A stretch of 40,372 nucleotides of DNA from Acidobacteriota bacterium (GTDB taxonomy: Bacteria > Acidobacteriota > Terriglobia > Acidiferrales > UBA7541): positions 1 through 40,372 of the forward strand of contig QHZB01000186.1 of NCBI GenBank assembly GCA_003224525.1. The letters run 5' to 3'. Under the pieces are notes generated by a model that saw nothing but the letters and a program-made list of their open reading frames with translations, was not told where the DNA came from and ran no database searches. The position numbers and the translations under genes were made by a program. Every line of letters starts with the position of its first letter. The stretch's first letter is position 1. Below are positions 1-40,372 of this stretch, piece after piece.

Positions 1-1285
1 GCTTGTATTCGCGATCCGCGCCGGCCCACTTCCATTCGCCATAGAACAGCTCGTTCGCCATCGACACGTGGGCCTCCGCAAGATCCGGATTGATGCTGAG
101 TGCGCGCATCGCGGCTTCTCTCGACAGCTCGTAGGCCTTCTTGGGATCCAAATCAGCGTCGGCCCGTTCGGCGTACGCGTCCGCCAAGCCGGCGTAGGCT
201 AGCGCGAAACTCGGGTCAAGTTCGATGGCACGCTGAAAGTACTGGAGGGCCACCGCGATGGTGGCCTCGGTCTTATTGTCGAGCAGCAGATGGCGTCCTT
301 TGAGATAGGCGGAATAGGCCTCCCAGCTGAGCTGCGTGGCGGGCTGAGGCGCTGCGCGCCGCTGACCCAGCCCGACGTCGATACGTCGCGCGATCGCCTG
401 GGCCACATCCGATTGGAGCTCGACCACGTCTTTGAAGCCCCGGTCGAAGCTCTCCGACCAGACGTGCATCTGGTCGCTCACGCGGATAAGCTGTGCGGTA
501 ACCCGCACACGCGAGCCGGCCTCGCGCACGCTACCTTCCAGCACATAGTTAACGCCCAGCTCGTGCCCGATTTGGTCGATGCCCTTGCCGCTGTTCTTGT
601 ATTTCACCGCCGAGGTGCGGGCGATGACGCCGAGCCGCTTCGGATCCATTGCGCCAAGTTGTGAGATCATCTCCTCCGTCATGCCATCTGCGAAAAACTC
701 CTGACAGGGATCTCCTGTTAGGTTCTGGAAGGGCAGCACCACGATGCGCATCTGTAGCCCCGGACGCTTCGGCGTCGCAAAGCGATAGGCGATTACCGCG
801 GCAATCAGCACCACCACGGCGCCCAGCGCCAACCATGGTCGCGGGCGCGAGCCATGAAGGACCGAATGCTCAATCACCGCCGGACCATTCGAACCTGCTT
901 CCTGCCCTTCGCTTGAAACCTGCGCTAACACGGGTTCGGCTACTACCGCCGGCGCAGGCTTCGCAATGAACCGATATCCGCGCCGTGGTAGGGTCACGAT
1001 GACCCGCGGACGCTCTGCGTCGTCGTTCAGAACTGCCCGGATCTGCTTGATGGCCTGGTTGATGGCCAGATCGAAATCGACGAAAGTGTTGCCCGGCCAA
1101 ACGTGGTCGCGCAGCTCCTGTCGGGTGATCAGCTCGCCAGGACGGCTTGCAAGGTATGCCAGGATCTTGAATGGCTGGGGTTGCAGTTTTAGAGAGGAGC
1201 CCTGTTTCCGTAGTTCCTCGGCAGCGAGGTCGAGTTCGTAGTTCTCGAAACGGATGACGCTCGGATTTTGCGTCCCTGGACGCAT
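1..1285 (-). CDS. Winged-helix transcriptional regulator with TolB-like and TPR regions (C-terminus cut by window edge)
   Basis: The minus strand from an ATG at 1285 is open to base 1 (428 codons). Residues about 5-100 form an OmpR/CadC-type winged-helix DNA-binding domain, including LQPQPFKILAYL and the wing hairpin TLPRRGYRFIA. A hydrophobic segment at about 143-160 is probably one membrane span. Next comes a TolB/FlgO-like region (RIVVLPFQNLTGD, then FADGMTEEMISQL), and from about residue 325 TPR-like repeats (YFQRALELDPSFALAYAGLA, ALSINPDLAEAHVSMANEL). This ToxR-like layout suggests a membrane-bound regulator with a TPR sensory or docking part; such proteins are abundant in Acidobacteriota. 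An in-frame stop lies 8 codons upstream of the ATG, which fixes the start. The target genes are unknown. Confidence 0.9.
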   Translation of the reverse strand, partial: MRPGTQNPSVIRFENYELDLAAEELRKQGSSLKLQPQPFKILAYLASRPGELITRQELRDHVWPGNTFVDFDLAINQAIKQIRAVLNDDAERPRVIVTLPRRGYRFIAKPAPAVVAEPVLAQVSSEGQEAGSNGPAVIEHSVLHGSRPRPWLALGAVVVLIAAVIAYRFATPKRPGLQMRIVVLPFQNLTGDPCQEFFADGMTEEMISQLGAMDPKRLGVIARTSAVKYKNSGKGIDQIGHELGVNYVLEGSVREAGSRVRVTAQLIRVSDQMHVWSESFDRGFKDVVELQSDVAQAIARRIDVGLGQRRAAPQPATQLSWEAYSAYLKGRHLLLDNKTEATIAVALQYFQRAIELDPSFALAYAGLADAYAERADADLDPKKAYELSREAAMRALSINPDLAEAHVSMANELFYGEWKWAGADREYK

Positions 1286-1308
1286 GCCTGTAACCGCGCT
1301 TGGCCGGG

Positions 1309-1314
1309 ATTATA
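1309..1314 (-). promoter_or_regulatory. Possible -10 box (TATAAT) of the winged-helix/TPR regulator
   Basis: On the minus strand a perfect TATAAT lies 23 nt upstream of the regulator's ATG. At a 17-nt spacing the -35 region reads TACGAG, which is a poor match, so the promoter call rests mainly on the -10 box and its position. Confidence 0.35.
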
Positions 1315-1433
1315 GCCCAAAAGCCCTTTCGCTCGTATGGCTTACCTCATCACATCTCTATCACTCAGAAAGCATCGGCCGAACATTGCGCCGCGGAAGC
1401 CCTTGGTGCACCGTGGCTGCTTAGGAGGACACC

Positions 1434-2285
1434 ATGCGTAATATCCAGAATCACCTTGCACAGCCCACTCTTATCTTTGGTGCTTTGATAGCTATCTGCA
1501 TCAGCATTTTGCTGCCGGTTCAGGCGCAATGCCCGGCAACCCCAAACATCTTTCAAACCAGCTTGCTCGAACCGCCCCAGCCCGGAAAAGAGTTAAGCAC
1601 CGAGCAGCTTCAGCAGATCCTAGCTTCCGGTAGCATGCCGGTCTTCGACGTGCGCTTCGAGCTGGAATACGCGATCTCGCACATCCCCGGCGCCATCAAC
1701 ATCCCTCCCCTCAACAACACCTCCGTGGAACGCGAAGTGAGCCAGATCTCTGCTCTCTTCCCCATCAATCCGCACGCCGAGTTTGTCCTCACCTGCAATG
1801 GCCCCTTCTGCGGCAAGAGCAAACGCGTGGCAGCCGCATTGGCTGTCGCTGGCTATGACAATTTTTATCGATATCAACTCGGCTTACCGGTGTGGCGCGC
1901 ACTGGGCAACACAGTGCGAACCGATTTTGAAGGCTTCGCCTACATCTTCAATCGTGATCACACCGCCGTCTTTGTCGACGCCCGCACTCCACAGGATTTC
2001 CTGGCCGATACAGTCACCTGCGCCGTAAACATCCAGCCAGGCGAAGCGACTGCCGCGAATGACGACGGCCGTCTGCCGCTCTGGGACAAAGGCGCGCGCG
2101 TGGTCGTCTTTGCCGATGATCCTCAACTTGCAAAGAAGGTTGCCTCCGAAATCGCTAAGAAAGCCTATTGGAGCAGCAGCTATTTCAGCGGCAGCTTCGC
2201 GGACCTGGAAAACACTCACCTCCGCATCCACAGCTCGCGCCGCTGCCCCAATGGCCTACCTTCTGCCGAAACTGATGATGAATAG
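1434..2285 (+). CDS. Exported tandem rhodanese-like protein
   Basis: The 283-residue product has an N-terminal signal peptide (hydrophobic residues about 12-31, ending VQAQ before C33), so it is probably periplasmic, possibly a lipoprotein. The first rhodanese domain (about 55-155) has the typical FDVR...E...HIPGAINIP strand and a cysteine loop CNGPFCGKS (C121, C126), consistent with sulfurtransferase or redox chemistry. The second domain (about 172-262) keeps FVDART but has no loop cysteine, so it is probably catalytically inactive, as in two-domain thiosulfate sulfurtransferases, although there the active copy is the C-terminal one. The start is supported by a strong AGGAGG 7 nt before the ATG. 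The gene stands alone, divergent from the regulator. The substrate cannot be inferred. Confidence 0.82.
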   Translation: MRNIQNHLAQPTLIFGALIAICISILLPVQAQCPATPNIFQTSLLEPPQPGKELSTEQLQQILASGSMPVFDVRFELEYAISHIPGAINIPPLNNTSVEREVSQISALFPINPHAEFVLTCNGPFCGKSKRVAAALAVAGYDNFYRYQLGLPVWRALGNTVRTDFEGFAYIFNRDHTAVFVDARTPQDFLADTVTCAVNIQPGEATAANDDGRLPLWDKGARVVVFADDPQLAKKVASEIAKKAYWSSSYFSGSFADLENTHLRIHSSRRCPNGLPSAETDDE

Positions 2286-2511
2286 ACCAGCCTCCGGCAG
2301 GGCTTTACAGTGCGGGCGCGCCGAGGCGGATGGCCCGGAAAACAGATCTTGCGACAAAATTGAGCTGATGAGATGACGGCGTGGCTACCACGTCCGCCGC
2401 CGCAAGTCCTACCTCACCGGCGCCCAATGAGTGCGCGCAGTCTTCCGAGAGCCGCCACTTTCAATCAGGCTTGGGACAATCTCCACCATTGGCGATGCTT
2501 TTTAAGAAGCC

Positions 2512-2904
2512 TTATTGAAGATTGCTTGTGTGTGCCGGTTCCCCCATTTTCACCTGTTGGTCAGCCTTTTCGAGCGCCTGAGTCCCAGCCTGGTGGTATA
2601 GTCTGCGAGACCCTTGTGATTCACAGGGTGTCGGATATTGCTTGCCGTACATGCTGGGGTGCGTGAGACAGTAATTCGCCAAATCCCGCTCTTCCTTTTC
2701 TTTCCTTTACTTGTAGCTTTTTCACCTGCTCCTGGTAGTAATTGGCAATCCGCTGGTGATCTTCCGACGTCTTGGCGGTCTTCCGGCAGCTTTCAAATCC
2801 TTCTTATTTACAATCGTCTCGGGTGCGGCAGATAGGGACTCGCTGAAACAGGCTAAGCATGCGAATACAATCATTGCAAACTGCATCTTCTCGACGACTG
2901 ACAT
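2512..2904 (-). pseudogene. Small secreted alpha-helical protein, broken by two compensating frameshifts
   Basis: The ATG at 2904 has an ideal GGGAGG 9 nt upstream and opens a signal peptide (MQFAMIVFACLACF, ending SLSAAPE). This frame stops at 2722. The next frame continues without a start as KTSEDHQRIANYYQEQVKKL (about 2785-2700). A second shift returns to the original frame with ERDLANYCLTHPSMYGKQYP, ending at a TAA at 2512. The whole span is 393 nt (131 codons), so the two shifts cancel. The pieces resemble small exported proteins with an 'AKTPEDH..IA.YY' motif that I associate with Acidobacteriota; this is from memory. The second shift lies in a purine-rich run (around 2690), so it may be a sequencing error. 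Function is unknown. Confidence 0.6.
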
Positions 2905-3767
2905 GGGAATAGGCCTCCCGGCTCATAAGGTGTCGTGCGCGTGCCGTTTGCTTCATCACGGCCTCGTACGCTATAAGCGTACAAAGCCGGCAATAAAGAA
3001 GCTCGGAAGATTCATAAGGATTTAGTTTGAATGGGCGGCTAGCCAACTCGCGAAAAGAGACGCGGACGACCGAGCCATCCGCCGCTTACAGTGCAGGTGG
3101 CACACCCTAAGTGCTTGGCTCTCAATCGGGTGGCCCACCCTTTTGCGATTTTGTTTCTTGCAAAGGGTGGAACATTCTTCGCTTCGTCTCGCCTCCGCGG
3201 GAATCCTTCAACCGTCCCCGCAGCTGTTCAACCCTCAATTTCGACCATTCCCTGCAAAATACTTTATAAGTTGACAAACGCGTGCTATCGTGTCCCCGTG
3301 TTCGCCGAAATGGATCCTCGACAGGTCTTTCCTTTCTCTAACCTGTCCGCTGTCCCCCCGGCTCACTATCTCCCTTAGTCCTTCCCCCTCATGATTTATG
3401 CCGACCCCCACCCTTTAAACCCTGTTGCATCAATCTTTTACAAAAACATAGGGGGAGGGGGACACCTCCAATTTCCATTCCCTATCACCTATTCCTCATA
3501 ACCTATCCCCTTTTTTTTCACATCCTTGCGCACTCTTTTCCACTTGCGAAAAACTCAACCCTTTTATTTTCAGGCGCCTCCGCACTCTTTGCGAAAAGCC
3601 GCCCGGGGTGGGGGCACCGCTACTCCCGCGTGCTCCGTGCTTCGCGGAGAGGGGACCACGCTCATTCAATCTCTCAACAAGCAAACTCGGTTGGCCTCTG
3701 GTGATAAAGTGAAGAAGGCCATCGCGCAGCGCGCAGACCGATACTTCGGACAACAACCAGTTTCGCC
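2905..3767 (+). other. Noncoding stretch with no convincing gene
   Basis: The open frames here are short and lack ribosome-binding sites, family motifs and consistent codon usage. The stretch holds nested GGGTGG/CCACCC inverted repeats at 3128-3170, pyrimidine-rich tracts around 3370-3530, and a TTGACA at 3269 with no -10 box at proper spacing. It may contain the promoter of the downstream phosphatase gene, but no site stands out. Confidence 0.5.
3128..3170. repeat. Nested inverted repeats of GGGTGG/CCACCC
   Basis: GGGTGG-C-CCACCC at 3128-3140 is a perfect short palindrome. Its right arm, extended to CCACCCTTTTGC (3135-3146), also pairs with GCAAAGGGTGG (3160-3170), with one bulged T. Two mutually exclusive hairpins are therefore possible. 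A related GGTGGCACACCC lies about 30 bases before. This looks like a REP-type intergenic element rather than a terminator, as neither neighbouring coding region ends close to it. Confidence 0.45.
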
Positions 3768-4595
3768 ATGACCAAGAACTATCTCCAAGTCGCCGTAGAA
3801 ATTGCCCACGAAGCCGGCAAAATCCTCATCGAAGAATTATCGCGCCCGTTGGACATTGCTTACAAAGGCGACGAGGTGGATCTCGTCACCCAGGCGGACA
3901 AGCGCTCGGAACGGTTCATCGTCGAGCGGCTAACCAAATACTTTCCCGACCATGCCATTGCAGCCGAAGAGGGAACGGGGCATGAGAGCGCTTCGGCTTC
4001 TGAATTTCGCTGGCACGTCGATCCGCTCGACGGCACCACGAATTTCGCCCACCGGTATCCTTGCTTCTGCGTCTCGATCGCTCTCGCCCAGCGGGATACG
4101 CTTCTCGCCGCCGTGGTCTTCAATCCGTTTTACAATGAACTCTTCACCGCCGCGCGCGGCGAAGGCGCCACCTTCAACGGCAAAAAAATCCACGTTTCCA
4201 AGGTCGCCACGCTCTCGACAAGCCTGCTCTGCACCGGCTTTCCCGTGCGCAACCGCAAGGCTAGTCCGAATCTTCAATACTACGGCGACTTCACCCAGCA
4301 CTCTCACGGCGTGCGCCGCGATGGCTCCGCCGCGCTCGATCTGGCCTCTGTCGCCGCCGGCCGCTTCGACGGCTTCTGGGAATTTAATTTGCAGAAATGG
4401 GACACCGCCGCGGGCGTCCTGCTAGTTGAAGAAGCCGGCGGCAAAGTGAGCGATTTCGCCGGAAATCCTTACCAGCTTGGCGGCCCCGTCATTCTCGCCA
4501 CCAACGGGCTGATCCACGAAGAGATGCGAGCCATGGCGCTGGAGATCTCCCGCCGGGCCCTGCCCGCTCCTGCCCATTCGGCTGCAAAACCTTGA
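3768..4595 (+). CDS. suhB: Inositol-monophosphatase family phosphatase
   Basis: The 275-residue protein is a lithium-sensitive-type Mg2+-dependent phosphatase of the SuhB/IMPase family, of normal length. It has the metal-binding motif DPLDGTTNF (D85, D88), the upstream acidic pair AAEEG (E67/E68), and the C-terminal motif WDTAAGVLLVEEAGG with D212. These ligands bind two or three Mg2+ ions. Substrates in this family include inositol-1-phosphate, 3'-phosphoadenosine 5'-phosphate and fructose-1,6-bisphosphate, and the sequence alone does not choose between them. The ATG at 3768 gives the standard N-terminus; no strong Shine-Dalgarno is visible. It is cytoplasmic and seems monocistronic, with a 169-base gap before the porin gene. 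Confidence 0.9.
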   Translation: MTKNYLQVAVEIAHEAGKILIEELSRPLDIAYKGDEVDLVTQADKRSERFIVERLTKYFPDHAIAAEEGTGHESASASEFRWHVDPLDGTTNFAHRYPCFCVSIALAQRDTLLAAVVFNPFYNELFTAARGEGATFNGKKIHVSKVATLSTSLLCTGFPVRNRKASPNLQYYGDFTQHSHGVRRDGSAALDLASVAAGRFDGFWEFNLQKWDTAAGVLLVEEAGGKVSDFAGNPYQLGGPVILATNGLIHEEMRAMALEISRRALPAPAHSAAKP

Positions 4596-4764
4596 AAAGT
4601 CTTCTCTTTACGCCCTAATCACAACCTTACGCCGGGCTTATGACTTCATTACGCCAGAAAAGCTAGCATTCTGTGGCAACGACGAAGCATTCTGCGCCTG
4701 CCAAAGACGCACTTTGATCCACCAACGATCTGTTGCCATGCATCAATATTCTTAGGAGAGAAAG

Positions 4765-5910
4765 ATGCGCGCGTTTAATCAAGATAGAAGGATTTTTCAG
4801 CTGCTTCTTGCGGCACTACTATGTGCCAGCATGGTCCCAAATCGCTTGCTGGCCGATGACAAAGATACGAGCAATCCGCCCGCGAAGACTGCGCCGTCCG
4901 AGAGCGATGCCCCCAGGATTGAGGCGCCCGCTCCGTTGACGGAGCGCGAGCGGTGGCCGCTGGATCGCGTTGAGCAGCTCGAGAAGCGCGTCGCGGAACT
5001 CGAGACCAAGAGCAATTCGCCTGCGGCTGCGACCGCCGCAGCGCCGTTTTCGCAGCCCAATTCGTTGAGCCCAACTACATCCAGTGCCGCGGCGAGCCCC
5101 GCGGTCGTCTCACCGTCTTCTTCAGCGGCGGAAGTCAATCCGAATGTCATTCCAGCAGAAAATGTCGTCGCTTCTGGCGACGCGCAGGCCACTGAAAAGG
5201 GCAAATTGGGCACGGCGAAACCGCTGGCAATGGAACCCTTTGCATTCGCGGACTTTACCTGGCTGACCGGCAACGCGCGCACAAAAGAATCGCCGATGGA
5301 TACGAAATTCTTTACGCCGGAAATTCGGGCGGACGTTGACTATATCTACGATTTCAACCATCCCAAAGACAACACGATTAGCGGGTCGAGCGAAGTTTTC
5401 AGGGCCAATGAAGTCCAAGTAACGCAGCTCGGTGTCGGAGGAGATTTCCACTATGACAATGTGCGTGCCAGGCTGATGACGCAATTCGGTTTGTATTCGC
5501 AAACCACACCGCGCAATGACGCCAGCCCTTCGCGCGGGCAATGGAACCTTGATAACGCCTATCGCTATCTTTCGGAGGCATACGGTGGCTACCACTTCAA
5601 TGCACTGCATGGAGTCAATGTCGACGCCGGAATCTTCATGTCGTATATCGGACTGTTCAGCTACTACCAATTCGACAACTGGGCGTATCAGCCGTCGTAT
5701 GTTTCATCGAACACGCCGTGGTTTTTCAATGGCGTACGCATTCAGATTTTTCCGACGGAGCATCTAAAGATCGAGCCGTGGTTTACGAACGGCTGGCAGT
5801 CCTACGGACGATTTAACGGCCGGCCAGGAGTCGGATTCCAACTCCTCTGGCGGCCGAATGGCTGGCTATCGGTCCTGGGAAATCAGTACGCGTTGGTGAG
5901 GATGCCCTGA
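4765..5910 (+). CDS. Outer-membrane beta-barrel porin, N-terminal part (frameshifted gene)
   Basis: This is the first 381 codons of a porin resembling the beta-barrel porin-2 (OmpL-like) family. AGGAGAG just before the ATG supports the start. There is a signal peptide (about 1-30), a short coiled coil (DRVEQLEKRVAELE, about 68-81), an Ala/Ser/Pro-rich linker, and then amphipathic strands from about residue 155 (PFAFADFTWLTGN, GVNVDAGIFMSYIGLFSYYQ). The frame ends at TGA 5908-5910 after ...LGNQYALVRMP. Adding one G in the TTGGTGAG run near 5895 would restore [19 protein letters not shown] in the next frame, where the barrel continues to 6527. It is therefore one gene broken by a 1-nt deletion, real or artefactual. 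Confidence 0.8.
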   Translation: MRAFNQDRRIFQLLLAALLCASMVPNRLLADDKDTSNPPAKTAPSESDAPRIEAPAPLTERERWPLDRVEQLEKRVAELETKSNSPAAATAAAPFSQPNSLSPTTSSAAASPAVVSPSSSAAEVNPNVIPAENVVASGDAQATEKGKLGTAKPLAMEPFAFADFTWLTGNARTKESPMDTKFFTPEIRADVDYIYDFNHPKDNTISGSSEVFRANEVQVTQLGVGGDFHYDNVRARLMTQFGLYSQTTPRNDASPSRGQWNLDNAYRYLSEAYGGYHFNALHGVNVDAGIFMSYIGLFSYYQFDNWAYQPSYVSSNTPWFFNGVRIQIFPTEHLKIEPWFTNGWQSYGRFNGRPGVGFQLLWRPNGWLSVLGNQYALVRMP

Positions 5911-5924
5911 ACACGCTGGGCCGT

Positions 5925-6527
5925 GTGCGCTATCACACCGACGATAGCATTCAGATCAAATACTTCGACAACCCAGAAAGATTCTTGGACAAAGCCGCCT
6001 TCTCGCTTACCGGAGATATGGGATGCGAGCATGGTGGCGGCGTCAGCTGCGCCGGCAATTCTGCGAAGGGTCCCAAGCAGAGTTTTCTGGGTTACATGAT
6101 CTACAATCGCCTGTGGTTCGATCGAGACAAGTACGGTCTAACGATTGGCGGCGGACAGATCAACAATCCTGGGCGGTATTTGGTCTTGCTGCCGCCGATT
6201 AACGGTGCGACGGCTGCTTCGGGTACGCCTTATTTCACGGAGAATCCCGGCGATCCGTACAAGGCTTGGGACGTGTCCGGAACATTTGACTGGATGCCGA
6301 GCCAATATATTACGTTCCGTTGGGAGTACAACCATCGGGCGACGAACGTACCTTATTTTTCCGGGTCTGGAGGGGTGACGCCGCGGGGCGGCAATACTGG
6401 CGCGGCAGGATCAATGGTATGCCTCAGCGGATTCACGACCTGTAACGGTTCGCCAACAAATACCTGGCTCCCGGATCTCCGCAAGACCGAGAACCGGCTG
6501 AACATGGCCATTCTCGTCAAATTCTGA
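5925..6527 (+). CDS. Outer-membrane beta-barrel porin, C-terminal part (continuation after frameshift)
   Basis: This frame holds the second part of the porin begun at 4765. It contains further amphipathic strands ([32 protein letters not shown]) and ends LNMAILVKF. The terminal phenylalanine after alternating hydrophobic residues is the usual outer-membrane assembly signal, so the true gene end is intact. The GTG at 5925 has no Shine-Dalgarno and is not a natural start; homology extends upstream of it into the gap. If the reading frame is restored the full protein is about 587 residues. As a porin it would admit small solutes; specificity is unknown. Confidence 0.75.
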
Positions 6528-6612
6528 TCTCGGCGCAGAGAATCACGGCCGCGCGGGCCCAAAGTCTATCGCGTGTTTGTGGTTGTTCCATCCATCTGCA
6601 CTACGTCGTAGA

Positions 6613-7320
6613 ATGTTGATTGTGGCGATAAAGAAAACCAAGAGAGGCATCAAGCGCAGGAATAGCCCTAAGGCGAAAACGCGATTGAGCCCGAACGGTA
6701 CCCGCCTTGCGGAAGCAGCCGCCTGCTTGGCAGAGATTGGAAAAGGTTTCCACGCTCGCGGTTGGGTTCTGGGCACGAGTGGAAACTTCAGCGCGGTGAT
6801 TTCCCGCGAGCCGCTGCGCCTGGCCATTACTTCAACGGGCTTGGACAAGGGGAGCCTTACGCCCGCGCAGTTCCTGGAGATGGACGAAGCGGCCAACGTC
6901 GTCCGCGGCGATGGCCGCCCGTCTGCGGAGGCCCTGCTTCATCTCGCCATCGCGGGCAGGGTGGACGCCGGCGCGGTCTTGCACACTCATTCGGTTTGGA
7001 GCACGGTCCTTTCAGGTTCGCATGCATCACAGGGCGGTATCGCCCTGGAGGGATACGAAATGCTCAAAGGACTGGAAGGCGTTCGAACGCATAAGCATCG
7101 CGAGTGGCTGCCGATTCTCGAGAATTCGCAAGACATGGTTGAACTGGGGGAACGCGTTTCGAAGACCCTGCGGGATAGCCCCGGCATCCATGGATTTCTT
7201 CTGAGGGAGCATGGGCTTTATACTTGGGGTGCGGGCTTGCAGGAAGCCAAGCGCCATGTTGAAATCCTGGAGTTCCTGATGGAAGTACTGGTTCGCTCCG
7301 GAGCCGCACAGAGTGCGTGA
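6613..7320 (+). CDS. mtnB: Methylthioribulose-1-phosphate dehydratase
   Basis: A class II aldolase-fold protein of 235 residues from the ATG at 6613; the open frame extends to 6577, but the extra residues are unlike the family. It carries LGTSGNFSA (53-61), the zinc-binding HTH (H124, H126) and EHGLYTWG (H200), with [11 protein letters not shown] between them. The match is to MtnB, which removes water from 5-methylthioribulose-1-phosphate to give 2,3-diketo-5-methylthiopentyl-1-phosphate. It is followed 34 nt later by mtnD and then mtnC, whose products act on the following intermediates. An L-fuculose-phosphate-aldolase-type role is less likely given this context. Confidence 0.9.
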
Positions 7321-7354
7321 GTCCCGCGCTGCCTGAGCCTGGAGATAAATTGCC

Positions 7355-7921
7355 GTGGCCGTCCTTCGAATCCCCGATGAAAACCGTTCGCTCCGCGAAC
7401 ACGATGAGGTTCGAGACTATCTCGCCGGAATTGGCATTGGCTACGAACGCTGGGAGTCTCCGGCCGACCTGCCTTCGGATGCTTCCGCGGATCAAGTCCT
7501 GACGGCCCATAGCCAGCAAGTCGAGGAACTCAAGCGTCAGGGCGGCTACGTCACAGCGGATGTGATCGACGTCAATGCGGATACTCCCGGGCTGGATGCG
7601 ATGCTGTCAAAATTCAACATTGAACACCGCCACGATGAGGACGAAGTCCGCTATGTCGTCGCCGGGCGCGGCCTGTTCCATATCCATCCGCAACAGGGCC
7701 CGGTTGTTGCGATAGAAGTAGAAGCCGGGGACTTGATTCGCGTCCCACGCGGGACGCTCCACTGGTTCGATCTCTGCGGAGACCGCCGCATTCGCGCCAT
7801 CCGTCTGTTCCAGGACAAGTCCGGCTGGACGCCCCACTATACGAGCAGTGGGGTGGACCGGAATTACGAACCTGTTTGCTGGGGTCCCAGATACATTCCG
7901 CCGCAAACGGCGGCGAAGTAG
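7355..7921 (+). CDS. mtnD: Acireductone dioxygenase
   Basis: A cupin-fold enzyme of 188 residues with the acireductone dioxygenase metal ligands H91, H93, E97 (HRHDEDE) and H136 (PRGTLHWFD). It converts acireductone and O2 to the 2-keto acid precursor of methionine plus formate when Fe2+-bound, or to a non-productive mixture including CO when Ni2+-bound; the sequence does not say which metal is used. The start is a GTG at 7355 with GGAG ten nt upstream. It lies between mtnB and mtnC in the methionine-salvage cluster. Cytoplasmic. Confidence 0.93.
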   Translation: MAVLRIPDENRSLREHDEVRDYLAGIGIGYERWESPADLPSDASADQVLTAHSQQVEELKRQGGYVTADVIDVNADTPGLDAMLSKFNIEHRHDEDEVRYVVAGRGLFHIHPQQGPVVAIEVEAGDLIRVPRGTLHWFDLCGDRRIRAIRLFQDKSGWTPHYTSSGVDRNYEPVCWGPRYIPPQTAAK

Positions 7922-7926
7922 CCCGT

Positions 7927-8676
7927 GTGCCTCCGATCGATGAATCCCAGATCCGCGTCATTCTTCTCGACATCGAGGGCACGACAACACCTGTCGATTT
8001 CGTTTATCAAACACTTTTCCCTTACGCGAACCGCAAGCTGGAATCGTTTCTTCGAGAACACTCTCAAGATCCAGAAATTCAGTCTTTGATTCAGGACCTG
8101 CGCACGCAACACGAAGTGGATGGGCGCAATGGCCTTGAACCGCCTGGCTGGCTGGACAATACGGAAGAAGCGCGGCTGTGTTCGAGCGTCGTCTACAGCC
8201 AATGGCTGATCGCGCGGGACAGCAAGTGCACGCCACTGAAGTCTCTTCAAGGGAAGATCTGGCAAGAGGGATTCATGAGCGGGGAATTGCGCGGTGAGGT
8301 GTTTCCCGATGTGCCCATGGCTTTCGAACGATGGCGGCGGCAGAAAAGAATTATCTGCATCTACTCTTCGGGGAGCGTCCTGGCGCAGCAACTCCTGTTT
8401 CGCACTACGTCCTCAGGCGACCTGACGCCGTACATCTCCGCTTTCTTCGACACCGGCGTCGGAGCGAAAACAGAAGGGGAAAGCTACAAGAAAATCGCCG
8501 CTTCGTTTTCGCATGCGCCACACCTGTTTTTTTTTGTTTCCGATGCGGTGAAGGAAATCAGAGCGGCGCAGTCGGTAGGAATGCAAGCAATCCTTTGCGA
8601 ACGCGATAGCCGCGCATCATCGTCGCCGACCACGGGCGGTGTGATTCGCAGCTTCGACGCCGTCCTTCCCGACTAG
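7927..8676 (+). CDS. mtnC: Enolase-phosphatase E1 (2,3-diketo-5-methylthiopentyl-1-phosphate enolase/phosphatase)
   Basis: A HAD-superfamily protein of about 249 residues. Motif I is LLDIEGTTTPVDFVY, in which the glutamate variant DIEGTT is characteristic of MtnC. Motif II is IYSSGSVLAQQLLF, and the C-terminal acidic motif is FVSDAVKEIRAA. MtnC enolises and then dephosphorylates the MtnB product, giving acireductone for MtnD. The frame is open upstream inside mtnD, but the GTG at 7927, five nt after the mtnD stop, gives the expected N-terminus. A short T run at 8526-8535 encodes FFF without breaking the frame. Confidence 0.9.
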   Translation: MPPIDESQIRVILLDIEGTTTPVDFVYQTLFPYANRKLESFLREHSQDPEIQSLIQDLRTQHEVDGRNGLEPPGWLDNTEEARLCSSVVYSQWLIARDSKCTPLKSLQGKIWQEGFMSGELRGEVFPDVPMAFERWRRQKRIICIYSSGSVLAQQLLFRTTSSGDLTPYISAFFDTGVGAKTEGESYKKIAASFSHAPHLFFFVSDAVKEIRAAQSVGMQAILCERDSRASSSPTTGGVIRSFDAVLPD

Positions 8677-8679
8677 CGT

Positions 8680-8731
8680 CCCGGGCTGCGCTAGTTGCTA
8701 GTGCCGCCTCGCCCTAGCGCCGCCGCCCGGG
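8680..8731. terminator. Inverted repeat between convergent genes (terminator-like)
   Basis: The short gap between the ends of mtnC (+) and the metallo-beta-lactamase gene (-) is filled by a GC-rich imperfect inverted repeat. CCCGGGC-TGCGCTAG (8680-8694) pairs with CTAGCGC-CGCCGCCCGGG (8714-8731). There is no T run on either side, so intrinsic termination is uncertain, but the position suggests a shared 3'-end structure. Confidence 0.4.
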
Positions 8732-9898
8732 TTACTTGGCTCCCCACTCCGCGTACAGCTTCAGAATCGCCGGTCCAATGGAAAAGTCCCAGGCAAAAAT
8801 ACCGATGTTCTTGTATTTTTCGGGAATTTCGTAAAGATCCGCGGCCTCCGCTGCCGGCACGCCTGCTTTGCGCATCTTCTGGGCCTGCTCTTCGATGTCA
8901 TCGAAGAGTGCCCGTGAGAGTGCAATCCCTTCTTGCCCACAAATCGGGCCATGTCCGGGCACAAACAGCGTGTCCTTGTCCCAGGAGGCGAATGTCTTCA
9001 ACGTCTGCCTCCACCCGGACACAGTAGCCTGCGCGTCGAAGCAGACCGGGTACATGCCGGAAAACAACAGATCGCCGGTATAGACCACCTTTTGTTCCGG
9101 AACCCGCACGATTACGTCCGTCCCTGAATGTCCCGGATAGCTCTCGATCACGGCGGTTACTCCGCCCAAGTCCACCTTCATCGGCAACTTCGCCAGATCA
9201 ATGGGATGATTCGGCAGTGCCAGCACCGTGGAATTTGACACGTTGTATAGATTTGTTGCCGCGGCCAGATTGCCTTCGCGGTGTTTCCGCGCCGTTTCTG
9301 TTTTGGCCTCTTTGATCGCCTTCTCGATGGGTCCCAGGAAGGCCGCCTTGTCGGCGCCCTGCAGCGCCCCATAGCTCTCCACAATCCGCTTCGCCACGTC
9401 GGTATGCGCCCACAAAGGAATCCCGTTGGCACCGTAGAACGCATTCCCCATCGAATGATCGAAGTGATAGTGCGTGTCCAGCGCGCCTTTTACGGGAGCT
9501 TGGCTGACCGTCCGCAGTGCATCCATCTGAAAAGCGGCGCCGGGCGCGCTTATAAAGCCCTCTATCAATAGCGCGCTGTCTTTGCCAACCAGGAAACCGC
9601 CGTTGCAAACCGTCTGAAATCCTTTCGAGGGATCGGATATCGTGGCGTACAGCCCTTCACCGATCTTTCTCACCGACGCGAAGCCCTTATCGACAATCGG
9701 TGTTTGAGACAGCCGCGAGTAGGTCGCCAGCCCTGCCGCCAGCGCCGGCATCGGGAGCAACTTGGCCGCGGCGTACAACGCTCCGAAATACGATGTCTTG
9801 GCCAGAAAACTCCGCCGTGAAAACGGCGGCGAGTCAACCGTTTGGCGGTCACTCCTGGCGCCGACCACTTCATCGTTTCCCCCGTTAAAGGCGATCAT
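8732..9898 (-). CDS. Tat-exported metallo-beta-lactamase-fold hydrolase
   Basis: The 388-residue protein begins after GGAGGAG and an ATG at 9898. Near residue 28 is a twin-arginine motif SRRSFLAK followed by a hydrophobic stretch (YFGALYAAAKLLPMPALA), so it is probably folded in the cytoplasm and exported by Tat. The MBL metal motif is DTHYHFDHSMGN (HxHxDH). Later ligands are in SYPGHSGTDVIV and in the GDLLFSGMYP and VPGHGPI regions. The fold covers many hydrolases, and the Tat signal argues against a glyoxalase II role in the cytoplasm. It resembles the SoxH/quinoprotein-associated MBL group. The substrate is unknown. Confidence 0.85.
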   Translation of the reverse strand: MIAFNGGNDEVVGARSDRQTVDSPPFSRRSFLAKTSYFGALYAAAKLLPMPALAAGLATYSRLSQTPIVDKGFASVRKIGEGLYATISDPSKGFQTVCNGGFLVGKDSALLIEGFISAPGAAFQMDALRTVSQAPVKGALDTHYHFDHSMGNAFYGANGIPLWAHTDVAKRIVESYGALQGADKAAFLGPIEKAIKEAKTETARKHREGNLAAATNLYNVSNSTVLALPNHPIDLAKLPMKVDLGGVTAVIESYPGHSGTDVIVRVPEQKVVYTGDLLFSGMYPVCFDAQATVSGWRQTLKTFASWDKDTLFVPGHGPICGQEGIALSRALFDDIEEQAQKMRKAGVPAAEAADLYEIPEKYKNIGIFAWDFSIGPAILKLYAEWGAK

Positions 9899-10080
9899 GG
9901 CTCCTCCGACCGAATTGAGTTTCCACAGGTGGTGACTCTCTTTGAGAGGGACTATTCTAGCAGAGCATTAAACCGAAACCAGTTTCTTGTATTTGGGGCG
10001 GGTTATCCGAAAGATTGACCCACCCTTGACCGTACGAAAGCTTGTCATGCACAACACCGATGTCATGTACGCTATGGATA

Positions 10081-10100
10081 TACGTAATCTTCATTACGTA
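10081..10100. promoter_or_regulatory. Perfect palindrome TACGTAAT-N4-ATTACGTA
   Basis: An 8-bp perfect inverted repeat with a 4-nt centre lies between the divergent MBL and NTF2-like genes, 79 nt before the latter's ATG. Its size and symmetry suit a homodimeric regulator's operator. It is AT-rich in a GC-rich background and has no T run after it, so a terminator is unlikely. No regulator can be assigned. Confidence 0.45.
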
Positions 10101-10178
10101 CTATAGAGTGTGTCAGCGACAACCCTTTCCTAAATTGCTCCGGCCGAATTCCGTTACTCCTTGAGGAGGCATTCCAGC

Positions 10179-10700
10179 ATGACCAAGATTATGGGCACGG
10201 TGGCATTGGCAATCGGGTTGGCGCTGCTCGCTCCCTCGTGGCAAGCGCAAGAGAACTGGCGGCAGGCGTGCGTCCAGCAGTGTTATACTCGGTCTTCCCC
10301 CGGCGATCCCGAACTGCAGAGGCAGGAGATCGTCAGCCTGGAAAAGGAAGCCGCACACGCCATCCAATTGAAAAGCGGCACCTACTTTCAGCGCGTATAC
10401 AGCGATGATTTTGCCGGCACGCTCTCTCACGGTCAGCTGGTAGACAAGACGCGGTGGATCGAAGTCGTCGAATCTCCCGCCGTCAAGTACGAATCGTTCG
10501 ACGCCTCCGACATTAAAGTCCGCGTCTTTCAAGAGACCGCAGTTGCAACTTGCCTCTGGTCAGCGCGCAGCATCTTCAAGGGCCAGCACATCAGCAGTCA
10601 GATTCGCGCCGTGCACGTTTATGTGAACACGCCCCGAGGCTGGCATGTGGTTTCCGCCCAGTCAACCGTTCTGCCTCCGGACGTGCAGCAGCCGCTGTAG
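10179..10700 (+). CDS. Exported NTF2-like (SnoaL/DUF4440-type) protein
   Basis: The product is about 173 residues from an ATG at 10179, preceded by GAGGAGG. It has a signal peptide (hydrophobic TVALAIGLALLAP, cleaved near WQAQ). The mature part looks like the NTF2-like cone fold: helices EIVSLEKEAAHAIQLKSGTY and FQRVYSDDFAGTLSHGQLVD, then strands DIKVRVFQETAVATCLW and GWHVVSAQSTVL. DUF4440-type proteins have varied or unknown functions, and no catalytic set is recognisable. The exported form is common in Acidobacteriota. It precedes the nucleoside-salvage operon by 93 nt and is not obviously part of it. Confidence 0.72.
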   Translation: MTKIMGTVALAIGLALLAPSWQAQENWRQACVQQCYTRSSPGDPELQRQEIVSLEKEAAHAIQLKSGTYFQRVYSDDFAGTLSHGQLVDKTRWIEVVESPAVKYESFDASDIKVRVFQETAVATCLWSARSIFKGQHISSQIRAVHVYVNTPRGWHVVSAQSTVLPPDVQQPL

Positions 10701-10793
10701 CGATTTGCCGATTTCAAGCGTGTGCCTCTCGTGTGCCTCGCGTTGACGCCCCGTACAGCGAGTGTTACGCTCGCCGTTCGCTTTCCAAAACGC

Positions 10794-12104
10794 ATGCGCG
10801 CCGTCGACCTGATTCGCAAGAAACGTGATTCCGGGGAACTCTCCCGCGAAGAAATCAATTTTCTGGTTTCCGGGTACACGCGCGGCGAAATACCCGATTA
10901 CCAGATGGCCGCGTGGCTCATGGCCGTGTGGATTCGCGGCATGAGCCGCTCCGAGCTCGCGGCTCTCACCGAGGTGATGCTTTATTCCGGAGAAGTCCTC
11001 AACCATTCCGAGATCGCCGGCAAGAAAGTGGACAAGCACTCCACCGGAGGGATTGGCGACAAGACTTCTCTCGTTCTTGCTCCCATCGTCGCGGCGGGCG
11101 GCCTTACGGTTCCGATGATCAGCGGCCGCGGCCTCGGCCACACCGGCGGCACGCTCGACAAACTGGAGGCGATTCCAGGCTTCAACGTGAATCTGTCGCT
11201 GGACGAATTTCGCCGCGTCCTCCGCGAATGCGGCATGGGCTTGATCGGGCAGACCGCGGAGATTGCTCCTGCCGACAAGAAAATCTACGCGCTTCGTGAC
11301 GTTACTTCCACCGTCGAGAATATCGGCCTCATCTGCGCGTCTATCATGAGCAAGAAACTTGCCGAAGGCATTGACGCCCTGGTCCTCGACGTGAAGACAG
11401 GCTCCGGCGCCTTCATGAAGAAAGAGGAAGATGCGGTTCGCCTCGCCGAAGTCATGGTCGAAACCGGCAAGCGCATGGGCAAGAAAGTCGTGGCGCTCAT
11501 CACCGGCATGGATCAGCCGCTTGGCCGCATGGCGGGCCATTCGAATGAAGTCACCGAGTCGGTCGAAGTCCTCAAGGGCCGGGGGCCCGCCGATCTCCGT
11601 GACTTGAGCCTCGAACTCTCCGCCTGGATGTTCTATCTCGGTGAGAGAACGAAGAGCGTGGAAGAAGGCCGCCGCCTCGCCGAAACCATGATCGTCAGCG
11701 GCCAGGCACTCGAAAAATTCCGGCAAGGGATTCGCCTGCAAGGCGGCGATGAGCGCGTCATTGACGAATCGGAACGCCTGCCCACCGCGCGCTTGCATTT
11801 CCAGGTAGCGAGTTCCGCCGGCGGCTTCGTCACCGACACCAACTGCGAGCAGTTTGGCATCGCACTCGCCATGCTCGGCGGAGGCCGCGAAAAAAAAGAA
11901 GACAAGATCGATCACGGCGTCGGCCTCGAATTCCACAAGCGGATCGGCGATCGCGTGGAAAAAGGAGAACCGCTGGCCACGATTCATTACAATGGCGACG
12001 CCAAACTTGCCGAAGCGAAAAGCCGCATCGCGGACAGTTATCAGATTGGCGAGGAAGCTCCGCACGAAAAGCGGCCGCTGGTGCGCCGCGTGATTGGTGC
12101 TTGA
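10794..12104 (+). CDS. deoA: Pyrimidine nucleoside (thymidine) phosphorylase
   Basis: A 436-residue enzyme of the thymidine/pyrimidine-nucleoside phosphorylase family that cleaves thymidine, uridine or deoxyuridine with phosphate to the base and (deoxy)ribose-1-phosphate. The N-terminus MRAVDLIRKKRDSGELSREE is canonical, so the ATG at 10794 is preferred over the earlier in-frame ATG at 10722. The phosphate-binding signature KHSTGGIGDKTS and the SGRGLGHTGGTLDKLE motif are intact, as are the K/D-rich LDVKTGSGAF region and the C-terminal barrel-sandwich domain. Sequence alone does not separate DeoA from Pdp. It is the first gene of deoA-nupC-pnp-cdd, with nupC following after 25 nt. Confidence 0.93.
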   Translation: MRAVDLIRKKRDSGELSREEINFLVSGYTRGEIPDYQMAAWLMAVWIRGMSRSELAALTEVMLYSGEVLNHSEIAGKKVDKHSTGGIGDKTSLVLAPIVAAGGLTVPMISGRGLGHTGGTLDKLEAIPGFNVNLSLDEFRRVLRECGMGLIGQTAEIAPADKKIYALRDVTSTVENIGLICASIMSKKLAEGIDALVLDVKTGSGAFMKKEEDAVRLAEVMVETGKRMGKKVVALITGMDQPLGRMAGHSNEVTESVEVLKGRGPADLRDLSLELSAWMFYLGERTKSVEEGRRLAETMIVSGQALEKFRQGIRLQGGDERVIDESERLPTARLHFQVASSAGGFVTDTNCEQFGIALAMLGGGREKKEDKIDHGVGLEFHKRIGDRVEKGEPLATIHYNGDAKLAEAKSRIADSYQIGEEAPHEKRPLVRRVIGA

Positions 12105-12129
12105 ATCGGTTGTATGGAGAGGAGTGTTC

Positions 12130-13362
12130 ATGGGACGTTTCACCGGAGTACTCGGCATGGCCGTGATTCTTGGGCTGGCCTGGCTCTTCTCCACCGACCG
12201 GGGCGCCATCAAGCTCAAGACGATCGCTTGGGGGCTTGGGCTCCAGTTGGCGCTAGGCTTTTTCGTTCTCCGATCCGGTGTAGGTAGTTCGGTGTTTGGT
12301 TTCCTGGGTGCAGGCGCAAATAAGCTGTTGAGCTTTTCTTACGCGGGTTCCGCGTTCGTGTTCGGCGACCTTGGTCTGCCGAAGGAGCTCTCCCGGCTTG
12401 GCTTTTCGTTTGCATTCCAGGTACTTCCCACGATCATCTTCATCGCCGCCTTCTTCGCTGTGCTCTATCACCTCGGAGTGATGCAGCTCATCATCCGTGC
12501 TGCGGCGTGGATTATGACTCGCGTGATGGGCGCTAGCGGCGCGGAATCCCTCAATGTGGCCGCCAGCATCTTCATGGGCCAGACGGAAGCCCCGCTCACC
12601 ATCCGCCCCTTTCTTCCCACGCTCACCAAGTCGGAACTGATGGTCGTCATGACCAGTGGGATGGCGCACATCTCCGGCGGCATGATGGCCGGGTACATCC
12701 AAGTGGGAGGCGCCGATCCCAAAAACCTTTTGACCGCAGTCATCATGACCGCGCCGGGAACATTGCTTATGGCCAAGATGCTCGTCCCGGAAACCGAACA
12801 GCCGCTCACGGCCGGCCGCGTGGAAATGCCCCCCATGGAAAAAGAAGCGAATTTTCTGGGCGCCATCGCACGTGGAACGGTCGATGGATTGCATCTCGCG
12901 CTGAATGTCGGCGCCATGCTGATTACCTTCATCGCTTTGCTTGCGCTGCTGAACGCCATCATGGGCGGCATCCACAATTGGCCTCACATGGCCTGGTTCC
13001 CGGAAAGTCTGCAGACCGTTTTCGGCTGGATCTTCGCGCCGGTTGCCTGGCTGATCGGTGTGCCCTGGCAGGACGCGGCAAAGATTGGCAACCTGCTCGG
13101 GACGCGCATGGTGATCAATGAATTCGTCGCTTTTGGACAGCTTGGCCCCATGAAGGCCACGCTCGACCCGCGGACTTTTGCAATCGCCACTTTCGCTCTC
13201 TGCGGCTTCGCCAACTTCAGTTCCATAGGCATCCAGATCGGCGGCATCGGCGCGCTCGCTCCGGAGCAGCGCACGGAATTGGCGAAATTCGGTATCCGCG
13301 CCATGCTCGCCGGCACTATGGCAAACTTAATGTCCGCTTCCATCGTGGGAATCCTTTCGTGA
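12130..13362 (+). CDS. nupC: Concentrative nucleoside transporter (CNT/NupC family)
   Basis: The 410-residue integral membrane protein has an N-terminal trio of helices, a gate-like region FQVLPTIIFIAAFFAVLYHL, the conserved AASIFMGQTEAPLTIRPFL substrate/ion-site motif, TSGMAHISGGMMAGYI, and a late NEFVAFGQL motif. These are hallmarks of CNT transporters, which import nucleosides with H+ or Na+. GGAGAGGAG before the ATG at 12130 decides the start. Position between two nucleoside phosphorylases indicates uptake of nucleosides from the periplasm for phosphorolysis. The stop overlaps the next start by 4 nt. Confidence 0.93.
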   Translation: MGRFTGVLGMAVILGLAWLFSTDRGAIKLKTIAWGLGLQLALGFFVLRSGVGSSVFGFLGAGANKLLSFSYAGSAFVFGDLGLPKELSRLGFSFAFQVLPTIIFIAAFFAVLYHLGVMQLIIRAAAWIMTRVMGASGAESLNVAASIFMGQTEAPLTIRPFLPTLTKSELMVVMTSGMAHISGGMMAGYIQVGGADPKNLLTAVIMTAPGTLLMAKMLVPETEQPLTAGRVEMPPMEKEANFLGAIARGTVDGLHLALNVGAMLITFIALLALLNAIMGGIHNWPHMAWFPESLQTVFGWIFAPVAWLIGVPWQDAAKIGNLLGTRMVINEFVAFGQLGPMKATLDPRTFAIATFALCGFANFSSIGIQIGGIGALAPEQRTELAKFGIRAMLAGTMANLMSASIVGILS

Positions 13363-14282
13363 GCGCAAAAAAAAGCTCCAAGACCAACGTTCCGAAAACG
13401 GCTTTGCCCCGAGAAATCGCCGTTCCAACGCCGAGCAACAAATCACAGGACGGCGAGTTCGAGCGCGCGGGCAAAGCGGCTGACTTCATTTTTTCTCAGA
13501 CCGCTCACCGTCCCAAGATTGCCTTGGTTTTGGGCTCGGGCCTTGGCGCTTTCGCTGATGAATTTGCCGGCGCTACGAAAATTCCGTACGCGAAAATTCC
13601 ACACTTTCCTCAGTCTACCGCCATTGGCCACGCGGGGAAGCTCGTCATCGGAAAAGTGGGAGCAATTCCCGTGGCCGGGATGCAGGGCCGCGTCCATCTT
13701 TACGAAGGCTATTCCGCGAAAGAGGTGGCCTTTCCCATCCGCGTTTTCGCGCGCGTGGGCGTAAAGGCCGTGATCCTCACCAACGCCGCGGGCGGCATCA
13801 AACGCGAATTTGTGCAGGGCCGGCTGGTAGTGATCAGCGATCACATCAATTTGCAGGGCGTGAATCCGCTCACCGGGCAAAACGACGAACGCTTCGGCCT
13901 GCGCTTCCACGACATGACCTCGGCGTACGACCGCAGATTTCGCGAAATGGCTGTCGGCGAAGGAAACCGCATGGGCATCGGGATGTTTGAGGGCGTGTAC
14001 GCGGGACTCCTCGGGCCAAGCTATGAGACGCCGGCGGAGATACGCTACCTGCGCGCGATCGGCGCCGATCTGGTGGGTATGTCCACGGTTCTGGAAGTGA
14101 TCACCGCGCGGCATAGTGGCATTCGCGTGCTGGGCATCTCCTGCGTGACGAATGCGGCGGCGGGAATCCTGGATCAGCCGCTCAACCACCTGGAAGTGCT
14201 GGAGACGGCAGAGCGCGTGAAAGGACAATTCATCGGCTTGCTGAAAGCGGTCATTCCGCGAATTGCAGAGGCGATTGCATGA
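13359..14282 (+). CDS. Purine nucleoside phosphorylase (trimeric class)
   Basis: A 307-residue member of the purine nucleoside phosphorylase/MTA phosphorylase family. Its GTG start overlaps the nupC stop (GTGA). The first ~40 residues are a lysine- and proline-rich extension not typical of the family. Family motifs are LVLGSGLGAFADEF, the phosphate-site GMQGRVHLYEGY, VILTNAAGGI, LLGPSYETPAEIRYL and VGMSTVLEVITARHSG. The glutamate in SYETPAE and the asparagine in SCVTNAAAGI match inosine/guanosine phosphorylases rather than MTA phosphorylase. It would give hypoxanthine or guanine plus ribose-1-phosphate. Coupled downstream to cdd by ATGA. Confidence 0.92.
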   Translation: MSAKKSSKTNVPKTALPREIAVPTPSNKSQDGEFERAGKAADFIFSQTAHRPKIALVLGSGLGAFADEFAGATKIPYAKIPHFPQSTAIGHAGKLVIGKVGAIPVAGMQGRVHLYEGYSAKEVAFPIRVFARVGVKAVILTNAAGGIKREFVQGRLVVISDHINLQGVNPLTGQNDERFGLRFHDMTSAYDRRFREMAVGEGNRMGIGMFEGVYAGLLGPSYETPAEIRYLRAIGADLVGMSTVLEVITARHSGIRVLGISCVTNAAAGILDQPLNHLEVLETAERVKGQFIGLLKAVIPRIAEAIA

Positions 14283-14671
14283 GCGAATATGAAACTCTGA
14301 TTTCGGCGGCCAGGCAGGCGAGGGAAAACGCGCATGCGCCGTACTCCAATTTTCGCGTGGGCGCGGCGCTCCGCGCCACCTCCGGACGAATTTTTGGCGG
14401 GTGCAACGTCGAGAACGCTACCTACGGTCTCACAGTGTGCGCCGAGCGCATCGCCATTTTCAAAGCCATCAGCGAAGGCGAGCGCGGCTTCGACGCCATT
14501 TCCGTGGTGACGGACACCGAGACGTTAACGCCTCCCTGTGGCGCTTGCCGCCAGTTGATCTGGGAATTTTGCGGCGACGTTCCCGTGATCATGACAAATC
14601 TCAAGGGCAAAACCGAAGTGATTCGCATGAAGGATCTTTTTCCGAAGCCCTTCGATTCCTCCAATCTGTGA
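14279..14671 (+). CDS. cdd: Cytidine deaminase
   Basis: A 130-residue homotetrameric-type cytidine deaminase. Zinc ligands are C54 with catalytic E56 (CAERIAIF) and C87/C90 (PPCGACRQL). The substrate motifs YSNFRVGAAL and GCNVENATYG are present. It converts cytidine or deoxycytidine to (deoxy)uridine, which the upstream phosphorylase can cleave. The start overlaps the pnp stop (ATGA), showing translational coupling. Last gene of the salvage operon; the next gene follows after a 99-base gap. Confidence 0.95.
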   Translation: MSEYETLISAARQARENAHAPYSNFRVGAALRATSGRIFGGCNVENATYGLTVCAERIAIFKAISEGERGFDAISVVTDTETLTPPCGACRQLIWEFCGDVPVIMTNLKGKTEVIRMKDLFPKPFDSSNL

Positions 14672-14770
14672 GAAAAGTTGTGGGCCTTCGGTTTTTCGTG
14701 ACGCATGTTTCTCCAAGATTTCATTTTTCAATGAGCCATGTGTTTGTTTAGCTTCACAAAGGAAAAGCCC

Positions 14771-16231
14771 ATGAATCGTTCTATTGCTTATTGTGCGGGC
14801 GCGTTTCTTCTGACTCTTCTTGCTCCCATCCGGCTTCCAGCGCAACTTCCACCAGGGGTGATCGTTGACAACTGGGGCGGTTGCCCTCCGGGCCTGTTGC
14901 TTTCCCAGGTAGATCTCCTTGTCATCGGCGGCACGCTGGTGACGATGGATCCCGAGCGCCGCATCCTGCAGGACGGCTTCGTTGCTGTCCAAGGCGACAG
15001 GATTGTCGAAGTGGGGCAAGGCAAACCGGCATCGTGCAAGCGCGGGGTGTCGGCGAGGCAAACCATCAATGCCAAAGGGAAACTCGTGCTGCCGGGTTTC
15101 ATTAACGGGCACACGCACGTGCCGATGACGTTGCTTCGCGGGTTGCGCGACGATGTGACGCTCGACGAGTGGCTGCGGAAATACATCTTCCCGGCGGAAG
15201 CCAAAAATGTGACCGAGGAATTTGTCCGCTGGGGCACGCGGCTGGCGGCGGCGGAGCAGATTCGCGGAGGCGTGACGACGTTCGCCGACATGTACTACTT
15301 CGAAGATGTCATTGCCGAAGAGGCCAAAGCCGCGGGAATGCGCGGCGTAATGGGCGAAACGATTCTTGATTTTCCGGCGCCAGACAATAAATCTAACGCC
15401 GCGATGCTGGAGTACACCGAGAAATTTCTGAAGCGCTGGCAAGGCGATGCGCTGATTCACGCCGCGGTCGCACCGCATTCGATTTATTCCTGTTCGCAAA
15501 GGACACTTCAGGATGCGGCGGCGCTGGCGCGGAAGTACGGCGCGCCCATCCTCATCCACGTCGCGGAAATAAAAAAAGAATTGGACGACAGCCGCGCGAA
15601 GAACGGCACGACACCAGTGCAGTATCTGGACAGAATCGGAGTCCTTGGGCCGGAGGTGCTCGCCGCGCATTGCATCTGGGTGGACGAAGCGGACCGCAAG
15701 ATCCTGGCGCAGCGGCAGGTGGGGTGCGTGCACAATCCTTCGAGTAACATGATGCTTGCCAGCGGCGTTGCTCCATTGATCGAAGAACGCGCGGCAGGCG
15801 TGGCGGTCGGGTTGGGCACGGATGGCCCGGCGGGCAGCAACAACGACCTGGACTTGATGGAAGAGATGGACCTGGCGGCGAAGCTGCAGAAGATTACCAG
15901 GATGGACCCGCAGGCGCTGGGAGCGAAGGTCGTCGTCGAAATGGCCACCATCGAGGGTGCGCGTGCGCTGCACATGGAAAAGGAAATTGGTTCGCTCGAA
16001 GCAGGGAAGAAAGCGGACTTGCTTCTAATCGGCCTCGACGCGCCGAACGCCGTGCCGATGTACGATGTCTATGCGCAATTGGCGTATGCGTTGAAGGGGG
16101 GCGACGTGGAGACCGTCATCATCGGCGGCCGCATGGTGATGCGCGACAAGAAACTGCTTACGCTGGATGAACCGGCGGTGATTGCCAAGGCCAGAGAATT
16201 TAAGAATAAGATCGAGGCCTCAATAAAATAA
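14771..16231 (+). CDS. Exported MTA/SAH-deaminase-like amidohydrolase
   Basis: A metal-dependent amidohydrolase of the TrzN/MtaD (5-methylthioadenosine/S-adenosylhomocysteine deaminase) group, 486 residues from ATG 14771. Metal ligands are HTH in GFINGHTHVPMTLLRG, H in HVAEI, H in AAHCIWVD and D in GLGTDGPAGSNNDLD; APHSIYSC also matches the family. MtaD enzymes deaminate MTA, SAH or adenosine. Unlike them, this one starts with a clear signal peptide (AYCAGAFLLTLLAPIRLPAQ) followed by a short extra segment before the enzyme's normal first strand (VDLLVIGGTLVTMD). It is therefore predicted to be periplasmic. It lies between the nucleoside operon and the MerT-like gene (11-nt gap to the latter). 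Confidence 0.85.
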   Translation: MNRSIAYCAGAFLLTLLAPIRLPAQLPPGVIVDNWGGCPPGLLLSQVDLLVIGGTLVTMDPERRILQDGFVAVQGDRIVEVGQGKPASCKRGVSARQTINAKGKLVLPGFINGHTHVPMTLLRGLRDDVTLDEWLRKYIFPAEAKNVTEEFVRWGTRLAAAEQIRGGVTTFADMYYFEDVIAEEAKAAGMRGVMGETILDFPAPDNKSNAAMLEYTEKFLKRWQGDALIHAAVAPHSIYSCSQRTLQDAAALARKYGAPILIHVAEIKKELDDSRAKNGTTPVQYLDRIGVLGPEVLAAHCIWVDEADRKILAQRQVGCVHNPSSNMMLASGVAPLIEERAAGVAVGLGTDGPAGSNNDLDLMEEMDLAAKLQKITRMDPQALGAKVVVEMATIEGARALHMEKEIGSLEAGKKADLLLIGLDAPNAVPMYDVYAQLAYALKGGDVETVIIGGRMVMRDKKLLTLDEPAVIAKAREFKNKIEASIK

Positions 16232-16242
16232 GCCAGGAAGAA

Positions 16243-16629
16243 ATGAACTCGAAAAACAATGAAGTGCGGGCCCCGCAAAGTACAACAGGAAAGAAGCAAG
16301 ACTCCGGCATCTGCGCATCCCTGGGCGCGATTCTAAGCTCGCTCACCACGATGGGTTGCTGTCTTCCTTTGGGATTTGCAGGCGCGCTGGGGACGGCGGG
16401 CGCGAGCGCATTTCTGCAGAGGTTCCGGCCCTGGCCACTGGCACTTTCCATCTTGCTGCTGGGAATTGGATTTTGGCAGCAGCGCCGCGCGAGGCTGTGC
16501 GCGGTGAAACGGAGTTACTTGAGCGCCGCGCTGCTTTGGACAGCAGTGGTATTCGTTGTGGCGACGGTGGTTTTCCCTCAGGAAATCGCAGGATTCATCG
16601 CCGATCATTTTTCAGGTGCCGCGAAGTGA
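16243..16629 (+). CDS. MerT-like membrane protein
   Basis: A 128-residue membrane protein with the vicinal cysteine motif TMGCCLPLGFAGALG (C39-C40) in the first membrane helix. Other cysteines are C24 and C86, and there are about three membrane spans (roughly 26-58, 64-80, 93-113). The GCC pair in helix 1 followed by a short loop is the pattern of mercuric transporter MerT, in which the cysteines pass Hg2+ inward. No merA, merP or merR is present nearby, so mercury transport is not established; another thiophilic metal or a redox role is possible. Its stop overlaps the GTG of the selenoprotein-like gene (GTGA), implying coupled translation. Confidence 0.75.
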   Translation: MNSKNNEVRAPQSTTGKKQDSGICASLGAILSSLTTMGCCLPLGFAGALGTAGASAFLQRFRPWPLALSILLLGIGFWQQRRARLCAVKRSYLSAALLWTAVVFVVATVVFPQEIAGFIADHFSGAAK

Positions 16630-17216
16630 AGAAAAAAACCTTTGCCATCGGCGTGTTTGCAGTGATCCTAATCTTTCTCGCGGTGTACTTCATGCTGGAT
16701 TCTTCCACGCCGACCGGTCAGGATCCTCTCGCCACGCTTACAACCGCGAATTTCGCGACGTTCGAAGAGTCCTTCGACAAATCCATCGAAGGGCCTCGGC
16801 TGGTACTCCTTCTTTCTCCGACTTGATCCACCTGTCTGCGGGGGGCCTCCGCAGTCGAACAACTCTTGCAACATTATTCGAACCCTTCGCTCCGGGTGCT
16901 GGTGGTGTGGGAGCCGATACTTCCGACGGACTTGCGTTCACCGGTTCATAGCACGCTCGGGAGAATCCTGGACAAGCGTACCCGTCAATTCTGGGACCCG
17001 CAACATCTCGTCGCACAAGAGCTCGGCAGGATTGCCGGTGAAAACCCGGGACAACCGAAGCCCGATTGTTGTATCAATCGAGGATTCTTCTGGGACGATG
17101 CCATTCTCTATGCACCACATTCGCAGTGGCGGCAGACACCGGCGGCTGTTTTCTGGAACGGTCCGGTCGTCCGCGTGACTTCTGCCCTCGAGAAGACACT
17201 CCATGATCGCCCATGA
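16626..17216 (+). CDS. Candidate selenoprotein: membrane-anchored thioredoxin-like protein with UxxC motif
   Basis: One reading frame from GTG 16626 to TGA 17216 is open except for a single internal TGA at 16824-16826 (codon 67). Residues 5-24 form a signal anchor (FAIGVFAVILIFLAVYFML), placing the rest in the periplasm. The strand RLVLLLSPT is followed by the internal UGA, then S-T-C70, so the UGA sits at the first cysteine of a thioredoxin-like CxxC. The sequence afterwards remains protein-like in the same frame: GASAVEQLLQ helix, RVLVVWEPILP strand, PKPDCC (C148, C149), and TPAAVFWNGPV resembling the cis-Pro strand. A hairpin at 16836-16854 fits a bacterial SECIS. Read as selenocysteine, the protein is 196 residues. 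The alternative is a Cys-to-stop mutation. The likely role is thiol redox or metal handling with the MerT-like partner. Confidence 0.72.
16824..16854 (+). promoter_or_regulatory. Candidate bacterial SECIS element after in-frame UGA
   Basis: After UGA (16824-16826) and a 9-nt spacer, CTGCGG (16836-16841) pairs with CCGCAG (16849-16854). A G-U and a G-C pair can extend the stem, leaving a G-rich apical loop at about 16843-16847. The loop begins about 17 nt after the UGA and starts with G. Bacterial SECIS elements lie inside the coding region just after the UGA, with a small apical loop carrying G near its start, so position and shape agree. A bulged U, often seen before the upper stem, could be U16835. 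Folding was done by eye. Confidence 0.6.
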
Positions 17217-17226
17217 CGGAGCGTCC

Positions 17227-18117
17227 TCAAGACCTGGCGTAGCAGACCCCGCAGCGGAAGCGCCGTTCCTGTTTCAATTCCACAACGTAGACGATATGCC
17301 CACGGATAAAAATGTCGGGTGTGCCCGGTGCGTAGGGAGCAGCCACTTCGATTTCGGTTTTCGCAACGTATTCCTTCCGGCTCTTGAAACGGAGTCCGCC
17401 GCGGGAAATGTCTTCGCACCTCACGATATCGTCGCCAAAGGCGTAACTCCGGATACACGCCTTGAAATTCACTTTCGTGCGCACGTGCTTGCGTCTGTTT
17501 TCGGTGCGCGCCGCCGGTTGCGCCGCAGCCGCGGGATCCGGTGACGCGGCCGGGAGTGTCTCAATGGACTCCGCTCTTTCCTCAGCTTCCGGCAGGGTGG
17601 TTTCCAGTCGAGCGGGCTCGCCGCCGCCATCTTCACTAGCCCGCTTCCAAATCGTTGAGGAGCCGCACCTCTTGCAAGAACGGACGATCCCTTCGTTGAC
17701 CAGGTATACGTCCGATTCCAGGTCGCTTTGTTGAATCATCTCGCGGACCTTGCAGCTGCTGCACTGGAGCAGCACACGGCTGGCCTCTTTTTCGGAGTCC
17801 GTCATGCTGGGAAAATCGACTCCCCAGAGGTCCAACTCCGCATCCAGGAAGGCCACCCCGTAGGTGTGGCTCTCGCCATGAGAGCCGAGCTGGCCAACGA
17901 CACGAACCTCGGCTTCTTTGTCGGTGTCCAGCCTGCGAAGGATCAATTCCTGTTCTGCGGAGAGTACGTATTGCGAAACAATGCCCGCGCCGTGGCGGCT
18001 GAGCAACACCGTCTTGGTCTGCTCGGAAAAAACTTTGCCCTCCATGTCGCTGCCCACTAACAGAATTGCAATCTCTCTCGCAATTCGGTTGCTGCGACGC
18101 AAGTATTCTGGAGGCAT
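17227..18117 (-). CDS. Protein with N-terminal PilZ-like region, zinc ribbon and C-terminal PilZ domain
   Basis: A 296-residue cytoplasmic protein. The N-terminal region (about 6-100) looks like a diverged PilZ barrel (RRSNRIAREIAILLVG, then TVLLSRHGAGIV). The middle has two CxxC pairs (C119/C122, C148/C151) that could form a zinc ribbon, followed by an acidic, alanine-rich linker. The C-terminal PilZ domain (about 208-294) has RRKHVRTKVNF and DISRGGLRFKS, matching the RxxxR and (D/N)xSxxG c-di-GMP-binding motifs; the first motif here is RKHVR. It ends 10 nt from the convergent selenoprotein-like gene. It is probably a c-di-GMP receptor; the output is unknown. Confidence 0.8.
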   Translation of the reverse strand: MPPEYLRRSNRIAREIAILLVGSDMEGKVFSEQTKTVLLSRHGAGIVSQYVLSAEQELILRRLDTDKEAEVRVVGQLGSHGESHTYGVAFLDAELDLWGVDFPSMTDSEKEASRVLLQCSSCKVREMIQQSDLESDVYLVNEGIVRSCKRCGSSTIWKRASEDGGGEPARLETTLPEAEERAESIETLPAASPDPAAAAQPAARTENRRKHVRTKVNFKACIRSYAFGDDIVRCEDISRGGLRFKSRKEYVAKTEIEVAAPYAPGTPDIFIRGHIVYVVELKQERRFRCGVCYARS

Positions 18118-18322
18118 TGCAACCCACTCTTATATTCCCCAGGAACTTGACAAGATGGTACTTGGATTTCTCCGCTAAAGTCACTGATTTTTGCAGACGC
18201 AGCTCATCCAGCGCGAGACTGGAATTTCTGCCAATCCTGGGCGCGGCAGGCGTATGATAGCTCTGTCGTTCCCAACCCCGACACCCATCCTCTCCGTTGT
18301 GCGCAAGTCAGTGGGGTGTCTC

Positions 18323-18613
18323 ATGCAAGCTATCGCGCGCCGGGTGGAAGAACGCCTTTCCCTGACCGTAAGAGTGGATCTCTGCAGCCTGGATGTCCGT
18401 CATCGTGCGCATGAGGCCCTTACGGAAAACGTGAGCACCCATGGCGCGCGCGTCGTTTCAAGCAATCCCTGGAAACTGAATGATCGGCTGAACTTGTGGT
18501 GCCTACCGGGGGATTTCCGAGCCCGCGCGCGAGTAGTTTATTGCGAGCCGCTCGGCCCCAATTCGTTCGCCATCGGGCTGCAACTGCTGGCCTCAGCGGG
18601 AGAATGGAAATAG
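18323..18613 (+). CDS. Small PilZ-domain protein
   Basis: About 96 residues. The pattern RRVEERLSLTVRVDL, then TENVSTHGARVVSS (NxSxxG), then RARARVVYCEPLG and FAIGLQLL follows the order of a stand-alone PilZ barrel. The N-terminal arginine motif (RRVEER) is only a loose match to RxxxR. The ATG at 18323 is chosen because the domain begins directly after it; in-frame ATGs exist at 18191 and 18254, but the extra residues (proline-rich) look noncoding. Divergent from the larger PilZ gene at 18117. Confidence 0.62.
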   Translation: MQAIARRVEERLSLTVRVDLCSLDVRHRAHEALTENVSTHGARVVSSNPWKLNDRLNLWCLPGDFRARARVVYCEPLGPNSFAIGLQLLASAGEWK

Positions 18614-18670
18614 CTCCCCCAGCGAAGCCCTCTCGATGGTCCTGCTGTATTCGAAGAAAACCTTTGGGAT

Positions 18671-18949
18671 TTAGCGCGAAAGTGCCAGCAGCGATTCGTT
18701 GAGCTTGGTTAGGTCGGAGTCGAGTCGATAGTAGCCGGGCCGCCAGCCTGCCGGAGTCTCCTCACCAGTGATGTTGAGCACGGCAAAATCGTTTGCCGCC
18801 CCCTTCTGGTTGTCCAGCTTCGGGAACTTATCCCCGACATAGGTGGCGGGGTGCTGGCTGACGACGCGCTCGCACTCATTCACGGATAGAACGGCGCGCA
18901 GCATCCCTTGGTTTTTGGCGTGCGGTTGGCAGAAGTAAAGGGTTGGCAT
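18671..18949 (-). CDS. Hypothetical small protein (weak)
   Basis: An open frame of 92 codons with a plausible protein-like composition (NDFAVLNITGEETPAGW, then YYRLDSDLTKLNESLLALSR). No family is recognised. No Shine-Dalgarno precedes the ATG at 18949 or the inner ATG at 18904, and an in-frame stop lies shortly upstream. It may be the 3' remnant of a longer gene rather than a functional one. The 350 bases beyond it, up to 19296, show no gene. Confidence 0.3.
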   Translation of the reverse strand: MPTLYFCQPHAKNQGMLRAVLSVNECERVVSQHPATYVGDKFPKLDNQKGAANDFAVLNITGEETPAGWRPGYYRLDSDLTKLNESLLALSR

Positions 18950-19296
18950 ACAGGAGCATCATCGCCATTCGGTTCGCTAACTTGAATAGTACTTTGGGGC
19001 AATTGGCCGGAAAGGTGACCAAAAGTACAAGGAAATCGGGGTCCATTGGAAATTATTGATTCTGCAGAGCTTGGCGGAAGATTCCGGCTTCCTCGGATTC
19101 CCGATTCGGAACACTCCTGGAACTTACCGAGCGGGCCGTAAAGCCTCGGCGTTTTAGGCCTGGGATATAAGGCCCTGGCGCGCATTTGATTTCTTGGCGG
19201 CATGGTTTTATAAGGGCGCTGTGGGAGGAACCCACCGAAGCCATCTAGCAAAAACCAGCGAGAGGCCGCAGGAATCCTCTTCCTTCAGGGAGGATG

Positions 19297-20535
19297 TCAA
19301 TGCTTGAGCATCTCCATTACCGTCAGCGCGTAGATCGCCGCGCAATCGGTCATTTTTCGCAGGTCGACGTATTCCTTCGGTCCATGCGCCACGGAGAGCA
19401 GGCCGGGACCATAGGCGTAGGCCGGGACGCCCTGCGCGGCGTAGAAGCGAGTCTCCAGCAGGCCAGGGCACATCTCAAAGCAGGGTGCTTTGCCCGTAAC
19501 CGCTCTAACGCTGCGAGCCAGCGCTTCCCCGAGCGGCTCCTCCTTACGGCACGCCGCGGATCGCCCCTCTTGAAGAATCTCCCATTCCAAAGGGATGCCT
19601 TCGCGCTTGCAACTCCCCAGGACCGCAATCAACTTGGCCTTCTCTTCCTCCAGATTTTCTTCGGGATTGATGCGCCGGTCGATGGTGAACCAGCACTCCT
19701 CCGGTACCACGTTGAAGTTTGTGCCGCCGCCGCTTTGCCCGCCCAGCAGGAGAATTGATTGCCGTGCTTGATCCGCCCCTATATTGAACTTGGCGATTCT
19801 CTGCTCCACTTCTTGCTTCAACTCCTGAAGCCGCTCAACGACTTGAACCATCCGCTCGAACGCGTTTTCCCCCTGGTGCTGTAATCCTACGTGCGCGGAT
19901 TTTCCCAGCACACGAACGCGCAACGAAATTGCCCCGCGGTTCGCGTTCCAGACAACGCCGCTGGTCGGCTCAGCCAAAAGCATTCCGATGCCGCCGCGGC
20001 CTAATCGTCCCTGCGTCGCCAGCCCCGCCGAGCCGCCTTCGCCTCCCGTCTCTTCATTGGGCACCAGCGTCAAAGCGATCCTGCCATTCAGTTCGGCGTC
20101 ACATTCTCTCAGCGCGAGAATGGCATAGAGCATTGCCACAATCCCGCCCTTCATGTCGCAGGAACCGCGCCCAAACAAGAAATGGTCTTTACGGAAAGGC
20201 TGGAATTGCTCCCTGGACTGCGCGGGAACCACATCGTAATGTCCGTGAAAGTAGAAAACGCGTTCCCCACGTCTATAGTTGGCAAGCAGACAGACGGGGC
20301 TGTCGCTCGTAGCCTCTTTCGAATCGCCAGCTTCCAAGCGCTCGCATTCGAGGTCCACTCGCCGCAATCGGTTTTCGAGAAGATCGGCGCAGGCGCGATA
20401 ATTCTTCCCCGGCGGGTTCTCCGTGGGTATGGCAACAAGCTCCGCCAGCAGCGCGGCCATTTCGTCCTCGCGTTGCCCTAGCCACGACTGAAGCGCGCCG
20501 ATTCGCGTCGCATCGCCGCTCTTTGTTTTGCTCAT
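19297..20535 (-). CDS. M20-family metallopeptidase (ArgE/DapE-like)
   Basis: A 412-residue di-zinc amidohydrolase. Catalytic and metal motifs are YFHGHYDVVPA (His and Asp), GRGSCDMKGGIVAML (bridging Asp), NEETGGEGG (general base Glu and metal Glu) and SVAHGPKEYVDLRKM (C-terminal metal His), with an intact dimerisation domain between them. The family includes acetylornithine deacetylase, succinyl-diaminopimelate desuccinylase and peptidases; the sequence is not specific enough to choose, and no lysine or arginine genes are nearby. No signal peptide, so cytoplasmic. The start at 20535 has no clear Shine-Dalgarno. Confidence 0.85.
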   Translation of the reverse strand: MSKTKSGDATRIGALQSWLGQREDEMAALLAELVAIPTENPPGKNYRACADLLENRLRRVDLECERLEAGDSKEATSDSPVCLLANYRRGERVFYFHGHYDVVPAQSREQFQPFRKDHFLFGRGSCDMKGGIVAMLYAILALRECDAELNGRIALTLVPNEETGGEGGSAGLATQGRLGRGGIGMLLAEPTSGVVWNANRGAISLRVRVLGKSAHVGLQHQGENAFERMVQVVERLQELKQEVEQRIAKFNIGADQARQSILLLGGQSGGGTNFNVVPEECWFTIDRRINPEENLEEEKAKLIAVLGSCKREGIPLEWEILQEGRSAACRKEEPLGEALARSVRAVTGKAPCFEMCPGLLETRFYAAQGVPAYAYGPGLLSVAHGPKEYVDLRKMTDCAAIYALTVMEMLKH

Positions 20536-20616
20536 CAGTCGTCATGCTAGAAGCCCGCGGCGGTGGCGCCAAGCGCCATTTTGGCGCGTGCGGCGTAAAA
20601 CCAGTTTCGAGCTTTG

Positions 20617-20650
20617 CAAAAAGACAACGGCCCCGAATCGCCGGGGCCGT
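20617..20650 (-). terminator. Rho-independent terminator of the TonB-dependent receptor gene
   Basis: On the minus strand, 32 nt after the receptor stop, ACGGCCCCG pairs perfectly with CGGGGCCGT (9 bp, 6-nt loop), followed by TTGTCTTTTT. Stem, loop and T run are all in the right order for the minus-strand transcript. Confidence 0.88.
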
Positions 20651-20681
20651 GGCTGAAAATCAGCCCAGACTTCTCACGCAG

Positions 20682-23600
20682 CTAGAAGTTCAACTTGAGG
20701 CCGAGCTGCAAGGCGCGAGGATCGCGCGTGCTGGTGATCGTGCCGTAGGTTCCGGAGCCCAGGGTAGTTCCGACGCCGAAGAAGTTCGTGTGATTGAAGA
20801 TGTTGAAAGCTTCGGCTCGGAACTCGAAATTGGCAGTCTCTTTCACCTTGATGTACTTCTCCAGTGCCACGTCCCATTTCTGGTAGCCGGGGCCGCGCAC
20901 GACGCCGCGGCCCTCGTTTCCGGGCCGGCCCAAAGCTCCGGGCACGTCGACGAAGGCGGCAGTGTTGAACCACCGGATAACAGTATGCGGTGCACCAGAA
21001 TTTGGATTGGCGATCTCATCCGGACGGATGCTCACGGCACTCGAAGCAAGTTGTACACCCTGACCGGCCGGGTCGAAGGAGTTGAAGGTGAAGACGGTGA
21101 GTGGCAGCCCCGAATCAACTGAGATGATGCCGGAGATCTGCCAGCCCCCCAGCAAGTGGCCTACGGCTCCTTCCTGCGACTCAAACCAAGGCAGAGCGTA
21201 TACGGCGTCAGCCGTGAAGATGTGTGTGCGATCTTGCTGCAGCGGGCCGTAATCGGCATGGATGTCATAGACGTTTTGTGGCGCGGAGCTGCGATCAGTT
21301 TGGTTGTCAGTGAGCGCTTTGGAATAAGTGTAGTAGATATTTACCAGCGAATGCCGTGGGAAGCGTTTCTGAACGGCGACCTGAAGCGAGTTGTAGTTGG
21401 AGTTGTATCGCGACTGTATGGCATTAATGGGCCCATAGCCTTTGTAGGGCCGAATCTGGTTGAGCAGATTCTCGTTCTGGACTCCGCCCGAGCCGACCGT
21501 GATGTTGCTGCCAACCATCGTGGATAGGCCGGCGGCTACGTAAGCTCCGACCGCCGGCTGGTTGATATCGGCGATTCCGATAAGGTGCGTTCCCTTGCTG
21601 CCGTAATAGCCGACGTCCAGCATGACGCCGTGCCAGAAAATGCGTTGCACGTCCAAACTCCACTCCTGAACGTAGGGCGAGTGAAAAGGCGATGGAGTTG
21701 CTCGCAGGGCCGGAGGCGACAGCGAAACCCTCGGTGTGCCCCCCGTAGGATTATCAAGCGTGGTATTCACGATGGCAAGGCTTTGCACGAAGGGAGGATT
21801 CTGGAAGATGTTCTGTTCGACGATGCCGAACAAGGTGGCGTCATAGAAGATCCCGTAGCCGCCTCGGATAGACGTATTTCCTTTGCTGAACGGATCCCAC
21901 GCGAAACCGATGCGCGGGGCGAAGTTCTTCTTGTCTTCATTGGAGACCTTGACACCGAACGGGGAACTCACGGTGCACTGTACGCACTGTATGCTAACCC
22001 CACCCGCGCCGTTGACCGCCACACCGTTCAGCGAGTTGTAATTCGGGTTGGGAGTGCCGCCGCCGGCGCACGGCGCGACGGTGCAGATGTTGCCATTCGA
22101 ATCGATTGTCGGCGCATGCGTTGAGTCGAAGACCGAGGGAACGAAGTTTGTGAGGAAACGCTTGGCGTCGGTGGGCTCTCGGAAAATTGAGTAGCGAACG
22201 CCAAAACTCACGGTCAGATTTTTTCGCAGCCTGTAATCATCCTGGGCGTACATTTCGAACTGGTTCGTGCGGATGTCTGGAGTGATATCCACCGACGCTT
22301 GAGAGAACGTAGCAACGCGGCCAAGCAGAAAGTTCGCCCAGCCACGCTCCGCAGTGGTTGCGCCGGTGGTCGTAGGCTGGCTGGCGGTCGTCACGGAAAA
22401 GGACCCGACGTTGTTTCCGGCCGCGTTCTCTGTCTTCTGGTAATGATGGTAAGAAAGACCGAACTTGAAAGCGTGCGGACCACGAGCCCAGCTTTGATTG
22501 GTGAATGCATTGTAATCCCGGTTGTAGTCGTTGTAGGGACCAAAACCGGCAACACCGCTCAGCCCGCTGACCGATACGCTCGGGATACGGCCCAGCGTCA
22601 CGGGGAAAGGAAGCGTCGGCTTAACATCAGGGGAATTCGCAGAAGCATCCAGGCCCACCGGTTTGCTTAGGATCGCTCCGTAGGAGTACTGGAAACCGGC
22701 TTCATTCACCATCTGCGGATTGATGCCCGTAATCGTGTGGATGGCGAGATTCCTGCCCGGCGAATTTGTGTTGGTGGTCGCCACGTTGGGAAGCGGAAGC
22801 GAAACTCCCTGGAACAGCCCAACAGGCTCTACCGTTGGGATTCCGTCGTGGAGATAGTGGCCGAACACGCTCAACCGAGGCCCAAAAATGTGGTCGATGC
22901 GGACAAACTGCTGGTTGGCATTGAAAACATTCCGAAGCGGAACAAAGAGCGTGTTGGGTCCGCTGTTCGGAGGCGAGACCGTCGACCAAATATCTTTGAT
23001 ATAGGCTGCGGCTACAGGACTGATGTTGGAGATCGTTGTTCCGGTGGCGGTGCACGCTCCGGCTGAATTGAATGTCGTGCAGACGGGATCGGCAAAAGTA
23101 CCCGTCTTCATCGCTGCCGTGGGGACAGAGGCGTTCACGGTGCCATAGGTAATTACCCGGCGGATTTCTTGGGAAAAGAAAAAAAACGTTCTGTCCTTGC
23201 CTGTGTTGTAGCGGCCGGGAATGTAGACAGGACCGCCGATGGTGTAGCCGAAATCGTTCCAGCGCAAAGGCGGACGCTTAATGCCGCTGGCATTATTGAA
23301 GAAGTTGTTTGCCTGGAGGACATTATTGCGGAAAAATTCGTAGGCATCGCCGTGGAACGAACTTCCTCCCGTTTTTGTCACCACATTGATCTGCGCGGCG
23401 GCGGCGCGACCGAATTGGGGGTCGTATTGTCCCCGCAAGACCTTGAATTCTTCGATAGCGTCCACGCTCGGATAGTTCAGAACCGTCTGGTTTGAGCCGC
23501 GGTCCACATTGTCGGCCCCATCGATCGTCCAGTTGTTGGCGCTATTGCGCAAACCATTGAAGGAAAAAGGCACAACGTTGGTCGTGCCAGAAGGAAGCGA

Positions 23601-24131
23601 GTTTCCGATATAGAGCGTATCTGAGCCGGAAGAATACGAAGCGCCCGGCATAAGCGTGACGAGTTGCTCATAGTTTCGCGCGTTCAAGGGGAGTTCACGC
23701 ACCTCAATGGGATTGACCAGGCCGGCTGCGGTTACAGACTGCAGCTCGACTTGCAGCGGGTTCGCTTCGACGGCGACGGTTTCGCTGACCGAACCGACTT
23801 CGAGAGTCAGATTGATGGTCAGTTTATCGGCGACGTTCAAAGCAATTTTCGAATAGACAGATTTCTTGAAGTTCGGCGCCTCGGCTACGACCTCGTAGCT
23901 CCCGACGGGCAAATACGCCGCGAGATACTGGCCGTTCGGCTCCGTCGTCACGGTGCGAAGAACCACGTTCTTGTCCAGACTTTTGATTGTTATTTTGGCT
24001 CCCGCAACGGCTGCCCCCGAAGAGTCCGTCACCGTACCCACGATTGAGCCGGTGATTTCCTGTGCGGAGGCTATCGCTGCGCAAATACATAGAGACACCA
24101 ACACATATAGCGCTAAGGAATTTCTTCTCAT
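20682..24131 (-). CDS. Oar-like TonB-dependent outer-membrane receptor
   Basis: The 1149-residue protein has a signal peptide (LALYVLVSLCICAAIASAQ) and a carboxypeptidase-regulatory-like Ig-type domain (about 26-108: GSIVGTVTDSSGAAVAGAKI, then PNGQYLAAYLPVGSYEVVAE). A plug domain follows (about 120-255: ELPLNARNYEQLVTLMPGAS, NNWTIDGADN, VLRGQYDPQFGR), and then a large beta-barrel ending LQLGLKLNF with C-terminal Phe. This is the abundant acidobacterial/Oar type of TonB-dependent transporter, thought to take up large organic ligands, perhaps glycans or peptides. No surface lipoprotein partner is encoded beside it. The gene ends in a strong terminator and is monocistronic. Confidence 0.93.
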   Translation of the reverse strand: MRRNSLALYVLVSLCICAAIASAQEITGSIVGTVTDSSGAAVAGAKITIKSLDKNVVLRTVTTEPNGQYLAAYLPVGSYEVVAEAPNFKKSVYSKIALNVADKLTINLTLEVGSVSETVAVEANPLQVELQSVTAAGLVNPIEVRELPLNARNYEQLVTLMPGASYSSGSDTLYIGNSLPSGTTNVVPFSFNGLRNSANNWTIDGADNVDRGSNQTVLNYPSVDAIEEFKVLRGQYDPQFGRAAAAQINVVTKTGGSSFHGDAYEFFRNNVLQANNFFNNASGIKRPPLRWNDFGYTIGGPVYIPGRYNTGKDRTFFFFSQEIRRVITYGTVNASVPTAAMKTGTFADPVCTTFNSAGACTATGTTISNISPVAAAYIKDIWSTVSPPNSGPNTLFVPLRNVFNANQQFVRIDHIFGPRLSVFGHYLHDGIPTVEPVGLFQGVSLPLPNVATTNTNSPGRNLAIHTITGINPQMVNEAGFQYSYGAILSKPVGLDASANSPDVKPTLPFPVTLGRIPSVSVSGLSGVAGFGPYNDYNRDYNAFTNQSWARGPHAFKFGLSYHHYQKTENAAGNNVGSFSVTTASQPTTTGATTAERGWANFLLGRVATFSQASVDITPDIRTNQFEMYAQDDYRLRKNLTVSFGVRYSIFREPTDAKRFLTNFVPSVFDSTHAPTIDSNGNICTVAPCAGGGTPNPNYNSLNGVAVNGAGGVSIQCVQCTVSSPFGVKVSNEDKKNFAPRIGFAWDPFSKGNTSIRGGYGIFYDATLFGIVEQNIFQNPPFVQSLAIVNTTLDNPTGGTPRVSLSPPALRATPSPFHSPYVQEWSLDVQRIFWHGVMLDVGYYGSKGTHLIGIADINQPAVGAYVAAGLSTMVGSNITVGSGGVQNENLLNQIRPYKGYGPINAIQSRYNSNYNSLQVAVQKRFPRHSLVNIYYTYSKALTDNQTDRSSAPQNVYDIHADYGPLQQDRTHIFTADAVYALPWFESQEGAVGHLLGGWQISGIISVDSGLPLTVFTFNSFDPAGQGVQLASSAVSIRPDEIANPNSGAPHTVIRWFNTAAFVDVPGALGRPGNEGRGVVRGPGYQKWDVALEKYIKVKETANFEFRAEAFNIFNHTNFFGVGTTLGSGTYGTITSTRDPRALQLGLKLNF

Positions 24132-24196
24132 GACACCACCCCTGGTCCTAGTGTCTATCTCCTGCCCGCAGGCGCGGACGGCTCACCCCCAAGACG

Positions 24197-24216
24197 CCCC
24201 GGTTTTACTACCGGGG
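24197..24216. promoter_or_regulatory. Hairpin in the 5' region of the receptor gene
   Basis: CCCCGGT (24197-24203) and ACCGGGG (24210-24216) form a perfect 7-bp stem with a 6-nt loop, about 65-85 nt upstream of the receptor start. Without a T run it is not a terminator. It could be an operator or a 5'-leader structure. Confidence 0.35.
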
Positions 24217-24289
24217 GGGATGTCGAGTCAAGCCTCTAAATCGATTTTGCAGAGTGCATCTTCAGTTGGAACGTCGTTGCCTTTTTTCC

Positions 24290-24445
24290 ATGAGCCTGGT
24301 CCTGGCACTAGCCGTCATGGCCCCTGCCGCAATTGTTCCGGTGCGCACTCGCTTCGAATGGTGGGAGTTGACGGGCTACATGCAAGAGCATCCGCCTGTG
24401 GTAGGCTGTGCCGCATTGGAAACATCAAGCGGAGATGAAGCATGA
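24290..24445 (+). CDS. Possible small membrane or exported leader ORF (weak)
   Basis: An ATG-started frame of 51 codons beginning MSLVLALAVMAPAAIV, hydrophobic like a signal peptide. It overlaps the ATG of the next gene by the ATGA configuration, which would allow coupled translation. No Shine-Dalgarno is visible and no family is recognised, so the frame may be chance. Confidence 0.22.
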   Translation: MSLVLALAVMAPAAIVPVRTRFEWWELTGYMQEHPPVVGCAALETSSGDEA

Positions 24446-25053
24446 CCACTGGCACGACCGCCTTTCCAGTTCTGCGATGGGTCGGGTTGGTTTGGATGGT
24501 GGTGTGGCTTCCCGCCTATATGCGCGTATGGGGGTGGGCGAATCTTCTGCATTTGTGTGACGTCGCCGTGATCCTCGGATGCGCCGGATTGTGGTGGGGA
24601 AGTTCGCTGCTGGTTTCCAGCCAGGCGGTGAGTTCGCTGGCAGCCGGTATTCTCTGGGGTCTGGACGTGGGCTCGCGGCTGTTGACGGGACGATTTCTCG
24701 TGGGCGGTACGGAGTACATGTGGGATGCGCGGGCCCCGATCTTCGTCAGGTTGCTATCGAGCTTTCATCTCGGGCTTCCCTTGGCATTGCTCTGGGCCTT
24801 GCGAAAGATAGGATACGACCGCCGCGCTCTGGCATTGCAGGCGGCGATTGCGGCGGGGCTTCTTGTCGCCTCGCGGTTTTTGCCCTCGGGGTTCAATATG
24901 AACTATGCGTACCAAGATCCTCTCTTTCATCGCTTCTGGGGACCTGCTCCCCTACACCTCGCTGTGATTTTTGTTGGAGCGGTCGCGCTTCTTTATTGGC
25001 CGACGCATCTTCTCTTGAGCTGGATGTTTCCGGTGGCGGGCGCCGCTAAATGA
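24442..25053 (+). CDS. Integral membrane protein of unknown function
   Basis: A 203-residue, strongly hydrophobic protein with roughly five or six membrane helices (for example VGLVWMVVWLPAYMRVWGW, CDVAVILGCAGLWWG, HLGLPLALLWAL, LHLAVIFVGAVALLYW). Tryptophan is unusually frequent. Conserved-looking polar features are RFLVGGTEYMWD and NMNYAYQDPL in the predicted loops. GGAG eight nt before the ATG supports the start. I do not recognise the family. It is divergent from the receptor gene. Confidence 0.75.
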   Translation: MTTGTTAFPVLRWVGLVWMVVWLPAYMRVWGWANLLHLCDVAVILGCAGLWWGSSLLVSSQAVSSLAAGILWGLDVGSRLLTGRFLVGGTEYMWDARAPIFVRLLSSFHLGLPLALLWALRKIGYDRRALALQAAIAAGLLVASRFLPSGFNMNYAYQDPLFHRFWGPAPLHLAVIFVGAVALLYWPTHLLLSWMFPVAGAAK

Positions 25054-25135
25054 ACTAAAGGGGTCAAGATTTTGTGCTGCGTCTCGGAAAAATTCCCAAG
25101 AATCCACGGCTAGCTTGGCTGGCTTCGCATTGTAG

Positions 25136-25155
25136 GGGCGGGGCTTGCCCCGCCC
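25136..25155. repeat. GC-rich perfect palindrome (REP-like)
   Basis: GGGCGGGGC-TT-GCCCCGCCC is a perfect 9-bp inverted repeat with a 2-nt centre, lying between the membrane protein and deaminase genes. Similar GC palindromes recur between genes in many bacterial genomes. There is no T run on the plus strand. A weaker relative, GGGCGG-N4-CCGCCC, is at 31248-31263. Confidence 0.5.
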
Positions 25156-25213
25156 GGGGGAGCGCGACATTTGCGAGCGACTTGCGGGATTCAAGCCCAT
25201 GGAGCACAGGAAA

Positions 25214-25684
25214 ATGAGCGCGGGCGCAGAAAAGAATAGAGAAATGTATCTCGCCATGCTGAAGACCGCCGTGGAGGAGGCGCGCATTGGGCTCGGGGAA
25301 GGCGGAATCCCCATCGGTGCGGCGCTGTTCGAACGCAATGGGAAACTGAGCGGACGCGGCCACAACCGCAGAGTGCAGCAGGGCGATCCTTCCGCGCATG
25401 GAGAAACGGATGCTTTTCGAAAGGCCGGCCGGCAGCGGAGTTACCGCGACAAGATCATGGTGACGACGCTGGCGCCGTGCTGGTATTGCAGCGGGCTGAT
25501 TCGCCAGTTTGGGATTGGCACTGTAGTAGTCGGCGAGTCCGTGAATTTCCGCGGGGGGATCGATTGGCTGGTCGAAAACGGAATCGATGTCATCGACCTT
25601 CAATCCGAGGAGTGCGTTCGAATGCTCGCGAAATACATTGCAGACCATCCTGAGATTTGGAAGGAAGATATCGGTGTGGACTGA
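25214..25684 (+). CDS. Cytosine-deaminase-like nucleobase deaminase (yeast Fcy1 type)
   Basis: The 156-residue protein belongs to the cytidine-deaminase-like fold. Zinc site: H62 with catalytic E64 (AHGETDAFR) and C89/C92 (APCWYCSG). The motifs GGIPIGAALFE, GRGHNRRVQQGD, VVGESVNFRGG and the C-terminal WKEDIG follow the fungal cytosine deaminase Fcy1 more closely than TadA or CodA; this is from remembered sequence, not a search. It would convert cytosine to uracil plus ammonia. The ATG at 25214 has AGGA just upstream; in-frame ATGs at 25145 and 25199 are possible but unlike the family. It is followed 30 nt later by the acyl-CoA ligase. Confidence 0.8.
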   Translation: MSAGAEKNREMYLAMLKTAVEEARIGLGEGGIPIGAALFERNGKLSGRGHNRRVQQGDPSAHGETDAFRKAGRQRSYRDKIMVTTLAPCWYCSGLIRQFGIGTVVVGESVNFRGGIDWLVENGIDVIDLQSEECVRMLAKYIADHPEIWKEDIGVD

Positions 25685-25714
25685 AGGCACAATACAGTGC
25701 CGTCAGGAAAATTT

Positions 25715-27283
25715 ATGCACGGAGAATTGCCTGAATATTTCAATGTGGCCGCTCATTTTCTGGAAACGCCGGCAGTACTTCACCCTGAACGCCTCGCCAT
25801 CGTCGGCGAGCCGCGCGAAGTAACCTACGGCGAACTTTCCGCGCTCGCCAATCGCGCAGGAAACGCGCTGCGTTCGAATGGCGTTTCCCGGGGCGATCGC
25901 GTTCTGATTGTGCTCCCCGATTCGGCGGAGTTCGTGGCCGCTTTTTTTGGCGCGGCAAAAATCGGGGCGGTGGCTGTGCCCGTGAATCCCTTCGCGCGAT
26001 CCGCCGATTACTTTCATTACCTCGAGAATAGCGAGCCACGGACGGCGATTATTCATTCGAACGCACTCGCCGAATTTTTGCCGGCATCGGGCGTGCGCCC
26101 GCAAATGCCGATTGTCATTGTCGGCGAGGAAAAAATCAATTCGACCGCGGTGTCCTTCGCAAAGTGGAATTCATGGACAGCGGCGGCCAGCGAACAACTT
26201 GCGGCGGAGAATACTTCGCCTCAAGATCCGGCATTTATGCTTTACACATCGGGGAGCGGCGGCACGCCAAAAGCCGCCGTTCATCATCACGCGGACATGG
26301 CAGTTGCGAGCGTGAACTTCGCGCAAGGCATCCTTGAACTGCGGGCTGAAGACGTCACGTTTTCCGCGTCGAAACTTTTCTTTGCCTACGGTTTGGGAAA
26401 CGGAATGTATTTTCCGCTCTCGGTGGGGGCCCGGACGACTCTAAATCCCGAAAAAACAAAAGTAGAGCGAGTCATTGAGATTGTTGCGCGGGACCGCCCC
26501 ACACTCTTTTTTGCGGTGCCCACTCTCTATGCCGCGATTCTGCAGGAAGCGAATGGTGGGCGCTCCGCCATCGATTTTTCTTCAGTGCGCAAGTGCGTAT
26601 CCGCCGGTGAAACGCTGCCGGCGGAAATCTTCAACGCGTGGAAACGGCAGTTCGGAATCGAAATCCTCGACGGAATTGGCTCGACGGAGATGCTGCATAT
26701 TTTCATTTCGAGCGTTCCCGGAAAATGCAAGCCCGGCAGTTGCGGTTTTCCCGTGCCGGGCTACGAAGTGAAGATCGTGGATGACCAAGGAGAATTGCTG
26801 CGTGACGGCGAGATCGGCAATCTCTGGGTGCGCGGCGCGAGTGCGTTTGCGGAGTATTGGCGGATCCCCGAATTGACGGCGCGCACGAAACACGGGGATT
26901 GGGTAGCGACCGGCGACAAATTCTTTTGCGATTCGCACGGCTACTACCACTACTGTGGGCGCGCGGACGACATGTTGAAAGTCGCGGGCATGTGGGTTTC
27001 CCCGGTGGAGGTGGAAAACACTCTGCTCGGGCATCCGCGCGTCGCCGAAGCCGCCGTGGTTGGCGCGACCGATGAGCGGGGCTTAGCATATTCCGTGGCC
27101 CACGTCGTGCTGCGCGGGAATGTACACGGCTCGGAGGGACTCGCCGCAGAAATTTGCGCACATGTTGGGGCAAGACTTGTGTCGTACAAAGTGCCGCGCG
27201 AAGTGCGATTCTGCAGTGAACTTCCGAAAACGGTGACGGGAAAAATTCAGCGCTTCAAGCTGCGCGGAAACGCGCGTGAATAG
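25715..27283 (+). CDS. Benzoate-CoA-ligase-like acyl-CoA synthetase
   Basis: A 522-residue ANL-superfamily enzyme that would activate a carboxylic acid with ATP and then form the CoA thioester. The P-loop-like A3 motif is MLYTSGSGGTPKAAVHHH, A5 is DGIGSTEMLHIFIS, A8 is the YYHYCGRADDMLKVAGMW region, and the catalytic lysine is in KTVTGKIQRFKLR. SASKLFFAYGLGNGMYFPL and STEMLHIF are typical of benzoate-CoA ligases. AGGA precedes the ATG at 25715; an in-frame GTG at 25697 is possible. No ring-cleavage or benzoyl-CoA reductase genes are present, so the true acid (benzoate, a hydroxybenzoate or another) is uncertain. Confidence 0.85.
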   Translation: MHGELPEYFNVAAHFLETPAVLHPERLAIVGEPREVTYGELSALANRAGNALRSNGVSRGDRVLIVLPDSAEFVAAFFGAAKIGAVAVPVNPFARSADYFHYLENSEPRTAIIHSNALAEFLPASGVRPQMPIVIVGEEKINSTAVSFAKWNSWTAAASEQLAAENTSPQDPAFMLYTSGSGGTPKAAVHHHADMAVASVNFAQGILELRAEDVTFSASKLFFAYGLGNGMYFPLSVGARTTLNPEKTKVERVIEIVARDRPTLFFAVPTLYAAILQEANGGRSAIDFSSVRKCVSAGETLPAEIFNAWKRQFGIEILDGIGSTEMLHIFISSVPGKCKPGSCGFPVPGYEVKIVDDQGELLRDGEIGNLWVRGASAFAEYWRIPELTARTKHGDWVATGDKFFCDSHGYYHYCGRADDMLKVAGMWVSPVEVENTLLGHPRVAEAAVVGATDERGLAYSVAHVVLRGNVHGSEGLAAEICAHVGARLVSYKVPREVRFCSELPKTVTGKIQRFKLRGNARE

Positions 27284-27296
27284 TGAGAGAGTTTGA

Positions 27297-28739
27297 TCAG
27301 ACGGGATCATTGTAGGTGTCGTAAGAAGAAGCAATGGCGCGAACTTCCGCGAGCGTCTGGTCGCGCAGAAGTTTACCGTCTTCGAGAATCGTTTCGAGGG
27401 CATTGTTGGACGGGATGGGAGCGCCTTCAACGACTTCGACGGTGGCGAAATCCTTGCCGTTTTGAATGAGATTGAAGCGGCCTCCCTTGCTGACTTTGCT
27501 GGGATCGGTCTTCGGATTTTTGTAGACGTTGTGCCATTGGCCGTTGCGGTCGATGGCGGAGCATTTCAACGCGAATTTCAGTGTGTCGCGATTCACTTGT
27601 TGCAATAGCGCGCCGCCCATGCCGTAGCTCCAGATGTCCTGTGACCAGCCTTTGCGGGTGAGCTGCGCGGTAATGTTCTGAATGGTGTAGAAGTTGACGC
27701 CGTCGCCCTGGATGAAGCGCACGCACGGAACGGTGGTCTTCCAGCCTTTGCGGTTTACTTCGTAGCCGAATTTCTCGCTGACAATTTTGAAGAGTTCCTC
27801 GAGGACGGTAACGGCTTCGCCGGAATCAGGGCGGATCACCACGGTGCCTTTTCTTTGAAGGACTTTGTCGCGCAGCGCGCCTCCCCATAGATTGCGGACG
27901 GCGTTGTAAATGTCATAGGAGTCGCTGACGCAGGCGACCAGTCCTTCGGGGCAGTTTTCGAGGATGTTGGCGTAAGCGTTCAGCTCGTGCGCTTCGCCCC
28001 ACGCGGTGATGGTGGAGTGCTCGGAAGCAGGAATGCTGTAGGCCGCGCATTCCGTAGGATCTGTCGCGGAGAGATCCGCCGAATAGAATTGATTGAGAAG
28101 CTGAATGGCGGCAAGCGTGTCCGTTCCGAGAAAATTCAGCAGATGCGCGGCGCCGCCAATGGCGGCGGATTCCTTGGAGGAGACGCCGCGGAAACCGAAG
28201 TCGTGCAGCTTGAAAGGGAGTAGCGAAGGATCGCCGGTGCGCATGAGGGCTTTGCCGATGACCTGCTTGATCGCGCGAGAGAGCGTGGCAACGGTGATGG
28301 GATACCAGACCTGGACGAGAAGTGTTTCGGCCCAATTGGTGAGCCAGTAGAACTCGGGGTCGGTGTTTTCGATGGTGATGAGCGCGTTGTGAGTCTTGAC
28401 GACGGTGCCTTCCTTGACGGCGCGAATGCGGAGCGGCAGGCGGCCGGCGTGTTTGGCATAGAGAGATTTGAAACCTTCGTAGTTGAAAGTCTTGGGATGG
28501 CCAGAGAAATGAGCGTGGGCGATGCGGCGGGCTTCTTCGACATCATCGAGCGTGAAGACCTGGCCTGCGAAATTGGATTTGATGATGTATTGCAGCATGG
28601 CCAGCATGGTCTCTGTGAACATGCCGCCGCGGGATTCGAGGTAAGAATAAATGTGGCGCGTGTCCGGGGGATATTGCCACCAGTGAGTGAGCTTGTAGGA
28701 GTCCGTGTTGAGGATGGGATTCAGGCGAAGCGACTGCAT
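27297..28739 (-). CDS. nadV: Nicotinamide phosphoribosyltransferase
   Basis: A 480-residue homologue of NAMPT/NadV, which joins nicotinamide and PRPP to form NMN, the direct route of NAD salvage without deamidation. The N-terminus NPILNTDSYKLTHWWQYPP, HDFGFRGVSSKESAAIGG, NFLGTDT, SEHSTITAWG (catalytic His region) and VIRPDSGEAVTVLEEL are family hallmarks. AAGGAG 4 nt before the ATG at 28739 decides the start; the frame stays open to 28937, but those residues are non-homologous. No NMN adenylyltransferase or Nudix gene accompanies it. It is convergent with the acyl-CoA ligase, with a 13-bp gap. Confidence 0.94.
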   Translation of the reverse strand: MQSLRLNPILNTDSYKLTHWWQYPPDTRHIYSYLESRGGMFTETMLAMLQYIIKSNFAGQVFTLDDVEEARRIAHAHFSGHPKTFNYEGFKSLYAKHAGRLPLRIRAVKEGTVVKTHNALITIENTDPEFYWLTNWAETLLVQVWYPITVATLSRAIKQVIGKALMRTGDPSLLPFKLHDFGFRGVSSKESAAIGGAAHLLNFLGTDTLAAIQLLNQFYSADLSATDPTECAAYSIPASEHSTITAWGEAHELNAYANILENCPEGLVACVSDSYDIYNAVRNLWGGALRDKVLQRKGTVVIRPDSGEAVTVLEELFKIVSEKFGYEVNRKGWKTTVPCVRFIQGDGVNFYTIQNITAQLTRKGWSQDIWSYGMGGALLQQVNRDTLKFALKCSAIDRNGQWHNVYKNPKTDPSKVSKGGRFNLIQNGKDFATVEVVEGAPIPSNNALETILEDGKLLRDQTLAEVRAIASSYDTYNDPV

Positions 28740-28933
28740 GGGTCTCCTTGGGGTTGCAGGCACGCTCGAGGCAGGGGTCGAGTCCTGCCCGCAGTGGGCA
28801 GGATAGCAGAGGGCGGGGACAGTTGAATGGAAGGTCTTCAATGAGTGCGAAAGATGTTGAAAGGATGCGGTTTGCCGATTCACAGACGCAATATCCGCAC
28901 CTTGAAAACCGCAAGGCGCGGGCGCACCCCCGC

Positions 28934-29230
28934 TCACCGGTGCAAGATGATCTCGCTTCCGTTCTTGGCGATTAGGTCAGAAAAGCCACGGGGGAAAACT
29001 TCAAATGTGAGCGCGATATGACCCGTTTTCGATTGCGACTCCCGCGTTCGACCAATATTCACCGCCTCCATTTCATTTCCGGGTACGATTAGCGCCCGAA
29101 CGTGGCCTGGGAGGTGCTTCGCGAGGAGATCGAGAAAGTGTGCTTCAGTTGCGTGCCAACCGATCAAGAGTAGTCTGTCGGTTCTCTTAAGATGCTCGCA
29201 GAGAAATGGTGGCCCGTTTGCCTTCTGCAT
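28934..29230 (-). pseudogene. Fragment resembling the C-terminus of a SIR2-like protein
   Basis: Residues from about 17 onward (RLLLIGWHATEAHFLDLLAK, then RALIVPGNEMEA and FPRGFSDLI) resemble the C-terminal part of SIR2-like domain proteins, in which a 'LL(I/L)IGW...E.HFL' strand-helix is common. The first residues are out-of-frame remains of the adjacent hicA. The N-terminal NAD-binding core is missing and an in-frame stop lies four codons upstream of the ATG, so this is a truncated remnant. The family assignment rests on a short motif. Confidence 0.45.
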
Positions 29231-29333
29231 TCTTTTAGATTATGTGACTGCTGCTCTGGCACGCGATTGAAAAACCCAGTTTTTCCAATACGGAACAGAT
29301 TTCGCGCGCGGTCAAGCGTGGGAGCTTGGGCAT
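29164..29333 (-). pseudogene. hicA: Degraded hicA toxin gene
   Basis: The ATG at 29333 shares one base with the hicB stop (TGATG), the usual hicBA order. The frame reads MPKLPRLTAREICSVLEKLG and then FSIACQSSSHII, matching HicA mRNA interferases with the catalytic histidine in the SSH motif. It then hits TAA where a tyrosine codon is expected. After that stop, KNAEGKRATI continues in the same frame, and the tail ASILREPTDYS is in another frame. One nonsense codon plus a frameshift means no functional toxin. Confidence 0.7.
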
Positions 29334-29553
29334 CAGACAGCAATTTCAACAGTGGAAAGACTCACGGAAACTTGGGGAATCTCTTCGCCATCGGCCAGGC
29401 GGTCTACTAGGTGCAGTTTGATGGCATCCTTAATGTTTTCGATGGCCTCTTCGTACGTGTCGCCTTGGCTTAGCAGCCCTGAGGCGCAGGGCAGGAAACG
29501 AAAAAACCATCAGCGTCCGCTTCGATGACGATGGGAAGAGTAATGTTCCTCAT
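29333..29553 (-). pseudogene. hicB: Degraded hicB antitoxin gene
   Basis: The ATG at 29553 starts MRNITLPIVIEADADGFFVS, the partial RNase-H-like HicB fold, but stops at TAA 29472-29470 (codon 28) after a QGC. Adding one T restores QGCLSQGDTYEEAIENIKDA and the rest of a HicB to TGA 29335-29333. The 221-nt length is one base short of a multiple of three, consistent with a single deletion. HicB neutralises HicA and represses the operon; both genes of the pair are broken. Confidence 0.75.
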
Positions 29554-29720
29554 GACTTCAACCATTATAGGTCGGTCTTGGAACGCCGCAAACCATCATT
29601 CGTAGCAGGGCGCGAAAAGGGTCGCTCGACTCACAGGAGAAAGTTAACAGACCTAGGTGCTAAACCGGTACCTGGGCCAAGCGGCGATTTGTAGATGAGC
29701 TTCCTTCCAGTCAGTCATCA

Positions 29721-29769
29721 TACTTTGTAATGAAAAGTACTTGACAATGCCAACTGAAAGGGATAGGTT
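29721..29769 (+). promoter_or_regulatory. Promoter with overlapping operator-like inverted repeat, upstream of the CreD-like gene
   Basis: A perfect -35 TTGACA (29741-29746), a 17-nt spacer and TAGGTT (29764-29769) form a candidate sigma-70 promoter 35 nt before the ATG. Just upstream, TACTTT (29721-29726) and AAAGTA (29734-29739) form an inverted repeat abutting the -35 box, a good place for a repressor such as a winged-helix dimer. No regulator gene adjoins it. Confidence 0.6.
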
Positions 29770-29804
29770 TGGGTTGCGGCGAGAGGGTCGAGGTACAACT
29801 CACT

Positions 29805-31106
29805 ATGTTGAAACGGATTGGCGCGATCATTGCGATTTTTGTGTGTACTGCGGTTGCCTGGGCCATTCTGGGATCCACCGTTTTTTACAGGACCTATAAC
29901 GCGGAGTCAGGGCTTTCCGGGCGCGTGGCTTCGACATGGGGAGCGCCGCAAGCGCAGGCGCCGCCCGCGATCGCTCGCGAATGGCAAGAGGAAAAAACCG
30001 TCGAGGTGGAAGAGAAGGGAAAGAAAACCACGCGCATGGAGAAGCAGACCCACTCGGAGCCGGTGAAGATTGATGCGAGCCGCGTTGCGGCAACACTGCA
30101 CATTGATTACCGGCAAAAAGGGCTGCTGTGGTTCAGCACGTACAAGGTGGATTTCGATGGAGCTTACACATTCCAGAATCCCACTTCGCGGGAAGAGGAG
30201 TTCGTGTTTCAACTGCAGTTTCCCGCGCAGCAGGCGGTGTACGACAACGTGCAACTGCTTCTGGACGACAAGCCACTGGCGGTCACCTTCAGCGGATCGC
30301 AGGCCCTGGCGTGGATGCGCCTGGCGGCCGGCGCGAAGTCCGTGCTGCACACGGCCTATCACTCGCAGGGGCTCGACAACTGGCGATACACATTTTCGCG
30401 CGCGAACGCAGAGCGTTCGACTGCACACGAAAAGGCGGACGGGGACGGCAAGGAAATTTCGCAGGCGCGCGACTTCCACCTGCTGGTGAAAACGGATTTT
30501 TCCGGTTTCGATTTCCCGGACAATTCGCTTTCGCCGACCGAAAAACGGCAGACGGCGAACGGCTGGGAGCTGGAGTGGAATTATCAGAGTCTGGTATCCG
30601 GATTCGACATCGCCTTGAAGATGCCGCAGAAGCTGCAACCCGGTCCGCTGGCGGGACGAATCAGCTATTTCGGCCCCGTGTCGCTGTTCTTCTTTTTCTT
30701 CCTGGTATTCATTTTATCCGCGCTGCGCGGCAACCATCTGCACCCGATGAACTATTTTTTCCTGGCATGCGCGTTCTTTGCGTTTCATCTGCTGCTGGCG
30801 TATCTGGCGGATCATATTTCGATTCATCTGGCGTTTGTGATTTCGTCGGTCGTTTCGATTGCGCTGGTCGTCAGTTACTTGCGGCTGGTGGTGGATTTGC
30901 GATTTGCGGTGATGGATGCGGGACTGACGCAACTGATTTACCTGGTGTTGTTTTCTTACGCGTTTTTCTTTGAAGGATTCACAGGATTGGCAGTGACGAT
31001 TGGAGCGATCCTCACGCTGTTTGTGGTGATGCAGATGACGGGCCGAATTCGCTGGGAAGAGAAGTTCAGCGCATCCTTGCCGCGCCAGAGTGCATTACCG
31101 GCGTGA
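29805..31106 (+). CDS. CreD-like inner-membrane protein
   Basis: The 433-residue protein starts with a signal anchor (RIGAIIAIFVCTAVAWAIL). A large periplasmic beta-rich domain (about 25-290) contains FDGAYTFQNPTSREEEFVFQ and LDDKPLAVTFSG. At the C-terminus are five or six membrane helices, beginning GPVSLFFFFFLVFILSALRG and continuing with LHPMNYFFLACAFFAFHLLL, and ending before MTGRIRWEEKF. This layout and the LHPMNY...FF.FH.LL helix match the CreD family, linked in Enterobacteria to envelope stress and beta-lactam response under CreBC; no CreBC is present here. The ATG at 29805 is chosen because the signal anchor starts there. Confidence 0.75.
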   Translation: MLKRIGAIIAIFVCTAVAWAILGSTVFYRTYNAESGLSGRVASTWGAPQAQAPPAIAREWQEEKTVEVEEKGKKTTRMEKQTHSEPVKIDASRVAATLHIDYRQKGLLWFSTYKVDFDGAYTFQNPTSREEEFVFQLQFPAQQAVYDNVQLLLDDKPLAVTFSGSQALAWMRLAAGAKSVLHTAYHSQGLDNWRYTFSRANAERSTAHEKADGDGKEISQARDFHLLVKTDFSGFDFPDNSLSPTEKRQTANGWELEWNYQSLVSGFDIALKMPQKLQPGPLAGRISYFGPVSLFFFFFLVFILSALRGNHLHPMNYFFLACAFFAFHLLLAYLADHISIHLAFVISSVVSIALVVSYLRLVVDLRFAVMDAGLTQLIYLVLFSYAFFFEGFTGLAVTIGAILTLFVVMQMTGRIRWEEKFSASLPRQSALPA

Positions 31107-31184
31107 TGCAAAGATGCAACAGCCGCCCAGATCAAAGGGAAAGGTTGATAGTTGAAAGTCGAAGAAAAGGACCTAGAAAAATCT

Positions 31185-31263
31185 AACGCAGAGACGCGGA
31201 GCGCGCAGAGGGAACGCAGAGAAGAGGAAGACGGAGAAGAATGGCTGGGGCGGTGACCCGCCC
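31185..31263. repeat. Low-complexity ACGCAGAG-type repeat and a short GC hairpin
   Basis: Between 31185 and about 31240 the sequence is a degenerate run of CGCAGAG-like units (ACGCAGAGACGCGGAG, then GCGCAGAGGG and ACGCAGAGAAG), a purine-rich intergenic repeat. It is followed by GGGCGG-N4-CCGCCC at 31248-31263, which lies just beyond the stop of the minus-strand phosphatase and could form its 3'-end hairpin. No gene is seen between 31107 and 31286. Confidence 0.4.
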
Positions 31264-31286
31264 TGCAAACCGCACCTGGGCAACTC

Positions 31287-32342
31287 TTAGGAAACCGCGA
31301 GGATGAGCAGGGTGACGTCATCGTGCCAGTTGGAGCGATTGAAATCCGCCAAAGCATCGAGGATCTTATTCTTGATTTCGTGGGGAGTTGAAGTGCGATG
31401 AGCTTGCAAGAGCTCGAGGAGGCGCTGCTCGCCGAATTCTTCTTTGGCAGTATTGCTTGCTTCCGTTACGCCGTCGGTGAAAAGAATGAGGCGATCGCCA
31501 GGTTGCAAATGAATGACGCTTGACGCAAACGTTTGATAGCTGAAGAGGCCGAGGACGCCGCCACCTTCCTTTAAGCGGTGATGCGATCCATCGCGATGCA
31601 GGACTATCGGCGGACTGTGGCCGGCGTTCGCGTATCTTAACCGGCGGGCGAGGCCGTCCAACTGGGCGTAGAAAAAGGTAACGAAGCGATCCCCCTCCAT
31701 ATTGCGGTGAAGCAGAGAATTCAGGCGGAGGCAAAGCTCGTTTGGCGGAAAAGACGGCGCGGCTAATCCGCGGACGGCGGCTTGAAGGTTGGACATCAAG
31801 AGCGCGGCGGAGAATCCTTTGCCCGCAACGTCGGCAATACAAAGTCCCAGGGAATCGGTGTCAAAAGGAAGGACATCGAAATAGTCGCCACCGACAACGC
31901 GGGCAGACTGCCACGCGGTGGCGATCTCGTACCCGGGGAATTGCGGGATTTCTTTGGGGAGTAATCCCTGTTGGATCGAACGCGCCTCGGAATTTTCCTG
32001 CTCCTGCTCGTGGAGCTGCAGGGCTAGCTCTCCGTAATATAGAAATTGCACGCCCACTCCTGACATCCCGTTTGCAAACCCATTCGGGTCCACGTGGGCG
32101 ACCCGGCCCGTGAAGCGCCGCGCGCTGACCCCGTTCCCGGTAATCTCATTTGGCATTTGAAGAAGGACTTGAACGAGCTGTCCCTGGGAGAGTGGAAGAT
32201 CGGTTGTAAAGTAAACGCCGCGGGTTGAGATGTTCATGGTTTCAACCGTCCGCGCAACCTGAGAGGACGCCTTAATGGGTAGAAGCTGCAATGGAACATT
32301 CAGGATGAAGCGGCGCGCGATTCGACGCTCGGATACCGACAT
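31287..32342 (-). CDS. PilZ-SpoIIE (RsbU-type) serine phosphatase
   Basis: The 351-residue fusion has an N-terminal PilZ domain (about 5-105: RRIARRFILNVPLQ, MNISTRGVYFTT with NxSxxG) and a short helical linker (LHEQEQENSEARSIQQGLLP). A PP2C-like SpoIIE domain follows, with VVGGDYFDV, IADVAGKGFSAALLMSNLQ, YANAGHSPP, LFTDGVTEA and DDVTLLIL, so all metal-binding aspartates are present. Such proteins dephosphorylate anti-anti-sigma factors in partner-switching pathways. The PilZ domain suggests c-di-GMP control of the phosphatase. No STAS or anti-sigma gene is nearby. AAGGA upstream supports the start. Confidence 0.92.
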   Translation of the reverse strand: MSVSERRIARRFILNVPLQLLPIKASSQVARTVETMNISTRGVYFTTDLPLSQGQLVQVLLQMPNEITGNGVSARRFTGRVAHVDPNGFANGMSGVGVQFLYYGELALQLHEQEQENSEARSIQQGLLPKEIPQFPGYEIATAWQSARVVGGDYFDVLPFDTDSLGLCIADVAGKGFSAALLMSNLQAAVRGLAAPSFPPNELCLRLNSLLHRNMEGDRFVTFFYAQLDGLARRLRYANAGHSPPIVLHRDGSHHRLKEGGGVLGLFSYQTFASSVIHLQPGDRLILFTDGVTEASNTAKEEFGEQRLLELLQAHRTSTPHEIKNKILDALADFNRSNWHDDVTLLILAVS

Positions 32343-32495
32343 GTCTTTGTTTCCTTCGGACCTGGGAGGGACAAGCCGGTGTGGAAATTAGGAGGGCTAC
32401 AGTGAGTTTGCCGAATGGGGTGAAGAAGGTCAAGCCCATTTTTGATCGGAGCAGGGAACTTGCGGGTGGTGTTCGCCGATTCGAAACTTCGAAAT

Positions 32496-32828
32496 CTAGC
32501 CGAATGCGCGAAGCCTTTTCATCAAGCCAGCGAGACGCGGGCGATCTTCCTCGTACACGGCCGTGAATTGCAGCCCCAAGCCACGGCCGGGCTCGACGTG
32601 CCGCACAACAGCTTCGGCCCTGATCTGACCTTCTTCGACAAGAAAATGAACATTGGTCTTCGCGCCCACGGACTTTGTCTTTCGTGTCTGGACAAACAGA
32701 CCGCCCGAGCTTAGATCCCGGACTCGCGAAGTATCGTCATATCCCAGAGAACTCCAGTACACATAGACGTGCCCTGGCGTCGCGACACGAGAGCTGAACC
32801 TTCTAGAATGGGGAGTTTGCTGTTGCAT
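32496..32828 (-). CDS. PilZ-domain protein
   Basis: A 110-residue single PilZ barrel: RRFSSRVATPGHVYVYW near the N-terminus (SSRV in place of a perfect RxxxR), VRDLSSGGLFVQT (DxSxxG), and strands VHFLVEEGQIRAEAVVRHVE and GLGLQF. A C-terminal helix follows (RPRLAGLMKRLRAFG). It lies 153 nt upstream of the PilZ-SpoIIE gene on the same strand, so the two may be co-transcribed. It probably binds c-di-GMP, though the imperfect arginine motif leaves doubt. Confidence 0.8.
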   Translation of the reverse strand: MQQQTPHSRRFSSRVATPGHVYVYWSSLGYDDTSRVRDLSSGGLFVQTRKTKSVGAKTNVHFLVEEGQIRAEAVVRHVEPGRGLGLQFTAVYEEDRPRLAGLMKRLRAFG

Positions 32829-32928
32829 GATGACTCACCATATCGGAATTTTCGTCCTTTGGTTTGGCTACAGGACGGCCCACACCAGCGGTCGCTTTTG
32901 GCAGAGCGGTTCCGCTAAGCCCGGCTAA

Positions 32929-32973
32929 AGTGTAAAAGTGTGTTGCGCACGAGTCTGTTCACTTTTGCACACT
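32929..32973. repeat. Imperfect inverted repeat AGTGTAAAAGTG / CACTTTTGCACACT
   Basis: The left arm 32929-32940 and right arm 32960-32973 pair apart from two extra bases (GC), around a 19-nt centre. It lies between the PilZ gene start (32828) and the end of the next minus-strand gene (33084). It may be that gene's 3'-end structure or an operator for the PilZ gene. Confidence 0.35.
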
Positions 32974-33083
32974 GAGCGTAAATCACCGGCGATATCCAGA
33001 AGCTCGCCGATGTGGGCCGTGAAGATTGCCGGAGAGAAAGCGGTCCTCGCTTTGCCCGAAATGACGGCTCGGTTCTTGGTTCC

Positions 33084-33542
33084 TCAGGAGTTCCAGGTGA
33101 CGCGGGACAACTGTTTCTTGCGCGATTCCCACTCGGCGCCGGAGAGGAGGCGCGGGGCGACATCGATCAGGCGTGGAGTGAGTTTGAAGACGCCCGCGGC
33201 GGTCCATGGCCGGCCGTCACGGGTACGATACTCGCGGACGTTCAGGGCATCCGCCATACTGGTAAAAGAGATGTCCTGGACAATCATTTCGGCCAGAAAT
33301 CTGAGAGTTTGCATTTCCAGAGTGTCGTCTTCCAGATGACGGCAGTCGGAGGCGATCCGAAGGCCAAAAGGGATTTCCTCGGAGGCGGGCGGAGCTTCCC
33401 GCTCCTCGGGCTGGGCTGAAGACTCCACCTCGCGTTCCCATTCCAGGGCGACCAGGCTCCAACCCGCATCGTGCATCTTCGATAGGTAAACGGAAGTCGG
33501 CAGGATGCTGACTTTCTCTCGCATGCGATCGATTTTTTTCAC
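33084..33542 (-). CDS. Hypothetical protein with recombinase-like helical segment
   Basis: A 152-residue protein with a GTG start at 33542, fixed by GGGAGG five nt upstream. The C-terminal half (MADALNVREYRTRDGRPWTA, then AGVFKLTPRLIDVAPRLL) resembles the helix-turn-helix-like stretch found in serine-recombinase accessory domains (an N.RG.RTR.G..W pattern), but there is no catalytic domain. The central part (VESSAQPEEREAPPASEE) is a disordered-looking linker. It is probably a small DNA-binding or regulatory protein of unknown role. Confidence 0.6.
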   Translation of the reverse strand: MKKIDRMREKVSILPTSVYLSKMHDAGWSLVALEWEREVESSAQPEEREAPPASEEIPFGLRIASDCRHLEDDTLEMQTLRFLAEMIVQDISFTSMADALNVREYRTRDGRPWTAAGVFKLTPRLIDVAPRLLSGAEWESRKKQLSRVTWNS

Positions 33543-33710
33543 GGAAGCCTCCCAAAGGAGCGTTTCTTCAGATGCAGAAGACGAAATTACCCGGAGCGAT
33601 TCAGGGCAATCTTCATGCCGTAGGCGGCAAGTGCAGAAGCCATAGAATCGAAAAGACTTCTGAGAAAAGGCAGAGCATCGGCCGGTTTGCCTGCGTCCGC
33701 TGGCGGGACG

Positions 33711-33735
33711 AAAGTGTCGCGTTGCCGGACACTTT
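33711..33735. repeat. Inverted repeat AAAGTGTC-N9-GACACTTT
   Basis: A perfect 8-bp inverted repeat in the gap before the 33805 gene (33543-33804 holds no gene). It could be an operator or, with the 9-nt loop, a hairpin. Confidence 0.35.
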
Positions 33736-33804
33736 GCACCGCAGGGAAAGGGTCCGGCGCCTGATAAGGTAGAATCACAAAGCAGATATTCCTGGGAGGG
33801 GACG

Positions 33805-34248
33805 ATGGCGAAAAAACCGACTGTCGATGAGGCGAGGTTGATACTCGAACTCTACGACCTGAGGCGCGAACCGGAATTGCGCAAGGCGCGGCAATGGTGG
33901 CTGACGACGTTTTGGCCGAAGGACGCCGATGAATTCATGAAAGTGGCGATGGACTTTGGCTCGCAAGAAAACAACTGGCTGCGGCAGGCGGGCAGCTACT
34001 GGGGAATTGCGACGTCGTTTGTCTTGAATGGTGTTGTGAGTGAAAAACTGTTCTTTGAACCGGCATTTTGCGGTGAACTATACTTCATGTTTGCGAAAGT
34101 GCGACCTTTTCTCAAAGAGCTGCGTGAGAAAGCGAAAAACCCTGATCTGTTTCTATTGTCGGAAAAGGCCATCCTGGGATCGAAATTGGGGCGAGCGCAA
34201 TTCGCAAAGGTTGAACCACGCGTGGCGATGATGCGGCAACAGCGATGA
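33805..34248 (+). CDS. Conserved-looking hypothetical protein
   Basis: A 147-residue protein with a strong GGGAGGGG before the ATG. It is rich in charged and aromatic residues (PELRKARQWWLTTFWPKDAD, then AGSYWGIATSFVLNGVVSEK), with one mildly hydrophobic helix but no clear membrane span or signal. I do not recognise the family. Its stop overlaps the ATG of the M23 peptidase gene by ATGA, so the two are translationally coupled and may act together. Confidence 0.7.
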   Translation: MAKKPTVDEARLILELYDLRREPELRKARQWWLTTFWPKDADEFMKVAMDFGSQENNWLRQAGSYWGIATSFVLNGVVSEKLFFEPAFCGELYFMFAKVRPFLKELREKAKNPDLFLLSEKAILGSKLGRAQFAKVEPRVAMMRQQR

Positions 34249-35198
34249 AATCGCAAGACGGTGCGGCAGCGCGAAGGCGGCAGATGTCCTTCGCACTCAT
34301 GTGTATGGCGGCGACGGCGGTGCTACTTCCCGCCGGAGCGATGGCGAAAGATACGGGAGCTTGCACCCCGGGAACAACACTGCGACTGAGCGCGCCCGAG
34401 TCAAGCCAGGGAAGTTTGCTGCTGATCGAAGTGAAAAGCGCGAAGCCATTGGTGGAAGTGCAGGGAGATTGGGACCGGCGAAGTGTCCCGTTCTGGCGGG
34501 AGGTGGCAAGTGAAGCCCAGCGAAAAGGCTTGGTGGGCGTTGACCTCGAAAAGGAGCCCGGGGAATACGAGTTGAAGGTCACGGGAGAAATGGCGGGCGG
34601 CGGGAAAATTAGCTGCATGGCGAGAGTGACGGTGAGGAAAGGCCGGTTCGCGACGGAGAAATTGCAGGTAGGGAAACAGTTCGTCGAGCCCAGCCCGGAA
34701 CAAATCAAGCGTGCGGACGAAGAGCGCCAGAAGTTGCGCGATATTTTTGACCACGTGACGCCGGAGCGCTTGTGGGATGGGAAGTTTCGAATACCGCTGG
34801 ATGGCGTGACAACGGGTTCGAATTTTGGGAGACGGCGGATTCTGAATGGGAATCCCGGGTCACCACATGGCGGGATGGATTTACCTGGCGCAACTGGGAC
34901 CCCAGTACATGCAGCGCAACGCGGCCGGGTGGTGCTGGCAGAGGAGTTGTTCTTTGCCGGGAATACCGTCGTAGTGGATCACGGTCTGGGAATTTACACC
35001 CTCTATGGCCACCTCTCCGAGATCGATGCGAAGGTGGGAGACGCTTTGGAAGCCGGCACCGTGCTGGGAAAAGTCGGAGCCACGGGGCGCGTCACCGGGC
35101 CACACCTACATTGGGGACTAACGGTGGAAAGAGCGCGGGTGAACCCGCTGCAACTCGTAACGTTGTTGGGAAACTCATCCGGGAATGCGGCCAGGTAA
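34245..35198 (+). CDS. Secreted M23 (LytM-type) zinc metallopeptidase
   Basis: The 317-residue protein has a signal peptide (FALMCMAATAVLLPAGAMA), an N-terminal beta-rich domain (about 40-132) and a C-terminal LytM domain (about 178-310). Zinc and catalytic residues are H208 and D212 (SPHGGMDL), H256 (TLYGHLSEI) and the H287-H289 pair (GPHLHWG). All are present, so it is likely an active peptidoglycan endopeptidase acting in the periplasm. The ATG overlaps the stop of the preceding hypothetical gene. Confidence 0.9.
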   Translation: MKSQDGAAARRRQMSFALMCMAATAVLLPAGAMAKDTGACTPGTTLRLSAPESSQGSLLLIEVKSAKPLVEVQGDWDRRSVPFWREVASEAQRKGLVGVDLEKEPGEYELKVTGEMAGGGKISCMARVTVRKGRFATEKLQVGKQFVEPSPEQIKRADEERQKLRDIFDHVTPERLWDGKFRIPLDGVTTGSNFGRRRILNGNPGSPHGGMDLPGATGTPVHAAQRGRVVLAEELFFAGNTVVVDHGLGIYTLYGHLSEIDAKVGDALEAGTVLGKVGATGRVTGPHLHWGLTVERARVNPLQLVTLLGNSSGNAAR

Positions 35199-35310
35199 GA
35201 GTCTTCGAAGCCCCCGAAAAAACGAAAGCGCCCGCCGAGACACTCGACCGCTACAGGCAGGTGCTACGAACTGCACAGGCGGCCGAGAACCGCCGCTCGT
35301 GGAGGCGAAA

Positions 35311-35724
35311 ATGGGCGAACCGGCTGGCACTGGAGATTGCATGGAGATACTTGCAGGCCCTCGAAAGGGGGGAGACGGGGGCCGCACCCAAGGAGGTTCT
35401 TACTCCCGATGTAGGCTTAGAGGAATTCCCGAACCTTCTGACACCCCTCGGCAAGAAGTGCGACCTGGCTACGGCCCTGGAGGGGGCGGAACGGGGCGAA
35501 AAGGTCATGTCGCGCCAGATGTTTAAGATAAAGCAAGAGATAGCTGACCACGACCGGATAGCGGTGGAAGTTGAGTGGGTCGGAACTTTTGCTGGTACCC
35601 CTTGGATCCATTCCGGCTGGAGGCAGATGAAGGCCTTTTTTGCCGTGTTTCTGGAGTTCCAAGAAGGGAAGATTATCAAGTAGAGAGGAATTACGACTGT
35701 TTCGAGGCCTGCCAGCAAACGGGA
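35311..35724 (+). pseudogene. Degraded NTF2-like (SnoaL-type) gene
   Basis: GGAGG five nt before the ATG at 35311 marks an old start, but that frame is noncoding. One base later, the next frame reads NRLALEIAWRYLQALERGET, DVGLEEFPNLLTPLG and FFAVFLEFQEGKIIK, a SnoaL/NTF2-like protein, then hits TAG at 35681 where Q is expected. A further shift gives RNYDCFEA. The gene therefore carries a one-base insertion after the ATG, a nonsense codon and a 3' frameshift. Function is lost; the intact form would be a small cytoplasmic polyketide-cyclase-like protein of unknown role. Confidence 0.6.
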
Positions 35725-35975
35725 CGGGAAAATGGGGGTTCTAGTCCGAGGGTACTGTTACCGAACCCGCTTTTGTGGTACCGTTCCGCCATTGTCTTGG
35801 AAGAAGCAAGCAACCATTATTTGGGTGTGTGGGCAAGGTTCGTGCTATTCACCTCTAGTGTGCTGTTTTGTCGCTTTAGCACCCTGCTGACACGATACGT
35901 TAGGCGTAAACCCGTCGATTGAAGTTGGCCGAAAACGCCGTGGACTCATAAATCAGATTTGAGGTCGAAGCCGAA

Positions 35976-36353
35976 ATGTCCCTGCTTCACTTTCGTTGCA
36001 AAGAACGCCGCCGCACACTGCGGGTCGCCTTAACGGTGCCGTTGACCGTCCGCGGAAAGACAGACACTGGCGAGAAGTTCTCCGCACAGACCCATTCGCG
36101 GTCGGTGAACCGGCACGGGGCTCTGTTTCAACTTGAAGAGCTCGTATTGGTGGGACAAACGGTGATGCTGTTGAATGATAACACCTCGCAGTCGATGGAA
36201 TGCCGCGTTGTCTCCATCCACAGGGCTCGCGACGGCAAGCAGTATATCGGAGTGGAGTTCAACTCGCCCGAAACGAACTTTTGGCAGATGCAGTTCCCGA
36301 TTCCGGGCGCAAAACCGCTGCGCCGCATGGCTCCCAGCAAGGTTTCCGCCTAG
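35976..36353 (+). CDS. PilZ-domain protein
   Basis: A 125-residue PilZ protein: RRRTLRVALTVPLTVRG near the N-terminus, SRSVNRHGALFQLEE (SVNRHG in place of NxSxxG), VECRVVS-like strand MECRVVSIHRARDG, and KQYIGVEFNSP. The c-di-GMP motifs are degenerate in the second position, so ligand binding is less certain than for the other PilZ proteins here. No strong Shine-Dalgarno is seen. It is convergent with the remnant of the ADOP permease. Confidence 0.72.
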   Translation: MSLLHFRCKERRRTLRVALTVPLTVRGKTDTGEKFSAQTHSRSVNRHGALFQLEELVLVGQTVMLLNDNTSQSMECRVVSIHRARDGKQYIGVEFNSPETNFWQMQFPIPGAKPLRRMAPSKVSA

Positions 36354-36427
36354 AGCAGGGAAAGGCATTGCTGCTCCTCGTTTCAATTCCTCGCTAGTGT
36401 CGGGTCCCACAGATACCTGTGAATCGT

Positions 36428-36900
36428 CTGAATATCGCGTTGAGAAGTTGCCGCTGGCCCCGTTGCGGTGATCAATGATGATCTTGACCATCTGCCCGGA
36501 GTTCTTCACCGGCAGAGTGCGCAGCCGCACGGCGTCGAGCAGTTGAAAGATTGCCGTATTCGCGCCGATACCGAGCGCCAGAGACAAAATCGCCGTTGCC
36601 GCAAAAGCGGGGTTGAACCGGAGGAGACGCAAACCGAACTTTAGATCCTGCCAGTGCGTTTCGACCAATGACTCCCAGCTCACCGCGCGGACCTGTTCTT
36701 TCACGTCTCCGCTCCGCCCATCTCGATGCGCGCGGCCCATCGCTTCTTCGCGGCTCATTCCGCGGCTCATTCCGCGGCTCATCTTCTAGTTCACGGAAGC
36801 ATCCAGATACTCGCGCAGTTCCTCATCCATGTCGCGCTCGACCTCTTCCTTGCGAAACAATCCAGCGTAAGCCGCCCGCCAGATTCCGCAGAAAAGACAT
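36428..36900 (-). pseudogene. Truncated, frameshifted ADOP (MacB/FtsX-type) permease
   Basis: The ATG at 36900 follows AGGAGG, ten nt after the padR stop, and begins MSFLRNLAGGLRW. A one-base shift then leads to RKEEVERDMDEELREYLDAS, a TAG at 36786, and in the same frame SWESLVETHWQDLKFGLRLL, NPAFAATAILSLALGIGANT and IFQLLDAVRLRTLPV. These are N-terminal hallmarks of acidobacterial duplicated orphan permeases, normally about 800 residues; homology ends near 36428, so most of the gene is missing. The order padR-ADOP is typical for the phylum. Confidence 0.8.
36750..36782. repeat. 12-bp tandem repeat inside the ADOP remnant
   Basis: GCGGCTCATTCC occurs 2.75 times in a row; on the coding strand each unit reads ATGAGCCGCGGA, giving MSRG repeats. 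Since 12 is a multiple of three, the expansion itself keeps frame. Confidence 0.8.
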
Positions 36901-36910
36901 CGCCGGCCTC

Positions 36911-37246
36911 CTACGATTCCGCCTCGAGAATTCGCGCAATGGCGGCCGATTGCCTCGCCCATTCGCGCGTCTCGCCCTTGAGTTGTTTGCGTCCAAGCGC
37001 CGTCAAGACGTAATACTTCGCGCGCCGGTTGTTCTCCGTGTCCCGCCATTCGCTCTTGAGCCAGCCGGCCCGCTCCAGCCTGCGAAATGCGGGAAACAGC
37101 GATCCCGGATGCACCGGGAAGACGCCCTTGCTGATTTGCTCGATACGCATCGATATCCCGTAGCCGTGCATCGCTTCCAGCTCCAGCGTTTTCAGGTTGA
37201 GCATGTCCAGCGTGCCCTGGACCAGGCCGCTCGCTTTGTGCGCCAT
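36911..37246 (-). CDS. PadR-family transcriptional regulator
   Basis: The 111-residue winged-helix protein begins LVQGTLDMLNLKTLELEAMHG. The HGYGISMRIEQISKG helix, HPGSLFPAFRRLERAGWLKS recognition region and RRAKYYVLTALGRKQL wing are the PadR pattern. It is intact and of standard length for the short PadR subfamily. GGAG lies nine nt before the ATG. In Acidobacteriota such genes sit directly upstream of ADOP permeases, as here, and presumably control them. The partner permease is broken, so this PadR may now regulate only itself or other sites. Confidence 0.92.
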   Translation of the reverse strand: MAHKASGLVQGTLDMLNLKTLELEAMHGYGISMRIEQISKGVFPVHPGSLFPAFRRLERAGWLKSEWRDTENNRRAKYYVLTALGRKQLKGETREWARQSAAIARILEAES

Positions 37247-37265
37247 GAAACGCGCTCCTCTCGAC

Positions 37266-37304
37266 TGTCAAGAGGAAGATGATATCGTTACCCTAGATTG
37301 TCAA
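37266..37304 (-). promoter_or_regulatory. padR upstream region with two TTGACA boxes
   Basis: On the minus strand two TTGACA hexamers (37299-37304 and 37266-37271) lie 33 bp apart, about three helical turns, in front of padR. No good -10 follows either at 17 nt, so one or both may belong to a PadR operator rather than a -35 box. Confidence 0.35.
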
Positions 37305-37366
37305 AGTGGAGGAGATGGAAGGACGGACGCGGCGCGATTCCATTCGTTCCGCGGTACGATCTGCCA

Positions 37367-37846
37367 ATGGTAAACAGAGTGAAAAGGATCGGTCTGATTT
37401 CGGATACCCACGGCTTGCTGCGCAAGGAAGCGGTGAAAGCATTGCGCGGTTCGGAGCTGATCATCCATGCGGGGGACGTGGGGAAGCCGGAGATTCTGGA
37501 GGAGCTGAGAAAGATCGCGCCGGTTGTGGCGGTGCGCGGAAACGTGGATACGGAGCAGTGGGCGAAGGCGTTGCCGGAGACAGCCGTGGTGGAGGCAGGT
37601 GCGGCAATGATCTACGTCGTGCACGACGTGAACGCCCTGGATTTGAATCCTGCCGCATCCGGCTTTCACATCGTCGTCAGTGGTCATTCCCACAAACCGG
37701 GGAAGACCGAACGCGATGGCGTGCTGTACATAAATCCAGGAAGCGCCGGACCAAGGAGATTTCAGCTGCCTGTCACGGTGGCACATCTGAGCTTGGAACG
37801 AATGCCCTGCCGCTTGGAATTCGTGGATCTCGAAGAAACCCGGTAA
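37367..37846 (+). CDS. YfcE/MJ0936-type metallophosphoesterase
   Basis: A 159-residue calcineurin-like phosphoesterase with the whole di-metal motif set: ISDTHG (D12, H14 region), HAGDVG, VAVRGNVD, VVHD, VVSGHSHKPG, and INPGSAG. The size matches the small MJ0936/YfcE group, which hydrolyses phosphodiesters; the natural substrate is unknown. The ATG at 37367 gives the normal start; the frame is open to 37298, but the extra residues do not fit. Cytoplasmic. Divergent from padR. Confidence 0.9.
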   Translation: MVNRVKRIGLISDTHGLLRKEAVKALRGSELIIHAGDVGKPEILEELRKIAPVVAVRGNVDTEQWAKALPETAVVEAGAAMIYVVHDVNALDLNPAASGFHIVVSGHSHKPGKTERDGVLYINPGSAGPRRFQLPVTVAHLSLERMPCRLEFVDLEETR

Positions 37847-37933
37847 CCACAACGACGGGAGGAGCGGGACTTCGCATACTCATCGCCGGCATTCCCTCTC
37901 GACAAGCTTCGCCGGCGCCACCTTCCGCGGCTT

Positions 37934-38947
37934 CTAACGCTGAACAGTAGCCCACGCGAGGCCGTCGACGCCCGGAGTGAGGTCGATCGACTGCTGCATT
38001 TTCCAGGAGCGCATGTCGAGCACGGCGATTTTCCCGGCGCCGGTGCCGCTGATGTAGGCGATTTCCCCGCCCGGTCGAACCAGGATTTCCGAAGATCCAC
38101 TAGGAACCTCCAGAGACTGGGCCACCTTCTGTGTCTGCAAGTCAACGGCGAAGAGACGATTGGCAACCATGCTGACCGCCAGCAGCCAGCGCCCATCGGG
38201 AGTCGGCGCCGACGCATACGCCACATTCGGCAATTCGATCCAGTTCGTGATCTTGTTCGTGGCCGTGTCGATGACGGCGATGCGGGGCGCATCCTGGTCG
38301 TGAGTGAAGACGCGGAGGCCATCGGGTGAAATGGAAATGCGCTGGACACTCTTTGCCACGGGGATGGCGGTGACGAGATTGCGCTTGGCCAGATCGAGCA
38401 CGCTCACGCTGCCGGCGCTGACGTTGGCCGTGTAACCGCGGCGGCCGTCTCGCGAAAGAACCAGCATGTGGGATTGCGGTTCGCCCGTGGGAATTTCCGC
38501 GAGGACCTTGCGCGTGGATGGATCGATCACATCGACGGCGTCCGCAAGCTCGGCGGTGACGTAGAGCAGACCGTCGGGCCCAAATTCGGCGCGATGCGGG
38601 CGGAGCGGTTTGCCCAGATCGATCGTGGCAGCGAGTTTGCGTTCCTGCAGATCGATGACGTCGATCGTGCTGCCGTCCGTCCCGGGCTTTCCGACGCCCG
38701 AGTTTCCATAGATCGGAACGTAAGCGAAGCGGCTGTCTTTCGATACGATGACTTCATGGCCGTTCACCCCTACTGCAATTTTTGCGAGTTCGCGGCGATT
38801 GTCAGGATCGACCACCAGTAGGGTGTGCTCCTTCTGATTCGCCACGACCAGCAGACCGCCTGCCGGCGGCGCTGACTTTGCGTTCCGCAGCACCGCTGAA
38901 GTGACGAGCATCATGGCAACAAGGAGCAATAACAGGCGTGCGATCAT
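37934..38947 (-). CDS. Exported YVTN-family beta-propeller protein
   Basis: The product has 337 residues from ATG 38947, preceded by GAGGTGG. The signal peptide is MIARLLLLLVAMMLVTSAV. Repeated blades follow a '..V.V.D...R....I..G' pattern (LLVVDPDNRRELAKIAVG, IDVIDLQERKLAATIDLGKP, VDVIDPSTRKVLAEIPTGEP, VSVLDLAKRNLVTAIPVAKS, IAVIDTATNKITNWIELPN), giving a seven-bladed propeller like YncE. Such proteins are periplasmic or secreted with unclear roles, sometimes in binding or metal and quinoprotein systems. An upstream in-frame ATG at 38986 would put charged residues before the signal and is less likely. Confidence 0.88.
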   Translation of the reverse strand: MIARLLLLLVAMMLVTSAVLRNAKSAPPAGGLLVVANQKEHTLLVVDPDNRRELAKIAVGVNGHEVIVSKDSRFAYVPIYGNSGVGKPGTDGSTIDVIDLQERKLAATIDLGKPLRPHRAEFGPDGLLYVTAELADAVDVIDPSTRKVLAEIPTGEPQSHMLVLSRDGRRGYTANVSAGSVSVLDLAKRNLVTAIPVAKSVQRISISPDGLRVFTHDQDAPRIAVIDTATNKITNWIELPNVAYASAPTPDGRWLLAVSMVANRLFAVDLQTQKVAQSLEVPSGSSEILVRPGGEIAYISGTGAGKIAVLDMRSWKMQQSIDLTPGVDGLAWATVQR

Positions 38948-39018
38948 AGACCACCTCAACGGAGCACCTTTCTCGTTCGAATGCACGGAAACTCAGCGGA
39001 GTATATCTTTTCCGGAAG

Positions 39019-39432
39019 TCAGCGGCTACGCCCAGGTTTTTTCTTCGCCCGTTTTTTGCTTCGGGCCTTGCGTGCCGCGGGCTTTGCGCTGGAGACCGCC
39101 TCGCGGGTTTTCTTCGGAAGCCTCGCAAATACCATGTCATAAGAATCGCGCAGCAAGCGCGCGAGTTCGTCATCCGGCAGAGCGTCCCAGGCTTGCAGCG
39201 CGACCCATTGCGCTCGCGCCAGGTAAGGTGCAGGAATGACGCTGGGCCGCTCCGTGAGTTCTGCAAAATGTTCCGGTGAGGCCTTGAACGAGAGACACAC
39301 TGGAGCCGGCTCCAGCGGCGTCGCGACGAACATCTTCCCGCCGACTTTGAACAGCAGGTCGCTGCCCCACTGGATCTGTTCCGTGGCGCCCGGAAAGGAA
39401 AGGCATAGCTCGCGCAGCCAATCGACGTTCAT
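39019..39432 (-). CDS. MmcQ/YjbR-family protein
   Basis: A 137-residue protein of the YjbR/CyaY-like fold: LRELCLSFPGATEQIQWGSD, LLFKVGGKMFVATPLE, VCLSFKASPEHFAEL, and WVALQAWDALPDDELARLLR. The C-terminal ~25 residues are a lysine/arginine-rich tail (KKTREAV, then RKARSKKRAKKKPGRSR) that could bind nucleic acid. The family is called DNA-binding by annotation, but its function is not established. It stands alone, in the same direction as the propeller gene. Confidence 0.9.
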   Translation of the reverse strand: MNVDWLRELCLSFPGATEQIQWGSDLLFKVGGKMFVATPLEPAPVCLSFKASPEHFAELTERPSVIPAPYLARAQWVALQAWDALPDDELARLLRDSYDMVFARLPKKTREAVSSAKPAARKARSKKRAKKKPGRSR

Positions 39433-39506
39433 GAGCGAGATTCTAGGACAAAGAGAGGGCTCGCCTCAATGGAAGAGACGACCTCCCCAGTGAAGCCGCT
39501 GCCTGG

Positions 39507-40372
39507 TCATCCTTCCCAGGCAATCTCCTTCACTGGGCCGATAACAAAGATATAGGAAAGAGCAGCCAGCAGTGCAACGACCGCCATAATGACGAAGGCG
39601 ACGAAGAATCGTCCGGTGTAATCGATGACGAATCCCGTCACTGCCGGCGCGGTGACACCGGCAAGATTTCCGACGAAATTCTGCAAGCCCGTCCATCGGC
39701 CCGCCATTCTCGGCCCGGCCAGAGTTTGTGTGATTGCCCAGATATTCGATCCGCACATGCCGCCGGCCGCGAAGGCCAGTAGAAGTAGAATCACGGAAAC
39801 CGTGGGACCGGTGAGGGCGCAGCCAAGGAGAAGTAGCCCGGCACTCCCCGCTCCCGCACCCGCAAAAGTTTTGCGAACGATAGTCGGCGTTCCACCTGCA
39901 GCGATCCACCGGTCGGAGATCCAGCCGAAAAGCACCGCGGCAGCCGCATAGCACAAGTATCCTAGGCCGCCAATCTTCGCCATCGTGCCCATCGACAGGT
40001 GCCGCTCACGCACCAGATAAAACGGTAGCCAGGTGATCTCGAAGTACAGCACGTAGTTTGCGCCAAACAGGCCCCCGCAGGTCCCCCACATCGATCGTTG
40101 CTTCAGGATTTCGAGAAATCCTGCGTCGCTTTCGCCCATGGAGGAGACGGCCGTGCTTCCTCGCGGCATCCACGCGAACCAAGGAATCAGCCAGGCCATG
40201 CTAACGACGCCAAGAACGATGAAGAAGGGGCGCCAGCCATATCGCGCCATGAGCGTGCCCCCAAAAAACGTGCCCAGGGCCGGGCCGCAGCCAACTCCGG
40301 CAGCGATGAGTGCGTTTGCGAATCCGCGGCCAACTTCCGGTACGTGCCGCACCAGCGTCCTCGCGTAGCAGG
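39507..40372 (-). CDS. Major facilitator superfamily transporter (N-terminus cut by window edge)
   Basis: The frame is open from the window edge to 39507 (about 288 codons) and would continue beyond it. The first visible part (VGRGFANALIAAGVGCGPAL, then RYGWRPFFIVLGVVSMAWL) is the end of the N-terminal six-helix bundle. A central loop follows (ESDAGFLEILKQRSMWGTCG), then the second bundle with GWISDRWIAAGGTP, the MFS loop motif, and ITQTLAGPRMAGRWTGLQNF. The pattern fits the anion:cation symporter (hexuronate/phthalate) branch. The substrate is unknown; inner membrane. Confidence 0.85.
   Translation of the reverse strand, partial: CYARTLVRHVPEVGRGFANALIAAGVGCGPALGTFFGGTLMARYGWRPFFIVLGVVSMAWLIPWFAWMPRGSTAVSSMGESDAGFLEILKQRSMWGTCGGLFGANYVLYFEITWLPFYLVRERHLSMGTMAKIGGLGYLCYAAAAVLFGWISDRWIAAGGTPTIVRKTFAGAGAGSAGLLLLGCALTGPTVSVILLLLAFAAGGMCGSNIWAITQTLAGPRMAGRWTGLQNFVGNLAGVTAPAVTGFVIDYTGRFFVAFVIMAVVALLAALSYIFVIGPVKEIAWEG

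Follow-up and report, generated by a model that had tools for sequence, protein, structure and literature searches.

Selenocysteine (Sec, U) at the first position of a UxxC centre is shared by several bacterial thioredoxin-type selenoproteins, among them the selenocysteine Trx, TlpA-like, SaoT and DsbG-like proteins (PMC13188914). These also have in common with the family described here a preceding hydrophobic strand, a bacterial SECIS element (bSECIS) just downstream and the existence of Cys homologues. Selenium together with mercury transport is a known theme, other mercury-related selenoproteins being listed in reviews (e.g. PMC13188914). The selenium-metal link is shared by the putative mercuric transport protein (PF02411, C/SxxU), the UxxU metal-binding protein NF041115 and the MerT/CopZ fusion-like NF045683, and the SAO system likewise joins selenium with heavy-metal or organometal handling. 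Selenols are among the strongest ligands of mercury.

The window analysed here (the whole stretch of 40,372 nucleotides from an Acidobacteriota bacterium) carries a MerT-like gene followed by a reading frame interrupted by a single TGA. The locus and its relatives tie selenocysteine to a mercury-type operon in Acidobacteria.

Conserved in-frame TGA, hairpin and selenocysteine machinery

The gene (16626-17216, + strand; GTG start, 196 residues plus stop, defined by frame translation and family alignments) contains one internal TGA, at codon 67 (16824-16826, + strand), followed by S-T-C, and closes at the TGA at 17214-17216. This confirms what an earlier note, made from the sequence alone, had claimed for the frame. 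The readthrough protein begins with a hydrophobic helix and continues to RLVLLLSPT-U-S-T-C-LRGAS. When 61 relatives were searched, matches were found in 18 genomes; 17 of the 19 matching places (window included) contain a single TGA, which falls at this codon within (S/D/E)PT-U-x-x-C, and the remaining two are short matches that do not cover the TGA codon. Profile searches matched 67 of 399 genomes at class level and 50 of 396 at phylum level. Before counting, three short fragments (G016 C329, G015, G075) were dropped from the class set, and four weak or partial places (G163, G493 C352, G507, G725) and three genomes that the class set already covered (G000, G058, G199) from the phylum set. The 116 loci that remained, some of them near-copies or paralogues within one genome, comprise 94 with TGA (55 from the class set and 39 from the phylum set, window included), 11 with Cys and 11 with neither. 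Recurrence of the TGA at codon 67 is far beyond chance, and an assembly error is very unlikely because so many other genomes have the same TGA. The earlier note had proposed looking for homologues with C or U at position 67, and the 94 Sec and 11 Cys loci are such homologues.

Comparison with the closest relative of the window protein (L018, 77% protein identity) gave mismatches by codon position of 14/8/24 over the 66 codons that precede the TGA and of 18/5/30 over the 129 that follow, a pattern from which we conclude that the stretch after the TGA is coding. Substitutions among four relatives compared show coding constraint on both sides.

Just downstream lies a bacterial SECIS-like hairpin (16836-16854, + strand; arms 16836-16843 and 16847-16854, loop 16844-16846), supported by pair conservation and covariation. 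Its 8-bp stem, CTGCGGGG/CTCCGCAG, starts 9 nt past the TGA and encloses the loop GGC; the distance from UGA to loop is 17 nt and the folding energy is -14 kcal/mol over 50 nt. The hairpin satisfies the four published constraints on bSECIS elements, namely a stem of 4-16 bp, a loop of 3-9 nt with G within its first two positions (PMC13188914), a distance of 16-37 nt from UGA and an MFE of at most -7.5 (PMC13188914, section 5). Energy alone is ordinary (z -0.60, 52 of 200 shuffles as good), and a search of the whole window against Rfam gave no match at gathering scores, which is no test of a SECIS.

Conservation of the pairs is the stronger evidence. Across 93 distinct sequences 656 of 744 pairs are formed, against 593.6 (sd 5.0) when codons were exchanged, column by column, only between sequences that agree in the amino acid there, and none of 2000 shuffles reached as high. 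A less redundant set of 64 sequences gave 444 of 512 pairs against 398.4 (sd 4.7), again with 0 of 2000 as high; these codon shuffles leave the relatedness of the sequences in place. Sliding one arm left only 285-403 of the 744 pairs. The hairpin is thus kept beyond protein and codon constraint. In 65 sequences the fifth codon past the TGA is CGG or CAG and the eighth encodes Ser; of these, 45 combine CGG with TCC, 20 combine CAG with TCT and none is mixed. Because the TCC/TCT switch leaves the serine unchanged, it is naturally explained by pairing. Five or fewer of the eight pairs were found in 11 of the 94 sequences, mostly distant ones, scored in a fixed 8-bp register with no per-sequence shift. 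Cys forms retain only two to four of the eight pairs (10 of 11 Cys loci measured; L139 was omitted, its motif SPNCGVC having escaped the search pattern).

The genome that contains the window (6.47 Mb, 516 contigs, about 98% complete) encodes selA (568 bits), selB (364 bits), selD (351 bits) and a 99-nt tRNA-SeC with anticodon TCA (UCA) and G before CCA. Among the 396 phylum genomes, selA exceeds its cut-off in 34 of the 37 that have the TGA form and in 216 of the 359 others (Fisher p 5e-5). Two of the three exceptions (G493, G525) have tRNA-SeC, and the third (G635) is 72% complete. Sec at codon 67, as the earlier note had inferred, is supported by the U and C homologues and by selA, selB, selC and selD in the same genome; we regard Sec insertion, still without selenium incorporation data, as nearly certain. 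The genome's own selD (L103, G000:C379:15159-16124, - strand) also contains one in-frame TGA, and SelD of this organism is probably itself a selenoprotein.

Members of the family and their predicted fold

The motif of the 94 Sec loci is U-x-x-C in 92 and U-x-x-U in two. U is preceded by SPT in 83 of the 94 and by DPT, APT, EPT, GPT, SPI, SPG or APS in the rest. The two U-x-x-U members (L151, L159) have two TGA codons three codons apart.

Cys forms stand at several places in a quick tree, which requires at least eight changes, six of them forced by starred branches. In genome G539 the family is present in three copies, two with Sec and one with Cys (L148, L149, L156). The sole Cys form of the class set is in G199; of 23 genomes tested this one alone lacks selA over the cut-off, and no tRNA-Sec match was found there at E 1e-7. 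We considered whether Cys forms mark genomes that lack the Sec machinery and rejected this as a rule; it fits only G199. As selA is present in 10 of the 11 Cys-form genomes, the use of Cys does not simply reflect loss of the machinery. A further 11 members (L086-L092, L097-L100), all of family f7 and nine of them in genus g54, lack both catalytic residues and have PTR..A and similar sequences in their place, for example SPTRPAALAGAS. Their genomes possess selA, and the 2 kb inspected around each of the 11 contain no metal gene of those searched for. From their sequences we infer that they are redox-dead paralogues, whose use is unknown. With natural Sec, Cys, U-x-x-U and redox-dead versions at hand, it becomes possible to test what Sec offers over Cys.

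Beyond these sets, the single window protein searched against genome contigs found three named relatives, all 'Acidobacteria bacterium isolate gp2' MAGs. A search of viral contigs with the window protein found no relative, nor did one of plasmids with a Cys form (L096).

The motif and a structural model of low confidence suggest a thioredoxin-like fold. The model, built from a shallow set of 4 sequences (mean pLDDT 55.3), has a thioredoxin-like order of elements, with U67 after a strand and just ahead of a helix, a placement of low confidence. Foldseek returned seven PDB matches at E 0.001 or less, of thioredoxin-like, DsbE, DsbF and DipZ types (labels assigned by title or known family), with ResA and TlpA just below the top matches. 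VIA-align gave Z of at most 8.8 with GPX chains tied, and both comparisons are weak evidence. No fold beyond the thioredoxin, GPX and peroxiredoxin group stands out among the listed structure matches, which does not prove that there is none. The family profile run against PDB sequences gave five matches, the best at E 0.18, located at CxxC motifs in disulfide oxidoreductases and glutaredoxins.

Sequence models offered less. A Pfam and NCBIfam scan of 53 members (E 0.1) found no model matched by more than one member; the single-member matches included Redoxin (0.017), YtxJ (0.063) and TrbB (0.067). The window protein itself had no Pfam match at E 1 and no HMA domain. The earlier description of the protein as thioredoxin-like rests on motif and model; no sequence family supports it. 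Lipobox-like sequence occurs in five members and, together with the N-terminal helix, suggests export, which remains an inference.

The family is missing from the protein-family libraries searched, and gene callers would cut its members at the UGA. A 2026 catalogue of 119 selenoprotein families (PMC13188914) has no identifiable entry with the motif and context of the family; several of its entries are named by broad domains only, and an unrecognised overlap is possible. No title or abstract in the open-access literature searched, which excluded supplementary tables, describes it. The claim that the selenoprotein was undescribed is thus supported as far as searched, and it is likely that both the family and its mercury-type gene context, which the earlier note did not mention, are new.

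The MerT-like partner and the metal-gene context

Directly upstream of the selenoprotein gene, with its stop overlapping the GTG start by 4 nt, lies an ORF (16243-16629, + strand) for a MerT-like membrane protein of 128 residues with a vicinal Cys-Cys pair and no in-frame TGA. It is identified by NCBIfam MerTP_fusion (E 1.5e-5, but 24.7 bits, far below the cut-off of 180) and by the same upstream neighbour in relatives. A MerT-like gene is directly upstream in 38 of the 55 class-set Sec loci and three of the 39 phylum-set ones. Within 2 kb one is found at 46 of 94 Sec, three of 11 Cys and none of the 11 residue-less loci; the phylum set contributes just eight of its 39 Sec loci to this count. 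A MerT-like profile run against the 399 class genomes gave 40 strong matches (E 5e-26 or better). Every one immediately precedes a family member, the gap between the two matched regions being 3-49 bases, and two of the 25 weaker matches do so as well. The 40/40 count is biased, because the profile derives from 25 of these upstream neighbours; unlinked copies of the same subfamily should nevertheless still have been seen. The gene pairing is shown; contact between the two proteins is inferred. MerT passes its Pfam cut-off near members at three loci (L116, L161, L122).

Regulators of the MerR family lie within 2 kb of 32 of the 116 loci (30/94 Sec, 2/11 Cys, 0/11 residue-less), and these counts are lower bounds, as flanks were often 1.5 kb. 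Automatic clustering of the flanking ORFs yielded mainly shadow ORFs and was set aside. A spaced C...C...CP three-Cys pattern, assigned by pattern alone to the Hg(II) site of MerR, is present in 26 of 28 near-full-length MerR sequences. Four MerR sequences scanned with NCBIfam fell below every curated cut-off, and in one (L064) the Zn model scored above the Hg model. The order merR, DF, merT-like, selenoprotein was seen directly at two loci (L019, L064), where the genes overlap or nearly touch. The DF-family protein (NF049942) is near 26 of 94 Sec and one of 11 Cys loci, and exceeded its cut-off in both cases tested. At those two loci the DF family (seleno)protein gene between merR and merT-like is of Cys type (L064:2421-2729, - strand; L019:843-1163, + strand). 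The DF-like match at L116 has one in-frame TGA in its aligned stretch. The merR/merT setting may offer a clue to the function of this uncharacterised family.

Other neighbours in the phylum that exceed Pfam cut-offs are MerT, MerC, MerR, HMA, zf_CopZ and Trns_repr_metal (a metal-sensitive repressor family). At L161 a single ORF (1929-2837, - strand) joins an HMA domain of MerP type, at the N-terminus, to a Cys form; MerT precedes this ORF, and CopZ-type and CsoR-type genes follow it. The association is not universal: at 45 of the 94 Sec loci the flanks inspected (2 kb, often 1.5 kb) contain no metal gene of those searched for. The window locus keeps only the merT-like and selenoprotein genes, with no merR within 2 kb; judging from their ORFs, the genes before merT-like resemble a nucleoside-salvage set. 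MerA was over its cut-off in none of 30 genomes tested, all of which have related oxidoreductases below it.

Proposed role and comparison with known systems

We propose, with a probability of roughly 0.62, that the protein is an exported Sec-containing thioredoxin-fold partner of the MerT-like transporter, acting on mercury or a similar metal. SelB, directed by the hairpin that follows the UGA of codon 67, would insert selenocysteine there. The product, exported and anchored by its N-terminal helix, would present the UxxC centre of a thioredoxin-like fold and act together with the MerT-like membrane protein of the adjoining upstream gene. On the outer side of the inner membrane the selenol/thiol pair of the product may capture Hg(II), or another metal with an affinity for thiols, and pass it to the Cys-Cys of MerT, which is the job of MerP, or it may keep the MerT thiols reduced. 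A metal-linked role is, on balance, what the evidence favours; it is inferred, as is the identity of the metal, and there are no metal-binding data. Capture and hand-over is preferred to a general redox role because of the type of regulator, the recurring mer neighbours and the HMA fusion. A helper that reduces the thiols of MerT remains possible and fits equally well, so the specific MerP-like hand-over should be held as tentative, its odds slightly below even. A bolder reading, of which we are also more doubtful than confident, makes merR-DF-merT-selenoprotein an operon for selenium-dependent metal import or detoxification, with the Sec thioredoxin in place of MerP and without a canonical MerA; as no MerA exceeded the cut-off in the 30 genomes, the fate of imported Hg is open. 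If the proposal is true, a selenol beside a mercury-type transporter turns the weakness of selenols towards mercury into a tool.

The most serious alternative is that the selenoprotein is a general periplasmic thiol-disulfide enzyme of TlpA/ResA/DsbE type, and that the mercury genes are incidental to it or are helped by its redox activity. The low-confidence model does resemble TlpA/ResA/DsbE-type and GPX chains, and nearly half of the Sec loci (the 45 noted above) show no searched metal gene nearby. Against it stand the links seen repeatedly, in several families of the phylum, to MerT-like, MerR, MerC, HMA, CopZ-type and CsoR-type genes, and the single HMA fusion at L161, and we consider this explanation unlikely.

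Doubts may also be raised about the codon. The UGA could be read as cysteine, by a selC*-type tRNA-Cys, or as tryptophan; chemistry has not excluded this, and Cys homologues exist. However, the UCA-anticodon tRNA is called as tRNA-SeC and ends in G-CCA, a SerRS-type discriminator and not U73 (PMC7609411), selA and selD are present, and the hairpin is absent from the Cys forms measured, which together make such a reading very unlikely. That the TGA is an ordinary stop, in a decayed gene or through an assembly error, finds some support in a separate ORF of 116 codons downstream of it; this is all but excluded by the same TGA in 94 loci and by coding constraint on both sides in four relatives.

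The exported partner proposed here resembles MerP, the periplasmic mercury-binding protein of mer operons, in being a small, probably exported partner of a MerT-type protein, and the fusion of the L161 Cys form to an HMA domain adds to the likeness; the window protein differs from MerP in having no HMA domain and a different predicted fold. The DF family NF049942 provides a second small redox-type protein in the operon of relatives, but it is encoded by a separate gene between merR and merT, and the window family misses the NF049942 model. The SAO system has a thioredoxin-like protein of its own, SaoT (NF040730), whose model family members do not match. Compared with the thioredoxin-type UxxC selenoproteins as a group, the window family has its own motif, mostly SPT-U-x-x-C-x-x-G, and no NCBIfam or Pfam model fits more than one of its 53 scanned members. 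In the putative mercuric transport protein (PF02411), NF041115 and NF045683 Sec lies, by name and domain, in the transport or HMA-type protein itself, whereas the window family places it in a separate thioredoxin-like protein.
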